From: Aequorivita sp. CIP111184
GTDB taxonomy: Bacteria; Bacteroidota; Bacteroidia; Flavobacteriales; Flavobacteriaceae
Reading direction: 5' to 3'
Assembly (NCBI RefSeq): GCF_900489465.1
Contig: NZ_UEFQ01000013.1
Span: 372,001-436,000, forward strand
Length of the DNA stretch: 64,000 nucleotides
The notes beneath the pieces are model-generated. The model was not told the DNA's origin and made no database searches. It was given only the letters and a program-made list of their open reading frames with translations. The translations under genes were made by a program, and so were the position numbers. Positions within the stretch are counted from its first letter, which is position 1. Every line of letters starts with the position of its first letter. Positions 1 to 64,000 of the stretch are shown piece by piece.

Positions 1-10
1 CGATATAATT

Positions 11-619
11 ATGTCATTCGAATTACCAAAATTACCGTATGCATTTGATGCATTGGAGCCTAACATCGACGCTAAAACGATGGAGATACACCACGACAAA
101 CACCACCAAGGTTATACAGATAAATTGAACGATGCCATTAAGGGTACCGATATGGAAGGAAAAACCATAGAAAATATTTTGACAAATCTTGATATGGAAA
201 ATAAAGCCGTCCGTAATAATGGCGGCGGATTTTACAATCACAGTCTTTTTTGGAAAGTAATGTCCCCAAATGGCGGTGGAAAACCTTCGGGCGATTTAGC
301 AAAAGCTATTGATGATGCCTTTGGAAGTTTCGATGCTTTTAAAGAGAAATTTTCAGAAGCTGCAAAAACACAATTTGGTTCAGGTTGGGCTTGGCTTTGC
401 GTTCATAAGGGCGGAAAAGTGGATGTATGTTCAACTCCAAATCAAGACAATCCGTTAATGCCAAAAGTAGGTTGCGGCGGAACTCCAATTTTAGGATTGG
501 ATGTTTGGGAACACGCCTATTATTTGAAATATCAAAATAAGCGCCCAGATTATGTAGGTGCCTTTTGGAATGTAATTAACTGGGAAGAAGTTTCTGTTAA
601 CTACGCAAAGAATAAGTAA
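11..619 (+). CDS. sodA: Superoxide dismutase (Mn/Fe family, Mn-type signature)
   Basis: Cytoplasmic enzyme that dismutates superoxide to oxygen and hydrogen peroxide. The 202-residue length is normal for the family and no signal peptide is visible. The four metal ligands are in place: His27, His77 (NHSLFW), Asp164 and His168 ([10 protein letters not shown]). Gln145 in PNQDNPLM and the [12 protein letters not shown] context resemble manganese SodA more than iron SodB, but cambialistic enzymes cannot be excluded by reading. Only ten bases lie upstream, so the promoter is not visible. A strong terminator hairpin follows at about 645-683, suggesting the transcript ends here. Confidence 0.96.
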
Positions 620-644
620 TACTTCTTATAAATATAAAATCTGG

Positions 645-683
645 AAAAATCCGCAATCAAAATTTTGGTTGCGGATTTTTTTT
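645..683 (+). terminator. Rho-independent terminator of sodA
   Basis: AATCCGCAA pairs with TTGCGGATT around a short A/T-rich loop and is followed by a run of eight Ts. It lies 26 bases after the sodA stop codon. Confidence 0.85.
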
Positions 684-793
684 AAAAAAAATAGCACGCT
701 TGTTCAAGAAAGTTTTGGTGAAAAATTTCTAGAGTCACTTCATCTGAAAAACAATGCTCTATTTAAAATATCACTCTACTAAATTTCGCGCAT

Positions 794-868
794 AAAAAAA
801 GGCAAACAAGTGTTTGCCTTTTTTTGCCCCAAATCTACCATGAACTTAACCTACTTATGCTAATGGTA
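794..868 (-). ncRNA. Candidate small RNA, copy 1 of 2
   Basis: Read on the minus strand, a TATATTTG box (873-880) is followed by a stem TACCAT/ATGGTA enclosing the loop block TAAGTAGGTTA, then the linker GATTTGGGGC, then a terminator hairpin GGCAAAC-ACTT-GTTTGCC flanked by A and T runs. Copy 2 (1058-1132) has the same order and the same loop and linker. The TAnnTTTG box places the RNA start near 868, giving an RNA of about 75 nucleotides. There is no open reading frame of note. It may belong to a flavobacterial RNA family such as Rfam Flavo-1, which cannot be confirmed here. Confidence 0.6.
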
Positions 869-872
869 TGTT

Positions 873-880
873 CAAATATA
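873..880 (-). promoter_or_regulatory. TAnnTTTG -7 box of small RNA copy 1
   Basis: Minus-strand TATATTTG matches the Bacteroidota -7 consensus exactly. The nearest TTTG upstream is only 15 bases away, shorter than the usual 17-23, so the -33 element is uncertain. Confidence 0.55.
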
Positions 881-1057
881 TGTCAATAAAGTATTCAAAA
901 TTATGGTTTTAGATGAATTACCTGTTTTTTCGTTAAAAAACATATTTTGATTATAATCAGTCAAAAAATCATCTTTTGTATAGAAATTTTAACACTAAAA
1001 AAGTAGAAATAGCTCAATAACATAACCCACAATATTCTTCACCTCAATTTGGATATG

Positions 1058-1132
1058 AAAAAAGGCAGGCTTTCGCCTACCTTTTTTGCCCCAAATCTTA
1101 CCATAGACCTAACCTACTTACGCCTTATGGTA
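1058..1132 (-). ncRNA. Candidate small RNA, copy 2 of 2
   Basis: This is the second copy of the 794-868 element, in the same orientation and 264 bases away. On the minus strand it shows TATATTTG (1137-1144), a nine-pair stem CTTACCATA/TATGGTAAG, the loop block TAAGTAGGTTA, the linker GATTTGGGGC and the terminator GGTAGGC-GAAA-GCCTGCC followed by Ts. The terminator stem shares little sequence with copy 1 beyond GGC/GCC but still pairs fully, with one G-T pair, so pairing rather than sequence is conserved. It begins about 110 bases downstream of the PurF-like gene, on the same strand. Confidence 0.6.
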
Positions 1133-1136
1133 AGTT

Positions 1137-1144
1137 CAAATATA
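1137..1144 (-). promoter_or_regulatory. TAnnTTTG -7 box of small RNA copy 2
   Basis: Minus-strand TATATTTG, identical to the box of copy 1 and at the same distance from the conserved stem. A small inverted repeat CTTTAG-TGT-CTAAAG lies just upstream (1151-1165). Confidence 0.55.
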
Positions 1145-1243
1145 ATTCAACTTTAGACACTAAAGTAGTGTTAATCAACAAATTCGATTAAGTGGAGTGG
1201 GTTCCCGATAAACGGCAAAGCCTGTGTTAAAATTCAAATAAAT

Positions 1244-3142
1244 TTAATAGGCACGCTCTGAATTACCTTCATAAAAGTTTATATAGGCACGGTTCACGAC
1301 CCTATTACCACCGGCAGTTGGATAGTTTCCTGTAAAGTACCAATCACCAAGGTTTTTTGGGCAAGCTTTATGCAAATCGTCCACAGATTGAAATATAAGT
1401 TTCACTTTTGCTTGAATGTTTTCCTCACTAATTATTTCAGCTATCTTATCTGAAATCTCTTCGTCAGTAAAGGGTGCGTAAAGTTTTTTAACATGATTAA
1501 TGACTGAAACATCCTCCATTTCAACCTGATCTTTACATTTGTGATAGATTTCTTCAACAATCGCATAGGTGCCACGATCTTTGTGAAGTTCCAAAGCAGC
1601 TTGAAAAGCTACCAGATGTTCAAGACGTGCCATATCTATCCCATAACAATCTGGGTAGCGAATTTGCGGTGCAGATGAAACTACAACAATCTGTTTAGGG
1701 TGAAGCCTATCAAGCATTTTCAAAATACTTTTCTTTAAAGTGGTACCACGAACAATACTATCGTCTATGATTACCAAATTATCGTCAGGTCTTACCACAC
1801 CATAAGTTACGTCATAAACGTGGGCAACTAAATCATCACGACTGCTATCATCTGTAATAAAAGTTCTAAGCTTTACATCTTTTATAGCAATCTTCTCCGT
1901 GCGTATTTTATGCGATTGTATTTGCTGAAGTCTTTCTGGAGTTAACTTTTCCTTTTCGTTCAGAATAGCTTCGTTTTTCTGTTTATTCAGTTCATCCTGC
2001 GCTGCTTCAAGCATTCCGTAAAATGAAGTTTCTGCTGTGTTTGGAATAAAAGAAAAGACTGAGTTTTCAGTATCAAAATTTATTGCTTCCAAAATTTTTG
2101 GCATAATAAGCTTTCCAAGCATTTTTCGCTCTTGATAAATTTCGGCATCACTTCCACGGGAAAAATAGATACGTTCAAAGGAACAAGATCTTCGTTCCAA
2201 AGGCGCAAGTATTTCAGAAAGTTTCATGCTACCATCTTTCTTTATAATTAATGCATGACCAGGGTCAAGTTCTTTTACTTCTTCAAAAGGAACATTAAAA
2301 ACGGTTTGGATTGCAGGTCTTTCTGAAGCAACTACAATTACTTCGTCATCTTGATAATAATATGCGGGGCGTATTCCGGCGGGATCGCGAAGCACGAAGG
2401 AATCACCGTGACCTAAAAGGCCGGCCATGGCATAACCCCCATCCCAATCAGCAGCAGATTTACGAAGAATTTTAGCAACATTTAAGTGTTCGGCAATATA
2501 GGGAGAGGCTTCCTGTTTAGTCAATCCTTTGGCTTTCGCCTTTTTGTAAAGTTTGCGAACTGCATCATCTAAAAAATGACCTATTTTTTCCATCACTGTA
2601 ACGGTATCCGCCTTCTCTTTTGGATGCATTCCAAGCTTTATAAGATTGTCAAAAAGCTCGTTGGTGTTGGTCATGTTAAAGTTTCCTGCAATAATCAGAT
2701 TACGGTGCATCCAATTATTTTGACGCAGGAATGGATGAACATTTTCAACACTGTTTATTCCAAATGTGCCATAGCGAACATGGCCCAGTAACAATTCACC
2801 TAAATAAGGAATATTCTTTTTTTGTGCGGCAACATCATCTTTATATTCAGGATGGTTTGCAAATTCTAGATTTATGCGCTCATTAATTTGTGCAAAAATA
2901 TCCTGTATGGGTTGTGCTGCATTAGAACGAACACGACTAATATAGCGCTCCCCAGGGTTAACGTCTAATTTAATGCTGGCAAAACCCGCACCGTCCTGTC
3001 CGCGGTTGTGCTGTTTTTCCATCATTAAATACATTTTGTTTACGCCGTAAAAAGCTGTTCCATATTTTTCCTTGTAATATTCCAAGGGCTTCAACAGTCT
3101 TACTAGTGCAATTCCACATTCGTGTTTTAACGCGTCGCTCAT
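1244..3142 (-). CDS. purF: PurF-family amidophosphoribosyltransferase (long, divergent form)
   Basis: Predicted to move glutamine-derived ammonia onto PRPP, the first step of purine synthesis. An N-terminal class II glutaminase domain is shown by HECG (Cys9 as nucleophile after a short removable propeptide) and QHNRGQDGAG. The middle has CSFERIYFSRGSD, the usual PurF domain junction. The C-terminal phosphoribosyltransferase domain has the PRPP loop VIIDDSIVRGTT and RYPDCYGIDM. At 632 residues it is well over 100 longer than classical PurF, with a charged insertion around residues 390-420 and a C-terminal extension. purN lies on the same strand three genes upstream, which supports a purine role. 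It may be a flavobacterial paralogue rather than the main PurF. Confidence 0.85.
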   Translation of the reverse strand: MSDALKHECGIALVRLLKPLEYYKEKYGTAFYGVNKMYLMMEKQHNRGQDGAGFASIKLDVNPGERYISRVRSNAAQPIQDIFAQINERINLEFANHPEYKDDVAAQKKNIPYLGELLLGHVRYGTFGINSVENVHPFLRQNNWMHRNLIIAGNFNMTNTNELFDNLIKLGMHPKEKADTVTVMEKIGHFLDDAVRKLYKKAKAKGLTKQEASPYIAEHLNVAKILRKSAADWDGGYAMAGLLGHGDSFVLRDPAGIRPAYYYQDDEVIVVASERPAIQTVFNVPFEEVKELDPGHALIIKKDGSMKLSEILAPLERRSCSFERIYFSRGSDAEIYQERKMLGKLIMPKILEAINFDTENSVFSFIPNTAETSFYGMLEAAQDELNKQKNEAILNEKEKLTPERLQQIQSHKIRTEKIAIKDVKLRTFITDDSSRDDLVAHVYDVTYGVVRPDDNLVIIDDSIVRGTTLKKSILKMLDRLHPKQIVVVSSAPQIRYPDCYGIDMARLEHLVAFQAALELHKDRGTYAIVEEIYHKCKDQVEMEDVSVINHVKKLYAPFTDEEISDKIAEIISEENIQAKVKLIFQSVDDLHKACPKNLGDWYFTGNYPTAGGNRVVNRAYINFYEGNSERAY

Positions 3143-3181
3143 ATTTTTCTGAAACTATATAAATGTACAAAAAACGCCTGT

Positions 3182-3201
3182 CCTGAAGTCTCGGGATCAG
3201 G
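3182..3201. repeat. Short REP-like inverted repeat
   Basis: CCTGA...TCAGG encloses the core GTCTCGGGA between two same-strand genes. Its core resembles the TCCCGA...TCGGGA element at 24356-24371. Confidence 0.4.
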
Positions 3202-3209
3202 GCGAGTAT

Positions 3210-4133
3210 TTATGTTAACTTGATGTCAAACTGTGTTAGGCTTTTAAATTGTTGCAAGCGCTGGTGTACTTCACTATTTGAAAGCTTTAGTAATCTCTCG
3301 GGGCCAAATTTTTCTACGCAAAACGAAGCCAGCGCCGAGCCATTAATTATGGCATTCTTCATATTCTCATAACTGTAATCTCCGGTTTTTGCCAAATAGC
3401 CTGTAAAGCCTCCTGCAAAAGTATCACCTGCTCCGGTTGGATCAAAAACTTCTTCTAGCGGAAGCGCGGGCGCAAAGAAAACATCGTCATCACTAAAAAG
3501 CAATGCTCCGTGTTCCCCTTTCTTTATAACAACATATTTTGGACCCATTTCCATAATTTTATGGGCAGCTTTTACTAGTGAATATTCACCGGAAAGTTGT
3601 CTTGCTTCTTCATCATTTATTGTAATTACATCTACTTTGGCAATAACTTTCATCAATTCACTTAAAGCGCTGTCCATCCAAAAATTCATCGTATCGAGAA
3701 CAATCAATTTTGGCGAATCCATCTGCTCAATTACACTCAGTTGGACGAGCGGATGTAGGTTTCCTAACATAACCACTTCAGCATCGCGATACTTTTCAGA
3801 AACTTGTGGATTGAAATCTGCCAGCACGTTCAAATCGGTTATTAAAGTGTCGCGTGTATTCATATCATTGTGATATTTTCCGCTCCAAAAGAAAGTTTTT
3901 CCGTTTTCAACAACTTCAAGACCTGAAATATCCATTCCTTTTGCCTCAAGCATTTTGAGATCTTCCTTTGGAAAATCGCCTCCAACAATTGATACAATGG
4001 CGGCATCAACATTAAACTGTGAAGCTGCCAAACCTATGTAGGTAGCTGCACCGCCAAGGATTTTATCGGTTTTCCCGAAAGGTGTTTCAATAGCGTCAAA
4101 GGCAACGGTGCCAACAATTACAAGTTTGCTCAT
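3210..4133 (-). CDS. PfkB-family carbohydrate/nucleoside kinase
   Basis: A 307-residue ATP-dependent kinase of the ribokinase/PfkB family, which phosphorylates sugars or nucleosides; the substrate is not readable. The N-terminal glycine-rich region (ILGGAATYIGLAASQF, near residue 26) and the C-terminal signature DPTGAGDTFAGGF (near residue 232, with the catalytic Asp in GAGD) are intact. It sits between the PurF-like gene and RNase H1 on the same strand, so a nucleoside or ribose substrate is plausible but inferred. A TAnnTTTG box lies 22-30 bases upstream. Confidence 0.88.
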   Translation of the reverse strand: MSKLVIVGTVAFDAIETPFGKTDKILGGAATYIGLAASQFNVDAAIVSIVGGDFPKEDLKMLEAKGMDISGLEVVENGKTFFWSGKYHNDMNTRDTLITDLNVLADFNPQVSEKYRDAEVVMLGNLHPLVQLSVIEQMDSPKLIVLDTMNFWMDSALSELMKVIAKVDVITINDEEARQLSGEYSLVKAAHKIMEMGPKYVVIKKGEHGALLFSDDDVFFAPALPLEEVFDPTGAGDTFAGGFTGYLAKTGDYSYENMKNAIINGSALASFCVEKFGPERLLKLSNSEVHQRLQQFKSLTQFDIKLT

Positions 4134-4155
4134 AAAGGGGGTTTGAAATGAGGTG

Positions 4156-4163
4156 CAAATTTA
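4156..4163 (-). promoter_or_regulatory. TAnnTTTG -7 box upstream of the PfkB kinase gene
   Basis: Minus-strand TAAATTTG predicts transcription starting near 4150, a short leader of about 17 bases before the ATG. Confidence 0.5.
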
Positions 4164-4224
4164 ATCAAATTAATGATAATAGAAGAAGGATTTAAAAGCT
4201 TTGAAAATATAAGTTAGGAAAGGA

Positions 4225-4857
4225 TTATTTTCTTCCAAAATCTGCAGGAATCTCTCCCCAGGCTTTAGTCTCCCATTTCACTATTTTAGTTTCGTATTTA
4301 TTTGTTTTGAGCCAGTTTTCAGCTCTTTCAACCAATTCAAAAAGCGTTTTGTTTTTTGCAGATTGCTTTAATTTGGTATTGCACTTTTTCTTTTTTATCC
4401 ACCCCATCGCAATCCGGGAATCTGTATAAAGAATGCGGTCGCTACTATGTTTTTGTAAAAATGCCAATCCGTGTACCAATGCTAAAAATTCACCAATATT
4501 ATTGGTTCCCTGCTGAAAAGGCCCTTGATGAAAAAGCTGTTTTTGGGTTTGCGTCTCTACTCCACGATATTCCATTTTTCCAGGATTGCCACTAGAAGCA
4601 GCGTCTACAGCAATAGAATATAGATTTGGTTCGCCTATTTTTTGAAGCTGTTCTTTGGAAATTGTTTTTTTTACAGTCTTTCCTTTATAATCTCCGTACT
4701 CTTTATTGTAGGCTTTTTTTGCTTCGTCAAAAGTTTCAAAACTTTTGTATTGCGCGCCTTTTACGCCATCTATAGATCGTTTGCATTCTTTCCAGCTGCC
4801 AAAGATGCCAGCGGGATTGCCAAACCAAACCACGTAAAATTTCTGTTTTTTAGCCAT
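4225..4857 (-). CDS. rnhA: Ribonuclease H1 with viroplasmin-like N-terminal domain
   Basis: Degrades the RNA strand of RNA-DNA hybrids. Residues 1-45 (KFYVVWFGNPAGIFGSW...) are a viroplasmin/hybrid-binding domain of the kind found at the N-terminus of eukaryotic RNase H1. The catalytic domain follows from about residue 75, with acidic residues visible in SIAVDAASSGNPG, NNIGEFLAL and LYTDSRIAMGW. The start chosen is the ATG of MAKKQKFYVVW at 4857, because it overlaps the purN stop in the compact form ATGGCTAA. An upstream ATG at 4875 would add six unconserved-looking residues. Translational coupling to purN is likely. Confidence 0.9.
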   Translation of the reverse strand: MAKKQKFYVVWFGNPAGIFGSWKECKRSIDGVKGAQYKSFETFDEAKKAYNKEYGDYKGKTVKKTISKEQLQKIGEPNLYSIAVDAASSGNPGKMEYRGVETQTQKQLFHQGPFQQGTNNIGEFLALVHGLAFLQKHSSDRILYTDSRIAMGWIKKKKCNTKLKQSAKNKTLFELVERAENWLKTNKYETKIVKWETKAWGEIPADFGRK

Positions 4858-5422
4858 TGCGAAGTACTTCTTCAATTATTTTCGGAAACCATTCATATTC
4901 CAATTTGTGAACTTTTTCAGCAATTATTTTTGCGGTGTCATTTTCTGAAAGCATTACTTTTTTCTGTGAAATAATTGCGCCTTCATCATAATTTTCATTC
5001 ACATAATGAATGGTTATTCCCGTTTCGGATTCATTATTTTCCACTACAGCTTCGTGCACAAAATTGCCGTACATTCCTTTTCCGCCATATTTTGGAAGTA
5101 GCGCTGGGTGAACATTAATCACTTTATTTGGGAATTCTTTTAGTATAACCTCTGGAAACTTCAGCAAAAAACCTGCTAAAACGATTATGTCTGGTTTGCT
5201 TTCTTTTAAGGTTTTTAAAATTCCGTCTTTAGAAAAAAGTTCATCCTTAGTAAAGGAAATCGCTTTAATATTAAGGTTTTCGGAACGTTCCAAAACTTTG
5301 GCATCCTTCTTGTTTGAAAGCACCAGAACGACCTCGGCAAATTGGGTTCGTTGAAAGTATTTAATAATGTTCTCGGTATTGGTACCGCTACCCGACGCAA
5401 AAATTACAATCCGCTTCTTCAT
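4850..5422 (-). CDS. purN: Phosphoribosylglycinamide formyltransferase PurN
   Basis: Transfers formyl from 10-formyltetrahydrofolate to GAR, the third step of purine synthesis. The Rossmann start MKKRIVIFASGSGTN, the catalytic pair Asn103/His105 in NVHPALLP and Asp146 in NYDEGAII are intact. I place the start at MKKR (5422), as in other PurN proteins; a METG extension to 5434 is possible. The 3' end overlaps rnhA by eight bases. The promoter region is shared divergently with acpP, and a minus-strand TAnnTTTG box lies at 5471-5478. Confidence 0.94.
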   Translation of the reverse strand: MKKRIVIFASGSGTNTENIIKYFQRTQFAEVVLVLSNKKDAKVLERSENLNIKAISFTKDELFSKDGILKTLKESKPDIIVLAGFLLKFPEVILKEFPNKVINVHPALLPKYGGKGMYGNFVHEAVVENNESETGITIHYVNENYDEGAIISQKKVMLSENDTAKIIAEKVHKLEYEWFPKIIEEVLRNG

Positions 5423-5470
5423 TCCCGTTTCCAAAAGTTTTTCTCGAAGTAAATATTAACAAATAAAACA

Positions 5471-5478
5471 CAAAAGTA
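5471..5478 (-). promoter_or_regulatory. TAnnTTTG -7 box upstream of purN
   Basis: Minus-strand TACTTTTG predicts a start near 5466 and a leader of about 45 bases for the purN-rnhA transcript. Confidence 0.45.
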
Positions 5479-5606
5479 AGGCAATAGGGTTTTACTTCGC
5501 CCAAAATTGTTTAAATTGGTTTTCCCAATTTTGTTCAAATGTGAAATTTTCAAAACTATCAAAGGCACATTTTTAACATTAAATGGTGTTTTCAATTAAA
5601 ATATTT

Positions 5607-5614
5607 TATTTTTG
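5607..5614 (+). promoter_or_regulatory. TAnnTTTG -7 box upstream of acpP
   Basis: TATTTTTG, 32 bases before the acpP ATG. It would drive acpP-fabF-rnc. No clear -33 TTTG is seen at standard spacing. Confidence 0.5.
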
Positions 5615-5645
5615 CCACTTATAATAAATTTAAAAATCAAGAATT

Positions 5646-5879
5646 ATGTCAGACATTGCATCACGAGTAAAAGCGATTATCGTAGACAAATTAGGTGTAG
5701 ACGAGAACGAAGTTGTAAACGAAGCTAGCTTTACTAACGACTTAGGAGCAGACTCCCTAGATACGGTAGAGCTTATCATGGAATTTGAAAAAGAATTTGA
5801 TATCCAAATTCCAGACGACCAAGCTGAAAACATCGCTACAGTAGGCCAAGCAATTTCCTATATAGAAGCAGCAAAATAA
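5646..5879 (+). CDS. acpP: Acyl carrier protein
   Basis: A 77-residue acidic helical protein that carries growing acyl chains on a phosphopantetheine arm during fatty acid synthesis. The attachment site is Ser37 in [12 protein letters not shown]. Length and the [12 protein letters not shown] segment are typical of AcpP. fabF starts only ten bases downstream and rnc eight bases after that, the widely conserved acpP-fabF-rnc order. Confidence 0.97.
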
Positions 5880-5889
5880 GAATTCTTCT

Positions 5890-7143
5890 ATGGAATTAAA
5901 GCGAGTTGTAGTTACAGGCCTTGGTGCCCTTACCCCTATTGGTAACAATATTCAAGAATATTGGGATGCACTTATTAGTGGGAAAAGTGGTTGTGCACCA
6001 ATAACCTATTTTGATACTGAAAAGTTCAAAACAAAATTCGCTTGCGAATTGAAGAATTTCAACGCAGAAGACCATTTTGACAGGAAAGAAGCCCGAAAAC
6101 TGGACCGTTTTGCCCAATATGCCCTTGTGTCTTCAGATGAAGCCATTCTCGATGCGGGAATAGATTTCATTGATGTTGACAAATTTCGAGTAGGTGTAAT
6201 TTGGGGAGCTGGTATTGGCGGACTGGAAACTTTTCAAGATGAAGTCATAAACTTTGCAGAAGGGGATGGAACGCCACGTTTCAACCCCTTCTTTATTCCA
6301 AAAATGATTGCGGACATTGCCCCCGGAAACATTTCCATAAAGCATGGTTTTATGGGACCTAATTATACAACGGTTTCAGCTTGTGCCTCTTCGGCAAATG
6401 CGATGATTGACGCATTCAATTATATTCGTTTGGGTCAATGTGATATTGTGGTTACCGGAGGAAGTGAAGCAGCTGTTACCAAAGCAGGAATGGGAGGTTT
6501 TAATGCGATGCACGCCCTCTCTACTCGTAATGATAGCCCTGAAACTGCTTCAAGACCGTTTGACGCTACCCGCGATGGATTCGTTCTTGGTGAAGGCGCA
6601 GGTGCACTTATACTAGAGGAATATGAGCACGCAAAAAAACGAGGTGCAAAAATTTACGCAGAAGTTGTTGGAGGCGGTATGAGCAGTGATGCTTACCATA
6701 TGACAGCCCCACATCCCGATGGAATTGGCGTAGAACGTGTAATGCTCAATTGTTTGCAAGATGCCAATATGAAACCTGAAGACGTGGATACTATAAACAC
6801 TCACGGAACTTCAACAATGCTTGGTGATGTTGCCGAGTTGAAAGCTATTGTAAAGGTTTTTGGTGAACACGCTAAAGATATCAATATCAATTCAACAAAA
6901 TCTATGACCGGACACCTTTTGGGCGCTGCCGGTGCTATTGAAGCAATTGCCTCTATTTTGGCAATGAAATACGGGATTGTTCCACCTACCATTAACCATA
7001 CTACGGTAGACGAAAACATTGATCCTTCTTTAAACCTTACTCTAAACAAAGCTCAAAAACGCGACATAAAAGTAGCTATGAGCAATACTTTTGGGTTTGG
7101 TGGGCACAATGCTTGTGTCCTCTTTAAAAAACTTGATGCCTAA
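5890..7143 (+). CDS. fabF: 3-oxoacyl-ACP synthase II (FabF)
   Basis: Beta-ketoacyl-ACP synthase II, condensing malonyl-ACP with acyl-ACP in type II fatty acid synthesis. The catalytic triad is present: Cys165 in SACASSAN, His305 in NTHGTST and His342 in GHLLGAAG. The C-terminal NTFGFGGHNA loop is also intact. The 417-residue length is standard. It is preceded by acpP, its substrate carrier, and followed by rnc, all apparently on one transcript. Confidence 0.97.
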   Translation: MELKRVVVTGLGALTPIGNNIQEYWDALISGKSGCAPITYFDTEKFKTKFACELKNFNAEDHFDRKEARKLDRFAQYALVSSDEAILDAGIDFIDVDKFRVGVIWGAGIGGLETFQDEVINFAEGDGTPRFNPFFIPKMIADIAPGNISIKHGFMGPNYTTVSACASSANAMIDAFNYIRLGQCDIVVTGGSEAAVTKAGMGGFNAMHALSTRNDSPETASRPFDATRDGFVLGEGAGALILEEYEHAKKRGAKIYAEVVGGGMSSDAYHMTAPHPDGIGVERVMLNCLQDANMKPEDVDTINTHGTSTMLGDVAELKAIVKVFGEHAKDININSTKSMTGHLLGAAGAIEAIASILAMKYGIVPPTINHTTVDENIDPSLNLTLNKAQKRDIKVAMSNTFGFGGHNACVLFKKLDA

Positions 7144-7151
7144 AACAATTA

Positions 7152-7895
7152 ATGGCTTCCATTAAAAACATATTTTCTTCCCGTTCTGATAAAAACGGGG
7201 AATTTTCCAATTCCCTCAATAAAATATTGGGGTTTAAGCCCAAAGACATTTCCATTTACGAAACGGCATTTACCCACCGCTCCACAAACGAAAAAAATCT
7301 CGATGGCAGACCACAAAACTACGAAAGGCTAGAATTTTTGGGTGATGCTATGCTTGGAGCTGTAATTGCAGCACATCTTTTTAAAAAAGTACCTAATGGC
7401 AACGAAGGATACTTAACCAAAATGCGCAGTAAAGTAGTGAGCCGTGAACATTTAAACGAATTGGGCCGAGATCTCCAATTGGTTAAATTTCTAAAAACAA
7501 CTGTCCCCACACAACAATTTAGTGGTAATATTTACGGAAACGTTTTTGAAGCATTGGTCGGCGCCATTTATTTGGACCGCGGCTTCAAATACTGTGAAAA
7601 GTTCATTCAAAAAAGAGTTATAAAACCTTATGTTGACATCAAAAAACTTGAAGGGAAGGTTATAAGTTATAAAAGCCTTTTTATTGAATGGTGTCAAAAA
7701 CACAAGAAACATTTCAATTTTGAAATCTACGAAGATAATGGTAAGGATGAACTGAAGCATTTCGCAGTTCGCTTAAAACTTGAGAATGAAATAGTGTCTA
7801 AAGCACGTGCAACCTCTAAAAAGAAAGCTGAGGAACGCGCCGCAAAAAGAGCTTTTTACAAACTTAAGATTAAGGTTGATTCCGAAAAACCCTAG
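7152..7895 (+). CDS. rnc: Ribonuclease III
   Basis: Endonuclease that cuts double-stranded RNA in rRNA precursors and regulatory duplexes. The catalytic domain carries the signature YERLEFLGDAMLG (Glu58, Glu61, Asp65) and GNVFEALVGAIYLDRG (Glu133). The position equivalent to E. coli Asp114 is Asn130, a substitution I believe is common in Bacteroidota. A C-terminal double-stranded-RNA-binding domain spans roughly residues 172-242 (YKSLFIEWCQ... to KKAEERAAKRAFYKL). It has a normal length of 247 residues and is the last gene of the acpP-fabF-rnc group. Confidence 0.95.
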   Translation: MASIKNIFSSRSDKNGEFSNSLNKILGFKPKDISIYETAFTHRSTNEKNLDGRPQNYERLEFLGDAMLGAVIAAHLFKKVPNGNEGYLTKMRSKVVSREHLNELGRDLQLVKFLKTTVPTQQFSGNIYGNVFEALVGAIYLDRGFKYCEKFIQKRVIKPYVDIKKLEGKVISYKSLFIEWCQKHKKHFNFEIYEDNGKDELKHFAVRLKLENEIVSKARATSKKKAEERAAKRAFYKLKIKVDSEKP

Positions 7896-7967
7896 ATTCA
7901 AAAGTTATATTTCCATCAAATTTTCTATTCCAAACTAAGTAATTTAGTTAATACCTATAAAGTTGCC

Positions 7968-7975
7968 TATTTTTG
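7968..7975 (+). promoter_or_regulatory. TAnnTTTG -7 box upstream of the IPExxxVDY gene
   Basis: TATTTTTG about 52 bases before the ATG at 8028, with a TTTA 21 bases upstream as a possible -33 element. It would drive the 8028 gene and pyk. Confidence 0.5.
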
Positions 7976-8027
7976 TGAGAAGATATCTTGCAACTATCTC
8001 AAGTATCACTAAAATGCTGAAAAATAT

Positions 8028-8519
8028 ATGGCACATCACAAATTAATTTTTGATGAAGATTTTGAAGAGCCTTATACGCTCATAGCCATTCATTGTAGTG
8101 AGGAAGCCTATAAAATGGCATACTTGATGAACCAGCACCTCAACCTAAGGTTAAAAAGAAAACCAACTGATCTAGATTTTTCAACGGAAGGATTGCTGAT
8201 TACCTTTCCGCTATATAATTTTGAGGATGTTCATAAATACACTCACTTTTATTTAATTGCGAACAAATGCAAGTCGGTTGAAGCGAGTTTACAAAGTTCT
8301 GGAGGTTTGTTTGCTGAAATGGTTTCCGAAAAATCTACAGTTCACTATTTGCTGCCAGAATTCAAAAAAGTAGATTATGTTCTGAAAATTTATTCAGATT
8401 TCGAAACCGTTCCGCTGCGAAAATTTCTTTCAGAAATAAACGAAATAAAACAGGTCATTTCAGCATATACGCTTGAAATGGATAATATAAAATCAAAGAA
8501 TAATTTAATTCTCGATTAA
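8028..8519 (+). CDS. IPExxxVDY family protein
   Basis: A 163-residue soluble protein of unknown function from a Bacteroidota-specific family named for its motif; here it reads LLPEFKKVDYVLKI near residue 106, with Leu in place of the first Ile. No signal peptide or membrane segment is visible. Its stop codon touches the pyk start with no gap, so the two are almost certainly cotranscribed and translationally coupled. This fixed neighbour suggests a link to pyruvate kinase, but no function is established. Confidence 0.85.
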   Translation: MAHHKLIFDEDFEEPYTLIAIHCSEEAYKMAYLMNQHLNLRLKRKPTDLDFSTEGLLITFPLYNFEDVHKYTHFYLIANKCKSVEASLQSSGGLFAEMVSEKSTVHYLLPEFKKVDYVLKIYSDFETVPLRKFLSEINEIKQVISAYTLEMDNIKSKNNLILD

Positions 8520-9950
8520 ATGTCAAATCAAAAAAGAACCAAAATAGTGGCCACTCTTGGCCCTGCTACTTCCACTAAAGAAATCTTGAAAAATATGATT
8601 TTGGAGGGTGTAGATGTTTTTAGGGTGAATTTTTCACATGCAGATTATGCTACTGTAAAAAAGACTATTAAAACTATCAGAACCCTTTCCGACGAACTGG
8701 ATACGCACGTTGCTATTTTGGGCGATCTGCAGGGGCCCAAACTTCGCGTTGGGATGATGAAGGAAGAAGTGGTTGTGCAGCCCGGCGATGAACTTTCCTT
8801 TTGTACTGGCGAAGAATTTGAAGGCACCAAGACAAGGGTCTATATGAATTATGACAAATTTCCGCGAGATGTAAACCCTGGCGAACGTGTTCTTTTAGAC
8901 GATGGTAAACTAATTTTTGAAGTACTTGAAACCAATGGAAGAGATGAAGTAAAGGTAATGGTAATCCAAGGCGGCCCGTTGCGTTCCAAAAAAGGGGTTA
9001 ACCTTCCAAATACAAATATTTCACTTCCTGCCCTTACCGCAAAAGACAAGGCAGATGCCATTTTTGCTATTGAACAAAAAGTAGATTGGATTGCACTTTC
9101 CTTTGTACGCCACGCTGAAGATTTAAAGGAATTACAAGCAATTATTGAAGCACACTCGGAATATAAAATTCCTATAATCGCAAAAATAGAAAAACCCGAA
9201 GCAGTTGCAAATATTGATAAAATTGTTGCCTATTGTGATGGCTTAATGGTTGCCCGTGGCGATTTGGGTGTAGAGGTTCCCGCTGAGGAGGTTCCGCTTA
9301 TTCAAAAAGAATTGGTGCTTACAGCAAAACGTGCGCGTATTCCCGTAATTATTGCCACCCAAATGATGGAAACAATGATTACCTCGCTAACGCCAACCCG
9401 TGCTGAAGTGAATGACGTAGCAAACTCTGTAATGGACGGTGCCGATGCGGTGATGCTTTCTGGTGAAACTTCCGTCGGTAATTATCCAGTGGCAGTTATA
9501 AAAACAATGACTAAAATTCTAAAAAGCGTAGAAAATTCTGAATTGATTCACGTACCTCACGAACCACCACAAATAAAAACAAACCGTTACGTTACAAAAT
9601 CCATTTGTTATCACGCTGCGCAAATGGCCAATGAAATTGAGGCGCAAGCTATTTGTACATTGACGAATAGCGGTTATACAGCATTCCAGATTTCCGCTTG
9701 GCGGCCCTCAGCTTTTATCTTGGCGTTTACCAGCAACAAACGCATTCTCGCCCGTTTAAATTTATTATGGGGCGTAAAAGCGTTTTATTACGATAAATAT
9801 GTAAGTACAGATGAAACTGTAGATGACGTAAACAGGATTGCTTTTGAACGCGGTTACGTACACAAAGGGGATTATTTAATAAACCTTGCGGCTATGCCCA
9901 TTGTAGATAAAGGAATGGTGAATACCTTGCGGGTTACGCAGGTGAAATAA
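8520..9950 (+). CDS. pyk: Pyruvate kinase
   Basis: Last step of glycolysis: phosphoenolpyruvate plus ADP gives pyruvate plus ATP. The 476-residue sequence contains the N-terminal barrel start RTKIVATLGPAT, the substrate/metal motif IPIIAKIEKPEAV, MVARGDLGVEVP, and the potassium/ADP region TQMMETMITSLTPTRAEVNDVANSVMDGADAVMLSGETSVG. The B domain lies at about residues 70-170 and the regulatory C domain at about 350-476. It is directly joined to the preceding IPExxxVDY gene and converges with the 9959 gene at a distance of eight bases. Confidence 0.97.
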   Translation: MSNQKRTKIVATLGPATSTKEILKNMILEGVDVFRVNFSHADYATVKKTIKTIRTLSDELDTHVAILGDLQGPKLRVGMMKEEVVVQPGDELSFCTGEEFEGTKTRVYMNYDKFPRDVNPGERVLLDDGKLIFEVLETNGRDEVKVMVIQGGPLRSKKGVNLPNTNISLPALTAKDKADAIFAIEQKVDWIALSFVRHAEDLKELQAIIEAHSEYKIPIIAKIEKPEAVANIDKIVAYCDGLMVARGDLGVEVPAEEVPLIQKELVLTAKRARIPVIIATQMMETMITSLTPTRAEVNDVANSVMDGADAVMLSGETSVGNYPVAVIKTMTKILKSVENSELIHVPHEPPQIKTNRYVTKSICYHAAQMANEIEAQAICTLTNSGYTAFQISAWRPSAFILAFTSNKRILARLNLLWGVKAFYYDKYVSTDETVDDVNRIAFERGYVHKGDYLINLAAMPIVDKGMVNTLRVTQVK

Positions 9951-9958
9951 TAAAGATT

Positions 9959-11326
9959 TTATTCCTTGATAATTTTTTTTACAAGCTCTCCACTATCGGT
10001 TGTTATTCTTAAAAAATATATACCGCTTTGAAGAGTTGAAATATCTACTTGCTGAATGTTTCCATTTAATTGAAGGACTTTTTTGCCCAATATATTAAAA
10101 ACGGTAGCACTTTCAATATTTTCAGTTTTTGAGTTTATAAAGATCAATCCATTTGTGGGATTCGGATAAACTTTTAAAGAATTTAATTGGTTTTCCTCAA
10201 TCCCTATAATGGTATGATTTTCAAACCAATATATAGTCTTTTCTGATTGTGATGCGGAAATGGGATCCATATCTCCATCATTATCTATGTCTGCCGCTGT
10301 TACTGTTATAGCAAATTCAAAATTATCCTTAATAATATTGGCACTGCCGAAACCGCCCAAGCCATCCAGATTTTCATACCAACGCAGAAAACCAGGTGCC
10401 AAGGTTAGAACATCAATATCGTCATCATTATCTAGATCAACAGGAAAAATATAAGTTGTAACAACAGAGGAATCTATGGTTTTTTCCAAACTAAAATTGC
10501 CCTGTCCGTCAAGATTCTCCCACCACGCGAAAACACCGGCACCCACAGCAGAACCAATTACATCTAGGTCATTATCCCCATCAATATCTGCTAAAAAAAC
10601 TGATAGAACTGCTGCTCCAGGCGATCCAATTTCTTTTGGAGGTCCAAAAGCACCTTGACCATCCATATTTTCAAACCAAGACATAATATTAAAATTAAGT
10701 GTTCCTGCCACAATGTCCAAATCACCGTCACCGTCTATATCGCCAACATCTATTGCCGAACCATTTACGTAACTTGAAATAATAATATTGCCATTGTCAA
10801 AGTTTCCATTTCCATCCAGATTTTTATACCAGGTTAAAGCGTCATCATCAATAGAACCAATTATAAGATCATTATGTCCATCACCATCAATATCCCTAAC
10901 GAGTATGGCACGCTCCCCGCTAGTATTAGGAGTGGCAATTACAGTTCTAGGTCCAAAATTACCCAATCCGTCCAGATTTTTGTAACTAACAAGATTTGGA
11001 GCAATTGTAAAAGGAGAAGAACCCAAAACATCTAAATCGTTATCTCCATCTATATCTCCAACAGCCATATTTCTTGGTTCATAAATAGTTCCGATTTCCT
11101 GTCCCACACCAAAATTACCCAAACCGTCTATATTTTTATACCAAACAAAATTTTGAGCTGGGTAATTATTAATGTTTAATACATCAATATTTCCATCTTT
11201 ATCAATATCTCCAACAACAACCTGTAATGGTCCTCCTTGTGTATTGGATGTAACAATTCTTTCTGTCCATTGCGCCATAAGCGGCGTACACATAAGTAAG
11301 AAAGCTAATATGTAAATAGTTCTCAT
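9959..11326 (-). CDS. Secreted FG-GAP/VCBS-repeat protein with T9SS type A sorting domain
   Basis: A 455-residue exported protein. Residues 1-18 (MRTIYILAFLLMCTPLMA) are a signal peptide. It then has about seven repeats containing calcium-binding-like DIDGDGD/DIDNDGD motifs and W-[YFW]-[KE]-N-x-DG-x-G segments, which predict a beta-propeller. The last 75 residues (LKVYPNPTNG...GIYFLRITT...KKIIKE) are a T9SS type A C-terminal domain, so the protein is predicted to be exported and placed on the surface or released. No enzymatic motif is seen; adhesion or binding is a guess. A terminator separates it from the metalloprotease gene upstream. Confidence 0.9.
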   Translation of the reverse strand: MRTIYILAFLLMCTPLMAQWTERIVTSNTQGGPLQVVVGDIDKDGNIDVLNINNYPAQNFVWYKNIDGLGNFGVGQEIGTIYEPRNMAVGDIDGDNDLDVLGSSPFTIAPNLVSYKNLDGLGNFGPRTVIATPNTSGERAILVRDIDGDGHNDLIIGSIDDDALTWYKNLDGNGNFDNGNIIISSYVNGSAIDVGDIDGDGDLDIVAGTLNFNIMSWFENMDGQGAFGPPKEIGSPGAAVLSVFLADIDGDNDLDVIGSAVGAGVFAWWENLDGQGNFSLEKTIDSSVVTTYIFPVDLDNDDDIDVLTLAPGFLRWYENLDGLGGFGSANIIKDNFEFAITVTAADIDNDGDMDPISASQSEKTIYWFENHTIIGIEENQLNSLKVYPNPTNGLIFINSKTENIESATVFNILGKKVLQLNGNIQQVDISTLQSGIYFLRITTDSGELVKKIIKE

Positions 11327-11332
11327 AAGTTT

Positions 11333-11370
11333 AAAAAAAATGGGCTCATCCTTTTATAGGATAAGCCCGT
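11333..11370 (-). terminator. Terminator of the metalloprotease gene
   Basis: On the minus strand GGGCTTATCC pairs with GGATGAGCCC (one G-T pair) around a seven-base loop and is followed by a T run. It lies just after the 11387 stop and before the 11326 start. Confidence 0.85.
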
Positions 11371-11386
11371 TTGTTATTAATTACTG

Positions 11387-12823
11387 TTATTCCTTAAAAA
11401 TAACAGTTTCTTGGGTTGCCCCCTCATCATAATTTTTTTCAACCTTATAAAGCCCTGGGTTCAATTCATCCACTAAATATGGATTGTTTATGCCCAACGA
11501 ATCTTTGGGGGTAATGGTAACATTGCCATTTAGCACTCCATCATTGAACCTTGTAATACTGCCGCTTTTTGGTCCTTTATTATAGTTATCGTAACATCTG
11601 CGTACAAGAACTGCCCCGCATAAGGTAATACCCAAATTTATTGCGGAGTGGTTGGGATGCGTTATTTTACTGAAATCGGTTTCATATTTACTTATGGTCA
11701 ACAAGGAATTATTTGTATACGTAAATGATGTGTCATAATAATTCGAGGGTTGTGGACAGTCACAACTACACTCAAAAAACCGATAATCAAAGCCGGGTTG
11801 AAAGAGTGGTGGAGCTGGTTCTGTTGTACCATTTAAATAGTATTCACCAACATAGAGTTCAAATAACGATGCAATATCAGTGATAGTGGGTGCAAAAAGT
11901 CCGTTCACATCATCTTCAATTGCTTCCCGAGCTCTTATTCCCTGACCATTTGTTAAAGGGGATTGGGCATCCATGCAATCATAGGCGTCACTAAGAACAT
12001 TGATAACATCTTCATGGGTTGGAATGTATGCATCACCATCATAATCCACTTGAGTTCCGTCATTATCATATGTGCAATTGGCAGATATATAAGGATAATT
12101 GCCGTTTGCATCCCTATATCCAGGATTAGCGGCGGTATCTACTACTAAATCTCCAGCTTCATCAGCATTATAATCAGGATCATTAACGTCTCTTGTAACT
12201 CTTTCTCCATTGAAACCTCTAGAGGAGCGGGTATGGATAAGATTTAAATTGTGTCCTATTTCATGAGTTATGGTAGCTTTTGTCAATCCTGCGGCACCTA
12301 CGCCAGATGTAGTAACATTATAGCCCGGAGAGATTCCTCCAAAAGACCCCCAGCCAAATACATATACATTAAATGCGTCTGCTTTTTTATATCCATTGGC
12401 ATTTGCCCAAGAGATAAGACCAGAAAACTGTGAGGTATTTTCCATAACAAAATGACCATCGGGATCATTAGGCAGCGTGGGACTTTGTATCTTCTCAAAA
12501 CCCTTATACTTAAAGAAAATATTGAACTGATTATATAGAATGTTCAGGCTGGCGACAGCTGTAAGTACATCGTGAGCTTGATCTGGAAAATAATCAACGC
12601 CATCGGGATGTTTGATTCCCCAAAAATATATATTGAGAACTATGGGTTCACAATCTGCATCAAAATAAGCACTGTCCGTAGAGTGGCTGTAAACTCCTGC
12701 AGGATCAGAAGTTGTTGGTTCGAGTGTTGCACATTCTGGATTGTCTTGTTGTGCGTTCATACAAAATACATTTACGATAAATGTACAAAAAAGTAATTTG
12801 AGTAATAGGTTGGTTGGTTTCAT
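11387..12823 (-). CDS. Secreted pappalysin-like (M43-type) metalloprotease
   Basis: A 478-residue exported protein with an N-terminal signal peptide (to about residue 24, MNA/QQ). The zinc site is HEIGHNLNLIH near residue 188; in the metzincin consensus HExxHxxG/NxxH it uses Asn where most M43 members have Gly. The later segment YDCMDAQSPLTNGQGIRAREAI matches the Met-turn and following helix of pappalysins. It is Cys-rich after residue 245. I see no classical T9SS sorting domain, although the ending (LNPGLYKVEKNYDEGATQETVIFKE) recalls one in rhythm. Substrate unknown. Confidence 0.8.
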   Translation of the reverse strand: MKPTNLLLKLLFCTFIVNVFCMNAQQDNPECATLEPTTSDPAGVYSHSTDSAYFDADCEPIVLNIYFWGIKHPDGVDYFPDQAHDVLTAVASLNILYNQFNIFFKYKGFEKIQSPTLPNDPDGHFVMENTSQFSGLISWANANGYKKADAFNVYVFGWGSFGGISPGYNVTTSGVGAAGLTKATITHEIGHNLNLIHTRSSRGFNGERVTRDVNDPDYNADEAGDLVVDTAANPGYRDANGNYPYISANCTYDNDGTQVDYDGDAYIPTHEDVINVLSDAYDCMDAQSPLTNGQGIRAREAIEDDVNGLFAPTITDIASLFELYVGEYYLNGTTEPAPPLFQPGFDYRFFECSCDCPQPSNYYDTSFTYTNNSLLTISKYETDFSKITHPNHSAINLGITLCGAVLVRRCYDNYNKGPKSGSITRFNDGVLNGNVTITPKDSLGINNPYLVDELNPGLYKVEKNYDEGATQETVIFKE

Positions 12824-12962
12824 AAAAACAGTATTTAGTTAAACAATAATTGTGAAAATTAGCTTTCTAAATAACTCGGGAGGAAACCAAATATAAAACA
12901 AAATTCTTAATGTAGTACTATAAGGTTACAAAAAATATTAAATATTCAAAGAATTTGCTTAC

Positions 12963-13211
12963 ATGTCATTTGTAAATGAAGAACAGATTTTAAAACTTAA
13001 AGCAAGCCTTCCTGTGAGCTTAGGCTTAGCTATAAAAATGGCAAGAAAAAGAAGTAATCTCACTCAAACAGAACTGGCAGCACTTACTCTAAAAGATAGG
13101 CAATACATCTACAAAATAGAAAAAGGAAAGGTTACCCCAAACATTGTTACTATTGGTGTTATAGCCAAAGCATTGGATATTTCTATTTCAAAATTATTGG
13201 AAGATTTATAA
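12963..13211 (+). CDS. Small XRE-family helix-turn-helix regulator
   Basis: An 82-residue DNA-binding protein consisting of little more than one Cro/C1-type HTH domain: LGLAIKMARKRSNLTQTELAALTLKDRQYIYKIEKGKVTPNIVTIGVIAKALDIS spans residues 19-73. It has no partner toxin or phage gene beside it and is transcribed away from the metalloprotease. Its target is unknown. The intergenic region 12824-12962 would hold both divergent promoters; no perfect TAnnTTTG box is seen there. Confidence 0.85.
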   Translation: MSFVNEEQILKLKASLPVSLGLAIKMARKRSNLTQTELAALTLKDRQYIYKIEKGKVTPNIVTIGVIAKALDISISKLLEDL

Positions 13212-13223
13212 AACATTTGTTCT

Positions 13224-13985
13224 TTAATCCGCAACCTCAACCTTCTCAAGCTTCATCCCATCCGTTTCTTTGGTAATGGTTACCGTATAACCAAAACCAG
13301 TTGTTTTGTAGTTATAAACTATTTTCTGAAGTTCATTTTCGTTTCGGGAAATCTGAAGCTCACTAATAAAATCAGTTTTCATTTTATCGCCGTTTTGTTG
13401 GGTTTCATTGTTGGAACCTTTCGGGTTTGGGAAAGCAAATGCCTTTGGAATTGCAAAAAGTTGCTGCGCCGTAAAAAAAGCTTCGTGCCATTTATCAGTC
13501 GGTAAAATCAAAGTTTCGGTTTTGGTGGGTTTGCTTGTAGTACCACCCGTAGCTTCGGAATAATTCACTTTCGAAAAATCTTTCTTTAATTCTTCAGCAT
13601 AGTTTTTTGCAGAGGCATCTTCTCCGGGAGGAAAAAATTTCGACATAAAACCATTAAATGCATACCCCTTTTTGTTATTGTATTCAATCTCATCCATCGC
13701 GCCATCAATTCCACCCACGTTCATCGTTGTTTTCCCTTCGGAATTTACAAGTTTAACTTTTGTTCCCAACGGCATGACGGCCAACTTTGCACTTTGAAGA
13801 TTCGGAAATTCACGCAATGTCAGCCCACTTACTGCTGAAACATACATTGCATCGGGAGCGGTTTCTGCGGGAATGGAATCTGTTACAACAGTCTGGGTTT
13901 CTTCACTGTTTTTGGCGTCATTTTTACAGGAAAAAAGAAAGGTGAAACCTGCAAGGGCAAGGATGGAAAAAGCTACGGTTTTCAT
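13224..13985 (-). CDS. SH3-domain lipoprotein
   Basis: A 253-residue predicted lipoprotein: hydrophobic N-terminus ending in the lipobox FLFSC (Cys20). After a threonine/glutamate-rich linker, residues about 46-113 look like a bacterial SH3 domain (YVSAVSGLTLREFPNLQSAKLAVMPLGTKVKLVNSEG...KKGYAFNGFMSKF). The C-terminal half is not recognised. Bacterial SH3 domains often bind peptidoglycan or protein ligands in the envelope, so a cell-envelope role is inferred. It converges with the XRE gene at 12 bases. Confidence 0.75.
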   Translation of the reverse strand: MKTVAFSILALAGFTFLFSCKNDAKNSEETQTVVTDSIPAETAPDAMYVSAVSGLTLREFPNLQSAKLAVMPLGTKVKLVNSEGKTTMNVGGIDGAMDEIEYNNKKGYAFNGFMSKFFPPGEDASAKNYAEELKKDFSKVNYSEATGGTTSKPTKTETLILPTDKWHEAFFTAQQLFAIPKAFAFPNPKGSNNETQQNGDKMKTDFISELQISRNENELQKIVYNYKTTGFGYTVTITKETDGMKLEKVEVAD

Positions 13986-14034
13986 AAATCTGGAGTTTAA
14001 AATTAGTTAAAGGTACGTAGTCTTTTTTTCATAA

Positions 14035-15126
14035 TTAAAATTCAAGTTTTAGTTGTACGTCGATTGATTCTTTTGGAACCTGCTTTTTCTTTGGCGTTTC
14101 GTTGTTTAGGTTTGAAATTGAAATTCCCAACAACCGTACCGATTCCTTCATTTTTTCCTGAAATAACAATTCTTTAACCACATCTAAAATCAATTCTTTG
14201 GAAGCAATGAAAAGCGGAAGTGTTTTACTGCGGGTTTGAAGTGTGAAATCTCGATATTTTATTTTTAAGGTAACCGTCTTTCCTGCGAGTTTACTTTTAT
14301 GCAAACGCTTTTCAACTTCAGCGGCAATTTCTTCAAGTCGCTCCAGCATAAAAATTTCCGAAGAAATATTCTCTGAAAAGGTATGTTCCGCCGCCAATGA
14401 TTTTTGCGTTCGTGAAGGTTTCACTTTACTGTTGTGTATTCCGCGAACCACATTGTAATAAAAACCCCCACTTTTCCCAAAGTTTTCTTCCAAAAATTCA
14501 ATTGATTTTCCCTTCAAATCCATTCCAGTGAAAATTCCCAATCGGTACATTTTCTCTTTTGTGACTTTCCCAACACCATAAAATTTCTTCACATCCAGCG
14601 TTTCCAAAAACGGAACAACATCCTCGGGACCAATTGTTTTTTGACCGTTCGGTTTGTTGATGTCACTTGCAATTTTTGCTACAAATTTGTTCATCGAAAT
14701 TCCTGCAGAAGCATTCAACCCCGTCTTTTCCTTAATCTTTTTACGAATTTCAGTTGCAATCATTGTTGCACTAGGATTGCCCTTTTTATTTTCAGTAACG
14801 TCCAGATAAGCTTCATCCAAAGAAAGTGGCTCCACTAAATCTGTATATTCAAAAAATATTGTTCGAATTTGTTTTGAAACTTCTTTGTAACGATCAAAAT
14901 TGGTTTTTACGAAAATAAGTTGCGGGCAAAGTTTTCTTGCCACCGCGCCGCTCATTGCGCTACGCACTCCAAACTTACGTGCTTCATAACTTGCAGCACT
15001 TACCACGCCACGGGCGGAACTCCCCCCTACGGCAATCGCTTTTCCTCGTAGCTCTGGATTATCCAGCTGCTCTACGGAAGCGTAAAAAGCGTCCATATCA
15101 ACATGTATTATTTTCCGAATGGGCAT
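14035..15126 (-). CDS. dinB: DNA polymerase IV (Y-family)
   Basis: Low-fidelity polymerase for translesion synthesis. It has the palm motif HVDMDAFYASVEQ, the second catalytic motif EPLSLDEAYLDVT and the helix-hairpin-helix region KFYGVGKVTKEKMYRLGI. The little-finger domain fills the C-terminal third, and the end QLKLEF resembles a beta-clamp-binding tail. An ATG at 15138 would add MQDE, but a TAnnTTTG box at 15143-15150 puts the RNA start at about 15137, so I prefer the ATG at 15126, which also has AGGA just upstream. Leaderless initiation at 15138 is the alternative. Confidence 0.93.
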   Translation of the reverse strand: MPIRKIIHVDMDAFYASVEQLDNPELRGKAIAVGGSSARGVVSAASYEARKFGVRSAMSGAVARKLCPQLIFVKTNFDRYKEVSKQIRTIFFEYTDLVEPLSLDEAYLDVTENKKGNPSATMIATEIRKKIKEKTGLNASAGISMNKFVAKIASDINKPNGQKTIGPEDVVPFLETLDVKKFYGVGKVTKEKMYRLGIFTGMDLKGKSIEFLEENFGKSGGFYYNVVRGIHNSKVKPSRTQKSLAAEHTFSENISSEIFMLERLEEIAAEVEKRLHKSKLAGKTVTLKIKYRDFTLQTRSKTLPLFIASKELILDVVKELLFQEKMKESVRLLGISISNLNNETPKKKQVPKESIDVQLKLEF

Positions 15127-15142
15127 TTCGTCCTGCATCTTA

Positions 15143-15150
15143 CAAATTTA
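15143..15150 (-). promoter_or_regulatory. TAnnTTTG -7 box upstream of dinB
   Basis: Minus-strand TAAATTTG predicts transcription starting at about 15137, which bears on the choice of the dinB start codon. Confidence 0.5.
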
Positions 15151-15206
15151 ATATCTTTAATGTCTGGTTGAGCCCAGTCCAAATCTAATTTCAACCAAAT
15201 AATATA

Positions 15207-15863
15207 ATGAAAAAAACAGCAATTATTTTAGGCGCAACGGGATTGACCGGCGGAATTTTATTAGAAAAACTTTTAAAAGACGCATCTTTTGAAAAAATAA
15301 AACTCTTTTCGCGTAGTTCTGTAGACAAGGAATCGCCGAAAATTGAAGAACATTTAATAGACATGTTTAAATTGGAAGAACATTCCGAAGCGTTTAAAGC
15401 CGACGTGGTTTTCTGCTGTATTGGTACCACAAAAGCCAACACTCCCGATAAGGAAACCTATAAAAAAATAGATTACGGCATCCCAGTTTCCGCCGCAAAA
15501 CTTGCAAAACAAAATGGAATAGAAACTTTTATAGTTATTTCAGCAATGGGAGCAGATTCAAATAGTAGCATTTTTTACAATAAAACCAAGGGTGAAATGC
15601 AGCGAGATGTGCTTCAACAAAATATTGAAAAAACGTATGTTTTACAACCGTCGTTGATAGCTGGAGATAGAAATGAAAACCGTTTTGGAGAAAAAGCAGC
15701 TACTTTTTTTATGAAAACCTTCGGATTTTTAATTCCGAAAAAATACAAAATGATTCAAGCCAAAACAATTGCCGAAGCAATGCAGATTTTAGCGAAAAAA
15801 GGAGATTCTGAAAAAATTCTTACTTCGGAAGAATTAAAAGAAATAGCTTCCCAATCCATGTAA
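15207..15863 (+). CDS. NAD(P)-binding epimerase/HTATIP2-like protein
   Basis: A 218-residue atypical short-chain dehydrogenase. The N-terminal Rossmann motif AIILGATGLTGGILLEKLL binds NAD(P). VVFCCIGTTKANTP and VISAMGADSNSSIFYNKTKGEMQRDV follow the pattern of TIP30/HTATIP2-like and YwnB-type proteins, in which Lys of the YNKTKG segment sits near the cofactor. The substrate is unknown. It opens a four-gene group with gaps of one base or overlaps, so all four are likely cotranscribed. Confidence 0.82.
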   Translation: MKKTAIILGATGLTGGILLEKLLKDASFEKIKLFSRSSVDKESPKIEEHLIDMFKLEEHSEAFKADVVFCCIGTTKANTPDKETYKKIDYGIPVSAAKLAKQNGIETFIVISAMGADSNSSIFYNKTKGEMQRDVLQQNIEKTYVLQPSLIAGDRNENRFGEKAATFFMKTFGFLIPKKYKMIQAKTIAEAMQILAKKGDSEKILTSEELKEIASQSM

Positions 15864-15864
15864 T

Positions 15865-16467
15865 ATGAAGTTTGTTTACACACTTTTAATACTACTCTGC
15901 GCCCTATTTATTTGGTCTGCTATAAATCCAAAAGAATATTTCACTTGGTTTTTAGAAGTTTTGCCAGCCATTTTGGGAATTTTAGTTTTAATTTTTACCT
16001 TCAAAAAATTCAGGTTTACAAACCTATTATATCTACTCATTTTTTTTCACTGCGCCATTTTAATAATCGGCGGACATTATACCTACGCGGAAGTTCCATT
16101 ATTTGATTGGCTCCGCGAAGTTTTTAATCAATCCCGAAATAATTACGACAAACTTGGCCATTTTGCACAAGGTTTTGTGCCAGCAATGATAGCACGCGAG
16201 TTGCTGATTAGAAAAAAAGTACTAACAAAAATGAGTTGGCTATCATTTATTGTTGTGAGTATCGCATTAGCAATAAGCGCCGCTTATGAATTGATTGAAT
16301 GGGCGGTTTCCGTTTCAACAGGCGAAGGCGGCGATTCATTTTTGGGTACCCAAGGCTACGTTTGGGATACACAGAGTGATATGCTTTATGCGACTATTGG
16401 CGCAATTGCGGCTTTGTTTACCTTGTCAAAAATTCACAACAAACAACTTTCAAAATGCAAGAAATAG
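15865..16467 (+). CDS. YjdF/DUF2238 family membrane protein
   Basis: A 200-residue integral membrane protein with about five or six predicted transmembrane segments. The family hallmark YDKLGHFAQGFVPAMIARELL is near residue 91, followed by AAYELIEWAVSVSTGEGGDSFLGTQGYVWDTQSDMLYATIGA, whose acidic and His residues within the membrane suggest metal or proton handling. Biochemical function is not established for the family. It starts one base after the previous stop and overlaps the CYTH gene by 13 bases. Confidence 0.85.
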   Translation: MKFVYTLLILLCALFIWSAINPKEYFTWFLEVLPAILGILVLIFTFKKFRFTNLLYLLIFFHCAILIIGGHYTYAEVPLFDWLREVFNQSRNNYDKLGHFAQGFVPAMIARELLIRKKVLTKMSWLSFIVVSIALAISAAYELIEWAVSVSTGEGGDSFLGTQGYVWDTQSDMLYATIGAIAALFTLSKIHNKQLSKCKK

Positions 16468-16934
16468 AACGAAAATTTTTGGTCACTTCTGAAACCTTTA
16501 AAAACGAAGCCCATAAACGCACACGTATTGTACAAGGGTTTTTGAATACAAATCCAGAACGCACTGTGCGGATTCGCATTCAAGGAAACGATGGATTTCT
16601 AACCATTAAAGGAAAATCGAACAAATCGGGTCTGTCCCGTTTTGAATGGGAAAAGCAGATTTCCCTATCAGAAGCTGAGGAATTGCTTCATTTATGTGAA
16701 CCGGGAATTATTGAAAAAACCCGATTCGAAATAAATTTTGGCGACCACACTTTTGAAGTGGATGAATTTTTAGAAGAAAATCAGGGTTTAACAATGGCGG
16801 AAGTTGAGCTTCAATCTGAATCTGAGCCTTTTCAAAAACCAGATTGGTTGGGAAAAGAAGTTACGGGCGAGGTGAAATATTACAATTCCCAACTGAGTAA
16901 AAATCCTTTTAAAAACTGGACAAATGAAAGCTAA
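16455..16934 (+). CDS. CYTH-domain (triphosphate tunnel) protein
   Basis: A 159-residue protein of the adenylate cyclase/thiamine triphosphatase superfamily. The diagnostic ExExK motif is at the start (MQEIERKFLV: Glu3, Glu5, Lys7). Paired basic and acidic residues of the tunnel (RTVRIRI, GFLTIKGKS, EVDEFLEENQGLTMAEVEL, KYYNSQLS) are in order. Bacterial stand-alone members often hydrolyse inorganic triphosphate; that is the most likely activity but is inferred. It overlaps both its neighbours, showing tight translational coupling. Confidence 0.88.
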   Translation: MQEIERKFLVTSETFKNEAHKRTRIVQGFLNTNPERTVRIRIQGNDGFLTIKGKSNKSGLSRFEWEKQISLSEAEELLHLCEPGIIEKTRFEINFGDHTFEVDEFLEENQGLTMAEVELQSESEPFQKPDWLGKEVTGEVKYYNSQLSKNPFKNWTNES

Positions 16935-17418
16935 TCTACTACTTGTAATTTTAGGAATTATACTTTGTGGTTGTGAAAATATGGTTGAAAAAAAATACAA
17001 CACTGAGCCTTGTCCAAAAGATGAAAAAATCTCGATGACAAAACTTAAGGAGGCATTGACGGAAAAAGGTTTTCAAACCTTTGATTATATTGATGAAAAA
17101 TCGGGAGACACTATTTTGATGCAGAAGTATTTTATTGCTTTTCTGAAAAGTGGGCCAACCCGTTCTCAAACAAAAGAAGAAGCAGATAGTCTTCAAAAGT
17201 TGCATTTGGCGCATTTAAGCAGAATGTATGAGGAAGGATTTGCAGATATTTCTGGGCCGTTTGGTGATGATGGCGCTATTCGTGGCATCACCATTTACAA
17301 TGTTCCAACCCAAAAAATGGCGGACAGTCTGGCCAATATGGATCCCATGGTGAAATCTGGAAGATTGGTAATAGAAATCCATCCGTGGTGGGCGGCGAAG
17401 GGATTTCTATTACGTTAA
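16924..17418 (+). CDS. YciI-like lipoprotein
   Basis: A 164-residue predicted lipoprotein with lipobox LCGC (Cys17). After about 45 unrecognised residues, the part from residue 60 on resembles the YciI/YCII fold: YFIAFLKSGPTRSQ, LHLAHLSRMYEEGFADISGPFGDDGAIRGITIYNV and SLANMDPMVKSGRLVIEIHPW, including the conserved His of LAHL and Asp of MDP. YciI domains are usually cytoplasmic, so a lipid-anchored periplasmic version is unusual. It overlaps the CYTH gene by 11 bases. Function unknown. Confidence 0.75.
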   Translation: MKANLLLVILGIILCGCENMVEKKYNTEPCPKDEKISMTKLKEALTEKGFQTFDYIDEKSGDTILMQKYFIAFLKSGPTRSQTKEEADSLQKLHLAHLSRMYEEGFADISGPFGDDGAIRGITIYNVPTQKMADSLANMDPMVKSGRLVIEIHPWWAAKGFLLR

Positions 17419-17452
17419 AAAAAAATCTGCCTTGAAAAATTACAAGACAGAT
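17417..17452 (-). terminator. Terminator of the RND efflux operon
   Basis: On the minus strand ATCTGTCTTG pairs with CAAGGCAGAT (one mismatch) and is followed by nine Ts. It lies between the two convergent stop codons. Confidence 0.75.
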
Positions 17453-17481
17453 CTACAATCAACAATAAAAAATCATAAAAA

Positions 17482-18876
17482 TTATCTCCAACCGCCGCCT
17501 AAGGCTTCATATAAATCAACAATAGATTGAAGCTGGTTGTTTTTTGCACTAATAAGATTCAAGCTAGAGTTTAATGCATTTTCTTGCGCGGTCAAAACTT
17601 CTAAATAGTTTGCAAGACCGTTATCCAAAAGCTCTTGGGAATAACCAGTTGCTAGATTATAAGCATCATACTCCTTTTGATTTACTTCAATTTTTTCTGT
17701 TGAAGCTTCATAAGTATACAGTGCATCTGAAACTTCTTTACTGGCGTTAATAACCGTAAACCTAAAATCTAAATAAGCCTGTTCTTGTTGCGCCTGTGAA
17801 ACTTCATACTGAGTACGGATTTGACGTTTGTTTAAAATGGGCTGGGTTAACCCGCCAATAATAGTTGCGAATAAGGAATTAGCATTAAAAAGTTTATCAA
17901 ATTCCAAATTTTGCAATCCTCCGCTTGCAGAAAGCGTCAAAGATGGATAAAAACTTGCTCGGGCAACATTGGTAAGTTCAAAAGCGTTCATTAAACTGTA
18001 TTCAGCTTCAATAACATCTGGACGGTTTCTTAATAACTGTGCAGGAACGCCAGTGTTTAAAGTATTGATTACTTGATTATCTAACTCTCCACGAGTAATT
18101 TCCTGAGGCGCACTTCCCAATAAAATGGACATTGTATTTTCCATTAAACGTGCTTGGTTTTTTAAATCGATTAAAATTCCCTTTGCTGTATATAATTGGG
18201 CTTCCGTCTGTTTTACGCCTACTTCAGTAACATTTCCTGCTTCCTTTAGTGCTTGTGTAGTTTCTAAACCTTTAGAGCGAGTTTCAATAGTTTCCTCGGT
18301 TACACGAATCTGTTCGTCCAGTGCCAACAATTGATAATATACTGATGCTATGTTTGCAATCAATCTGCTTTTTACGGCTTGGTGTGCGGCTACACTCTGC
18401 AAATAAGAAGCTTGAAAAGCGCGATCATTGCTGCGAATTTTACCCCAAATATCTGCTTCCCATGAAAGGCTTCCGCTTAATTCATATTGATCTAAGGATG
18501 AAAACTGGCTTCCAAACTGACTGCCGCTCGAAAATTCCTGGTGGGTATATTTAGCATTTCCACTTAGGGTTGGGAAATAACTTGACTTGCCTTGTTTTAC
18601 ATAAGCTTCAGCAATTCGGATTTGCTGAAGCGCAACCCGGATATCAATATTGTTTTTCAATCCTTCTTCAATGTAATTTTGAAGGGAAGGATCTGTAAAC
18701 AACTCTTTCCAAGAGATCGTTGCAATGGTCAAAGTATCCTGCGGAAGATTATCTGTTCTGTAATTTGCTTCGTTTACAACTTCGGGCCGTATATAATCTT
18801 TGGCGGCAAAGCAGGAAACTAATAAAAACGGAACACTTACTATTAACAGGAATGAATAAATTCTATTCGTTTTCAT
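17482..18876 (-). CDS. RND efflux outer-membrane factor (TolC/OprM-type lipoprotein)
   Basis: Outer-membrane channel of a tripartite efflux pump. The chosen start at 18876 gives a signal peptide and lipobox (FLLVSC, Cys19), as in OprM/NodT-type factors. An earlier in-frame ATG at 18963 would lie inside the pump gene and place 29 polar residues before the signal peptide, so it is rejected. The body shows the two long helical repeats, including LLRNRPDVIEAEYSL and ENALNSSLNLISAKNNQLQSIVDLYEALGGGW. It follows adaptor and pump genes on one transcript. Confidence 0.92.
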   Translation of the reverse strand: MKTNRIYSFLLIVSVPFLLVSCFAAKDYIRPEVVNEANYRTDNLPQDTLTIATISWKELFTDPSLQNYIEEGLKNNIDIRVALQQIRIAEAYVKQGKSSYFPTLSGNAKYTHQEFSSGSQFGSQFSSLDQYELSGSLSWEADIWGKIRSNDRAFQASYLQSVAAHQAVKSRLIANIASVYYQLLALDEQIRVTEETIETRSKGLETTQALKEAGNVTEVGVKQTEAQLYTAKGILIDLKNQARLMENTMSILLGSAPQEITRGELDNQVINTLNTGVPAQLLRNRPDVIEAEYSLMNAFELTNVARASFYPSLTLSASGGLQNLEFDKLFNANSLFATIIGGLTQPILNKRQIRTQYEVSQAQQEQAYLDFRFTVINASKEVSDALYTYEASTEKIEVNQKEYDAYNLATGYSQELLDNGLANYLEVLTAQENALNSSLNLISAKNNQLQSIVDLYEALGGGWR

Positions 18877-18916
18877 CTGTTTGATTTTATATATTTTTTG
18901 GGATGAATTTATTTGA

Positions 18917-21900
18917 TTATTCATTGTTTTCAGAATTTTCAACTGGTTTATTCCCTGTTTCAATAACCATAAGTTCTTCGGAAATTTCTTCTTTGTCTGT
19001 CGGCGGACCTGTAATTTTTTCCTGTAACCATTGGAAAAAGATAAACAAGAGCGGAATTACGAAAACTCCAAAAATTGTACCTATCAACAGACCACCAACG
19101 GCACCCGTACCAATAGAGCGGTTACCTGCAGCACCCACACCATTTGAAAGAACCAGAGGCATCAATCCTAAAATAAATGCGAAAGATGTCATTAAGATTG
19201 GTCTTAATCTAGACTCTGCACCGTCAATTGCAGCATCTAAAATAGATTCCCCGTGTTTTCTTCGCTGTAGGGCAAATTCAACAATAAGAATTGCATTTTT
19301 AGCCAGCAACCCGATAAGCATTATTAGTGCAATTTGAAAATATATATTGTTTTGTAATCCCATAAATTGGGTTGAAATATAAGCTCCAAAAACTCCAACG
19401 GGTAAAGAAAACAATACCGAAAACGGCAATAAATAACTTTCGTATTGTGCGGCAAGTAAAAAGTAAACGAACACCAATGATAAAATGAAAATCATTGTTG
19501 TTTGGTTGCCAGCGCTTTTTTCTTCCAAAGTTAAACCGGAGTAGGCAATATCAAAATTACTAGGCAGGGTTTTGCTCACTTCTTCAACAGCAGCAATTAC
19601 ATCTCCAGAACTGTAGCCCGGAGCCGTTGCAGCGGTAACTTTTGTTGAATTGAACAAATTGAAACGTGTAACGGATTGTGGTCCATAAACTCGTTTCAGT
19701 GTAACAAATTGAGTAATAGGTGTCATTTCGCCACTAGCGGTTCGCACATAAATATTGTTCAAATCGCTTTCGCTGGCTCTATCTTCTGGCAAAGCCTGAA
19801 TATAGACACGATACTGTTTTCCGAAGCGGGAAAAATCTGCCGCAAAAATACTTCCTATATATCCTTGAAGCGTTGTAAAAATAGTTTGAACTGAAACACC
19901 CACTTCTTTTGCCAATGGCACATTTAGAGTCATTTCATATTGTGGATAGCGTGTATTGAAGGATGATTGCGCATATTGAATCTCTGGACGCTGTGACAAT
20001 TTTGCTATAAACTCCTGGTTTGTTTGGTCAAGATCGGTAAAACTTCCCCCAGAACGGTCCAATAAATTCACTTCTGCACCAGCAGAGTTTCCAAATCCTG
20101 GAATACTTGGTGGTGAGAAGAATATAATCTGGGCATCTGGAATTTGGGCCGCAATACCAAAAAGTTGGCCTGTAATTGCTTGCACGGAAAGCGATTCATC
20201 TTCTCTATCTTTCCAATCGTCAAGTCTAATAAATCCAAGACCGTAATTACTTCCTGCACCACTTATCAAGCTTCGCCCGTCAATTACCGAAGCTCCTTGA
20301 ATTCCTGGTAAATCCTTAATTTTAGAATAAAGTATCTGATTTACTTCGTGTGTTCTATCAACTGAAGAACCTGCAGGAAGTTCAACGTTCATAAAGATAA
20401 TTCCACGGTCTTCATCAGGGACAAAACCGGTTTGAAGTGTTGACGATGACCACCAAATTCCGAGAACTGCCAAAAGCAATATAAAGCCAGTTATCCATTT
20501 ATGTCTATAAAGAAAATGGACCGATCTTCCGTAACGATCTACAGTGGCCTTAAAACCTCTGTTAAAACCGTTGAAAAATTTCTGTATAAAACCTGGTTTT
20601 TTACTGTTTTGTTTCTCATCATGACCTTTTAAAAACAAGGCACTCAATGCTGGCGTTAAAGTTAAAGCATTAACGGCCGAAATAATAATAGCTACTATTA
20701 AGGTTACTCCAAATTGTTCATAAAATACACCCGTTGGACCTTTAATGAAAGTTACCGGAATAAACACGGCAGACATTACCAAGGTAATAGAAATAATAGC
20801 TCCGGAAATTTCGTGCATGGCATTCAATGATGCCTTTTTCGAACTTTTCTCTCCTTCATCAATCTTTGCATGGACGGCTTCCACGACGACAATTGCATCA
20901 TCCACCACAATTCCAATTGCAAGAACCAATGCAAAAAGGGTCAATAGGTTTATGGAATATCCGAATAAATTAAGGAAGAAAAATGTTCCGATAATAGAAA
21001 CGGGAACTGCAATTGCAGGTATTAATGTGGAACGAAAATCCTGCAAAAAGATAAAAACAACAAGGAAAACTAAAAGGAAAGCTTCCACCAGCGTACTTAC
21101 CACTTTTTCAATGGAAGCATTTAGGAAATTGTTTGTATCATAAGGAATGTAATAAGTAATTCCCTCAGGCAAATCACGCTCCACCTTACCCAATTCTAGT
21201 TTTATTGCGTCAATAATTTCTTGTGCATTTGAGCCTTTAGTTTGAAAAATACCCATATTCACTGCAGGATATCCATTGGTTACAGAACCTCCGGAATATG
21301 ATTGTGCTCCCAATTCAATTTGGGCTACATCACTCAATTTCAAAAATTCGCCATTACCCAAAGCTTTTATAACAATATCGCTGTATTGTTGTTCAGTCTT
21401 GTAACGTCCGGGATATTTAATGGTATATGAAAATGCTTCACCATTATTTTCACCCAAAGATCCAGCAGCAGCTTCAAGACTCTGCTCTTTCAATGCTGCC
21501 AGCACATCTGATGGCATCAAACTATACGCTGCAAGTTTTTGTGGATTCAGCCAAATTCGCATAGAATAATCCTTTCCTCCAAAAACAGTTACATCTCCAA
21601 CCCCATTTACCCTTTGCAGTTCTGGAATAACGTTTATTTTTAAATAATTCTGAAGATAGGTATCATCATAATCCTTATTGGTGCTGTAAAACGAAAGGAA
21701 CATTAACGCACTGGTTTGTTGTTTTGAAGTTGTAACCCCTGTCTGGATTACCGCTTGTGGCAATAAAGAATTAGCACGCGCAACACGGTTTTGAACGTTT
21801 ACAGCCGCAATATCAGGATCTACGTCCTGATCAAAAAACACGCTTATGGAAGCTGTTCCATTATTGGTAGCTGTAGAAGTTAAATACGTCATTCCTTCTA

Positions 21901-22114
21901 CTCCATTTATTTGCTCCTCCAACGGGATTATAACACTTTCGAGAATCGTTTCGGCGTTCGCTCCTGGATAAGTAGCATTAACTTGAATAGTAGGTGGTGC
22001 AATATCTGGATATTGTGTAATGGGCAGATTGGTAAGTCCCAAAACTCCCAGAATTACTATAATTATCGAGATAACCGTAGATAGTACGGGTCGGTCTATA
22101 AATGTTTTTAACAT
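18917..22114 (-). CDS. RND multidrug efflux transporter (AcrB/HAE1 type)
   Basis: Inner-membrane proton-driven pump of 1065 residues with the standard 12 transmembrane plan: a first segment (MLKTFIDRPVLSTVISIIIVILG), a large periplasmic porter loop, segments 2-6 including the proton-relay helix LVLAIGIVVDDAIVVVEAV with its Asp pair, a second loop, and segments 8-12. The sequence LPITQYPDIAPPTIQVNATYPGA is typical of the hydrophobe/amphiphile exporter subfamily rather than the heavy-metal one. The acidic C-terminal tail is cytoplasmic. It is the second gene after the adaptor. Substrates are probably hydrophobic drugs or bile-like compounds, inferred from the subfamily. Confidence 0.96.
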   Translation of the reverse strand: MLKTFIDRPVLSTVISIIIVILGVLGLTNLPITQYPDIAPPTIQVNATYPGANAETILESVIIPLEEQINGVEGMTYLTSTATNNGTASISVFFDQDVDPDIAAVNVQNRVARANSLLPQAVIQTGVTTSKQQTSALMFLSFYSTNKDYDDTYLQNYLKINVIPELQRVNGVGDVTVFGGKDYSMRIWLNPQKLAAYSLMPSDVLAALKEQSLEAAAGSLGENNGEAFSYTIKYPGRYKTEQQYSDIVIKALGNGEFLKLSDVAQIELGAQSYSGGSVTNGYPAVNMGIFQTKGSNAQEIIDAIKLELGKVERDLPEGITYYIPYDTNNFLNASIEKVVSTLVEAFLLVFLVVFIFLQDFRSTLIPAIAVPVSIIGTFFFLNLFGYSINLLTLFALVLAIGIVVDDAIVVVEAVHAKIDEGEKSSKKASLNAMHEISGAIISITLVMSAVFIPVTFIKGPTGVFYEQFGVTLIVAIIISAVNALTLTPALSALFLKGHDEKQNSKKPGFIQKFFNGFNRGFKATVDRYGRSVHFLYRHKWITGFILLLAVLGIWWSSSTLQTGFVPDEDRGIIFMNVELPAGSSVDRTHEVNQILYSKIKDLPGIQGASVIDGRSLISGAGSNYGLGFIRLDDWKDREDESLSVQAITGQLFGIAAQIPDAQIIFFSPPSIPGFGNSAGAEVNLLDRSGGSFTDLDQTNQEFIAKLSQRPEIQYAQSSFNTRYPQYEMTLNVPLAKEVGVSVQTIFTTLQGYIGSIFAADFSRFGKQYRVYIQALPEDRASESDLNNIYVRTASGEMTPITQFVTLKRVYGPQSVTRFNLFNSTKVTAATAPGYSSGDVIAAVEEVSKTLPSNFDIAYSGLTLEEKSAGNQTTMIFILSLVFVYFLLAAQYESYLLPFSVLFSLPVGVFGAYISTQFMGLQNNIYFQIALIMLIGLLAKNAILIVEFALQRRKHGESILDAAIDGAESRLRPILMTSFAFILGLMPLVLSNGVGAAGNRSIGTGAVGGLLIGTIFGVFVIPLLFIFFQWLQEKITGPPTDKEEISEELMVIETGNKPVENSENNE

Positions 22115-22134
22115 AATTTATTATTCTTCAACGG

Positions 22135-23271
22135 TTATCTGAAAACTTTTTCAATAGGCTTGGCTATGCTGTCAAAAGGCATTTCCTGCGGATTTATTTT
22201 GGAATTACCGCGAAGTTTATTGGCCCCTTTTGCAACAATTCTGTCGCCCTTTTGCAAACCAGAATCTACTACATAAAGATTTTCAACTTCAGCGATTGTT
22301 TCAATTTTTGAAGAAGTAGCCATTCCTTCTTCATCAACCTTATATACATAAATGCTCCCCTGTTGCTCATAAGTAGCTTCTTGAGGAACAATTACAGCAT
22401 CTGTATAAATTTTGGGTATTTTTATTTTTCCACTGTTACCGTTTGTAAGTATTCGCGAAGGGTTATCAAAAATAGCCCTGAAAGTTATAGAGCCCGTATT
22501 TGCATTTACTTGTGAATTGATAGTTTCAATTGTTCCCTCTTGATCATAAAGGCTTCCATTTGCCAAAAGCAATTGCACTTTCGGAAGTTTTTTAATCTTT
22601 TCTTCAACGTCTTTTCCTTCTGCGTTTTGAATAAAATCTAAATATTCCTTTTCATTCATCGAAAAATAAGCATACACTTTACTGATGTCTGCAACAGTTG
22701 TCATCGGAATTTGTGACGATGGGCTCACTAAAGCACCTTTCCGAAGATTAATAGAACCAACATACCCATCTACCGGACTTTTTATATTTCCATAGTCAAT
22801 ATTTGCGGCAATACTGTTATACCCACTTTTTGCTTGTTGAAGTTTAGCCTTAGCGGTTTCAAGTTGCACATTGCTAATGATGTTTTTTTCAACTAACGGT
22901 TTTAACTTATCAACCTCAACTTGGGCAGCGTTCACATTGGCTCTAGCAGCAGCGGCATCTTGACTTAAAGTTTGGGTCTCCAAACGGAAAAGTGTTTCTC
23001 CCTTTTTAACCTTTTGACCTTCATCAACAAGAACATCTGTAATGTATCCTGAAATTTTTGCCTGTACTTGGCTATTTACAATACCTTCAATACTGGCGGG
23101 ATACGTAGTATACGCCGTAACAGTTTTTGTTGGAATTGTAACCACGGGCAATGTTGGAGCTTGTGGCGCGCCTTGTGCCTGTTGTGTGCTTTTATCGTCG
23201 CCACAGGATGATAGCATTAGTAAAGTTCCTAAAGCTAAGGCAAGAGAATAGATTAAATTTTTCTTTTTCAT
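22135..23271 (-). CDS. RND efflux periplasmic adaptor (AcrA/MexA type lipoprotein)
   Basis: A 378-residue membrane-fusion subunit linking pump and outer-membrane channel. The N-terminus is a lipoprotein signal (LMLSSC, Cys23). The barrel-sandwich half-motifs appear as EGIVNSQVQAKISGYITDVLVDEGQKVKKGETLFRLE and SPVDGYVGSINLRKGALVSPSS, flanking an alpha-helical hairpin (residues about 105-150). Beta-barrel and membrane-proximal domains follow. It lies 11 bases after the regulator gene and 20 bases before the pump. Confidence 0.95.
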   Translation of the reverse strand: MKKKNLIYSLALALGTLLMLSSCGDDKSTQQAQGAPQAPTLPVVTIPTKTVTAYTTYPASIEGIVNSQVQAKISGYITDVLVDEGQKVKKGETLFRLETQTLSQDAAAARANVNAAQVEVDKLKPLVEKNIISNVQLETAKAKLQQAKSGYNSIAANIDYGNIKSPVDGYVGSINLRKGALVSPSSQIPMTTVADISKVYAYFSMNEKEYLDFIQNAEGKDVEEKIKKLPKVQLLLANGSLYDQEGTIETINSQVNANTGSITFRAIFDNPSRILTNGNSGKIKIPKIYTDAVIVPQEATYEQQGSIYVYKVDEEGMATSSKIETIAEVENLYVVDSGLQKGDRIVAKGANKLRGNSKINPQEMPFDSIAKPIEKVFR

Positions 23272-23282
23272 TGTTGATTTAA

Positions 23283-23774
23283 TTAGTCGTTTTTATGTTT
23301 TTCGGTAAGTCTTTTTTGAAGTTTTTCCATTGAAGCACTTGCTTGAGAAAGAAATTCTAAATAATCATGGTGAAATTCAAGATCAAAAATTTCTTCAGTA
23401 CAATCCTCGGGAAGAACTGCATTCATTTCTTTCTTATAATCCATTATTTCAAGATGCAAATCGCGTTCATTCTTCCAATTTTTAAGCATTAAACTCATTG
23501 AATTTATCATTGCGTCTGGAACAAGTGTAAAATATTTTTTGCGGTCCCCACATTTAGTGTGATAAGTAATGCGGTTTGCAGCCTGTAATGTGGTTAAATG
23601 CGTTGAAATTGTACTTTTGCTTGCACTAAGTTCACTTACCAAAGTTTCAAAGGTTACGCCTCTTTTCCCGGTTAAAATCAAAGTAGAGATAATTCTAGCA
23701 GCCAAGGGAGCAAGCTGCTCTTTGCTCTCTATGTGAACGCCCAATTTCTCTATTAGTTTTTCTTTTTTAGTCAA
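23283..23774 (-). CDS. GbsR/MarR-family transcriptional regulator of the efflux operon
   Basis: A 163-residue winged-helix regulator: RGVTFETLVSELSASKSTISTHLTTLQAANRITYHTKCGDRKKYFTLVPD (residues about 38-88) is the DNA-binding domain, followed by helices for dimerisation. This GbsR-like type is common beside RND pumps in Flavobacteriia. As first gene of the operon it is likely an autorepressor that is relieved by pump substrates; this is inference. A palindrome suited to a dimer lies just upstream of the promoter -7 box. Confidence 0.88.
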   Translation of the reverse strand: MTKKEKLIEKLGVHIESKEQLAPLAARIISTLILTGKRGVTFETLVSELSASKSTISTHLTTLQAANRITYHTKCGDRKKYFTLVPDAMINSMSLMLKNWKNERDLHLEIMDYKKEMNAVLPEDCTEEIFDLEFHHDYLEFLSQASASMEKLQKRLTEKHKND

Positions 23775-23803
23775 AATATAAAGGTGAATTAAAAATCAAG
23801 ATG

Positions 23804-23811
23804 CAAATGTA
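23804..23811 (-). promoter_or_regulatory. TAnnTTTG -7 box of the efflux operon
   Basis: Minus-strand TACATTTG, predicting transcription from about 23798, 24 bases before the regulator ATG. A TTTG lies 24 bases upstream, on the far side of the palindrome. Confidence 0.6.
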
Positions 23812-23814
23812 CGG

Positions 23815-23838
23815 TTGGTTCGGAACATTACGAACCAA
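23815..23838. promoter_or_regulatory. Palindromic operator candidate of the efflux operon
   Basis: TTGGTTCG, an eight-base spacer, then CGAACCAA: a perfect inverted repeat that fills the space between the -7 box and the probable -33 element. A dimeric GbsR protein bound there would block polymerase. Confidence 0.6.
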
Positions 23839-23873
23839 ACAGTATTAATCTTTTGTTAAATAAATATTAAATA

Positions 23874-23895
23874 CTCCGACTGCGCTCAGGATGAC
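23874..23895. repeat. REP-like fragment
   Basis: The core GACTGCGCTCAGGATGAC resembles the widespread flavobacterial REP sequence also seen at 26329-26442, 26784-26804 and 42944-43046. It lies between the pbpC stop and the efflux promoter. Confidence 0.45.
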
Positions 23896-23918
23896 AAATA
23901 AGTGGCTTTAAACCTTAA

Positions 23919-26297
23919 TTAATTTTGAGAAGTAGATTTTATTTCAATCTCCTGACGAAGTTCATTACCATCTTGATCGGTTGCAGTTAAAATATATTTC
24001 CCAGGTTTGGGCGAAACAGCCAACTCGTGAAAGGTTTCGGTTTTACCTATATACTTAGAATCTAAATACCAAAAAACTGTAATTTCTGGAGATCGATGAG
24101 CGAGTTTAAAAATAACTTCATTCACATTTTCATCAAAATTTTTCGGAAGTAAAACGGCCTCATTTTTCTTCGGATAAATAAAAGCCATCAGCTTTTCACC
24201 TTCCTGTAAACAATTTGGGGCGAAGGGTGGAAGTACTTTATATTCTGGATGAAGTTGTGCATAATAATATTCCATAACAGGTGGTAAGGCAAACCAGTTC
24301 TTTTGAACCATTTCTAAAAGCGGGTAACAGGAAGAATTAACGCGAAAATTTTCAGTCCCGACACTTCGGGATAAAAACACAGTTTGGTGGTACGGACAAG
24401 CTTCTGTCCTAATTCCATTTTTTGGAATCCATTCCATTTTAGTTTCCTCACAGAAAAGTCCTGCAAGATGCCCACTTTTCGTGCAAATTTCGGCCTCCAC
24501 TAATTCATCATACGGAATTTTGAACCAACCGCTTTGCGGCAAAACATTTAAAACATTGAACAAAACAGGCGCCGCAGCTTGAATACCCGTCAATCCCGGC
24601 CGACCTTCACCATCGGCATTTCCAACCCAAACCCCGATGGCATATTTTGGCGTAACGCCAACTGCCCACGCATCTTTAAAACCATAACTCGTTCCTGTTT
24701 TCCAAGCAAGCGGCTGGCTGCTTGTGAAAAATTCCCAGTTTTCCTCTCCGCTTGGTCGATTCACTTTTTCCATCGCTTCAAAAGCTTCGTAAATTGCTCC
24801 CGCATTCCAAACGGAAGGTTTTTGCTGAATTTTTCCGAAATCAATTCCTTCGTGTTCTTTCACATACACAGGTTCCATAAATTCATTCTTTCGGTATTCG
24901 CTGGAAGAAGTGTTGAAGAAATTCAAGGTTGAAGCCATTCCAGCATACGCTTTGGTAATATCCCAAAGACTGCTTTCCGCACCTCCGAGAATCAGAGAAA
25001 GTCCATAATAATCTGCAGGTTTATCAATCGCTTTTTGATTCGTTTTTTTAAGAATATTATAGAATCTTTGGAACCCAAAATCACGCAACATCCGCACCGC
25101 AGGAATATTTAGCGAACGCGAAAGCGCTACGCTTGCAGGAACCGCACCGTTGAATTTTTTGTCGAAATTTTCTGGAGTGTAGCCATTCACAGAAGTTGGA
25201 ATATCTGCTACCAAAGTATTCGGAAGAATTTCCCCAGCATCCAACATAGACGTAAAAAGAAATGGTTTCAAAATACTACCCGTGCTTCTAGGTTTTTCTA
25301 TTATATCTACAAAATTATTGTGCTCGCGAGTTGTGGGGGAATTACCTACATACGCCAAAACTTCGCGCGTATTTACATCCAAAACCAAAACGGCGAGATT
25401 GTGAATCTGATTTTGAGCCAACATATAGTTTTGCTCTTTAACAATATTGTTCACCTTTTGCTGAAGTGAAAAATCAATTGTTGTTTCAATACGCTTTCCC
25501 AAATGTTCCTTTCGTATTTTTTCAGTTAAATGTGAAGCGTATTCCGGCAACGGTAAAGGTTTTCCTGGCAATTTTTCATCCAAAGCCAATTGATACGTAG
25601 TTTCATCAATCACTTCATTTCTGAAAAGTTTCAACAATAAAGCATCTCTTTTTTTCTTTAAAATTTCCTCGTTCTTCCCGGGAAAAATAAGCGACGGTGC
25701 ATTCGGAAGAACTGCCAATGCCGCCGATTGTCCCCAACTCAATTCACTCGCAGGAATTCCGAAATAACGCCACGAAGCAGTTTCAAGCCCAACCACATTT
25801 CCACCGAAAGGTGCGTATGAAGCATATAAATTCAGAATTGATTTCTTTTTATAACCCGCTTCCAAACGTGTGGCCTGAAAAATTTCAATCAGTTTTTCAA
25901 AATATGTCCGCCCTTTGTTTTTTCGGGAAAGACGAATTACTTGTTGCGTAATCGTACTTCCACCGCGGCGGGAATCGCGTGTGAGATTATTCCAAAGTGC
26001 TTTAGAAATTGAAACTGGATTGAAACCGGGATGCCAATAAAAATGTTCGTCCTCAAAATAAAGAATGCATTTTTCAAACCTTTTTGGCACAGAATCCATT
26101 TGCGGAAATCGCCATTGGCCATCATCGGCAATCCGTGCGCCGAGCATTTGTCCGTTGTTGCTTTCGGCAACAGTTGCGGTGGGAACATCAAATAGTGGCG
26201 AAGGAAGGCAAAAGAGCCAAACAAAAAATAAAATCAGCAAGATACCGAGTTTTATTTTGTGTTTTAGAATGTGCTTTTTAAAACTTGTTATTTCCAA
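23919..26297 (-). CDS. pbpC: Penicillin-binding protein 1C
   Basis: A 792-residue bifunctional peptidoglycan synthase anchored by one N-terminal membrane segment (residues about 17-32). The glycosyltransferase domain has YFEDEHFYWHPGF and RRGGSTITQQVIRL. The transpeptidase domain has the Ser-x-x-Lys site in STGSILKPF, SRSLN as SxN motif, and KTGTS. A C-terminal PBP-C domain fills the last 100 residues. As in E. coli, it is near an alpha-2-macroglobulin gene. An in-frame REP-like palindrome (24356-24371) encodes part of LSRSVGTE near residue 645. Confidence 0.94.
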   Translation of the reverse strand: MEITSFKKHILKHKIKLGILLILFFVWLFCLPSPLFDVPTATVAESNNGQMLGARIADDGQWRFPQMDSVPKRFEKCILYFEDEHFYWHPGFNPVSISKALWNNLTRDSRRGGSTITQQVIRLSRKNKGRTYFEKLIEIFQATRLEAGYKKKSILNLYASYAPFGGNVVGLETASWRYFGIPASELSWGQSAALAVLPNAPSLIFPGKNEEILKKKRDALLLKLFRNEVIDETTYQLALDEKLPGKPLPLPEYASHLTEKIRKEHLGKRIETTIDFSLQQKVNNIVKEQNYMLAQNQIHNLAVLVLDVNTREVLAYVGNSPTTREHNNFVDIIEKPRSTGSILKPFLFTSMLDAGEILPNTLVADIPTSVNGYTPENFDKKFNGAVPASVALSRSLNIPAVRMLRDFGFQRFYNILKKTNQKAIDKPADYYGLSLILGGAESSLWDITKAYAGMASTLNFFNTSSSEYRKNEFMEPVYVKEHEGIDFGKIQQKPSVWNAGAIYEAFEAMEKVNRPSGEENWEFFTSSQPLAWKTGTSYGFKDAWAVGVTPKYAIGVWVGNADGEGRPGLTGIQAAAPVLFNVLNVLPQSGWFKIPYDELVEAEICTKSGHLAGLFCEETKMEWIPKNGIRTEACPYHQTVFLSRSVGTENFRVNSSCYPLLEMVQKNWFALPPVMEYYYAQLHPEYKVLPPFAPNCLQEGEKLMAFIYPKKNEAVLLPKNFDENVNEVIFKLAHRSPEITVFWYLDSKYIGKTETFHELAVSPKPGKYILTATDQDGNELRQEIEIKSTSQN
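24356..24371. repeat. REP-like palindrome inside pbpC
   Basis: TCCCGA-CACT-TCGGGA hairpin within the coding sequence, read in frame as part of LSRSVGTE. It resembles intergenic REP cores of this genome. Confidence 0.4.
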
Positions 26298-26328
26298 TTA
26301 ATTCCTAAAATCTATTATGAATACGAAT

Positions 26329-26385
26329 GTCAGTCTGAGCTTGTCGAAGACCCTCTACGCTGAGCTTCGACAAGCGCAGCGTGAC
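26329..26385. repeat. REP-like inverted repeat pair
   Basis: Arms 26329-26349 and 26365-26385 share the core GCTTGTCGAAG in opposite orientation (GTCA..CTG.GCTTGTCGAAG). Located between pbpC and the GIY-YIG gene. Confidence 0.65.
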
Positions 26386-26418
26386 AAACATTGTTTAATT
26401 ATTAATAATAATTCCAAA

Positions 26419-26442
26419 AGTCACTCTGAACTTGTCGAAGAC
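26419..26442. repeat. REP-like repeat overlapping the 3' end of the GIY-YIG gene
   Basis: This copy reads GTCACTCTGAACTTGTCGAAG on the plus strand. It supplies the stop codon and last residues (SSTSSE) of the GIY-YIG protein, and it is inverted relative to the copy at 26784-26804, which it matches at 18 of 21 positions. Confidence 0.65.
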
Positions 26443-26756
26443 GGTTTACTTAAATCGGGACGTCCATATTCAGTATAATTCTTTGAAAATTTCACCAAAT
26501 CTTGCCAATTCTCTTCAATCAATGCCATCTTTTTTCTTCGAGACCAACCCTTAATTTGTTTTTCAATCTTTATTGCTTCCGTTGGATTTGTGCATTGTAA
26601 ATACCATTTTAACTCAACAGGCCTTCTTTTAAAGGTGTAGCAATCTTTCTTCATTCCTTCATTGTGCTGTACAAGCCTTCGCTCCATATCATTGGTCATT
26701 CCTGTATAATACGATTTATCTGAACATTCAAGAATATATGTAAAGTAAAATCTCAT
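26421..26756 (-). CDS. GIY-YIG nuclease family protein
   Basis: A 111-residue single-domain protein of the GIY-YIG endonuclease superfamily (YhbQ/UvrC N-terminal type). The two half-motifs are FTYILEC and YYTGMTND, followed by the conserved Arg of MERRLVQHN and the Glu of TNPTEAIKIEKQIKGWSRRKK. It is plausibly a structure-specific DNA nuclease; cellular role unknown. Its C-terminal tail (SKPSSTSSE) is encoded by a REP-like repeat, and a matching inverted repeat lies 28 bases before the start codon. It separates pbpC from the alpha-2-macroglobulin gene. Confidence 0.85.
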   Translation of the reverse strand: MRFYFTYILECSDKSYYTGMTNDMERRLVQHNEGMKKDCYTFKRRPVELKWYLQCTNPTEAIKIEKQIKGWSRRKKMALIEENWQDLVKFSKNYTEYGRPDLSKPSSTSSE

Positions 26757-26783
26757 CTTTCCAAATTATCTCATCATCCAGTG

Positions 26784-26804
26784 CTTCGACAAGCTCAGCA
26801 TGAC
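26784..26804. repeat. REP-like repeat upstream of the GIY-YIG gene
   Basis: CTTCGACAAGCTCAGCATGAC, in inverted orientation relative to 26419-26442, so that the nuclease gene is bracketed by inverted copies 21 bases long. Confidence 0.65.
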
Positions 26805-26835
26805 ATAATCATTTATAGTTGTCATTTGGAATAAA

Positions 26836-29800
26836 TCATAACTCAACAGTCACCCACATTCCCTTATTCCTCGCATAATATGTATTATCATACATCGCTT
26901 CCACCTGAGTTCCCGGTAAATAATAAGTTCCCAAATAAGAAGCATTTAGTTTCACGGTGAAAGTTTTCGTTTCATTTCTATTCAAATCAAAGAAAAAATT
27001 CACCCTATCATCGCGAATATCTGTATATCGCGCATTTCCGCTTGCTCCTCCTCCTAATTCACTAAAACTGGTATTTACAATTTCCCAACCGCTTGGGAAG
27101 ATTTTCGCTAAAGCAACATTGTTTACCAAATCTCCGGAAGTATTTGTAACGCTCACTTTTGCAATGATTTCCGTTCCTTGTCGCAATTTAGTGACATCAA
27201 TTGCCTTGCCCGTACCATCCAAATATTGCGATTTTATTGAGAGATTTCGCTGCTCTGCAAGTTCTTTCCCAAGTAAAAGTTTCCCTTGTTGAGAAAGCGT
27301 AACGTAAACAACATTCCCTTTTTTATTGGTCACCGAAACGGAATTACTTCCCATTACAAATGAAAGGTCACGTTGCGCAATGGCTCGGTCAGTTTTCACG
27401 GCAACCGTTTTTCCGCCGTTTGTAAATGACAGTTCCATAGCTTTTCCACCATTTTTGGCAACCATTTTCGCCATCGCCATCAAGGCATACGAAGTTTCCT
27501 GTGTGCTGTACCAATTTCCGGAAGACAAATCTTTAGCTACGGAAATCGCCAAATCACGTTGTTTTGAATCTGTCAATAAAACCAATGTTTCCAAAGCCAT
27601 CGCCCTATTTCTGAAAGGCGAACCGTAGGTGTAATAATCGTATTTCTGAGAAACAAAATTGATATTAGCGGTTTTTGCAATTTGTTGTGCGACTTCTTTT
27701 TTACCAGCCAAAGCATAAGCAGCTGCCAAACGCCATTTGGCATCGTTGCTCAATTCCTTGCTTTCACGAAGACGGTTCATTGCGGCAAGTTCAGGTTTTC
27801 CTGCTAAGGCTAAAGTGTAAAGTCGGTATGCCTGCGTCAAACTTGTATTATAAACCTTATAACTATTTCGCCACTGCCGCGCAGTGTTTTGTTGATATAA
27901 TAACCAATTGCTCATAAAACTGATTGGAAGCGCATAGCCTTTTTGCTTCGCCTCAAGCATAAAATGGCCGGCATAATTGGTCGCCCATTCATCAGCTTCA
28001 CGTTCGCCAGGCCAGTAAGCAAGCCCGCCGTTTGCGGTTTGGAATCTTCCCAAACGTTCAATTGCAGCTTTTACATTTTTCTCAATTTTCTGTTTTTTGT
28101 CGAAAGTAACGTCGAAAACATCTGCCAAATACAACTGCGGAAATGCCGAAGAAGTTGTTTGCTCAACACATCCGTAGGGATAATGGATTAGATATTCCAT
28201 TCGCTTTCCAAAATCCATCGGAGGCAAGGTTGAAAATTCGAGCATCGCAGAATTGCTTCCAGGAACGCCAAATGTTTCAAAATTGATAGTTTGCAAGCCA
28301 TTTTCGGCAATGGTGTACTGTGTAGATTTTTGAGAAATCGGGTTCGGATTTTCCACGTCAATTTCCACTTTGTAACTCGCCTTTTCGCCGTTGCCCGAAG
28401 CCATTACTTCAATAGTTTGAAATTCCTTAGTTGGCAAAACTTCAAATTCGAAATTCACAATCTGTTCTCCCGGTTCGTCGAAAGTAACCGTTTTTGACGA
28501 ACCATATTTAGGTTTCAGCGCATCACCAGTTTTCACTGTAATCGTGGCGGTTTTCACTTTATTTTCCATTGCGAAAACGGTGACGGGAAGTGTAACAGTT
28601 TCGCCTGGCGATAATTTCCGCGGAAGTGAAGCCAGCACCATTAAAGGCGTACGGACAGGTGTAGTTTTATCAACACTGCCGTAAGCGCTTTTCGTTTTAT
28701 CGCCCGCAATCACCATTGTGCGCACTGAACCAATATAATTTGGCATCATAATATTATGAGTTGCCGTTTTTCCAGCAGCCAATTCAAATGGTCCAAGGTA
28801 TTTCACAACGGGTTTAAATCGGTCGGCTTTTCTATTTTTCGCTCCCAAAGCCGCATCGCCACCACCGATTGCATAAATGTTATCGACACTTCCCGAGTAC
28901 GCGCCAATCACATAATCGAACATATCAAAAGTTTTTACTCCCAAAGCTTCGCGACTGTAAAAGGCTTCGTGGATATCTGGCGTTGCGAAACGCGTTAAAT
29001 CCAGCAAACCTTCATCAACAACCGCAATGGTGTATGTCATCGGTTTGTTGTTTTCTTCGGAAATTTTTACAGTGAATGGTTTTTCTGGTTTTAATACTTC
29101 CGGCATCGTGATTTTTGGGTGAAGCACCGTTGAAGGATCTTCCACCAAAAGCGGAATAACACCGTAAAGTCGTATTGGCAAATCATTTTTGGTCTGGCTA
29201 TGCGGTTGAAGTAGCGAAATATTCACATAAATATTCGGTGCCATTTCCTTCGTAATTTTTATTGCAGCTTTAGTTTCGCCTTTTTTGGTTTCAATCCAAT
29301 GCGTTGCCAAAACTTCGGTTCCGTTTTCAACACTAATTAGTGCGTGACCATCACTTCCCGAAGGAAATGTTATAAAAGCTTCTTCGCCTACATTATATTT
29401 TTCTTTATCTGCTGAAAATAACAACATGCGTGCGCTATCACTATCGCCGTCACTTGGGCGTTGCGACCAATTTCTGTAGAAATAAGTGATACGTCCAGTT
29501 GCATGTCCGGATTGTTTATCGATTACGCGAATTAAATAACGTCCGCCTTCTTCTTCGGGAATATTTATCGTGAATTTTCCTTTTCCGCTACCATCAGTTT
29601 TTACGGTGAAATCTTTTACGGGACGGTGAACGGTTGAATTTTCATAGGTTGAAAGATTGTCCGAACCGCGGTTCCACCACCAGCGCCATTCAATTTGAAA
29701 AACTTTTACTTCCAGCTCGCGATTGGCGGCAGCTTTGCCTTGGGCATCTACGGAAACTACATCAAACGTTGTGTTTTCATCCGTGAAGTAAGAACCGTAA

Positions 29801-32421
29801 CGACCCGCTTCGGGAGATTTTAAACCGACAAAATGTGAAAACGGCGCCAAGTCCTTTGAAAAAATATCCATAGAAAAATCACCACCGCCTTCGTACACTT
29901 TCGTCAAAAATGTAGCTTTTAACATTCCGGGTGCATTCTTTCCAACTTCTAGATTTTGGCTAAAAGCAGTGCTCCCTTCAGAAGAAAGTTGCGTGTCCAA
30001 AACAGGGATTTCCACTTCGGAAAAAGTTCGGATTGGATCGATAAAATTGTATTTTGGAAATTTCGGAAATGCAGAATTGCTGGCGCGAAGTGTAGCCGTC
30101 ATATCAATTTTTAAGCTTCTTGCTGGTGAACCGTGAAGCCACATTGCGCTCGCTATTCCTTTTACAGGTTGTGTAGCGTCGAGAATTTCATCTTCAAAAT
30201 CGAGTTTGATTTTTAATCGGTTTGGTTTAATAGTTGCAACTTTTAAAGTGTGGCTGAACTGTGCGCCACCCAAGGATATTGTGGTATTCCAATTGCCCGT
30301 TGGCGCAGAAGTGTCAGTTGCGATTGGGAAATAATAAAACCCATCTTTTGAAATATTTGTTTGCTGGACAGTGCGATGAACTAGTTTCCCTCGGGCATCC
30401 GTTACAGAAAGCGTTATTGGATGATTTTTTGGAAGTGGATTCCCGTTATCATTCAAAACAAAAGTTAAGTGAATACTGTCCCCAGGACGATAAACACCTC
30501 GTTCGGTGTAGGTATAACCTTTTAATCCTTTTTGAAGTTCTTTCCCCGAAATGTCAAAATTGCTCATTGAAAGAGCGTTTCCGTCTTCCAGTTTTACGTA
30601 AGCGAAATTGTTTCCTTTTTGAGCCACCGCGAAAGCCGCATTTTTGGTGCCATCGTAAAGCGTCATTCCATCACTTTCAGTGGTTACGGTTTCAATAAGT
30701 TGCTGCTGATAATTGAAAAGTTTGACTTTTACACCACCTTCAGGTTTCGCTGAAATTAAGTTTGTAGCGAAAAAATGATAGGAACGGTTGTTGCCTTTTT
30801 TTACAATCAAGCCCAAATCCGATCCCAAAATATTTGCTGTAACTACGCGCTCTTCGTTGTAAAATGCGGGATGGCAAGGATTGTCCTGCTGTTCCCAATT
30901 ATAGGTGTAATTTCTCCAGCGGTAAATTTCATTGTCCCAGTAGCGCTCTTCACGAAGTTCTTCATCTTCGGATGAATCATTGGCATAATAGGAATCTTCT
31001 TCGTAATAATCGTCATAATATTCTTCGCCTTCTTCATTGCTTCCTTCTGTTACTTCAGAAGAAGTTTCGGCACAATCATAGGTTATATACTCTTTTTTAA
31101 AGCTGAGTTCCAACTGATAAATGGCGCCGGGATCTGCTTTAAAATATTCCGAAAGATTTATGGCATAAGCTTTCCAGCTTCCATTATTTCCTAAATCGTC
31201 GTTTTTAAGGTCAATCGTTTTTTTTGCAATTCTTCGTCCAACTCGTTTAATATCGTATGTGTTGTTATCATTCAAATTATAACTTTGAAGAAATTGAAGG
31301 ACGTTGTTTTCATAGATTTTAATGACGCGAACATCTACTTTTGCAAGGTTTACAGCTTCAAAGTAAACCGGCGTTAAAGCGGAATTCGGAAGAATCACGC
31401 CTTTTGAAATCATCCGTACGGCGGGTTTTAACTGTTCAAAGGAAACTAATTCTGAAAACTCCTTCTTCAAACCAAAGCCTTCGGTATTTTTGATGCCGGT
31501 AAAAACGGTGACTTTTACATCGCCAACCACGCGGTTTGGCGGATAGACGTTAAGTACATTTCCGTTGACTTCGTAACGCAAATCCTGTGTATTCTCGATA
31601 GTCACCAAACCAGCAAAATCCTGATTTTCTAGTAACGGATCTGAAAAGTTTATGCTCAAAAGTGCCGCGGGCGCCAATGTGCTACTAATGTCAACAATTG
31701 TAAAATTATTTTGTCCAGGAATTGCGAAGGTGTTTTCGCCTTTATTTTCAGCGCCAATTTCCTTTCCATCCCATTTAATCAGAATTTCGGAATCTTCCTT
31801 TTTTCGGCTTATGCTGTCAATGGTAAAGTTGAAGTAGCGCGCTTCAGTTGCTTCCGAAGGCCATTTTAATTTTAGGTTTTTGCCATCTTGGGAAGCAGAA
31901 ACCAATTGCTTCGCTTTTTCCAAAGAAATAACATCGGAGGCTTCAATAAGCGCTTCCACATATTGCCACTGCTTGCTGTAGCTTTGAAGTTTGCCAATAT
32001 CTACTTTAAAATTTGGCGTAATTGTGTGAAAACTGAAAGTGTAGGTTTTAAATTCTTTTGAAATGTCTTCATATAACTTATCTAAATTTACAGTAACAGT
32101 ATATTCTGTATCTGGTATTAAATATTCGGCAGGTTGGAAGATTAGAGTTTTGCCATTTTCTACAACCAATTTTCCTTTTGTGGAAGGAGAAATTTTTAAA
32201 TATTCATCGGCTGAAAGTTCTTGTGTCAGCTCAAATTGATCCAAAGGTTTTGCAAGTTCAACGCGAATATCTGTTGTGGTTGAGAGATTGCCGTAGGTAT
32301 TGTACGAAATGTATTCCTTGAATTTAAAGAGATTGTCGGTTTCGGAATATTTGTCTTTGTCATTGCAGGAAAAGACAAACAATACAATAAAAAGGACGAA
32401 TAGACCACGGAAAATTTTCAT
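26836..32421 (-). CDS. Bacterial alpha-2-macroglobulin (YfhM-type) lipoprotein
   Basis: A very large (1861-residue) periplasmic lipoprotein: lipobox VFSC (Cys19), then an N-terminal Ig-like domain and a string of macroglobulin domains. YTERGVYRPGDSIHLTFVLND (near residue 640) and the terpenoid-cyclase-like helical domain (residues about 1390-1650) are recognisable. The thioester motif is intact: YPYGCVEQTTSS, Cys near residue 1418. Such proteins trap invading proteases and are thought to work with PBP1C in envelope defence. An acidic, tyrosine-rich insertion (EEGEEYYDDYYEEDSYY, near residue 470) is unusual. Its start is supported by a TAnnTTTG box at 32485-32492. Confidence 0.93.
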   Translation of the reverse strand: MKIFRGLFVLFIVLFVFSCNDKDKYSETDNLFKFKEYISYNTYGNLSTTTDIRVELAKPLDQFELTQELSADEYLKISPSTKGKLVVENGKTLIFQPAEYLIPDTEYTVTVNLDKLYEDISKEFKTYTFSFHTITPNFKVDIGKLQSYSKQWQYVEALIEASDVISLEKAKQLVSASQDGKNLKLKWPSEATEARYFNFTIDSISRKKEDSEILIKWDGKEIGAENKGENTFAIPGQNNFTIVDISSTLAPAALLSINFSDPLLENQDFAGLVTIENTQDLRYEVNGNVLNVYPPNRVVGDVKVTVFTGIKNTEGFGLKKEFSELVSFEQLKPAVRMISKGVILPNSALTPVYFEAVNLAKVDVRVIKIYENNVLQFLQSYNLNDNNTYDIKRVGRRIAKKTIDLKNDDLGNNGSWKAYAINLSEYFKADPGAIYQLELSFKKEYITYDCAETSSEVTEGSNEEGEEYYDDYYEEDSYYANDSSEDEELREERYWDNEIYRWRNYTYNWEQQDNPCHPAFYNEERVVTANILGSDLGLIVKKGNNRSYHFFATNLISAKPEGGVKVKLFNYQQQLIETVTTESDGMTLYDGTKNAAFAVAQKGNNFAYVKLEDGNALSMSNFDISGKELQKGLKGYTYTERGVYRPGDSIHLTFVLNDNGNPLPKNHPITLSVTDARGKLVHRTVQQTNISKDGFYYFPIATDTSAPTGNWNTTISLGGAQFSHTLKVATIKPNRLKIKLDFEDEILDATQPVKGIASAMWLHGSPARSLKIDMTATLRASNSAFPKFPKYNFIDPIRTFSEVEIPVLDTQLSSEGSTAFSQNLEVGKNAPGMLKATFLTKVYEGGGDFSMDIFSKDLAPFSHFVGLKSPEAGRYGSYFTDENTTFDVVSVDAQGKAAANRELEVKVFQIEWRWWWNRGSDNLSTYENSTVHRPVKDFTVKTDGSGKGKFTINIPEEEGGRYLIRVIDKQSGHATGRITYFYRNWSQRPSDGDSDSARMLLFSADKEKYNVGEEAFITFPSGSDGHALISVENGTEVLATHWIETKKGETKAAIKITKEMAPNIYVNISLLQPHSQTKNDLPIRLYGVIPLLVEDPSTVLHPKITMPEVLKPEKPFTVKISEENNKPMTYTIAVVDEGLLDLTRFATPDIHEAFYSREALGVKTFDMFDYVIGAYSGSVDNIYAIGGGDAALGAKNRKADRFKPVVKYLGPFELAAGKTATHNIMMPNYIGSVRTMVIAGDKTKSAYGSVDKTTPVRTPLMVLASLPRKLSPGETVTLPVTVFAMENKVKTATITVKTGDALKPKYGSSKTVTFDEPGEQIVNFEFEVLPTKEFQTIEVMASGNGEKASYKVEIDVENPNPISQKSTQYTIAENGLQTINFETFGVPGSNSAMLEFSTLPPMDFGKRMEYLIHYPYGCVEQTTSSAFPQLYLADVFDVTFDKKQKIEKNVKAAIERLGRFQTANGGLAYWPGEREADEWATNYAGHFMLEAKQKGYALPISFMSNWLLYQQNTARQWRNSYKVYNTSLTQAYRLYTLALAGKPELAAMNRLRESKELSNDAKWRLAAAYALAGKKEVAQQIAKTANINFVSQKYDYYTYGSPFRNRAMALETLVLLTDSKQRDLAISVAKDLSSGNWYSTQETSYALMAMAKMVAKNGGKAMELSFTNGGKTVAVKTDRAIAQRDLSFVMGSNSVSVTNKKGNVVYVTLSQQGKLLLGKELAEQRNLSIKSQYLDGTGKAIDVTKLRQGTEIIAKVSVTNTSGDLVNNVALAKIFPSGWEIVNTSFSELGGGASGNARYTDIRDDRVNFFFDLNRNETKTFTVKLNASYLGTYYLPGTQVEAMYDNTYYARNKGMWVTVEL

Positions 32422-32484
32422 AATTGATTTAGGTTAAGAAGACTTAAATATACTGTAAAAATGCAGGGTCTGCAATTGGCGTTC

Positions 32485-32492
32485 CAAATATA
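32485..32492 (-). promoter_or_regulatory. TAnnTTTG -7 box of the alpha-2-macroglobulin gene
   Basis: Minus-strand TATATTTG predicts a start near 32480 and a leader of about 60 bases. Confidence 0.5.
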
Positions 32493-32500
32493 AGATAGAG

Positions 32501-33568
32501 TTAATCAACTTCTTTATAAATCCCGATAGTCAATTCGCCTTTTGAATTCATTGTTGCACGATACATTCCCGAAGTATTGAATTCCATCGCCACATTTCCG
32601 TCTTTATCAATTGCAACGATGCCGCCATCGCCACCAAGTGCTGGAACTTTTTTCTGAATGACTTCTGAAGCGGCTTCCTGCAAAGTCATTCCTTTATATT
32701 CCATCAATGCGGAAATATCATAAGCCACCACTGCACGAATAAAATATTCCCCCCAACCTGTTGAAGAAACCGCACAAGTTGCGTTATTCGCATACGTTCC
32801 GGCTCCAATAATTGGCGCATCGCCAATTCTGTTCCAGCGCTTGTTGGTCATTCCGCCTGTGGAGGTTCCCGCAGCGAGGTTTCCGTGTTTATCCAAAGCA
32901 GCACAACCCACTGTGCCAAATTTTGAGTTCTTGATAAATGGATCTTCAAAAGAAACCTTCTTTTCATTTTGGACTTTCTCTTTCGCTAAAACTTTTTGTA
33001 AAGACTCGTACCTGTTTTTGGTGTAGAAATAAGAGGTGTCCATCATTTTATAACCCAAGCCTTTTGCAAACTCTTCTGCACCCTCTCCGTAAAGCATTAC
33101 GTGTTCACTATTTTGCATTACATCCCTAGCTAAGTCTATTGGGTTTTTGATATGTCTTACACCAGCAATTGCGCCTGCGTTCATTGTCTTTCCATCCATA
33201 ATTGAAGCATCAAGTTCATTTCTGCCTTCGTGAGTAAAGACTGCTCCTTTCCCAGAATTGAATAGTGGGGAATCTTCCATTATATTAATGGTATGGGTTA
33301 CAGCATCTAAAGAAGTGCCCCCATTCTCCAGAATTTTATATCCTGCGGAAATGGCTTCTTTCAATTTCTCTCTATAAGCAGACTCAAGCGAATCACTCAT
33401 ATTTTCTTTCAGTATAGTTCCAGCACCACCATGAATGACAATTCCAAAGTTTTTTTCTGTCTTTTGTGGATTTTTGGAGGCATTATTAATTTCGGATGAA
33501 GATTTTTCTTCGTTTTTACACCCAATAATAAAGAATATCGCAATAAAATATGTTAAAGTTTTAATCAT
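32501..33568 (-). CDS. Isoaspartyl peptidase/L-asparaginase (plant type), lipoprotein
   Basis: An Ntn-hydrolase that self-cleaves before a threonine and removes isoaspartyl residues or hydrolyses asparagine. The catalytic Thr219 lies in NSKFGTVGCAALDKHGNLAAGTSTGGMTNKRWNRIGD, and the substrate loop has GDAPIIGAGTYA. The N-terminus is a lipoprotein signal with lipobox IIGC (Cys17), so the enzyme works in the periplasm or at the outer membrane, unlike the cytoplasmic E. coli IaaA. Its 355-residue length fits alpha plus beta subunits. It precedes the alpha-2-macroglobulin gene with its own spacing of 79 bases. Confidence 0.93.
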   Translation of the reverse strand: MIKTLTYFIAIFFIIGCKNEEKSSSEINNASKNPQKTEKNFGIVIHGGAGTILKENMSDSLESAYREKLKEAISAGYKILENGGTSLDAVTHTINIMEDSPLFNSGKGAVFTHEGRNELDASIMDGKTMNAGAIAGVRHIKNPIDLARDVMQNSEHVMLYGEGAEEFAKGLGYKMMDTSYFYTKNRYESLQKVLAKEKVQNEKKVSFEDPFIKNSKFGTVGCAALDKHGNLAAGTSTGGMTNKRWNRIGDAPIIGAGTYANNATCAVSSTGWGEYFIRAVVAYDISALMEYKGMTLQEAASEVIQKKVPALGGDGGIVAIDKDGNVAMEFNTSGMYRATMNSKGELTIGIYKEVD

Positions 33569-33726
33569 GATTCCTGTGTTAATTCATCACTAATATAAGT
33601 GAAAAATATAATGTTTACAGTAGATAGGGCAAATTTTCTAAAGTTTTTGGGATATCATTTTTAATCATTTATCCGACAAAGTGTAATGTTATTTCGATTA
33701 AAAGCATTTTCATTCAATATTTTTCA

Positions 33727-33734
33727 TATATTTG
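33727..33734 (+). promoter_or_regulatory. TAnnTTTG -7 box of the CAP-domain gene
   Basis: TATATTTG predicts a transcript start near 33740, downstream of the first in-frame ATG (33686), which decides the start codon at 33773. Confidence 0.55.
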
Positions 33735-33772
33735 ACTCAACATCATGCCCCAAATTTGATGTTACCCACATT

Positions 33773-34282
33773 ATGTACCTACTAAAAAGCAACCTACTTG
33801 TAATGGCATTGTTATGCCTAGTGATCACTTCTTGTTCAAAAGAGGATTCAGTTGAAAATGAAGCAGCTAAATATGAAATAGATTTAGCTTTGGCTCAAAA
33901 AAATGACAGCGATATATCCGCTCGAATTTTAGAACTGGTAAACATCCATCGTGATTCCCTTGGTCTTTCCACACTTAAAATGGATAATCAATATGCCTCT
34001 GCTTTCGCTGTTGATCACACACAATATATGATAGATAAAGAGCAGATAAACCACGATAATTTTGGATATCGCTCAGAAGGAATAAAATACCATGATGGCG
34101 CACAAGTAGTAGGCGAAAATGTAGCTTACGGCTATGATACCGCCGAACAGGTTATGAACGCTTGGCTTAAAAGTCCAGGACATAAAGCTATTATTGAAGG
34201 CAATTTCACACATACTGGTTTTGGAGTGATGAAATGCGACAAAGGCCGCAGCTACTACACCGAACTCTTTTATAGAAAGTAA
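33773..34282 (+). CDS. CAP/SCP-domain lipoprotein
   Basis: A 169-residue predicted lipoprotein (lipobox VITSC, Cys21) with a CAP domain (cysteine-rich secretory/pathogenesis-related fold). Visible CAP motifs are ILELVNIHRDSLGLSTLKMDN, AFAVDHTQYM, GENVAYGY and AWLKSPGHKAIIEGNFTHTGFGVM, including the paired His residues of the putative metal site. Bacterial CAP proteins are envelope proteins of mostly unknown activity. The start at 33773 is preferred over 33686 because a TAnnTTTG box lies between them and because it begins directly with the signal peptide. Confidence 0.87.
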   Translation: MYLLKSNLLVMALLCLVITSCSKEDSVENEAAKYEIDLALAQKNDSDISARILELVNIHRDSLGLSTLKMDNQYASAFAVDHTQYMIDKEQINHDNFGYRSEGIKYHDGAQVVGENVAYGYDTAEQVMNAWLKSPGHKAIIEGNFTHTGFGVMKCDKGRSYYTELFYRK

Positions 34283-34346
34283 CCTCACTTCCTTTTTCTA
34301 TTAGACCATTTTGCCGTATTTTTACGTAACAGTTAAAAATACGGCA

Positions 34347-34883
34347 ATGGCTATTAAGAAACCTTTCAACTTAAATAAATGGATAGAAGAAAACCGCGAC
34401 CTGCTAAAACCACCAGTAGGTAATAAAAATTTATATGTTGAATCCGACGATTATATCGTTATGATAGTTGCCGGTCCCAACGCCCGAAAAGATTATCACT
34501 ATAATGAAACAGAAGAACTTTTCTATCAATTGGAAGGAAATATTCAGGTTGCCATTCAAGAAAACGGAGAAAAAAAAGTTATGGAGCTCGGCCCTGGCGA
34601 TATGTATCTGCATCCCGGAAAAGTACCACATTCTCCTGGCAGAAGCGCCGGTTCCATAGGTTTGGTTATTGAAAGAAAGCGAACAGATTTGGAGGGAAAG
34701 GATGGTTTGCTCTGGTTTTGTGATAATTGCAACCATAAGTTATACGATGTTTACTTCCCTTTGAGCGATATTGAAACAGATTTTCTAAAACATTTTAAAC
34801 ATTTCTACGGAAGTAAAGACCTGCGTACTTGTGATGAATGTGGCACCGTGATGGAAGTTGATCCGCGTTTTACACAAGATTAA
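34347..34883 (+). CDS. nbaC: 3-hydroxyanthranilate 3,4-dioxygenase
   Basis: A ring-opening iron dioxygenase of the kynurenine pathway, converting 3-hydroxyanthranilate toward quinolinate (NAD precursor) or further degradation. With the start at 34347 the residues align in number with the bacterial enzyme: iron ligands His51, Glu57 and His95, and substrate-binding Arg47 and Arg99. A C-terminal rubredoxin-like site has two CxxC pairs (CDNC, CDEC). The start at 34311 would add an unconserved 12-residue tail. It is a 178-residue cytoplasmic enzyme. It is followed on the same strand by an ALDH gene that has its own promoter. Confidence 0.95.
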   Translation: MAIKKPFNLNKWIEENRDLLKPPVGNKNLYVESDDYIVMIVAGPNARKDYHYNETEELFYQLEGNIQVAIQENGEKKVMELGPGDMYLHPGKVPHSPGRSAGSIGLVIERKRTDLEGKDGLLWFCDNCNHKLYDVYFPLSDIETDFLKHFKHFYGSKDLRTCDECGTVMEVDPRFTQD

Positions 34884-34937
34884 CACTGTATTTTCCAAAC
34901 AGATACTGTTTCGTTTTACTTTCTTCAGCGCATTGTG

Positions 34938-34945
34938 TACCTTTG
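34938..34945 (+). promoter_or_regulatory. TAnnTTTG -7 box upstream of the ALDH gene
   Basis: TACCTTTG; it would give a 5' leader of about 140 bases that contains the inverted repeat at 34950-35077. Confidence 0.45.
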
Positions 34946-34949
34946 CCGA

Positions 34950-35077
34950 ATTCCCGCGAAGGCGGGAATCTTTAGAGAATTTAAATAATTAATCAAAATA
35001 TTTCCGCCTAACTTATCTCAAGTGCTAATCGAAGGGCGGAGATACTATATCAATAAGATTCCCGCCTTCGCGGGAAT
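34950..35077. repeat. Nested inverted repeat (REP doublet) in the ALDH leader
   Basis: Perfect 23-base inverted arms at 34950-34972 and 35055-35077. Each arm can also fold on itself (CCCGC-GAAG-GCGGG and CCCGC-CTTC-GCGGG). Inside them is a second pair, TCCGCC and GGCGGA. The element is 128 bases and carries no gene. Confidence 0.75.
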
Positions 35078-35091
35078 AAAAAAATAAATAT

Positions 35092-36645
35092 ATGCAAGCA
35101 ACAACCACTAGCTTCGGTATAGAAGAAGCATTGGAACAATTAGGAATTAAAGATTTAAATCACGGAACTTCTACCGGAAACAAATGGTTTCCTGGGGGCG
35201 AAGAAATTGCTTCTTACTCTCCAGTTGATGGTGCGTTAATTGGTAAAGTTACCGCGACTACAAAGGAAGAATACGAGCAAGTAATAACTTCTGCACAAAA
35301 AGCTTTTTTATCTTTTAGAGCGATGCCAGCGCCACAACGTGGAGAAATTGTTCGCCAATTTGGCAATAAACTTCGCGAAATGAAAAAACCATTGGGAAAA
35401 CTGGTTTCTTATGAGATGGGTAAATCCTTACAAGAAGGCTATGGCGAAGTTCAAGAGATGATTGATATCTGTGATTTTGCAGTTGGCTTATCCAGACAGT
35501 TAAACGGTCAAACAATACCTTCTGAGCGTCCGGGGCATGTAATGCGCGAGCAATGGCACTCTATTGGGATTGTTGGAATTATTTCAGCATTTAACTTTCC
35601 AGTTGCCGTTTGGGCTTGGAATACAGCATTAGCTTGGGTTTGTGGAGATGTTTGTGTTTGGAAAGCAAGCGAAAAAGCACCTCTGTGCTCCGTAGCATGT
35701 CAAAATATTATTGCAGGTGTTCTAAAAGAAAATAACCTGCCAGAAGGAATTTCTTCTATCATCAATGGAGATTACAATGTAGGCGAAATGATGACTACCG
35801 ATGCAAGAATTCCTTTAATTTCTGCAACAGGTTCTACAAGAATGGGACGTATAGTTGGAGGAAAGGTAGCAGAGCGTTTTGGAAAATCCCTATTAGAATT
35901 AGGCGGAAACAACGCTATTATTATTACACCAACAGCAGATTTAAAAGTAGTTGTGCCAGGCGCAGTATTTGGTGCCGTTGGAACTTGTGGCCAACGTTGT
36001 ACTTCAACCAGAAGATTGATAATTCACGAAAGTGTTTATGATAAGGTAAGAGATGCAATTGTTGGTGCTTATAAGCAAATAGTTATTGGAAATCCACTTG
36101 ATGAAAGCAATCACGTTGGTCCATTAATCGATAAAGAATCTGTTGAAACTTATTTAAAAGCAATTGAAAAAGCTAAAGCTGAAGGCGGGAAAGTGCTCGT
36201 TGAAGGTGGCGTTTTAGAAGGTGAAGGCTATGAAAGTGGTTGCTACGTAAAACCAGCAATAATCGAAGCTGAAAACAGTTTTAAAATAGTACAGCACGAA
36301 ACATTTGCTCCTATTTTATACTTAATGAAATATAGTGGCGATGTAGAAAATGCAATCGATATGCAAAACGGCGTTGCACAAGGTCTATCATCTGCAATAA
36401 TGACAAATGAATTAAAAGAGGCTGAAAAATTCTTATCATTTGCAGGATCAGATTGTGGTATTGCCAATGTAAATATTGGTACTTCAGGAGCAGAAATTGG
36501 TGGTGCCTTTGGTGGCGAAAAAGAAACAGGCGGAGGGCGCGAGTCTGGGTCTGATGCTTGGAAGGTGTATATGAGAAGACAAACAAATACCGTTAATTAC
36601 AGCGATGAATTGCCTTTAGCGCAAGGAATCAAATTTGATTTGTAG
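35092..36645 (+). CDS. ALDH7-type aldehyde dehydrogenase (aminoadipate semialdehyde type)
   Basis: A 517-residue NAD-dependent aldehyde dehydrogenase most like ALDH7/antiquitin, which oxidises alpha-aminoadipic semialdehyde in lysine breakdown. Catalytic Cys303 is in VGTCGQRCTSTRRL, the general base Glu269 in LLELGGNNAI, and Asn168 in SAFNFPVAVWAWN. Its ending (GGAFGGEKETGGGRESGSDAWKVYMRRQTNTVNY) fits the family. It may instead act in tryptophan/kynurenine catabolism beside the dioxygenase, but no operon is proven. A bidirectional terminator follows at 36664-36696. Confidence 0.93.
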   Translation: MQATTTSFGIEEALEQLGIKDLNHGTSTGNKWFPGGEEIASYSPVDGALIGKVTATTKEEYEQVITSAQKAFLSFRAMPAPQRGEIVRQFGNKLREMKKPLGKLVSYEMGKSLQEGYGEVQEMIDICDFAVGLSRQLNGQTIPSERPGHVMREQWHSIGIVGIISAFNFPVAVWAWNTALAWVCGDVCVWKASEKAPLCSVACQNIIAGVLKENNLPEGISSIINGDYNVGEMMTTDARIPLISATGSTRMGRIVGGKVAERFGKSLLELGGNNAIIITPTADLKVVVPGAVFGAVGTCGQRCTSTRRLIIHESVYDKVRDAIVGAYKQIVIGNPLDESNHVGPLIDKESVETYLKAIEKAKAEGGKVLVEGGVLEGEGYESGCYVKPAIIEAENSFKIVQHETFAPILYLMKYSGDVENAIDMQNGVAQGLSSAIMTNELKEAEKFLSFAGSDCGIANVNIGTSGAEIGGAFGGEKETGGGRESGSDAWKVYMRRQTNTVNYSDELPLAQGIKFDL

Positions 36646-36663
36646 AAATTAATTTATAAGAAT

Positions 36664-36696
36664 AAAAAAGCCGCTTCAATTGAAGCGGCTTTTTTG
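36664..36696. terminator. Bidirectional terminator
   Basis: The palindrome GCCGCTTCAATTGAAGCGGC is flanked by an A run and a T run, between the convergent ALDH and desaturase genes. Confidence 0.92.
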
Positions 36697-36698
36697 TT

Positions 36699-37688
36699 TT
36701 AAACAATTCCATTCGGCTCAACCCATTTAAAACGGTTGGCATCTTGCGGAATTTTAATCCTTTCGGCAATACGAAGCATTCTTGATGGTAATTTCAAAAG
36801 ATAATCACGTGCTTTTTCAGCTTCATCGGTTAAGCCACTAATTTTTGAAATTTCCCAATGGGCATTCAATTTTTCTAGAATATCAATATAATCGTATGTT
36901 GTGTAAACACCCAAACGCTGTGCTGCATTACTGAAATCATCAAAGGCAGAAGCCATTTTTCCACCGCTCTGACGAAGATTTTGTGCAGGCATAATAATTT
37001 TTTTCTGCATCATATCCTGAAAGGCAATCATCATTTCACTTGCATCGTATTCAAAAATGGTTTTTACAAACTGGCGATATGCTAAATGATGGCGCATCTC
37101 ATCGCCAGCAATAATATTGCACATTTTTGCAAGAGATTTGCTTCCTTTCTTTTTAGCAATTTTCCCTACTCTATTATGGGAAACATTGGTTGCTAGTTCC
37201 TGAAAACTAGTATAAATAAAATTTCGATAGGGATCGCGTCCAGTTCCCACTTCAAAACCATCGTTGATTAAATGTTGTGTAGTTTTTTCGACCTCTTTCA
37301 TATTTACCCTTCCAGATAAATAGAGATATTTGTTGAGCGCATCTCCGTGGCGGTTTTCCTCTCCGGTCCAATGACGGATCCATTTGCTCCAGCCATTGCG
37401 GCCGTGCTGGTCTACGCCTTCCATATCCATTAACCAACTTTCATAAGTTGGCAGTGCTTCTTCTGTAACCATATCTCCCACCAAAACAATCCAAAAATCA
37501 TAGCCCAATTCCTTGGCTTCTTCGCGAAGTTGAAAAACCTCATCCATATAATTTTCCTTTTGAAAATTAGGCAATAGATCAGTGGGTTGCCAAATTTCAT
37601 CAACTGGGATAAGATATTGGTCAATATAACTGTCTATTTCTTTTTCAACAGTCTGCATTACTTCTAGTCGGATATTTTTAAGAGCCAT
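36699..37688 (-). CDS. Acyl-ACP desaturase
   Basis: A soluble diiron enzyme that introduces a cis double bond into acyl chains on acyl carrier protein. The two ExxH iron motifs are present: WTGEENRHGDAL (near residue 111) and GDEMRHHLAYRQF (near residue 197), with additional Glu76 and Glu163. At 329 residues it matches plant stearoyl-ACP desaturase size without a transit peptide. A minus-strand TAnnTTTG box sits 23-30 bases upstream. It stands alone between terminator and phosphatase gene. Confidence 0.93.
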   Translation of the reverse strand: MALKNIRLEVMQTVEKEIDSYIDQYLIPVDEIWQPTDLLPNFQKENYMDEVFQLREEAKELGYDFWIVLVGDMVTEEALPTYESWLMDMEGVDQHGRNGWSKWIRHWTGEENRHGDALNKYLYLSGRVNMKEVEKTTQHLINDGFEVGTGRDPYRNFIYTSFQELATNVSHNRVGKIAKKKGSKSLAKMCNIIAGDEMRHHLAYRQFVKTIFEYDASEMMIAFQDMMQKKIIMPAQNLRQSGGKMASAFDDFSNAAQRLGVYTTYDYIDILEKLNAHWEISKISGLTDEAEKARDYLLKLPSRMLRIAERIKIPQDANRFKWVEPNGIV

Positions 37689-37710
37689 GGTATTTTTTTT
37701 GAGGGAATTA

Positions 37711-37718
37711 CAAAGATA
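37711..37718 (-). promoter_or_regulatory. TAnnTTTG -7 box of the desaturase gene
   Basis: Minus-strand TATCTTTG, predicting an RNA start near 37706, 18 bases before the ATG. Confidence 0.5.
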
Positions 37719-37751
37719 GTAAGGAAAGGTGGAATTTGTAATAAGGAAGTA

Positions 37752-38477
37752 TTAATTCCTGCCTTTTTCGTCAGGATAAAGCAAATAGACCGCTTCACTT
37801 TGCCAAATTTCTTTGGAATCAACATCTAACATCGATATTTTTCCTTTAAAAGCGGCACCTGTATCCACATTCCAAACGTTGGCGAAATTTGAGGGTTTAT
37901 CAAAACCTACACGGGTTACGGGTGTGTGACCGATATAAATTTCTTTAAAGAGTTTAAGTCGTTTTGGATATTTGTCATCGTCTTCGGAAATAGTTGAATC
38001 CATTGCGCAGACCATTTCCCAAAGGGTTCGGTCCCAATAAATCAAGTTTGGATAATATTCGTGTTGTGGCCCATATTGGTTTGTAAAGCCCGCATGCATA
38101 AAAAGTCGGTTTTCAGAATCTATGTAATAATTTTCAAGACTTTCAAAAAACTGAAGGTGTTTTTCTTTTTTTTCTTCAGAAAGCTTCGCATAACTTTTTA
38201 TACTGCTTTCCCCGCCCTGACTTAGCCACATTGGATTGCTTTCACCAAACTTTAAATATTTATAAAGAAGTTCGTCGTGGTTTCCCCGAAGGAAAATACA
38301 ATTGTTTTCTTCCGAAAATTCAATCAAATACGAAACCACCTCAGCAGATTGGCTCCAGCCATCTACATAATCTCCCACAAAAATATACTGAGTATTTTTA
38401 GGAAAATTTGCGCTTTCAAGCAATTGTTTCAAAGCCTTAAAACCTCCGTGAATATCACCAATTACAACTTTTCCCAT
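37752..38477 (-). CDS. PPP-family metallophosphatase
   Basis: A 241-residue calcineurin-like phosphoesterase of the serine/threonine protein phosphatase type. The metal-binding signatures are ordered: VIGDIHGGFKAL, FVGDYVDGWSQ and FLRGNHDELL, with later His residues in FMHAGF and IGHTPV. The target may be protein or dinucleotide polyphosphate (ApaH-like). Its ATG shares bases with the stop of the zinc-ribbon gene (one-base overlap), so translation is likely coupled. Confidence 0.9.
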   Translation of the reverse strand: MGKVVIGDIHGGFKALKQLLESANFPKNTQYIFVGDYVDGWSQSAEVVSYLIEFSEENNCIFLRGNHDELLYKYLKFGESNPMWLSQGGESSIKSYAKLSEEKKEKHLQFFESLENYYIDSENRLFMHAGFTNQYGPQHEYYPNLIYWDRTLWEMVCAMDSTISEDDDKYPKRLKLFKEIYIGHTPVTRVGFDKPSNFANVWNVDTGAAFKGKISMLDVDSKEIWQSEAVYLLYPDEKGRN

Positions 38478-39565
38478 TAGTTAGAAAATAAATAAATTAC
38501 TCCAATTACACAAAGAATTGCTAGCACAAAAAAGAATATTTTCCAAAAGGAATACGGCCTTTGTCCAGAAATTATACCACTCTGCCCGTTAACAAAAAAG
38601 TTGTAGCGCTTTCCTTTAAATTGATAGGTGCTTATATAAACCGGCAATAAAATATGCTTAAATGTTTCTTCGCTCAATTTCATATTTATTGAAGAAACCT
38701 GTTGTGTATCGCCTCCAATATCCCGCCGTGCCCAATTATCTGCGATACTTTCCGCAACTTTATTGCTTTCGGTATGACCTTCCAAAAGAGGAATTGTATA
38801 TTTTTCTGTAACGAAACCTGACAAAAATCCGCTGTCAAAAGGTTTCAGCATTTGAAGATTCCAACGTGCTAATTTCTGTGGAATAACACCCGTTTTTTGA
38901 TTGGAAGCTTTAATTAAAGTATCATCCACAAATCCCGAAACACTTCCCGAGGCAGGATACCAACGCGTTCTTCTCTCCCTAATTGTCTTTCTATTTTTAC
39001 CACTTCCCACGGTTTTTGAAACGTAATAATACTCTCCGCGTTTACCCGTATAGTCTGCATAAAGTTGGGCATCAAAAGTCCAATAGGGCGCATAAAGCCC
39101 TCTTGTTTTTTCGGGATCTATCGCAGCTTTCTTAAGATTATTGGGTGCGAACCAAAGTTCATCAACCCATTTTTTAAAAATCTGAAATGCTTTCTTTTGA
39201 TCAATTTGAAAAGGAAGAACCGCACCTGGAAGAATCCATTCCTCTTTATAAGCATCTTCAATTATTAATGGTGAGCCGCAATAAATACATGAAAGAGATT
39301 TGTAATTTTCCTCAATATGTTGGTTCGCGCCACAGTTTTTGCAATGCAATATTGTAATTTCCTCACTGTGGCTTTGCGAGCCCATTTTTTCTAAATAAGG
39401 TTTTAGCTCAAGTTCTTCAAAACCGTCTTTGGAAGGTACAATAGTTTCAGTGTATCCGCAGTAATCACATTTCAACTCGGTTGTTCCAGGAGCATAGGTA
39501 AGTTCTGCGCCACAATTGACACAGGACTTTTTGAGCTCAGATTTTTTAGATGAAGTTTCTACCAT
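38477..39565 (-). CDS. Zinc-ribbon membrane protein
   Basis: A 362-residue protein with two N-terminal zinc ribbons, CVNCGAEL...CDYCG (residues about 15-37) and CKNCGANQ...CIYCG (about 75-97). A beta-rich middle domain (YAPYWTFDAQLYADYTGKRGEYYY) follows, and a single C-terminal transmembrane helix (FWKIFFFVLAILCVIGVIYLF). It is probably anchored to the membrane with the ribbons in the cytoplasm. It lies directly after the SPFH-GYF gene, a pairing known in many bacteria, and is coupled to the phosphatase gene. Function not established. Confidence 0.8.
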   Translation of the reverse strand: MVETSSKKSELKKSCVNCGAELTYAPGTTELKCDYCGYTETIVPSKDGFEELELKPYLEKMGSQSHSEEITILHCKNCGANQHIEENYKSLSCIYCGSPLIIEDAYKEEWILPGAVLPFQIDQKKAFQIFKKWVDELWFAPNNLKKAAIDPEKTRGLYAPYWTFDAQLYADYTGKRGEYYYVSKTVGSGKNRKTIRERRTRWYPASGSVSGFVDDTLIKASNQKTGVIPQKLARWNLQMLKPFDSGFLSGFVTEKYTIPLLEGHTESNKVAESIADNWARRDIGGDTQQVSSINMKLSEETFKHILLPVYISTYQFKGKRYNFFVNGQSGIISGQRPYSFWKIFFFVLAILCVIGVIYLFSN

Positions 39566-39605
39566 GAAGCTTTTTCTTCCGAAGGAATTAATATTTCAGA
39601 ATCAA

Positions 39606-40745
39606 TTATTGCGGCGGAAGTGGTGGCGGTGTATTTCCACCCAAGAAAGATTTTAATTCCTCTACTTGCTGAAGCGCAGTCCACTCTGCCAAACCAGCTT
39701 TCCAAACGAGCGTATCTTTGTTTACAGTTCTATTGGCAAACAAGCCCTGTAATTGTTGCAAACTCACAGGGCCAGCTTGTGTGCCATTGGCAGCATAAAA
39801 ATATTGTACTGCTGAAGGCATTGGGGGTGGCATCATTCCACCCTGTTGCTGTTGTTGCTGACCTTGCTGTTGGCCCATTTGTGGATTCATCATGCCGCCC
39901 ATTTGTTGGGCAAGTACAAAGCCCATTCCCATTCCCATACCGGCGCCAGCCGTTCCTCCTTCGTTGGCAGCAGCAGCTTCAATGGCTTTTGCGGTTTTGA
40001 ATTTAGTGAGTTTATCGAGATCCAACTTATCGATCCGGCTATATTCGAAAATTTCCTTTTTAAGCTCTTCGGGCATGGAAACGTTTTCAATGAAGAATTT
40101 TTCCAAAGAAATTCCAACACTGTTAAATTCTGGCTGCATAACCTCTTTGCAGGTTTCCGAAAGTTCTGTGGTATTTGCAGCGTACAATTCTATCGGTAAT
40201 TTTGCTTCACCTACAGTGTCGGTAAAACGTGTAGCAATCAGACTTTTTAAGTGTTCATTGATTTCAAAATTGGTGAAATTATTGTCCGTCCCAACAATAT
40301 CAATAATAAATTTTCCTGCATCATTTATTCTGTAAGCATAGGTCCCAAAGGCGCGAATTTCAACCAAACCGAAACGGTCATCGCTCAACGTTATTGGGTT
40401 TTTTGTTCCCCACTTTTCATCTGTAAAAAGATGTGTGTTTACAAAATATACCTCAGCTTTAAACGGACTGTTGAAGCCGTATTTCCAACCTTTTAAAGTG
40501 GTTAGAATTGGCATGTTCTGGGTATTCAAAGTATAAGTACCTGGTTTAAAAACGTCCGCCAATTGGCCTTCGTTTATCAAAACAGCGGTCTGCCCTTCGC
40601 GAACTATGAGTTTTGCGTTGTTTTTTATTTCGTTTTGGTAGCGCTCAAAACGGTGGCAGATAGTATCATCCGTATAATCCAGCCATTCAATGATGTCAAT
40701 AAATTCATTACTTAGTTTTTCTTTTATTGTGTCGAAAATGCCCAT
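39606..40745 (-). CDS. SPFH-domain protein with C-terminal GYF_2 domain
   Basis: A 379-residue protein. Residues about 1-225 are the SPFH/band-7-like domain of the YdjI/virion-core-like group (RYQNEIKNNAKLIVREGQTAVLINEGQLADVFKPGTYTL is typical). A Gly/Met/Gln-rich linker follows (residues about 262-305, with a QQGQQQQQQ run). The C-terminus is a GYF_2/DUF4339 domain (YFYAANGTQAGPVSLQQLQGLFANRTVNKDTLVWKAGLAEWTALQQV). SPFH proteins form membrane-associated oligomers, and GYF domains bind proline-rich partners. It starts a three-gene group with the zinc-ribbon and phosphatase genes. Confidence 0.85.
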   Translation of the reverse strand: MGIFDTIKEKLSNEFIDIIEWLDYTDDTICHRFERYQNEIKNNAKLIVREGQTAVLINEGQLADVFKPGTYTLNTQNMPILTTLKGWKYGFNSPFKAEVYFVNTHLFTDEKWGTKNPITLSDDRFGLVEIRAFGTYAYRINDAGKFIIDIVGTDNNFTNFEINEHLKSLIATRFTDTVGEAKLPIELYAANTTELSETCKEVMQPEFNSVGISLEKFFIENVSMPEELKKEIFEYSRIDKLDLDKLTKFKTAKAIEAAAANEGGTAGAGMGMGMGFVLAQQMGGMMNPQMGQQQGQQQQQQGGMMPPPMPSAVQYFYAANGTQAGPVSLQQLQGLFANRTVNKDTLVWKAGLAEWTALQQVEELKSFLGGNTPPPLPPQ

Positions 40746-40767
40746 ATTATTTAAGGTTATTAGTTAT

Positions 40768-41760
40768 TTAATTTTTAATGAATTTTTGAATGTTATTAAT
40801 CCCTTCAGAAGTTTTAATCTCAATAAAATACATTCCAGCTTTTAATTGCGAAACGTCAATTTCTGTGGAAATGTTATTCAACTTTTGAATCAATTTTCCT
40901 TGAATGGAAATAATTTGAAGCGATACTATTTCCGAAGAATTCCCGCTAAAATATAATTTATCTGAAACCGGGTTAGGATAAAGTGTGATTTTTGATAAAT
41001 CATTCTCCAATGTTGAAAGCACTTCACAATCTTCTGTAACATAAGTATATCTACTTTCGTAATATGAACAGCCTGCAAGACAATCCCCCGCATAAAGCAC
41101 AAACTCAAATTGATTTCCACTAATAATAATATCGCAAACTTCAACTGGTTCCGTATGAATATAATATTGAATCCCCGTATAATTAAATCTTGTTTCAAGT
41201 CCTGCAGCATAACAATTGAATATATCGGAAATTCCCTCAAAATCATCTATTAAAGCTGTAACATTTAAAAAATCATGTGATGTAATTATCGTAAAAATTG
41301 TAATTCCACTGCTTGGAAGAACTATAAAAGAATCTATTGAAAATAGATATTCGGCCATTAAATCATCCAAAATTGCTACTCCAGAGATTCCAGTATTTTT
41401 AAAGTCTTCCACCCAAGATGTGTTACTATCAACAGAAAACATGATTCCAGATATAGGCGTTGGAAATGTATATTCTAAATTCACATGAATATTAAATTCA
41501 TTAAATAAAGAATCTATCATTGGACTGTTATTCGGGTTCTCGTATAAGGCAGTCAATCTTTCAAGATAGGGCGTATAGCGTTCTTCTGGCAAAAAAGGGT
41601 TGTCGTAATCCGGATCAAGTGGGTCATTTAAAATCTCTCGCAACGCTAAAATTTTTGCGTCCAATTCATAATTATCTTGAATAAACGGGTTTATGCTGCA
41701 TTGTGAATAAGACTGAAATCCAATAAAAAATACGAAAATACTGAAGATAAAAATTTTCAT
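40768..41760 (-). CDS. Secreted protein with T9SS type A sorting domain
   Basis: A 330-residue exported protein of unknown function. The start at 41760 gives a clean signal peptide (MKIFIFSIFVFFIGFQSYSQ); a TTG nine bases upstream is less likely. The C-terminal 75 residues (ITLYPNPVSDKLYFSGNSS...LKAGMYFIEIKTSEG...KFIKN) are a T9SS type A domain. The middle part, Cys-containing, is not recognised. Predicted to be exported across the outer membrane and anchored or released. Confidence 0.85.
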   Translation of the reverse strand: MKIFIFSIFVFFIGFQSYSQCSINPFIQDNYELDAKILALREILNDPLDPDYDNPFLPEERYTPYLERLTALYENPNNSPMIDSLFNEFNIHVNLEYTFPTPISGIMFSVDSNTSWVEDFKNTGISGVAILDDLMAEYLFSIDSFIVLPSSGITIFTIITSHDFLNVTALIDDFEGISDIFNCYAAGLETRFNYTGIQYYIHTEPVEVCDIIISGNQFEFVLYAGDCLAGCSYYESRYTYVTEDCEVLSTLENDLSKITLYPNPVSDKLYFSGNSSEIVSLQIISIQGKLIQKLNNISTEIDVSQLKAGMYFIEIKTSEGINNIQKFIKN

Positions 41761-41795
41761 AATTAACAAATTTGGTACTTTTAAAATTACAAAAA

Positions 41796-42932
41796 TTAAT
41801 TATAACTCACCTTCCTCAAAATGCGCAGCGATTCCTTTGAAAGTTGATACGCCTCAGCATCATAATCCCTCAAAAATTCTTTAGCTTCCTGCAATTTTTC
41901 CTTTGCATCTTCAAAATCGTTCAAATAACAAATAAGATATGTGGATGGAAGATTTCGCAAATCTTTTTCTTCGGAAGTGTTTAACGGAATGTTCTTTTTC
42001 AACTTTTCCAAAACCGCATTGTTTGAATTATAAATGTGAAAAAGTGTTTTTTTATTGAATTTTGGCGCTTCAAAAATAAGTTTTGAGTCCATTTGGTACG
42101 AACCGTTTTCTTGAAAATGAATAGTCACCTCTTCCAACGGATAATATTTAAACTGTTCATTCAAACCTAAATGCACATATTCCACAGTTTTGAAATAATC
42201 TCCCGTAAATGTGATGCTGATTTCATCCAAAGCCGAATAAAAAAGACGAACCTGCTCATTGATTAACTCAATGTCTACACGCGAATAGTACAAATTTTCC
42301 CGAACCCTTTTTGGGTTTCCCGCCCAACAAACCACAAATTGTTCTTTGAAAACTTTGTAATGACTTTCCAGATCTTTGTGGCGGTTATTGGTAAAATCCA
42401 TAACACCATCCAGTGTAAGTTCAATATTATTTTTGGCAGCGTTTTCAATGGATTTTACTATTTCGGAATTCACGTCTTTTATTTCAATGTCAAAATCCTT
42501 TGGCATCGAAATACTCCCATCCCGAAGAAAAATGGAGCCACCCCAATATTTCCAAATATTTTTACGCAATGATGTAATCAAACCATTGGGACGAATAGTT
42601 ACCAAACCCACCACTTTGTCTGAAGGCAAATTGGGGAATGCCACATTTTCATAAATAATCAAAGGAGCGTTTGTTAGATAGGCATTTACAAGATTTTGAA
42701 TTTTACTATCGTCAAAAAAATCGACTCCTCTTATTTCATTGGTTTCATCCTCTACACCTATTACTATAAATGAATTATTTGCTGGATTGCTATTACTGAG
42801 TGCACAAATGTGTTTCAGAAACTTTGCTTTTCCTTCTTTGGTGCCTAGGTCAATCTTTCGCTTTTTATCATAAAAACTACTCTCGTCGTTATGGGCGAGC
42901 AGGTTTTTGATAAGAAGCCTTTTATTAATCAT
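41796..42932 (-). CDS. AlbA_2 (Schlafen-type) putative DNA/RNA-binding protein
   Basis: A 378-residue protein whose N-terminal part (residues about 5-130: HNDESSFYDKK..., GTKEGKAKFLKHICALSNSNPANNSFIVIGVEDETNEIRGVDFFDDSKIQNLVNAYL) matches the AlbA_2 domain, previously annotated as an ATP-binding or divergent AAA region and related to Schlafen cores. The remaining part, with LRILRKVSYN at the end, is not recognised. A nucleic-acid-related or regulatory role is inferred. No defence genes are adjacent. REP-like repeats lie just upstream. Confidence 0.75.
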   Translation of the reverse strand: MINKRLLIKNLLAHNDESSFYDKKRKIDLGTKEGKAKFLKHICALSNSNPANNSFIVIGVEDETNEIRGVDFFDDSKIQNLVNAYLTNAPLIIYENVAFPNLPSDKVVGLVTIRPNGLITSLRKNIWKYWGGSIFLRDGSISMPKDFDIEIKDVNSEIVKSIENAAKNNIELTLDGVMDFTNNRHKDLESHYKVFKEQFVVCWAGNPKRVRENLYYSRVDIELINEQVRLFYSALDEISITFTGDYFKTVEYVHLGLNEQFKYYPLEEVTIHFQENGSYQMDSKLIFEAPKFNKKTLFHIYNSNNAVLEKLKKNIPLNTSEEKDLRNLPSTYLICYLNDFEDAKEKLQEAKEFLRDYDAEAYQLSKESLRILRKVSYN

Positions 42933-42943
42933 TTTATTTCAAT

Positions 42944-43046
42944 GTCAGGTCGAGTACTTCGACTTCGCTCAGTATAAACTAAAGTCGAGACCTCTGTTAA
43001 AATGTAAAATTTGTAATATAAAGAAATCCCTCGACTGCGCTCGAGG
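42944..43046. repeat. Cluster of REP-like repeats
   Basis: Three short elements: the first contains GTCGAGTACTTCGACTTCGC (42949 onward), then AAGTCGAGACCTCT (near 42982), and the hairpin CCTCGA-CTGCGC-TCGAGG (43029-43046). They fill the gap between the AlbA_2 and SDR genes. Confidence 0.65.
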
Positions 43047-43059
43047 AGATAGTTTAAAA

Positions 43060-43815
43060 TCAATTTTTATTCACAATCGTACTACTCGCCTGATCCAAAG
43101 ACATAACGGTCAAATCTGCAATATTAACGTGCGGCGGACGTGTAACGGAAAACCAAATAATATCTGCAATATCCTCAGGTTTTAAAGGTGTAAATCCTTG
43201 ATATACTTTTTCGGCTCTATCGCTATCTCCTTTAAAACGCACTTCGCTGAATTCAGTTTCAACCATTCCGGGATTTATTGCTCCAACTTTTATTCCCTTA
43301 CCATTCAAGTCAATCCGCATACCTTGATTTATAGCGTCCACGGCATGTTTGCTTGCACAATAAACGTTTCCTTTTGGATAAACTTCTTTTCCAGCAGTGC
43401 TACCAATATTTATGATGTGGCCGCTTTTCCTGTTAACCATTCCTGGAATAATAGCTTTTGAAACATAGAGCAAACCTTTCACATTTATGTCCAACATCGC
43501 GTCCCAATCATCGGTATTTCCTTCGTCAATAGTGTCCATTCCGTGGGCGTTACCGGCGTTGTTTATTAAAATATCTATTTCTGAAAAGTTATGAGGAAGC
43601 GATTTCACAGCAGAAAAAACTGCTTCTTTGTTACGAATGTCAAAATTCAATGTGCATACTTCTGTGAATTCCGAAAGTTCTTCCGAAATATTTTTTAAAC
43701 GCTCTTCCCTTCTTCCGCAGAGAATTAATCTCACTCCGTTTTTAGCGAAAAGTTTTGCTGTTGCCATTCCTATTCCGGAGGTTGCTCCTGTTATAAATGC
43801 TATTTTGTTTTTCAT
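43060..43815 (-). CDS. Short-chain dehydrogenase/reductase (YdfG-like)
   Basis: A 251-residue NADP-dependent oxidoreductase of the classical SDR family. The cofactor motif is FITGATSGIGMATAKLFA, with Arg in CGRREERL suggesting NADP preference. Active-site residues are the Ser of INIGSTAGKEV and Tyr/Lys of YCASKHAVDA. The overall pattern is closest to YdfG-type serine/3-hydroxy acid dehydrogenases, but the substrate is uncertain. It lacks a signal peptide. Confidence 0.93.
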   Translation of the reverse strand: MKNKIAFITGATSGIGMATAKLFAKNGVRLILCGRREERLKNISEELSEFTEVCTLNFDIRNKEAVFSAVKSLPHNFSEIDILINNAGNAHGMDTIDEGNTDDWDAMLDINVKGLLYVSKAIIPGMVNRKSGHIINIGSTAGKEVYPKGNVYCASKHAVDAINQGMRIDLNGKGIKVGAINPGMVETEFSEVRFKGDSDRAEKVYQGFTPLKPEDIADIIWFSVTRPPHVNIADLTVMSLDQASSTIVNKN

Positions 43816-43924
43816 ATTTAAAATTTTTCTAAAATTACATCTATAAGGGTTTTAAGAAAGTTAAATTCAGTTAAATCAAAAGTTAATACTTCATAACATC
43901 TCTAAAACTCTAAATATCAGACAA

Positions 43925-43932
43925 TATGTTTG
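43925..43932 (+). promoter_or_regulatory. TAnnTTTG -7 box of the DUF4382 gene
   Basis: TATGTTTG, 26 bases before the ATG at 43958. Confidence 0.5.
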
Positions 43933-43957
43933 CAAAACTAATTCTAAAACCCCAAGT

Positions 43958-44737
43958 ATGAAATCTCTATTAAAATTAAGTTTAATTGCATTATTATTTA
44001 TAGGATTTGTATCCTGCAGTAGTAATGATGATTCTAATAATAATGAAGGTAATGCAAAACTGGCAATAAGATTGACAGACGCTCCTGGCGATTATGATGC
44101 TGTCTTCATTGATGTTAAAGAAGTGGTAGTAAAATATAATAACGGTCAAGACGATGTTGTTCTGAGTATTAATTCTGGTGTTTACGACCTTTTGGAATTA
44201 ACCGCAGGTGTAAATGTGCTATTATTTAATGATGAAGTTCCTGCTGGAAATATTAGCCAAATTCGTTTAGTTTTAGGTGAAGAAAACACCATAGTAGTAG
44301 ATGGACAAACCTTACCGCTTGCAACACCAAGTGCGCAACAATCAGGTTTAAAAATTCAGGTAAACGAAAATCTTGATGCTGGAATTTTATATGAATTCAT
44401 GCTCGATTTTGATGTTGACAAATCTATTGTTTCACAAGGAAACGGAGGGTATAGCTTAAAGCCAGTAATTAGAGCAACCACTGTTGCTGAAAGTGGTGCA
44501 ATTTCTGGAAAAGTGCTTCCTGCCGGTATGTTGACGATGGTTACAGCTATTAATGGACCTCTTGAAATTTCCACGTATACAAATCTTCAAGGTAATTTCC
44601 TGCTTAGCGGAGTACCAAACGGAGTTTATACCGTAACGATTCAAGCAGATTTAAATTTGGGAATCCCCCCATTGGTTGTTAATAATGTTACAGTAGTTCA
44701 AGGAGAAGTAACAAGTATGGGCGAATTTAATTTGTAA
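43958..44737 (+). CDS. DUF4382 lipoprotein with carboxypeptidase-regulatory-like domain
   Basis: A 259-residue lipoprotein (lipobox FVSC, Cys21). Residues about 31-175 are a DUF4382 domain, with the family start AKLAIRLTDAPGDYDAVFIDVKEVVVK. The C-terminal part (ISGKVLPAGMLTMVTAIN...LQGNFLLSGVPNGVYTVTIQAD) looks like a carboxypeptidase regulatory-like/CnaB beta-sandwich. Probably exposed in the periplasm or on the surface; function unknown. A terminator follows, so it is a separate unit from the Bat operon. Confidence 0.85.
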   Translation: MKSLLKLSLIALLFIGFVSCSSNDDSNNNEGNAKLAIRLTDAPGDYDAVFIDVKEVVVKYNNGQDDVVLSINSGVYDLLELTAGVNVLLFNDEVPAGNISQIRLVLGEENTIVVDGQTLPLATPSAQQSGLKIQVNENLDAGILYEFMLDFDVDKSIVSQGNGGYSLKPVIRATTVAESGAISGKVLPAGMLTMVTAINGPLEISTYTNLQGNFLLSGVPNGVYTVTIQADLNLGIPPLVVNNVTVVQGEVTSMGEFNL

Positions 44738-44765
44738 CACTAAAATTTCAAAATAATAGAATTTT

Positions 44766-44800
44766 AAAAAGAGGTAAACTTTAAGTTTTCCTCTTTTTTA
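44766..44800 (+). terminator. Terminator of the DUF4382 gene
   Basis: AAAGAGGTAAAC pairs with GTTTTCCTCTTT (one mismatch) around a five-base loop and is followed by Ts. Confidence 0.75.
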
Positions 44801-44892
44801 TTTTAACCAATTGTTAACAGGCTTTTAGTCAATAAATTTTCAATTTGCACCGTCTTTTTAAAAAGACAAACTACATTGAATCTAAATATAGT

Positions 44893-45897
44893 ATGGAAAA
44901 TACAAATTCGACCTTTGACATTGGGGCATTAAACGAAAAAATTGAAAGGGAAAGTGCCTTTGTGGACGTCCTTTCAATGGAAATGAACAAAGTAATTGTA
45001 GGCCAAAAACACATGGTGGAACGGCTTATGATTGGTCTTTTGGGCCAAGGACACATTCTTTTGGAAGGTGTACCGGGACTTGCAAAAACACTGGCAATCA
45101 ACACGCTTGCAAAAGCGGTACACGGTTCTTTTAGCCGAATACAATTTACCCCAGATTTACTTCCCGCAGATGTTGTGGGAACGATGATCTATAATATGAA
45201 GGTGAACGATTTCAGTATAAAAAAAGGTCCCATCTTCGCTAACTTCGTTCTTGCAGATGAGATTAACCGTGCTCCAGCCAAAGTACAATCCGCACTTTTG
45301 GAGGCGATGCAGGAAAGGCAAGTCACCATTGGTGAAACTACTTTTAAATTAGACAAGCCATTTTTAGTAATGGCAACACAAAACCCAATTGAACAGGAAG
45401 GAACGTATCCTTTACCTGAAGCACAGGTTGACCGTTTTATGCTGAAAACGGTAATAAAATATCCAAAGATGGCCGAGGAACAACTCATCATCCGCCAAAA
45501 CTTAAAAGGCGAATATGAACAAATAAATCCGGTGGCAACCATTGAACAAATTTTAAGAGCACAGGCTGCTGTTCGTGAAGTTTATATGGATGAAAAGATT
45601 GAGAAATATATTCTCGATATTATTTTCGCAACAAGGGCTCCCGAGAATTTTGGTCTTACAGATTTAAAACCGCTTATCAATTTTGGCGCTTCCCCACGTG
45701 GAAGTATCAACCTTGCCATTGCCGCAAAATGTTATGCATTTATTCGTCGCCGTGGTTATGTAGTGCCAGAAGATGTTCGCGCCGTAGTACACGATGTACT
45801 TCGCCACAGAATTGGCATCACGTATGAGGCGGAAGCAGAAAACATTACTTCCGAAGAAATCATCAACAAGATTGTAAATGTAATTGAAGTACCGTAA
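44893..45897 (+). CDS. MoxR-family AAA+ ATPase
   Basis: A 334-residue AAA+ ATPase that starts the Bat (aerotolerance) operon and is thought to act as a chaperone for the von Willebrand factor proteins encoded downstream. Walker A is GVPGLAKT, Walker B and sensor region VLADEINRAPAKVQSALLEAMQERQV, and ATQNPIEQEGTYPLPEAQVDRF is the MoxR hallmark. The TTG at 44845 is rejected as a start because it overlaps a promoter-like TCAATTTG; the ATG at 44893 matches the usual MoxR beginning. Confidence 0.93.
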   Translation: MENTNSTFDIGALNEKIERESAFVDVLSMEMNKVIVGQKHMVERLMIGLLGQGHILLEGVPGLAKTLAINTLAKAVHGSFSRIQFTPDLLPADVVGTMIYNMKVNDFSIKKGPIFANFVLADEINRAPAKVQSALLEAMQERQVTIGETTFKLDKPFLVMATQNPIEQEGTYPLPEAQVDRFMLKTVIKYPKMAEEQLIIRQNLKGEYEQINPVATIEQILRAQAAVREVYMDEKIEKYILDIIFATRAPENFGLTDLKPLINFGASPRGSINLAIAAKCYAFIRRRGYVVPEDVRAVVHDVLRHRIGITYEAEAENITSEEIINKIVNVIEVP

Positions 45898-45963
45898 ATG
45901 GTGCTTGGCGTGAAGTTTTAAATTAATTTTTTAATACTGCCTCTGATTACTGATTTCTAAAAA

Positions 45964-46827
45964 ATGGATACTAAAGAACTTCTTAAAAAAGTACGGAAAA
46001 TCGAGATTAAAACACGCCGGTTGAGCGATCACGTGTTTGGTGGCGAGTATCACAGTACTTTCAAAGGTCGCGGGATGACTTTTAGCGAAGTGCGTCAATA
46101 CCAATTTGGTGACGACGTACGGAGTATAGATTGGAATGTTACCGCCCGTTACAATGAGCCATTTGTAAAAGTTTTTGAAGAAGAGCGCGAGCTAACTTTA
46201 ATGCTGATGGCAGATATAAGCGGTTCTGAATTTTTCGGAACGCAGGAACAATTCAAAAATGAAATCGTTACCGAAATAGCCGCAACCCTTGCATTTTCAG
46301 CGATGCAGAACAATGACAAAACGGGTTTGATTCTTTTTTCAGATGAAATAGAACTTTACATTCCACCAAAAAAAGGAAAATCACACGTGCTTCGAATTAT
46401 TAGAGAGTTGATTGAATTCGAACCAAAAAGCAATAAAACAGATTTGGCGAACGCACTTAAATTTTTAAGCAACGTCATGAAAAAGAAAGCCATTGTTTTC
46501 GTGCTTTCAGATTTTATTGCAGATAATTACAGAGATACATTGAAGATTGCTGCCAGAAAACACGATGTTACAGGAATACGAATTTATGATAAAGCCGAAG
46601 AAAACATCCCAAATTTGGGTATGATACAAATGGAAGATCAAGAAACTGGTGAGTTGCTTTTAGTAAACACGGGTTCAAAAAGTGTTCGAAACGAATATTA
46701 CAGTTACCACCGCGAACGTGTGGATTACTTTACCGAATCTTTTACGAAAAGTGGCGCAGGTGCTTTAAGTTGTAGGGTTGACGAAAGTTACGTGAAGAAA
46801 TTATTAGGTTATTTTAAGAGACGTTAG
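45964..46827 (+). CDS. DUF58 domain protein (Bat operon)
   Basis: A 287-residue protein with the DUF58 signature, including SDHVFGGEYHSTFKGRGMTFSEVRQYQFGDDVRSIDWNVTAR near residue 20 and a VWA-like fold afterwards (LMLMADISGSEFFG...). In nearly all bacteria with Bat operons, DUF58 follows MoxR and may present the ATPase with its partner. No membrane segment is visible. Spacing of 66 bases to moxR and 14 to the next reading frame suggests cotranscription. Confidence 0.92.
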   Translation: MDTKELLKKVRKIEIKTRRLSDHVFGGEYHSTFKGRGMTFSEVRQYQFGDDVRSIDWNVTARYNEPFVKVFEEERELTLMLMADISGSEFFGTQEQFKNEIVTEIAATLAFSAMQNNDKTGLILFSDEIELYIPPKKGKSHVLRIIRELIEFEPKSNKTDLANALKFLSNVMKKKAIVFVLSDFIADNYRDTLKIAARKHDVTGIRIYDKAEENIPNLGMIQMEDQETGELLLVNTGSKSVRNEYYSYHRERVDYFTESFTKSGAGALSCRVDESYVKKLLGYFKRR

Positions 46828-46877
46828 ATTTTAAAGGTGAAATGTTAGATTTTAAACAAATAGCGATAAAAAGAAAT

Positions 46878-48518
46878 ATGATTTCAACCCTGTTGAATTT
46901 TCAAAGAAACCTCCATTTTCTTTTTTCTCTTCTCTTTTTTCTCTTCACTTTTTTCTCATATGCCCAAGTTACTTCCTCCATTGATTCTACAAAAATCAAA
47001 ATTGGAGAAGAAATTCTTTATACCATAAACGTACAGGCAGACTCTACAGATGTTGTGGTTTTCCCCGAGGAGCAGACTTTCGCTCCTTTGGAAATGATAG
47101 AATCCTATAAAACAGATACTACCTATGAAGGTGCAAAATATCGCCTCATTAAAAAATACGGATTGACGCAATTTGACAGTGGTCATTTCACTATTCCACC
47201 CCAGCGAATTTTCATCAACAACAAACCATTTTTTACAGATTCCTTGAAAGTTGAGGTTAATGATGTTCCTGTAGATACAACCAAGCAGAAAATGTTCGAC
47301 ATAAAACCTGCGGTGGAAGTTAAAAGCCTACTATTTGATTGGTTATTGCTTCTGTATTGGCTCTTGCCCATCCTTTTGATTATTGGTATTGCCATTTATT
47401 TATTCCGAAGAAAAAAGAGAAAAAATGCTGCCGTAAAGCAATTACCTCCTTATGAAGAAGCAATCGTTGCGCTGAAAACTCTGGATAATAGCCAACTGAT
47501 TAAAGAAAACAAAAGCAAAGAATATTATAGTAATCTTACTGAAATTGTAAAGCGATATCTAGACCGCGAAGTGGACGAAGCGGCTTTGGAAAGTACCAGC
47601 GACGAGCTTATAACGCGTTTAATGATGCACAAAGATGCTGGTAATTTCGATTTCGATTTAGAAACCATCCGTAAACTGGATCAAATTTTCAAACGTGCAG
47701 ATTTGGTGAAATTCGCCAAAATGAATCAACTATCCGGACAAGCGGAAGTGGACCGAAAAACAATCGAGGAAATTATTAATGAAACCCACGAAGCAGTTCC
47801 AGAACCCACGGAAGAAGAACTTTTGGAAAATCAAGAATACCTTGAAAAATTGCGAAAAAGACGCAAACGAAGAAAATGGATTTTGGGAATTTCGGGCGTG
47901 GTTGCAGCAATCATCCTAGCAGGAATAATTTACGGTAGCGTTTCTGGTTTTGACAATTTAAAAGATAAAGTTATAGGTAATGACCTCCGCGAACTATCTG
48001 AAGGGCGTTGGATAAAGAGTGAATACGGAAACCCAGCAGTTATTTTGGAAACTCCAGAAGTGCTCGTAAGAGCGGAAGCCCCCCAAACAAATGCCAATAA
48101 AAGTACTGTGAGTGCTAAAGACTTTTTCACCTATGGTGAAATGAATGCTCCACTTTATATTATGGTTTCAACAACACAGTTCAGTCAAAAGCAGGACATT
48201 GCTTTAGAAACGGCACTAGATGCAGTTTTAGACGATTTGGAACAAAGTGGCGCCAAAAATATGATCGTAAAACGGGACGATTTTGAAACCGAAAAGGGCA
48301 TTAAAGGGTTGAAAGCATATGGAGATTTCAATGTACAGGTTTCAGACACTAAAGTTTTGAAGCAAAAAAGCACGTATGAGTTGTTGCTTTTTGCCCAACA
48401 AAACGGTCTGCAGGAAGTATTGATAGTCTATCAAAACGATGGCAAATATGCCGAAGAAATATTAAAACGAATTGAAGCTTCCATAGAGCTTGAAATCTCA
48501 GAGAAAGATGGGCAGTAA
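46878..48518 (+). CDS. Membrane protein of the Bat operon (DUF4381/BatD-like)
   Basis: A 546-residue protein with a signal peptide (to FFSYAQ), a periplasmic beta-rich part (IDSTKIKIGEEILYTINVQ...), one transmembrane helix (residues about 156-177), then a cytoplasmic helical region like that of DUF4381. A second, later hydrophobic segment (ILGISGVVAAIILAGIIYGSV) leads to another domain at the C-terminus. It sits between the DUF58 gene and batA. The ATG at 46878 is preferred over 46842 because the signal peptide then starts at the N-terminus. Role beyond the operon context is unknown. Confidence 0.8.
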   Translation: MISTLLNFQRNLHFLFSLLFFLFTFFSYAQVTSSIDSTKIKIGEEILYTINVQADSTDVVVFPEEQTFAPLEMIESYKTDTTYEGAKYRLIKKYGLTQFDSGHFTIPPQRIFINNKPFFTDSLKVEVNDVPVDTTKQKMFDIKPAVEVKSLLFDWLLLLYWLLPILLIIGIAIYLFRRKKRKNAAVKQLPPYEEAIVALKTLDNSQLIKENKSKEYYSNLTEIVKRYLDREVDEAALESTSDELITRLMMHKDAGNFDFDLETIRKLDQIFKRADLVKFAKMNQLSGQAEVDRKTIEEIINETHEAVPEPTEEELLENQEYLEKLRKRRKRRKWILGISGVVAAIILAGIIYGSVSGFDNLKDKVIGNDLRELSEGRWIKSEYGNPAVILETPEVLVRAEAPQTNANKSTVSAKDFFTYGEMNAPLYIMVSTTQFSQKQDIALETALDAVLDDLEQSGAKNMIVKRDDFETEKGIKGLKAYGDFNVQVSDTKVLKQKSTYELLLFAQQNGLQEVLIVYQNDGKYAEEILKRIEASIELEISEKDGQ

Positions 48519-49512
48519 TTTCGAATTTGTAAATCCGCAATTTTTCTGGTTGTTCCTTATACTTCCAGTGCTCGTTCTATGGTATATATGGAAGCGAAAA
48601 CAGCAAACAGCTTCCCTTAAAATTTCAAGCATCAGCGGTTTTAAATCTGGCAAAAACTGGTTGGCGCGATTAAAACCTTTGCTTTTTGCACTTCGGCTTT
48701 TGGCACTTTCGGCATTGATTATTGCCATGGCGCGCCCAAGAACTGTTGACGAATCTACAAAGACAAAAACTACCCGAGGAATAGACATTGTTATGGCAAT
48801 GGACCTTTCGGCAAGTATGTTGGCACGCGATTTAAAGCCTAATCGTTTAGAAGCTTTGAAAACGGTCGCCGCCAGATTTATAAACAGCCGCCCGAATGAT
48901 CGTATCGGCTTGGTAGAATATGCGGGAGAAAGCTACACGCGTACACCTCTAACGAGTGACAAAAGTATTGTGCTTTCATCGCTAAAAAACATGGAATACA
49001 ACACCACCATTGAAGGCGGAACCGCAATAGGTTCTGGACTTGCAACAGCCGTAAACCGTTTAAAAGAAAGTCGCGCCAAGAGCAAAGTGATTATTTTACT
49101 TACAGATGGTGTGAATAACACAGGTTTCATCGATCCAAAAATTGCGAGCGAACTTGCAGTCGAGTTTGGAATAAAAGTTTACACCATCGGCTTAGGAAGC
49201 AATGGAATGGCAATGTCACCTATTGGTATTCGGCCGGATGGAGGTTTTCAATACGGAAACGTGCAAGTTGAAATTGATGAAGCACTTCTGAAAGAAATTG
49301 CAGCCAAAACCGGCGGACAATATTTCCGTGCAACGAGTAATACCAAATTACAGGAGATTTACGAAGAAATAAACAAATTGGAAAAAACCGACATTGAAGA
49401 ATTCAAATACACAAACTATAACGAAATGTTTCGCCCTTGGGCAATTTTCGCCTTGATTTTGATTGCTTTTGAATTTTTGTTGCGAACCACTATATTTAAA
49501 GGATTTTTATAA
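48508..49512 (+). CDS. batA: BatA, von Willebrand factor A membrane protein
   Basis: A 334-residue inner-membrane protein: one N-terminal helix (FFWLFLILPVLVLWYIW), a second (LLFALRLLALSALIIAMA), a VWA domain in the periplasm with an intact MIDAS site (MAMDLSASM and later TDG in LLTDGVNNTG), and a C-terminal helix (WAIFALILIAFEFLL). The start at 48508 overlaps the previous gene by 11 bases; a TTG at 48490 is rejected. BatA and BatB are a conserved pair, linked to aerotolerance and stress resistance in Bacteroidota and spirochaetes. Confidence 0.93.
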   Translation: MGSNFEFVNPQFFWLFLILPVLVLWYIWKRKQQTASLKISSISGFKSGKNWLARLKPLLFALRLLALSALIIAMARPRTVDESTKTKTTRGIDIVMAMDLSASMLARDLKPNRLEALKTVAARFINSRPNDRIGLVEYAGESYTRTPLTSDKSIVLSSLKNMEYNTTIEGGTAIGSGLATAVNRLKESRAKSKVIILLTDGVNNTGFIDPKIASELAVEFGIKVYTIGLGSNGMAMSPIGIRPDGGFQYGNVQVEIDEALLKEIAAKTGGQYFRATSNTKLQEIYEEINKLEKTDIEEFKYTNYNEMFRPWAIFALILIAFEFLLRTTIFKGFL

Positions 49513-49514
49513 AA

Positions 49515-50558
49515 ATGTACCAATTAGAACAGCCCATATATTTCTATATTCTCTTCGCCATACCGGTGATTGTGGTATTATTTCTATTGGTTTTAGTTTG
49601 GAAAAAAACAGTTCAAAAACGCTTTGTTGATAAGGAATTGCTCAAAAAATTAAGCCCAAACCGTTCTCTTTTTAAATCTATTTTAAAAGTGTTAGTAATC
49701 TGTTTGGCCATTGCATGTTTAAGCTTTGCTCTTGTAAACCCAAAGATTGGAACAAAGCTTGAAACCGTAAAACGTGAAGGTGTGGATATTGTTTTTGCAT
49801 TAGATGTATCAAAAAGTATGTTGGCGGAAGATATTGCACCAAACCGTTTGGAAAAGGCAAAACAGCTTATTACACAAATAATAAACAGTCTTGCAGGTGA
49901 TAGAATAGGAATTATAGGTTATGCAGGCAGCGCCTTTCCACAGGTGCCAATAACCAGCGATTTCTCTTCCGCAAAACTTTTTTTGAGTGGAATGAATACC
50001 GATATGGTTTCATCACAGGGAACAGCCATTACCCAGGCGATTAAAATGGCACAAACATTTTATGACGATGAAGAGCAGACAAACAGGGTGCTTTTTATAA
50101 TTTCTGACGGAGAAGATCACGAGGGCAATTTTTCAGAAATTGCCGAAGAAGCTGCAGAAAAAGGAATTCGTATTTTTACAATTGGAGTAGGTACCGTAGA
50201 AGGCGGGCCAATTCCTATTAAAGAAAATGGCACGCTTCAATATTACAAGCGCGATCAAAACAACGAACAAGTTATTACCCGTTTAGGTGAAGAAACCCTA
50301 AAAGAAATTGCTAAAACTACTAATGGTGAGTATATTGACGGCTCCAATACAAAAGCCGTAGTAGACAGGGTAAGAGCAATATTAGGCGGAATGGACAAAA
50401 AAGAGTTTGAAGCAAAACAATTCACAGATTTTAAAGATCAATTTCAATGGTTTTTGGCTGGGGCATTGTTTTTGCTGGTGTTAGATGTGTTCCTCTTGGA
50501 ACGAAAAACAGCTTGGTTGAAAAAGTTGAATTTGTTTAATGAAAAGGAAAAAGCATAA
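49515..50558 (+). CDS. batB: BatB, von Willebrand factor A membrane protein
   Basis: A 347-residue paralogue of BatA with the same plan: two N-terminal membrane helices, a VWA domain with MIDAS residues in FALDVSKSMLAEDIAPNRL and IISDGEDHEG, and a C-terminal helix (FLAGALFLLVLDVFLL). It begins two bases after the batA stop, so the two are translationally coupled and may form a complex. Metal binding is inferred from the intact DxSxS motif. Confidence 0.93.
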   Translation: MYQLEQPIYFYILFAIPVIVVLFLLVLVWKKTVQKRFVDKELLKKLSPNRSLFKSILKVLVICLAIACLSFALVNPKIGTKLETVKREGVDIVFALDVSKSMLAEDIAPNRLEKAKQLITQIINSLAGDRIGIIGYAGSAFPQVPITSDFSSAKLFLSGMNTDMVSSQGTAITQAIKMAQTFYDDEEQTNRVLFIISDGEDHEGNFSEIAEEAAEKGIRIFTIGVGTVEGGPIPIKENGTLQYYKRDQNNEQVITRLGEETLKEIAKTTNGEYIDGSNTKAVVDRVRAILGGMDKKEFEAKQFTDFKDQFQWFLAGALFLLVLDVFLLERKTAWLKKLNLFNEKEKA

Positions 50559-50559
50559 A

Positions 50560-51438
50560 ATGAGGTTGGTAGCTAAAATATTTCTTCAGAAAAAATCGAC
50601 ACGCAACATTTCTTTTGTTCTTTGTGCTGTTCTGGTTTCGTTGAATTCATTTGCACAACCACAATCTAAAGAACAGAAAAATGAACTTAGAGATTCGCAG
50701 AATTTTTTAAGTGAAGCACAACATTCGCTTCAAAAAGAAGAATTTTCTTCCGCGGAAGCTGATTACCGTCAAGCAATTTCCCTTAATCCAAAAAGCGAAA
50801 CCGCGAAATATAACTTGGGGACCGCTTACTACGGAAAAGAAAAAAATGCTGAAGCCATGCTTCGCTTCAAACAAGCTGCGCAAACTGCAACAGAAAAAAC
50901 TGAAAAACATAAAGCATTTCACAATTTGGGAAATACGTATATGAACGAAAAGAAATATACCGAAGCTGTGGAAGCCTATAAAAATGCACTGCGCAACAAC
51001 CCTAATGACGATGAAACGCGCTACAATTTAGCATTGGCAAAAGATATGTTGGAGAAAAACCCACCGCCCCCACAGGATAAAGACGATAAAAACAAAGATC
51101 AGAATAAGGATAACAAAGACCAAGACAAAAAAGATCAGCAAAACCAAGACGATAAAAACAAAGAGGGCGATAAAGGCGACGAGAAAGAAAATAAAGATAA
51201 GGGCGACCAAAAGGAAGATAAAAAAGAAGGCGATAAAGATAAAGACCAAGGAAAGCCGGATAAGCCTAAAGAAGAAGGTGATAAACCTCAGCAACAACAA
51301 CAAGTACCTGGACAATTATCTCCCCAGCAGGTAAAAAGTCTTTTGGAAGCAATGAATAACGAAGAAAAAAAGACACAGGATAAGATAAATGCGGAAAAGC
51401 AGAAAGGCGCAAAAGTGAAATCTGATAAAGATTGGTAG
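50560..51438 (+). CDS. batC: BatC, TPR protein with charged low-complexity tail
   Basis: A 292-residue exported protein: signal peptide (to SLNSFAQ), three TPR repeats (residues about 45-155), then a 90-residue stretch almost wholly of Lys, Asp, Glu, Gln and Asn, and a short conserved-looking C-terminus (LSPQQVKSLLEAMNNEEKKTQDKINAEK). The charged region is predicted to be disordered. The ATG at 50560 follows the batB stop by one base; another at 50539 overlaps batB. TPR repeats likely mediate contacts among Bat proteins. Confidence 0.87.
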   Translation: MRLVAKIFLQKKSTRNISFVLCAVLVSLNSFAQPQSKEQKNELRDSQNFLSEAQHSLQKEEFSSAEADYRQAISLNPKSETAKYNLGTAYYGKEKNAEAMLRFKQAAQTATEKTEKHKAFHNLGNTYMNEKKYTEAVEAYKNALRNNPNDDETRYNLALAKDMLEKNPPPPQDKDDKNKDQNKDNKDQDKKDQQNQDDKNKEGDKGDEKENKDKGDQKEDKKEGDKDKDQGKPDKPKEEGDKPQQQQQVPGQLSPQQVKSLLEAMNNEEKKTQDKINAEKQKGAKVKSDKDW

Positions 51439-51441
51439 ATT

Positions 51442-53214
51442 ATGAAGATGAAGAATTTTTTATTCCTTTTAACCCTCGTGCTGTGCAGCATCGCTGCAAC
51501 GGCACAGGTTCAGTTTGATGCCAAGGTGAGCAAAAAAACGCTTGGAATAAACGAGCGTTTACGAATTGATTTTGAAATGAACCAAGATGGCGACAATTTT
51601 AGACCGCCTAATTTCGAGAATTTTAAAGTGGTTGGCGGGCCAAATCAATCTATCAGCAATTCATGGATAAATGGAAAACGAAGTTTTTCAAAAACATATT
51701 CCTATTTTTTAGCCCCGCAAAGTCGAGGACGAGTAACTATTGGCCAGGCAACCATTGAAATAAACGGGGAAACCTATAAAACACTACCATTGGAAATTGA
51801 GGTTACCACCGCAGTAGCTGTTCCCAAAGACGGTAATAATGCCGATTATGTGGCCAGCGAAAATGTGCATTTGGTAGCGGAAGTTTCAAACGCAAATCCG
51901 TATTTAAACGAAGCACTTACTGTTACTTATAAATTATATGTTTCTCACGACGTGAGTATTACCAGCCAATGGCGTGAAATTGACACTCCAAAATACGCAG
52001 ATTTCTGGAGCCAGAATATTGACAATAAAAACAACTTTAAGGTTTATGAAGGAAAATACAACGGTGAAGATTATCGCTATGTGGTTTTGAGAACCACCGT
52101 ACTGTATCCGCAGAAAACTGGAAAACTTGATATTGAACCATTAACGCTCGATATTCCTATTGATGTGCAGGGTAACCGTCGCGATATTTTTGGGCGAAGA
52201 TTGATGGAGCGCGTAAATAAAACCATTTCTGCCGGAAACCGTACGATTGATGTTAAATCGCTTCCATTGGAAGGAAAACCGGATGGCTTCAACGGGGCGG
52301 TTGGCGATTTTTCTTTTGATATTATTACCAATAAAACCAATCTTGATGCCAATGAATCATTGCAGCTGGATGTAAAAATTGCTGGGAAAGGAAACTTGAA
52401 ATTGTTTACAGCACCATCAGTAAAACTTCCAAATACACTTGAAGTTTACGAACCCGAGCACAACGAAAGTGTAAACACAACAGTTTCTGGAATGCAGGGT
52501 TCCATTACAGATTCCTATACCGTGGTACCACAATTTAAGGGAACCTATCCTGTAAATCCAATTACTTTTTCGTTTTTCGACCCCAAAACTGAAAAATATA
52601 AAACCATTACTTCAAAAGAGTTTACCATTGAAGTTGAAAACGGACCTATTAGTTCGGTAACTGCAAATACCAATTCCAATGATGCAAAAAAGCAAGTGGT
52701 TCTTTCAAAAGATAATTTTAAGTATATAAAATTAAATGCTAATTTAGTGCCTATAGCACAAGAAACCTTCTTTAAATCGGTACTGTTTTGGTCACTTTTG
52801 GGTGGACCCTTTTTATTGATTCCGTTATTTATCCTTGCTGGAAAAAAACGTAAACAACGTTTAAATGACTTAGAAGGAAACAAACTTCGCCGTGCAAACA
52901 AACTCGCTAAAAAATACCTTTCTGAAGCTAAACGGAATATCCAAAATCCAGTTGCATTTTACGAATCTTTGGAACGGGCACTTCATAATTATCTGAAAGC
53001 GAAGTTGAATATTGAAACTTCGGAAATGGAAAAGAGCCATATTTCGAAATTATTGCTGGAAAGAAATGTAGAAGCACCGGTTGTGGAAAATTTCATCACT
53101 TTGCTAAAAAGTTGTGAATATGCGCGTTATGCCTCCTCTTCAACCACTTCGGTACAACAGGATTACAGCAGAGCAGCAGAAGTTATTTCAACTATAGATA
53201 AACAAATACAGTAA
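51442..53214 (+). CDS. batD: BatD protein
   Basis: A 590-residue envelope protein with signal peptide (to ATA), large beta-sandwich domains (FDAKVSKKTLGINERLRIDFEMNQDG..., typical of the BatD family) and a C-terminal transmembrane helix (SVLFWSLLGGPFLLIPLFILAG), then a cytoplasmic helical region ending the protein. It starts three bases after batC. Family members are thought to organise the membrane Bat complex; no catalytic motif is seen. Confidence 0.93.
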   Translation: MKMKNFLFLLTLVLCSIAATAQVQFDAKVSKKTLGINERLRIDFEMNQDGDNFRPPNFENFKVVGGPNQSISNSWINGKRSFSKTYSYFLAPQSRGRVTIGQATIEINGETYKTLPLEIEVTTAVAVPKDGNNADYVASENVHLVAEVSNANPYLNEALTVTYKLYVSHDVSITSQWREIDTPKYADFWSQNIDNKNNFKVYEGKYNGEDYRYVVLRTTVLYPQKTGKLDIEPLTLDIPIDVQGNRRDIFGRRLMERVNKTISAGNRTIDVKSLPLEGKPDGFNGAVGDFSFDIITNKTNLDANESLQLDVKIAGKGNLKLFTAPSVKLPNTLEVYEPEHNESVNTTVSGMQGSITDSYTVVPQFKGTYPVNPITFSFFDPKTEKYKTITSKEFTIEVENGPISSVTANTNSNDAKKQVVLSKDNFKYIKLNANLVPIAQETFFKSVLFWSLLGGPFLLIPLFILAGKKRKQRLNDLEGNKLRRANKLAKKYLSEAKRNIQNPVAFYESLERALHNYLKAKLNIETSEMEKSHISKLLLERNVEAPVVENFITLLKSCEYARYASSSTTSVQQDYSRAAEVISTIDKQIQ

Positions 53215-53224
53215 ATTGAAGAAA

Positions 53225-53974
53225 ATGAAAAAACTACTGTACCTACTTATTTTACTTATTTCTTTCTCCAGCATTGGACAAAATGAAAGTCTTTTCGAAC
53301 AAGGAAAGGAACTTTACAAAAACGGAAAATACCAACAAGCCATTACTTCTTGGATGCAGATTTTGGACAAAGGCGAACATTCTGCAGAGCTGTATTTTAA
53401 TTTAGGAAATGCACAATACAAGTTGAATCATATTGGTCCAAGTGTATATTATTATGAAAAAGCGCTTCAGCTTTCTCCAAACGATGCTGATATTAAAAAC
53501 AATTTAGCGTTTGCTGAAAACGCGCGGATTGATTCCATAGAACCATTGCCAAAAACAGTTTTTTCAAAATGGTATCACAGCATTTCCAGTATTTTTAGTT
53601 TTGAAGGCTGGGCCATTTTTGCTGTTGCGCTTTCAATCTTTTTTGTTGCACTGTTTCTGTTTTACTTTTTTGCTTTTACTGAAAGAAGAAAACGATTGCT
53701 TTTCGTGAGCTCTATGTTTGTGGGCATAATCTTGATTGCTTCATTAACAATGGCATTTTTTACCTATAGCGATTATTCAAAAAACCAACCCGCGGTTATC
53801 TTTGCAAATGAGATTGAAGTAAAAACAGAACCGTCATTGGGAAGCAACGTTGCTTTCACCCTTCACGAAGGCACCAAAGTGCAGATTTTGGCGCAGGACG
53901 GAAATTGGTATCGCATTACTTTGGCAGATGGAAAAGACGGGTGGATTCCTTCAACAGATTTAAAACAGCTTTAG
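53225..53974 (+). CDS. batE: BatE, TPR and SH3 domain protein
   Basis: A 249-residue exported membrane protein. Signal peptide (MKKLLYLLILLISFSSIGQ), TPR repeats (residues about 20-100), two transmembrane helices (AIFAVALSIFFVALFLFYFFAF and LFVSSMFVGIILIASLTMAFF), and a C-terminal bacterial SH3 domain (IEVKTEPSLGSNVAFTLHEGTKVQILAQDGNWYRITLADGKDGWIPSTDL). The TTG at 53216 is less likely than the ATG at 53225, ten bases after the batD stop. It is the last gene of the Bat operon. Confidence 0.9.
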   Translation: MKKLLYLLILLISFSSIGQNESLFEQGKELYKNGKYQQAITSWMQILDKGEHSAELYFNLGNAQYKLNHIGPSVYYYEKALQLSPNDADIKNNLAFAENARIDSIEPLPKTVFSKWYHSISSIFSFEGWAIFAVALSIFFVALFLFYFFAFTERRKRLLFVSSMFVGIILIASLTMAFFTYSDYSKNQPAVIFANEIEVKTEPSLGSNVAFTLHEGTKVQILAQDGNWYRITLADGKDGWIPSTDLKQL

Positions 53975-54013
53975 TTTTAATATTTAGTTAACAGGAAATT
54001 AAGTTCAATCCTT

Positions 54014-54021
54014 TATTTTTG
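54014..54021 (+). promoter_or_regulatory. TAnnTTTG -7 box of the small exported protein gene
   Basis: TATTTTTG predicts a start at about 54027, giving a leader of only 14 bases before the TTG at 54041 and supporting that start codon. Confidence 0.5.
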
Positions 54022-54040
54022 AATTTCTGAAAAAAAACGA

Positions 54041-54334
54041 TTGAGATTAACCAGTATTTTATTATTACTATTATTTACAAGTTTTCTTGTAACACCTGCT
54101 ATTATTACTATTTCTGGTAACCAATCTGATGTTTCTACTTTTTTTTCGATGAACGAGGAAGAAAATTCAAACAAAATGCCCAAACCTAATTTTGTTTTCG
54201 TCATTGAAAAAATTCAGTCTAATTATGAAAGCTTAGAATTTCTGAAAAAACAGAAAGACAAAGATAGTTTTCAAATTGACAATTATTCTAAAGTCTTTAT
54301 AGACGTAGTTTCGCCGCCTCCACGCGTAGCGTAA
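54041..54334 (+). CDS. Small exported protein upstream of carbonic anhydrase
   Basis: A 97-residue protein beginning at a TTG codon: a hydrophobic N-terminal segment (LTSILLLLLFTSFLVTPAIITI) that may be a signal peptide or membrane anchor, then an acidic stretch (MNEEENSNKMPK) and a polar C-terminus. No in-frame ATG precedes the hydrophobic segment, and an in-frame stop at 54020 limits any extension. I recognise no domain. Its position just upstream of carbonic anhydrase and SulP genes suggests a shared theme, but there is a 124-base gap and no proof of cotranscription. Confidence 0.7.
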   Translation: MRLTSILLLLLFTSFLVTPAIITISGNQSDVSTFFSMNEEENSNKMPKPNFVFVIEKIQSNYESLEFLKKQKDKDSFQIDNYSKVFIDVVSPPPRVA

Positions 54335-54458
54335 CATTTTCTTCAAAAATACACTTTATATACTTTTCCATTAAATTTCCATTGCATTGGCTACTGGAAA
54401 TTATGTCCATTTTATTGGCTTTGGAAACAATTCAAATTAATTCCTTAAAAAAATTTAA

Positions 54459-55091
54459 ATGAAACTATACGATAAACTTATAGAAAATAATAAAAACTGG
54501 GTCGCACAAAAATTAAGTTTGGACCCCAATTATTTTTCAAATCTTGCAAAAGGACAAAGTCCTCCAGTATTATGGATTGGCTGTGCTGATAGCCGTGTTC
54601 CTGCAAATGAAATTATAGGCGCCCAACCGGGTGAGGTATTTGTACAGCGAAATATTGCCAATATGGTTGTGCATACAGATATGAATATGCTTAGCGTGCT
54701 GGATTATGCTGTAAATGCTTTAAAAGTAAAGCACGTTATTGTTTGTGGCCACTATGGTTGTGGTGGAGTAAAAGCTGCGATGCAAAACGAATCCATTGGA
54801 TTAATTGACAACTGGCTTAGGCACATTAAAGATGTTTACAGGCTTCATAAAGATGAACTTGATGGGATTAATGATGAAAAGGAAAGGTTTAATCGTTTTG
54901 TAGAAGTAAATGTAAAAGAACAAGTTTTTGATCTGGCGAAAACCTCCATTGTACAAAATGCTTGGCATAACAATCAAGAATTGTATTTGCACGGTTGGGT
55001 GTATGGCTTGGAGTCAGGACTCATCAAAGATTTAGGGGTAAATGTCAGCAATGATAATGAACTGGACAAAGTGTATCAACTGAATTTCTAA
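54459..55091 (+). CDS. can: Beta-carbonic anhydrase
   Basis: Zinc enzyme interconverting carbon dioxide and bicarbonate. The beta-class ligands are present: Cys42 and Asp44 in WIGCADSRVPA, His98 and Cys101 in CGHYGCGG. The 210-residue length is standard and there is no export signal, so it works in the cytoplasm. It is followed 47 bases later by a SulP-type transporter; carbonic anhydrase-SulP pairing is a widespread arrangement for bicarbonate handling. Confidence 0.96.
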   Translation: MKLYDKLIENNKNWVAQKLSLDPNYFSNLAKGQSPPVLWIGCADSRVPANEIIGAQPGEVFVQRNIANMVVHTDMNMLSVLDYAVNALKVKHVIVCGHYGCGGVKAAMQNESIGLIDNWLRHIKDVYRLHKDELDGINDEKERFNRFVEVNVKEQVFDLAKTSIVQNAWHNNQELYLHGWVYGLESGLIKDLGVNVSNDNELDKVYQLNF

Positions 55092-55138
55092 TACTAAATT
55101 GAAATTTAAATTCACTTAACTTTCTTAAACAAAAACAT

Positions 55139-56989
55139 ATGAGTAAAAATATATTTTCAAATTTTAGAGGTAATCTTTTTGGTGGTATAACCGCTGGGAT
55201 TGTTGCCTTACCTCTGGCACTCGCTTTTGGTGTGCAATCAGGACTTGGCCCAGATGCGGGACTCTACGGAGCTATTTTTATTGGATTTTTCGCTTCGCTT
55301 TTTGGAGGTACCAATACGCAAATTTCTGGACCCACTGCACCAATGACCGCAGTTTCGATGGTTGTTATAGCAGGTATTATTGCTGGACACAACGGTAGTG
55401 TTGAAGAAGCTTTGCCTTACATTTTACTAGTTTTTTTATTAGCTGGGCTTATGCAAATTTTACTGGGTATTACTGGTGTGGGAAAATATATAAAATATAT
55501 TCCCTATCCAGTTGTTTCGGGCTTTATGACTGCAATTGGCGTAATTATTCTTGTAACACAGATTCTACCCGTTTTGGGATATTATACACAGGATGACAAT
55601 GATTATATAAGCACTTTTACACCACAAGCTGAAGAAGTGCTTTTAGATAAAATACTAAAAGATGAAGCTGGTGAGGGCATTTTGGTATTAGAGGACTTTA
55701 AAGAAACCGTAAACAGAGCCGGAAATATTACGGAAACAGAAATTTCAAAAGAAGCAACAACACTAGCTAAAGCTGAAACTTCTGGAGTTTATGGTGCCAT
55801 AAAAGCCTTACCGAGAGCTATTATGAACATAAGTTGGTTGGAGTTTATTTTGGCTTCCCTCACAATATTAATTATTTATGGTTTCAAAAAAATTACAACT
55901 AAAATTCCAAGTACTTTGGTGGCATTGTTGGTTGTTTCAGGCGGCGCCTATTTTCTAAAGCTGGATTACCGACCCATAGATCAAATTCCTGGCGGTTTCC
56001 CTATACCAAATTTAGGCATGTTTACAGCGTTTGAATTCGGACAGATTTCACCTTATATTTTTACTGCATTGACTTTGGCATTTTTAGGAGCAATTGATTC
56101 GCTACTCACCTCGGTTGTAGCAGATAATATGACGAAGACAAAACACAATCCAAACAAAGAATTGATGGGGCAAGGAATAGGAAACAGTGTAGCAGCAATT
56201 TTTGGTGGAATCCCAGGAGCTGGTGCAACTATCCGTACGGTTGTAAATATCAATTCTGGAGGTACAACCAAACTTTCCGGCATGATTGCAGCATTACTCT
56301 TGCTAGTTATATTATTGGCATTGGGACCCGTGGCATCACAAATTCCAGCTGCTGTACTTGCAGGAATTTTAATAACTGTAGGTATTGGTGTAATGGACTA
56401 CAGAGGTTTGAAGGCAATTCCTAAAATGCAAAAAGCTGAAGTTACAATTATGATGGTTGTATTGCTACTTTCAGTATTCTGGAATTTGGTTTATGCAGTA
56501 GGAATAGGGTTGGTTTTGGCTTCAATTATATTTATGAAAAAAATTGGCGATTTAACAGCAGGACAATCCAAAGTGGTTCCACTTAAAAATGCTGACGAAC
56601 TTACACTGTCTTGGAGCGACGAGCTGAATTTTCCAGAAAGACTTAAAGAAGAAGTATTTATAAAACGTTTGGAAGGTCCGTTGTTCTTTGGTTATACTTC
56701 AGACTTTCAAAAGTTGGCACTGGAAATTCCAGACACAGCAACCCACGTTATTATACGAATGGGGAAATCTCCATACATTGACCAATCTGGACTTTATGCT
56801 ATGGAGGAAGTGCTAATGAATATTTCAAAAAAAGGGATAATCACTATGTTTGAAGACCTTCAGCCACAACCACGTGTAATGATGGAAAAAATAGATATTA
56901 TTCCAGATTTAGTTGCCAAAGAACTTATTTTCAGTGATTTTAAAGAAGCAATGAAATATGCCCGTGATAATATAAAAAACGTGGTATAA
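55139..56989 (+). CDS. SulP-family anion transporter (probable bicarbonate transporter)
   Basis: A 616-residue membrane transporter with about 12-14 helices and a C-terminal STAS domain (residues about 500-600, with IDQSGLYAMEEVLMNI). FGGTNTQISGPTAPMTAVSMVVIAG and LGAIDSLLTSVVADNMTKTKHNPNKELMGQGIGNSVAAIFGGIPGAGATIRTVVNINSGG are SulP signatures. A hydrophilic insertion of about 60 residues sits near residues 155-215, between two helices. Since carbonic anhydrase precedes it, bicarbonate is the likely substrate, but sulfate cannot be excluded. Confidence 0.92.
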   Translation: MSKNIFSNFRGNLFGGITAGIVALPLALAFGVQSGLGPDAGLYGAIFIGFFASLFGGTNTQISGPTAPMTAVSMVVIAGIIAGHNGSVEEALPYILLVFLLAGLMQILLGITGVGKYIKYIPYPVVSGFMTAIGVIILVTQILPVLGYYTQDDNDYISTFTPQAEEVLLDKILKDEAGEGILVLEDFKETVNRAGNITETEISKEATTLAKAETSGVYGAIKALPRAIMNISWLEFILASLTILIIYGFKKITTKIPSTLVALLVVSGGAYFLKLDYRPIDQIPGGFPIPNLGMFTAFEFGQISPYIFTALTLAFLGAIDSLLTSVVADNMTKTKHNPNKELMGQGIGNSVAAIFGGIPGAGATIRTVVNINSGGTTKLSGMIAALLLLVILLALGPVASQIPAAVLAGILITVGIGVMDYRGLKAIPKMQKAEVTIMMVVLLLSVFWNLVYAVGIGLVLASIIFMKKIGDLTAGQSKVVPLKNADELTLSWSDELNFPERLKEEVFIKRLEGPLFFGYTSDFQKLALEIPDTATHVIIRMGKSPYIDQSGLYAMEEVLMNISKKGIITMFEDLQPQPRVMMEKIDIIPDLVAKELIFSDFKEAMKYARDNIKNVV

Positions 56990-56997
56990 AAGTTATA

Positions 56998-57552
56998 TTA
57001 CTCTGTAGGGGGTTCCGTTTCAGCGGGGCTTCCTTCGGGAGTAATTTCAGTTCCATCAATATTTAAGTTATCAACTTCCTTCATTATTGTGGGTAGCACC
57101 GTTGGAGCAATACTTGCTACCGGTCCATAAAGTATGGAAGAATCACGTTGCTCTTCAGTGAGAATTTTATAATTTTCTGAAGCGTTCACAAACATAAAAA
57201 CCACACTAATCAAAAAGGCGAATTTTAGTACGTTGAAAACACCGCCAAAAAGTTTATTGAATATTCCCAGCATAGCAAAATCGGCAACTTTCGTTAAAAG
57301 CCTTCCCAAAATACTAAACAAAATCATTATCAATAAAAAAGTTATGACGAAGGCCATAATGGTATTAGTATCTGTGCTCCAATCAAACCAACGAATAAGG
57401 TATTCGCCCACATAGCCCGAAAAAAACATAGCGCAATAAACGCCTACAACAATTCCTATCAATGAAGCGAGGGAACGCAGCAAACCTTTGCTAAACCTCA
57501 CAAAAAAAGCGATGATTAAAATGATGCCTATAACTATGTCAATAGTGTTCAT
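56998..57552 (-). CDS. CvpA-family membrane protein
   Basis: A 184-residue integral membrane protein with four predicted helices, beginning NTIDIVIGIILIIAFFVRFSKGLLRSLASLIGIVVGVYCAMFFSGYVGEYL, the CvpA pattern. In other bacteria CvpA affects colicin V production and bile/stress resistance; its activity is not known. The C-terminus is Pro/Glu/Thr-rich. It converges on the SulP gene with an eight-base gap. Confidence 0.88.
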   Translation of the reverse strand: MNTIDIVIGIILIIAFFVRFSKGLLRSLASLIGIVVGVYCAMFFSGYVGEYLIRWFDWSTDTNTIMAFVITFLLIMILFSILGRLLTKVADFAMLGIFNKLFGGVFNVLKFAFLISVVFMFVNASENYKILTEEQRDSSILYGPVASIAPTVLPTIMKEVDNLNIDGTEITPEGSPAETEPPTE

Positions 57553-57586
57553 ATCTTGAAATTTTTCATAAATATACCATTTTCCA

Positions 57587-57618
57587 AATTCTGAATTCCG
57601 AATTCATAATTCAGAATT
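57587..57618. repeat. Inverted repeat between divergent genes
   Basis: AATTCTGAATT, a ten-base spacer, and AATTCAGAATT form a perfect inverted repeat of 11-base arms. It lies 8 bases upstream of the 57627-57634 promoter box and 34 bases upstream of cvpA. It is AT-rich and could be an operator or a repeat remnant. Confidence 0.5.
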
Positions 57619-57626
57619 GTAAAATG

Positions 57627-57634
57627 TATCTTTG
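57627..57634 (+). promoter_or_regulatory. TAnnTTTG -7 box upstream of the 57656 gene
   Basis: TATCTTTG, 21 bases before the ATG. Confidence 0.5.
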
Positions 57635-57655
57635 CAAACTAATTAATTTTGAAAA

Positions 57656-58012
57656 ATGGCGCGCGACGAACAATTAAAGGAACGATGGGAAGCAGTAGTA
57701 AAAATGCTGGGCGCCCGTTTTGCCGATAACCAAATTTTAGATCTTGATGCAATTATTTATTTAATAGGCGTTCAAGAGCTGGGTCAATTACACAGGAAAT
57801 TTAAAAAAGACGAAAAGCTTAACCTGATGCACATTGCCATCTGCCGTCTTTTGGAACCGTATGGGTATTATGAGTTTGATTATGTTGATGAAGAAGGCTG
57901 GCCACATTATCACGTTTTAGAACAATTGCCTCCATTAAAAGCGGGCGAGCAGAGCGTTTTGATGAAGGAGGCGATTGTACAATATTTTATAGAAAAGGAA
58001 GTGATTAACTAA
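57656..58012 (+). CDS. Conserved hypothetical protein upstream of pheS
   Basis: A 118-residue soluble protein with no signal peptide or recognised motif; mixed helical content with a conserved-looking core (LDLDAIIYLIGVQELGQLHRKFKKDEKLNLMHIAICRLLEPYGYYEFDYVDEEGWPHYHVLEQLP). A TAnnTTTG box lies just upstream and pheS begins 27 bases after its stop, suggesting cotranscription with the phenylalanyl-tRNA synthetase gene. Function unknown. Confidence 0.8.
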   Translation: MARDEQLKERWEAVVKMLGARFADNQILDLDAIIYLIGVQELGQLHRKFKKDEKLNLMHIAICRLLEPYGYYEFDYVDEEGWPHYHVLEQLPPLKAGEQSVLMKEAIVQYFIEKEVIN

Positions 58013-58039
58013 AATATTTTTTCCGCAGAAAATTTAGTG

Positions 58040-59059
58040 ATGATAGAAACAATAAAAAAACAAATAGCCGAAGTTCAAGCCTTTTCTTCAACTAACAAAG
58101 AAGAAATAGAAAACTTCCGCATAAAATATTTAGGCAAAAAGGGATTATTGAACAACTTTTTCGCAGAGTTTAAAAACGTGCCAAACGAACAAAAAAAAGA
58201 ATTTGGACAGGTTATAAATACACTTAAAAATACTGCTCAGGAAAAAGTAGATTCACTTAAGGAAGCAATTGAAAGTAGCTCCGAAACTAGAGGCGTTTAT
58301 GGAGATCTTTCCCGCCCGGGCGAAGTGATCCCGCTAGGCTCTCGCCATCCTATTTCCATCGTGAAAAATAAAATTATCGATATCTTTTTGCGCATCGGCT
58401 TCAACGTTTCCGAAGGCCCCGAAATTGAAGATGATTGGCATAACTTTACGGCACTAAACCTACCAGAATATCACCCAGCCCGTGATATGCAGGATACCTT
58501 TTTCATTCAAACCAATCCAGACGTTTTATTGCGTACGCATACATCTTCGGTTCAGGTTCGATATATGGAGAATAATAAACCGCCCATCAGAACCATTTCC
58601 CCCGGTCGCGTTTACAGAAACGAAGCTATTTCAGCACGTTCACACTGCTTTTTTCATCAAGTGGAAGGATTGTATGTTGACAAAAACGTAAGCTTTGCAG
58701 ATTTAAAACAAACGCTTCAATATTTCACTACCGAAATGTTCGGAAAATCAAAAATTAGGCTTCGACCGTCCTATTTTCCGTTCACCGAACCAAGTGCTGA
58801 AGTTGATGTTTATTGGGGACTGGAAACCGAAGCAGATTACAGAATCACTAAAGGAACTGGTTGGCTGGAAATTGGTGGCTGCGGGATGGTTGATCCCAAC
58901 GTACTTAAAAACTGTGGCATTGATGCCGAGGAATATTCCGGGTTTGCATTTGGCGTAGGCGTTGATCGTATCGCAATGTTATTGCACCAAATTCCAGATA
59001 TTAGAATGTTCAGTGAAAATGACGTCCGCTTTTTAGGACAGTTTAAAAGTGCGCTATAA
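58040..59059 (+). CDS. pheS: Phenylalanyl-tRNA synthetase alpha subunit
   Basis: Class II aminoacyl-tRNA synthetase, alpha subunit of the alpha2-beta2 enzyme that charges tRNA-Phe. Motif 2 (HTSSVQVRYM...ISPGRVYRNEAISARSHCFFHQVEGLYVD) and motif 3 (GFAFGVGVDRIAMLLHQIPDIRMF) are intact, after an N-terminal coiled coil that binds tRNA. I use the ATG at 58040; a GTG directly before it would add one residue. pheT is not in the window, as is usual when the two genes are unlinked in Bacteroidota. Confidence 0.96.
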   Translation: MIETIKKQIAEVQAFSSTNKEEIENFRIKYLGKKGLLNNFFAEFKNVPNEQKKEFGQVINTLKNTAQEKVDSLKEAIESSSETRGVYGDLSRPGEVIPLGSRHPISIVKNKIIDIFLRIGFNVSEGPEIEDDWHNFTALNLPEYHPARDMQDTFFIQTNPDVLLRTHTSSVQVRYMENNKPPIRTISPGRVYRNEAISARSHCFFHQVEGLYVDKNVSFADLKQTLQYFTTEMFGKSKIRLRPSYFPFTEPSAEVDVYWGLETEADYRITKGTGWLEIGGCGMVDPNVLKNCGIDAEEYSGFAFGVGVDRIAMLLHQIPDIRMFSENDVRFLGQFKSAL

Positions 59060-59098
59060 GTTTGTATCTTTAAGCAAAAAACCATTAAACTCTTTACT

Positions 59099-59263
59099 AT
59101 GAAAAAATACCTCGTTATCGCCCTACTCGTGATTGTAGGCTTGGCCATTGCTTACATCACTTTTGTTATTGCGGCAATAAAAATGGTAATTGGAGCAATT
59201 TTACTTGGCGTTGCAGCCATTGCACTTTTAGCGGTTTGGATTATGTGGAAAATTGAAGACTGA
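59099..59263 (+). CDS. Small two-helix membrane protein (54 residues)
   Basis: A 54-codon reading frame starting MKKYLVIALLVIVGLAIAY, with two predicted membrane helices joined by a short turn and ending AVWIMWKIED. It lies 39 bases after pheS, and the next gene starts two bases after its stop. That compact fit and the normal Lys-rich hydrophobic beginning support a real gene despite the size. No family recognised. Confidence 0.65.
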   Translation: MKKYLVIALLVIVGLAIAYITFVIAAIKMVIGAILLGVAAIALLAVWIMWKIED

Positions 59264-59265
59264 TT

Positions 59266-59661
59266 ATGCGGAAGGACATTGAAATTCCTAAAGCCGAAAA
59301 CGTACATATTGTTGCGGTTTATGAATGGGACGAGGATTTTTCCGTCCATCAATGGAATATTTATTTGGTGAATAATCGCGAAGAGGAGATTAGCACTGTT
59401 TTAGTATTATCGCGCGGAAAAAGTGAGGACAAAAAAACCTCAACCCTTCGCCATAATTTAGGAAATATTCAACCAAAAACCGCTGCAAAAGTTGAATTTA
59501 TTCCAATTGAAGTTTTAGGTTTTACCAATGAATATTTACTTACTTTTTTTTCCAAAAATAAACTCCTTGAACGAAAGTTTGTTTTTGATCCAAACAGTAT
59601 TTCTGAAGAAAATATAGTAAAAATTCCCACTTTAGAAAGTGAAGGGGTTTTAGCTAAGTAA
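59266..59661 (+). CDS. Conserved hypothetical protein
   Basis: A 131-residue soluble protein with no recognised domain, beginning MRKDIEIPKAENVHIVAVYEWDEDFSVHQWNIYLVNNREEEISTVLVLSRGKSED, rich in beta-strand-like segments (predicted beta-sandwich). It starts two bases after the small membrane protein and ends nine bases before the ABC ATPase gene, so it belongs to the same transcript. Function unknown. Confidence 0.75.
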   Translation: MRKDIEIPKAENVHIVAVYEWDEDFSVHQWNIYLVNNREEEISTVLVLSRGKSEDKKTSTLRHNLGNIQPKTAAKVEFIPIEVLGFTNEYLLTFFSKNKLLERKFVFDPNSISEENIVKIPTLESEGVLAK

Positions 59662-59670
59662 AATTCTATC

Positions 59671-60624
59671 ATGTTAAAAGTTGAAATCGATTCCTTTTCC
59701 TATTCTGAAAAAACCATTTTAAAGGATATTCATTTCACGCTGAAACCTGGAGAACATCTCAGCATTCTCGGCGAAAGTGGCTGTGGAAAATCTACGCTTT
59801 TACACCTCATTTATGGATTGCTTCATTTAGAGAACGGAAGTATTTTTTATAACGAAAAGAAACTTCTAGGCCCGACCAAAACTTTAATTCCCGGCGAACC
59901 GTTTATGAAACTGGTAGCGCAGGAGTTCAACATTATGCCTTTTACAACAGTTGCTGAAAACTTGGGGTCACATCTATCTCGATTGGACGAGGAAAAAGAT
60001 AATAAAAGAATTGATGAACTACTAAAAGTAGTTGAAATGGAAAATTTTAAAAGCACATTGGTAAAAACCCTTAGTGGGGGTCAAAAACAGCGTGTAGCTC
60101 TGGCAAAAGCATTAGCAAATGAGCCCGAAATATTTCTACTGGATGAGCCTTTCAGCAATATTGACACGTTCCGGAAAAATAAATTACAACGCAGAATTTT
60201 TAATTACCTAAAAGAAAAAAATATCAGCTGTATCACCGCAACCCACGACAGCGATGAAGCTTTAGCATTTTCAGATCAAATTTTAATGTTGAAAAATGGA
60301 ACTAAGGAAATGTTTGGCACCCCAGAATTCATTTATAAAAATGTTTCAACAAACTATCAGGCTGGTTTTTTTGGCGAAGCGAATCTGCTTCCGAAGAATA
60401 TCATTTCCACCGAGGAAACTTCCGAAGAAACCATCATTTTTCCACATCAGCTGAAAATTTCTAAAGAAAAAACTCAACTTAAGGTAACCATAAAAAAATG
60501 CTACTTTAAAGGAACACATTTTTTAGTTGAAGCAGATTTTAATGGTAAAATTTTATTTTTCAACAATTCCCATTCGTTGAAAAAGGATGAAACTTATTGG
60601 CTTAAAATTTCAAAAAAAAATTAA
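59671..60624 (+). CDS. ABC transporter ATP-binding protein with C-terminal TOBE-like part
   Basis: A 317-residue ATPase of the importer class resembling PotA/FbpC. Walker A is GESGCGKST, the signature LSGGQKQRVALAKAL, Walker B IFLLDEPFSNID, and the switch His is in ATHDSDEALAF. Residues about 230-317 may form a TOBE regulatory domain. No permease or binding protein is adjacent, so it is an orphan ATPase, or pairs with a permease elsewhere. Its 3' end overlaps the convergent oxidoreductase gene by four bases. Confidence 0.9.
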   Translation: MLKVEIDSFSYSEKTILKDIHFTLKPGEHLSILGESGCGKSTLLHLIYGLLHLENGSIFYNEKKLLGPTKTLIPGEPFMKLVAQEFNIMPFTTVAENLGSHLSRLDEEKDNKRIDELLKVVEMENFKSTLVKTLSGGQKQRVALAKALANEPEIFLLDEPFSNIDTFRKNKLQRRIFNYLKEKNISCITATHDSDEALAFSDQILMLKNGTKEMFGTPEFIYKNVSTNYQAGFFGEANLLPKNIISTEETSEETIIFPHQLKISKEKTQLKVTIKKCYFKGTHFLVEADFNGKILFFNNSHSLKKDETYWLKISKKN

Positions 60625-61616
60625 ATTACAACGATCATCTTCCCTTTATTTTTACCATCAAACAAGTCAATAAATGCTTGGGGAATATTTTCAAAACCCT
60701 CCACTACTGTTTCCAAATAAGTAAGTTTATCTTCTTCCATCCACTGCGCCAGTTGTTTTTGGGCTGGACCAAAATCCTTAACAAAATCACGTACCGTAAA
60801 TCCCTGCATCAAAATACTTTTTTTTATAAGTGTACTTTCAACTCGTGGTCCGGTTGGTGTTTCTGTTTCGTTATAAAGTGAAATAGCACCACAATTTATT
60901 ACCCTTCCATATTTATTCATATTTGCCAGCGCTGCATCAAGAATTTCACCGCCCACATTATCAAAATAGACATCAACACCATTTGGACAGGCTTCAGCTA
61001 TGGCCTTTTTCATATTGTCCGTGGTTTTATAGTTTATGGCTGCATCAAAACCAAACTTTTCTTGAATACGATCAATTTTTTCTTCACTTCCTGCAATTCC
61101 CACAACTCTACAGCCTTTAATTTTTCCTATTTGTCCAACCACGCTTCCCACAGCACCAGCAGCACCTGAAACTAAAAGTGTCTCGTCTTTTTCAAGTTTA
61201 CCTATGTTCTTTAGGCCTAAATAAGCCGTAATTCCCGTCAATCCCAAAACACCCAAATAGGCTTTAAGTGGTGCTTTTTCACTATCAACTTTATTCAATC
61301 CAGTCCCGTTTGATGCTTGGTACTGCTTCCACTGAAGCATTCCATTTACAAAATCACCTTTTTTGAAATTCTTGTTTTTAGATTCCACTACTTCAGCAAT
61401 AATGCCAGATTCCAGTGGCTTCCCAACTTCAAAAGGTGCTATATATGATTTTTCATCGCGCATACGTCCCCGCAAATAAGGATCTACGGAAACATATTTT
61501 GTTTTCAGCAAAATTTCCCCTTCTTTAGCTTGCGGCTTTTCTTCTTCAGTAAAGTCAAAATCTTTGAGTGAAGGTTTACCTTTGGGACGATTTTTCAGTA
61601 GAATTACTTTGTTCAT
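60621..61616 (-). CDS. MDR-family NADP-dependent oxidoreductase
   Basis: A 331-residue zinc-independent medium-chain dehydrogenase of the leukotriene B4 12-hydroxydehydrogenase/alkenal reductase type. The signature region is VDPYLRGRMRDEKSY, the NADP loop is SGAAGAVGSVVGQIGKIKGCRVVGIAGS, and VDVYFDNVGGEILDAAL is conserved. It reduces double bonds in alkenals or enones. The start at 61616 (MNKVILLKNRPKG) is chosen; the longer form from 61679 has a hydrophobic extension not seen in the family. Confidence 0.93.
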   Translation of the reverse strand: MNKVILLKNRPKGKPSLKDFDFTEEEKPQAKEGEILLKTKYVSVDPYLRGRMRDEKSYIAPFEVGKPLESGIIAEVVESKNKNFKKGDFVNGMLQWKQYQASNGTGLNKVDSEKAPLKAYLGVLGLTGITAYLGLKNIGKLEKDETLLVSGAAGAVGSVVGQIGKIKGCRVVGIAGSEEKIDRIQEKFGFDAAINYKTTDNMKKAIAEACPNGVDVYFDNVGGEILDAALANMNKYGRVINCGAISLYNETETPTGPRVESTLIKKSILMQGFTVRDFVKDFGPAQKQLAQWMEEDKLTYLETVVEGFENIPQAFIDLFDGKNKGKMIVVI

Positions 61617-61774
61617 AAGTATTTTTATTAATTTAATATTTATAAAATTAGAACATAAAAGCGCAACCGCCCAAATCATATCTTTATTTAATAAAAGTAT
61701 AACAGAGTTACATTTCTGAAAAGATTAACGAACTTAGCTTTTGTGCACTATATCTTTACAGCTTCTGAAAACAA

Positions 61775-64000
61775 ATGCTTTTGAAATCTTCAAAAAACAT
61801 AGTAGCTACAACCTTTAATGACCTTTCGGAGTACTTTAAAAGTACTGATTTTTCAAAAGCAATTCTTTTGGGGATTGCACTTACAGTTCCCATAATCTTT
61901 GGTGTTAAATTAGATATGCTTACCATAGGCATCACAATTACCGTTGGCGCTATGCTTGCCTCGCCAAGTGACGTTAGCGGAAGTATTAGGCATAAAATCA
62001 CGGGTATTCTGTTTGCTACTTCATTGGCTATGATGGTGAGTTTGATTGGTGGTTATTTGCATTTTTCCCTTTGGCTATTATTTCCAATTTTGGGTATTTT
62101 AATGTTTAGTATTTCCTATCTCGCCATTTATGGGTTTCGTGCGTCACTAATTAGCTTTTCTGGGCTTTTGGCATTAGTACTCAGTTTTTCAAATGTTTCC
62201 GGTGGAATGGAGCCCTACGAAAGAATGCTTCTTATTGGCATTGGCGGACTTTGGTATGCGGGACTTTCCATACTTAGGCATTTTATTTTTCCGAAAGCCC
62301 CCACTGAATATTACCTGTCCAAAACATTAAAGCTTACATCAGATTATTTAAGAACCAGAGGTGAATTGGTTGCCGAAACCACTGACAGAACGGAGCTTTT
62401 AAAAAAAATGCTAAATACGCAAACTGAACTTACTGCAACGCACGAAACCCTACGTGATATTTTGATTTCTAGCCGAACTGGCTCTGGAAAATCTGAATAT
62501 GAAGGAAAGCGCATGTTGATATTTGTTCAATTGGTTGATATGCTGGAACTGGCAATGGCAAACCCGGTAAACTATTCGAAAACTGACGAGCTTTTTGCAG
62601 AACAAACTGCACAACTGAAAGATTTTCAGGGTCTTCTTTTTGCGATGAGCAGCCGGCTGATTGCAATTTCGGCAAATCTCTCTACCCCCAAAAGACTTCG
62701 AAATAGCACTAAAATTGAAGAATTTCAGGAAAGAATTAAACGAGAAATTACTGAATATACTTCTAAAAACGACAAAGGTTTTGATGAAAATTTGCTGATG
62801 TTAAGAAATCTTTTCAAATATCAAAAGGAGCAAATAAAAAAGATTGAAAAAATTGAATGGCTTTTGAAAAATCCAGCACAGCGTGAAATTTCATTGCTGA
62901 AAAAAGAAGATTCGCGAAGATTTTTAACCAAACAGAATTATGATTTTGAAGTTCTGGTTGAAAACTTCACCATGCGCTCCCCTATTTTCAAACATTCGCT
63001 GCGGCTGGGAGTGATGACAATGATTGGCTATGGCGTGGGTATGTTGTTTTCTGTACAAAATCCATATTGGATTTTACTCACGTTAATTGTAATAATGCGT
63101 CCAACTTTCGGCCTCACAAAAACACGTTCAAAAGAAAGAACTATTGGAACATTAATTGGCGGTGCGTTGGCGGTGGGTATAGTTTTAATTACACAAAACA
63201 CTACAGTTTATGGTATTTTGGCAATCGTTTCGCTTGTAATCGCGTTTTCTATGGTACAGCGAAATTACAAAGCTGCAGCCACTTTCATCACACTGAGTGT
63301 GGTTTTCATCTATGCGCTTTTGCGACCCGATATCTTCAACGTCATCCAATATCGAGTAACAGATACGCTCATTGGTGCAGGACTGGCAACTTTGGGTAAT
63401 TTATTGCTTTGGCCTGCTTGGGAAATTCAAGGAATGCAAAAAACGTTGCTGGGAACAATTCATGCAAATAGGATTTATTTGGAAGAAATTATTGGTTTCT
63501 ATAACAAAAAAGGAAACATACCTTCTCAATATAAAGTGGCACGAAAGAAAGCATTTTTAGAAATGTCTGACCTCAGCGCAGCTTTTCAGAGAATGACCCA
63601 AGAGCCAAAATCCAAACAGAAAAACTTAGATAAGTTTTATGAATTTGCAATGTTGAATCACACTTTTCTATCCTCACTGGCGTCACTTAGCACTTATATT
63701 TTGAATAACCCAACGACTCCCGCATCAGAAAACTTCAATAAGGTTTCGTCTAAAATTATTCAAAATCTTTTAGATGCTGAAAATGTATTAAAGCAAGGAA
63801 TTTCTTCAGAAGCTGAGCAAAATGACGCAGATTCCGAAGATATCTTTGAAGCTACTTTTGGAAAAAATATTGCTATCTATGATGAAATTCAAATAAAAAC
63901 TAAAGAAGAAGGTTTTCATTTAAAAATTGAAGAAGCACATTTGGTACGAGAACAATTGAAATGGTTACTGGCGATGAGCAAAAAAATAAAGAAGATTTCA
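61775..64000 (+). CDS. FUSC/YccS-type inner-membrane protein (truncated by window end)
   Basis: An open frame of 742 codons that runs off the window without a stop. It starts MLLKSSKNIVATTFNDLSEYF, has a first cluster of about six helices (residues about 30-165), a cytoplasmic helical region, and a second cluster (SLRLGVMTMIGYGVGMLFSVQNPYWILLTLIVIMRPTFGLTKTRSKERTIGTLIGGALAV...) with the FUSC motif. Such proteins are related to the aromatic acid exporter AaeB and to plant aluminium-activated transporters. The C-terminal cytoplasmic part continues to the end. Substrate unknown. Confidence 0.87.
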   Translation, partial: MLLKSSKNIVATTFNDLSEYFKSTDFSKAILLGIALTVPIIFGVKLDMLTIGITITVGAMLASPSDVSGSIRHKITGILFATSLAMMVSLIGGYLHFSLWLLFPILGILMFSISYLAIYGFRASLISFSGLLALVLSFSNVSGGMEPYERMLLIGIGGLWYAGLSILRHFIFPKAPTEYYLSKTLKLTSDYLRTRGELVAETTDRTELLKKMLNTQTELTATHETLRDILISSRTGSGKSEYEGKRMLIFVQLVDMLELAMANPVNYSKTDELFAEQTAQLKDFQGLLFAMSSRLIAISANLSTPKRLRNSTKIEEFQERIKREITEYTSKNDKGFDENLLMLRNLFKYQKEQIKKIEKIEWLLKNPAQREISLLKKEDSRRFLTKQNYDFEVLVENFTMRSPIFKHSLRLGVMTMIGYGVGMLFSVQNPYWILLTLIVIMRPTFGLTKTRSKERTIGTLIGGALAVGIVLITQNTTVYGILAIVSLVIAFSMVQRNYKAAATFITLSVVFIYALLRPDIFNVIQYRVTDTLIGAGLATLGNLLLWPAWEIQGMQKTLLGTIHANRIYLEEIIGFYNKKGNIPSQYKVARKKAFLEMSDLSAAFQRMTQEPKSKQKNLDKFYEFAMLNHTFLSSLASLSTYILNNPTTPASENFNKVSSKIIQNLLDAENVLKQGISSEAEQNDADSEDIFEATFGKNIAIYDEIQIKTKEEGFHLKIEEAHLVREQLKWLLAMSKKIKKIS

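Follow-up and report, generated by a model that had tools for sequence, protein, structure and literature searches.

A 2025 paper in Nature Communications reportedly describes Ssn, GIY-YIG enzymes that act as site-specific single-strand nucleases, have cognate repeats in the genome (NTS in Neisseria), and count thousands of homologs. In Neisseria, Ssn is said to limit or shape DNA uptake and recombination through these repeats. The system reported here has, like Ssn as so described, a GIY-YIG enzyme and cognate genomic repeats; if that description holds, it would be a Bacteroidota member of the Ssn kind, and the kind of enzyme would already be known. What our study would then add is a gene lying in the loop of a repeat dimer, two loop states at one site, cognate repeat classes in Bacteroidota, and a tie to the CGTC-tagged REPs. 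To our knowledge, the Ssn work describes neither loop exchange nor a gene enclosed by two head-to-head repeats.

Two kinds of REP system bear on the locus, both as described in Di Nocera et al. 2013 (PMC3733652). In the REPtron, GTAG-tagged REPs go together with a Y1 transposase (RAYT). The same paper defines CGTC-tagged REPs, which occur in Bacteroidetes and mostly alpha-proteobacteria and apparently lack a dedicated transposase. Members of this class have a stem of 8 to 9 bp, the first two positions of which are A-T/T-A pairs, and a loop of 4 to 5 nt, and head-to-head dimers predominate among them. A search of titles and abstract openings, with subscription papers mostly outside its reach, found no literature linking GIY-YIG enzymes with REPs.

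The repeats of our locus share with the CGTC REPs of that account the CGTC/TGTC tag beside a hairpin (GTC being the best of 64 tags), a stem of about 8 positions, a short loop (4 to 5 nt there, 5 to 6 nt here), and the dimer arrangement. In contrast to the published ones, for which no associated transposase is reported (PMC3733652), a GIY-YIG gene lies within the dimer here, and in our GAG..CGA type, the first stem position is unpaired. Judged from their sequences, the repeats thus fit the CGTC class in tag, size, and host range, and less well in the first stem pair. With the REPtron, as far as it is described there, the locus shares a small nuclease gene flanked by inverted REPs, together with dispersed gene-less REPs in the genome; the enzyme family differs, and so does the tag, GTAG being absent here (TGTC/AGTC in the window, GTC across the set). 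PF01541 was the only domain found in the window protein, with no match to a Y1 (HUH) tyrosine transposase. The first-pass annotation had called the locus comparable in logic to RAYT, which is fair as an analogy and not as membership. If the partnership proposed here is true, REP-nuclease pairs arose with two unrelated enzyme families.

The A2M-pbpC locus, its nuclease, and its REPs

The window, i.e., the whole 64-kb stretch of DNA that was analyzed, covers 372001-436000 of contig C35 in a genome of 3.54 Mb. The gap of interest (~540 bp) separates two genes on the minus strand, which the first-pass annotation had named pbpC and alpha-2-macroglobulin. The first name is borne out by TIGR02073 for the downstream neighbor in reading direction (23919..26297, minus strand); the second, A2M hereafter, remains the annotator's own for the upstream neighbor, an 1861-aa ORF (26836..32421, minus strand) without a match in the NCBIfam search.

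Read in the direction of transcription, the order is REP(+), GIY-YIG gene, REP(-), REP(+), 15 nt, REP(-). The four REP copies, tagged TGTC/AGTC, therefore form two tandem head-to-head dimers with tags outward, and the loop of dimer 1 is the GIY-YIG gene (26421..26756, minus strand). The upstream arm of this dimer, copy A (26782..26805, minus strand; TGTCATGCTGAGCTTGTCGAAG), has an intact core. Its downstream arm, copy B (26419..26443, plus strand), has a degenerate core and encodes the end of the nuclease; the earlier remark that this copy codes for the last residues proved true, with the stop codon included. Over 21 nt, the inverted arms at 26420-26440 and 26784-26804 are 86% complementary, in keeping with the 18/21 matches counted before. 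The second inverted pair, previously placed at 26329-26385, is also present (26328-26349/26365-26386) and corresponds to dimer 2, in which copy C (26361..26386, minus strand; degenerate core) and copy D (26328..26352, plus strand; intact core) have 15 nt between their arms. Cores are thus degenerate in 2 of 4 copies, those with tags at 26385 (minus) and 26420 (plus). Beyond the four at the A2M-pbpC junction, no REP copy was found in the 64-kb window.

The 10-mer CTTGTCGAAG has 4 copies in the window, all at this junction (0.08 expected; at least 4 in 0 of 100 shuffles). Genome-wide, this 10-mer shows no excess (17 copies vs. 16 of the backwards-read control), and the 15-mer core CTGAGCYTGTCGAAG occurs 21 times vs. 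0 for the control. Folded as DNA, the dimer at 26329-26386 reached -17.7 kcal/mol (z -4.35); an Rfam search of 26200-26950 gave no match. Dimer 2 (26328-26386) ends ~30 nt before the pbpC start, i.e., within the pbpC leader, and may influence pbpC expression.

The GIY-YIG identity proposed earlier for the 111-aa protein holds: PF01541 matches with E 3e-18, and the conserved residues and the structural model agree. Y7, Y17, R27, H31, and E65, which we take to be the catalytic residues, are invariant in 24 aligned relatives and nearly so throughout clade 1 of the enzyme tree described below (130/131, 134/134, 134/135, 135/135, and 134/134, respectively). The predicted structure has a mean pLDDT of 86, with low confidence from about residue 91 onward, and would consist of a GIY-YIG domain and a short helical end, in which we see no space for an extra DNA-binding domain. 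In 24 of the 73 genes having a downstream REP, the stop codon lies inside it; this, together with the low model confidence from residue ~91, indicates that the REP-coded C-terminal tail is probably read-through.

Among named relatives of the nuclease, the six best matches all come from Aequorivita (80-94% identity), which we take to be the genus of the window's genome as well. By sequence profile, the closest solved structures are UPF0213 BH0048 (1zg2, E 7e-19) and EF2693 (1ywl, E 8e-16), the only two Foldseek matches at E <= 0.001 as well; these proteins, nearest both by profile and by fold, bear names that state no function. Searches of the nuclease against NCBIfam, PADLOC, and PHROGs returned nothing, and tblastn against plasmids gave 20 records, all below 60% identity.

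The commonest form of the repeat reads TGTC, five stem positions, GAG, a loop (CTTGT, CCTGT, or CGCAGT), CGA, and five stem positions. Of 144 distinct repeats of the GAG..CGA type, 135 have T immediately before GTC, and 4 have C. Stem positions 2 to 5 covary with several pair types among 113 distinct motif-only REPs, being paired in 93, 98, 105, and 101 of them (shuffled means 38, 31, 84, and 75, respectively), and position 1 is unpaired. Tandem G.A pairs might form at the GAG/CGA step. Other members, TGTCATTCCCGCG... or CGTCATCCTGAAC..., show ordinary pairing, and some TGTCATTCCCGCG... repeats in the wider sample pair throughout. Single REPs folded as DNA by nearest-neighbor energies did no better than shuffles (z +0.38 to +0.65). 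REP pairs at most 150 bp apart in the loci were HT in 53, HH in 40, and TT in 57 cases, head-to-head not being the commonest. Another clade-1 gene of the window's genome, L003 (G000:C16:539550-539828, minus strand), sits among longer hairpins, TGTCAGTTCGAG...TATCGAGAAC, which have the same tag and GAG/CGA step and a long loop.

Association of the nuclease with REPs

Sixty-two of the 65 closest loci, a set biased to near relatives, had enough flank for analysis. The REP core was found upstream in (+) orientation in 51 of these, downstream in (-) orientation in 44, and on both sides in 38, with other orientations near the gene in 17 (upstream) and 25 (downstream). The corresponding counts for 199 control ORFs from the same loci were 8, 13, and 2. 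A wider set comprised 212 stand-alone GIY-YIG genes, 220 control ORFs, and 212 mismatched pairs; its phylum sample consisted of the best-scoring among the matches listed, 60 regions being taken besides the given loci. Here a motif-free inverted-repeat score of at least 18 was reached by 4/4 genes of the window's own genome, 17/22 of the genus, 49/68 of close relatives, 40/102 of the phylum sample, and 6/16 of three chosen genomes, vs. 3/220 control ORFs and 11/212 mismatched pairs.

The enzyme tree holds 194 genes (18 of the 212, outside 70-230 aa, were left out) in clade 1 (135) and clade 2 (59), with the boundary between them drawn by eye at a single tip after midpoint rooting. GTC-tagged hairpins lie upstream of 77, downstream of 73, and on both sides of 57 clade-1 genes. 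For clade 2, these counts are 6, 6, and 0. Among the 220 control ORFs they are 17, 26, and 0, with at least one side in 43; the enrichment of REPs beside GIY-YIG genes, which the first-pass annotation had proposed to test, was thus observed, two-sided REPs not being equally frequent at unrelated genes. The two-sided clade-1 cases came from close relatives (38/56), the genus (8/25), the phylum sample (10/43), and the three chosen genomes (1/11), so the association weakens with distance from the window's own subfamily; for 42 of the 135 clade-1 genes, neither flank has a hairpin of this kind in this orientation. When all 64 trinucleotide tags were compared, GTC scored 150, the next 44, and the median was 16.

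The hairpin rule behind these counts (GAG..CGA/Watson-Crick) was devised after inspecting the arms, so the data to which it was applied also shaped it; checks outside those data come from the alpha-proteobacterial set and the whole-genome counts. Two other rules were discarded. A strict 6-nt stem missed most Bacteroidota REPs (0 two-sided in 68 close relatives; controls 4 upstream and 4 downstream of 220), and a 4-nt stem discriminated only in part (controls 15 and 17 of 220). Repeats with long loops, including those beside L003, escape the final rule. With loops up to 75 nt, GAG..CGA only and any orientation, two-sided cases numbered 63/135 in clade 1, 0/59 in clade 2, and 0/220 in controls.

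The alpha-proteobacterial set, 49 loci among the matches listed (L250-L298) that yielded 45 genes, represents the class of G088, a Robiginitomaculum MAG that was itself left out. A hairpin flanked 15/35 of its clade-1 genes on either side and 5/35 on both (controls 4/34 and 0/34). The tag TCA (22) was slightly ahead of GTC (20) there, presumably the same element one base further on. By the counts for clades, controls, and tags, the link between nuclease and REPs is specific and not due to chance.

Enzyme and repeat also go together by type. On the enzyme tree (93 tips), 16 changes of loop class were counted, against a mean of 46.3 and a minimum of 40 after shuffling; by this measure, REP loop class tracks enzyme clade. 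In 28 genus genomes, with enzyme types assigned by hand and plain tests that ignore kinship, the window-type enzyme was accompanied by more CYTGT REPs (p 0.0006; 0.023 once 4 had been subtracted from each count for local copies) and the other type by more CGCAGT REPs (p 0.0018); the crossed tests were not significant (p 0.19 and 0.16). Among 120 family genomes (119 genera), the REP core was present in 28/43 with the enzyme vs. 12/77 without it (p 6e-8, ignoring kinship, with copies beside the gene included in the counts). Conversely, 15 of the 43 family genomes have the enzyme without this REP core, and REPs without a detected enzyme are found in the said 12/77 and, within the genus, in G002, G013, G014, and G018.

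The junction in related genomes and the readings it allows

A survey of the pbpC-A2M junction covered the 28 genus genomes, 25 of which had a strong pbpC match. The A2M gene end adjoins pbpC in 23 of these 25 loci. Seven junctions hold the gene and REPs, 1 holds REPs only, 7 are near-empty (24-45 nt between the aligned ends of A2M and pbpC), 8 hold other sequence, and the flanks of the remaining 2 yielded no A2M. The comparison of this junction between relatives, which had been proposed as a check, therefore shows that the gene is absent from the site in some of them; in G020, it is on another contig, and the junction is near-empty. In the near-empty state, A2M and pbpC would be close enough for co-transcription. 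Across 26 pbpC tips, the gene's presence switches 7 times, as against a mean of 7.05 with shuffled labels, and gain is not separable from loss.

The REPs-only genome, G025, has two gene-less dimers at the junction and groups with the gene-bearing G010 and G027 (support 1.000). The loop at the same junction measures 337 nt with the gene in G010 (L092) and 11 nt without it in the sister species G025 (L089). By blastn, the flanks of L092 and L089 are 88% identical over the first 67 nt and 82% identical from the downstream arm on, with the caveats that the repeat arms also match each other and that a global alignment put the left flank of L089 elsewhere than blastn did. In Cochleicola (L027), the same junction has an array of dimers, with the gene as the loop of one unit. 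Among the 65 loci, 34 fall in 10 groups with common neighbors on both sides, which implies that many copies were inherited in place, and 31 are in contexts of their own. Given these shared neighbors and the gene with REPs in Cochleicola, the unit may have occupied this junction for a long time. The earlier idea of a nuclease-linked mobile unit is supported in part, by the specific REP link (both sides 57/135 vs. 0/59 and 0/220) and by the patchiness at the junction.

Separately, L084 (G008) and L091 (G009) carry at the same A2M-pbpC junction a two-gene insert that by eye, from the letters, resembles a toxin-antitoxin pair; with such small inserts, the junction may be an insertion hotspot. In G001, a second stretch matching pbpC residues 716-792 at 79% identity (L103, G001:C11:75395-75625) lies apart from, and near, the intact pbpC of that genome.

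We lean toward the reading that the nuclease and its flanking REPs are one unit: the enzyme would recognize these REPs as its own sites, and its gene takes up the loop between two head-to-head copies. Support at the level of sequence comes from the anatomy, the specific association, the occurrence of both loop states (gene-bearing and gene-less) at one site, stem covariation, and the agreement between enzyme clade and REP loop class. We infer that the nuclease is cognate to these REPs and that together they make up a REPtron-like unit, gained and lost through exchange of loops. The enzyme would bind the REP in hairpin or single-stranded form, cutting near the TGTCA tag; repair of the break between REP copies would then let the gene enter or leave REP dimers in a homing-like manner, and the same repair would spread short gene-less dimers. 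GIY-YIG enzymes hydrolyze DNA and do not join ends, so that host recombination would do the joining. A bolder form of this proposal, which we offer tentatively and do not hold as probable, is that GIY-YIG genes in head-to-head CGTC REPs would constitute a second, independent REPtron class, self-spreading, with a hydrolytic nuclease that homes its own gene into empty dimers, and would supply the partner that CGTC REPs have lacked throughout Bacteroidota and alpha-proteobacteria.

Alternatively, the enzyme might be a single-strand nuclease serving the host and using REPs as genomic landmarks in limiting or shaping DNA uptake and recombination; REPs close to its gene would then be marks of its sites, and any mobility would be incidental. 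We regard this as unlikely: although the cognate pairing of enzyme and loop class, the near-invariant catalytic residues in clade 1, the occupied pbpC junction in seven genus genomes and Cochleicola, and the 34/65 loci in shared contexts all agree with a host function, the patchy distribution within one genus, the 31/65 loci in contexts of their own, and the gene-less dimer that a sister species has at this site suggest a selfish element more than a conserved one. Far less probable is that the REPs act at the RNA level, as terminator or stabilizing hairpins required by the small gene and unrelated to DNA cutting. A terminator requires neither tag specificity nor a match between loop class and enzyme clade, and clade-2 GIY-YIG genes and control ORFs do without two-sided copies, even if REPs do lie close to start and stop (medians of 24 nt before the start in 77 genes and 6 nt after the stop in 73). 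Least credible is a Y1 (RAYT/IS200) transposase moving REPs in trans, with the GIY-YIG gene hitchhiking in REP-rich spots: a Y1_Tnp match occurs in 19/28 genus genomes, the window's genome included (2 weak matches), yet the nine without one still have 5-87 copies of two REP cores, Y1 count is unrelated to REP count (rho 0.17, p 0.39; 28 genus genomes), and Di Nocera et al. 2013 (PMC3733652) encountered no tyrosine transposase gene with CGTC REPs on its flanks. RAYT as the REP mover was set aside.

Read as a nuclease with its own REPs, the locus suggests a candidate enzyme for a bacterial repeat class that had none assigned. The nuclease can be named genome by genome, and the REP loop class is suggested by the enzyme sequence, which makes the question of the CGTC partner testable at the bench. 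The outcome is a set of candidate sequence-specific nucleases.

A second GIY-YIG clade

Clade 2 includes a gene of the window's genome, L005 (G000:C38:225248-225463, plus strand). A tRNA was present within 300 bp upstream or 250 bp downstream of 38/59 clade-2 and 0/135 clade-1 genes. Direct repeats with a score of at least 16, often made of the tRNA 3' part and terminator (tRNA-Phe of the window's genome being an example), flank the gene in 36 of the 38 tRNA-linked clade-2 cases; elsewhere, flanking direct repeats were found in 109/135 clade-1 genes and 16/220 controls. From these sequence features, clade 2 looks like a tRNA-targeting GIY-YIG element. One locus of this clade, L209 (G080:C34:6991-9748), has eight GIY-YIG genes in tandem at ~364-bp spacing.
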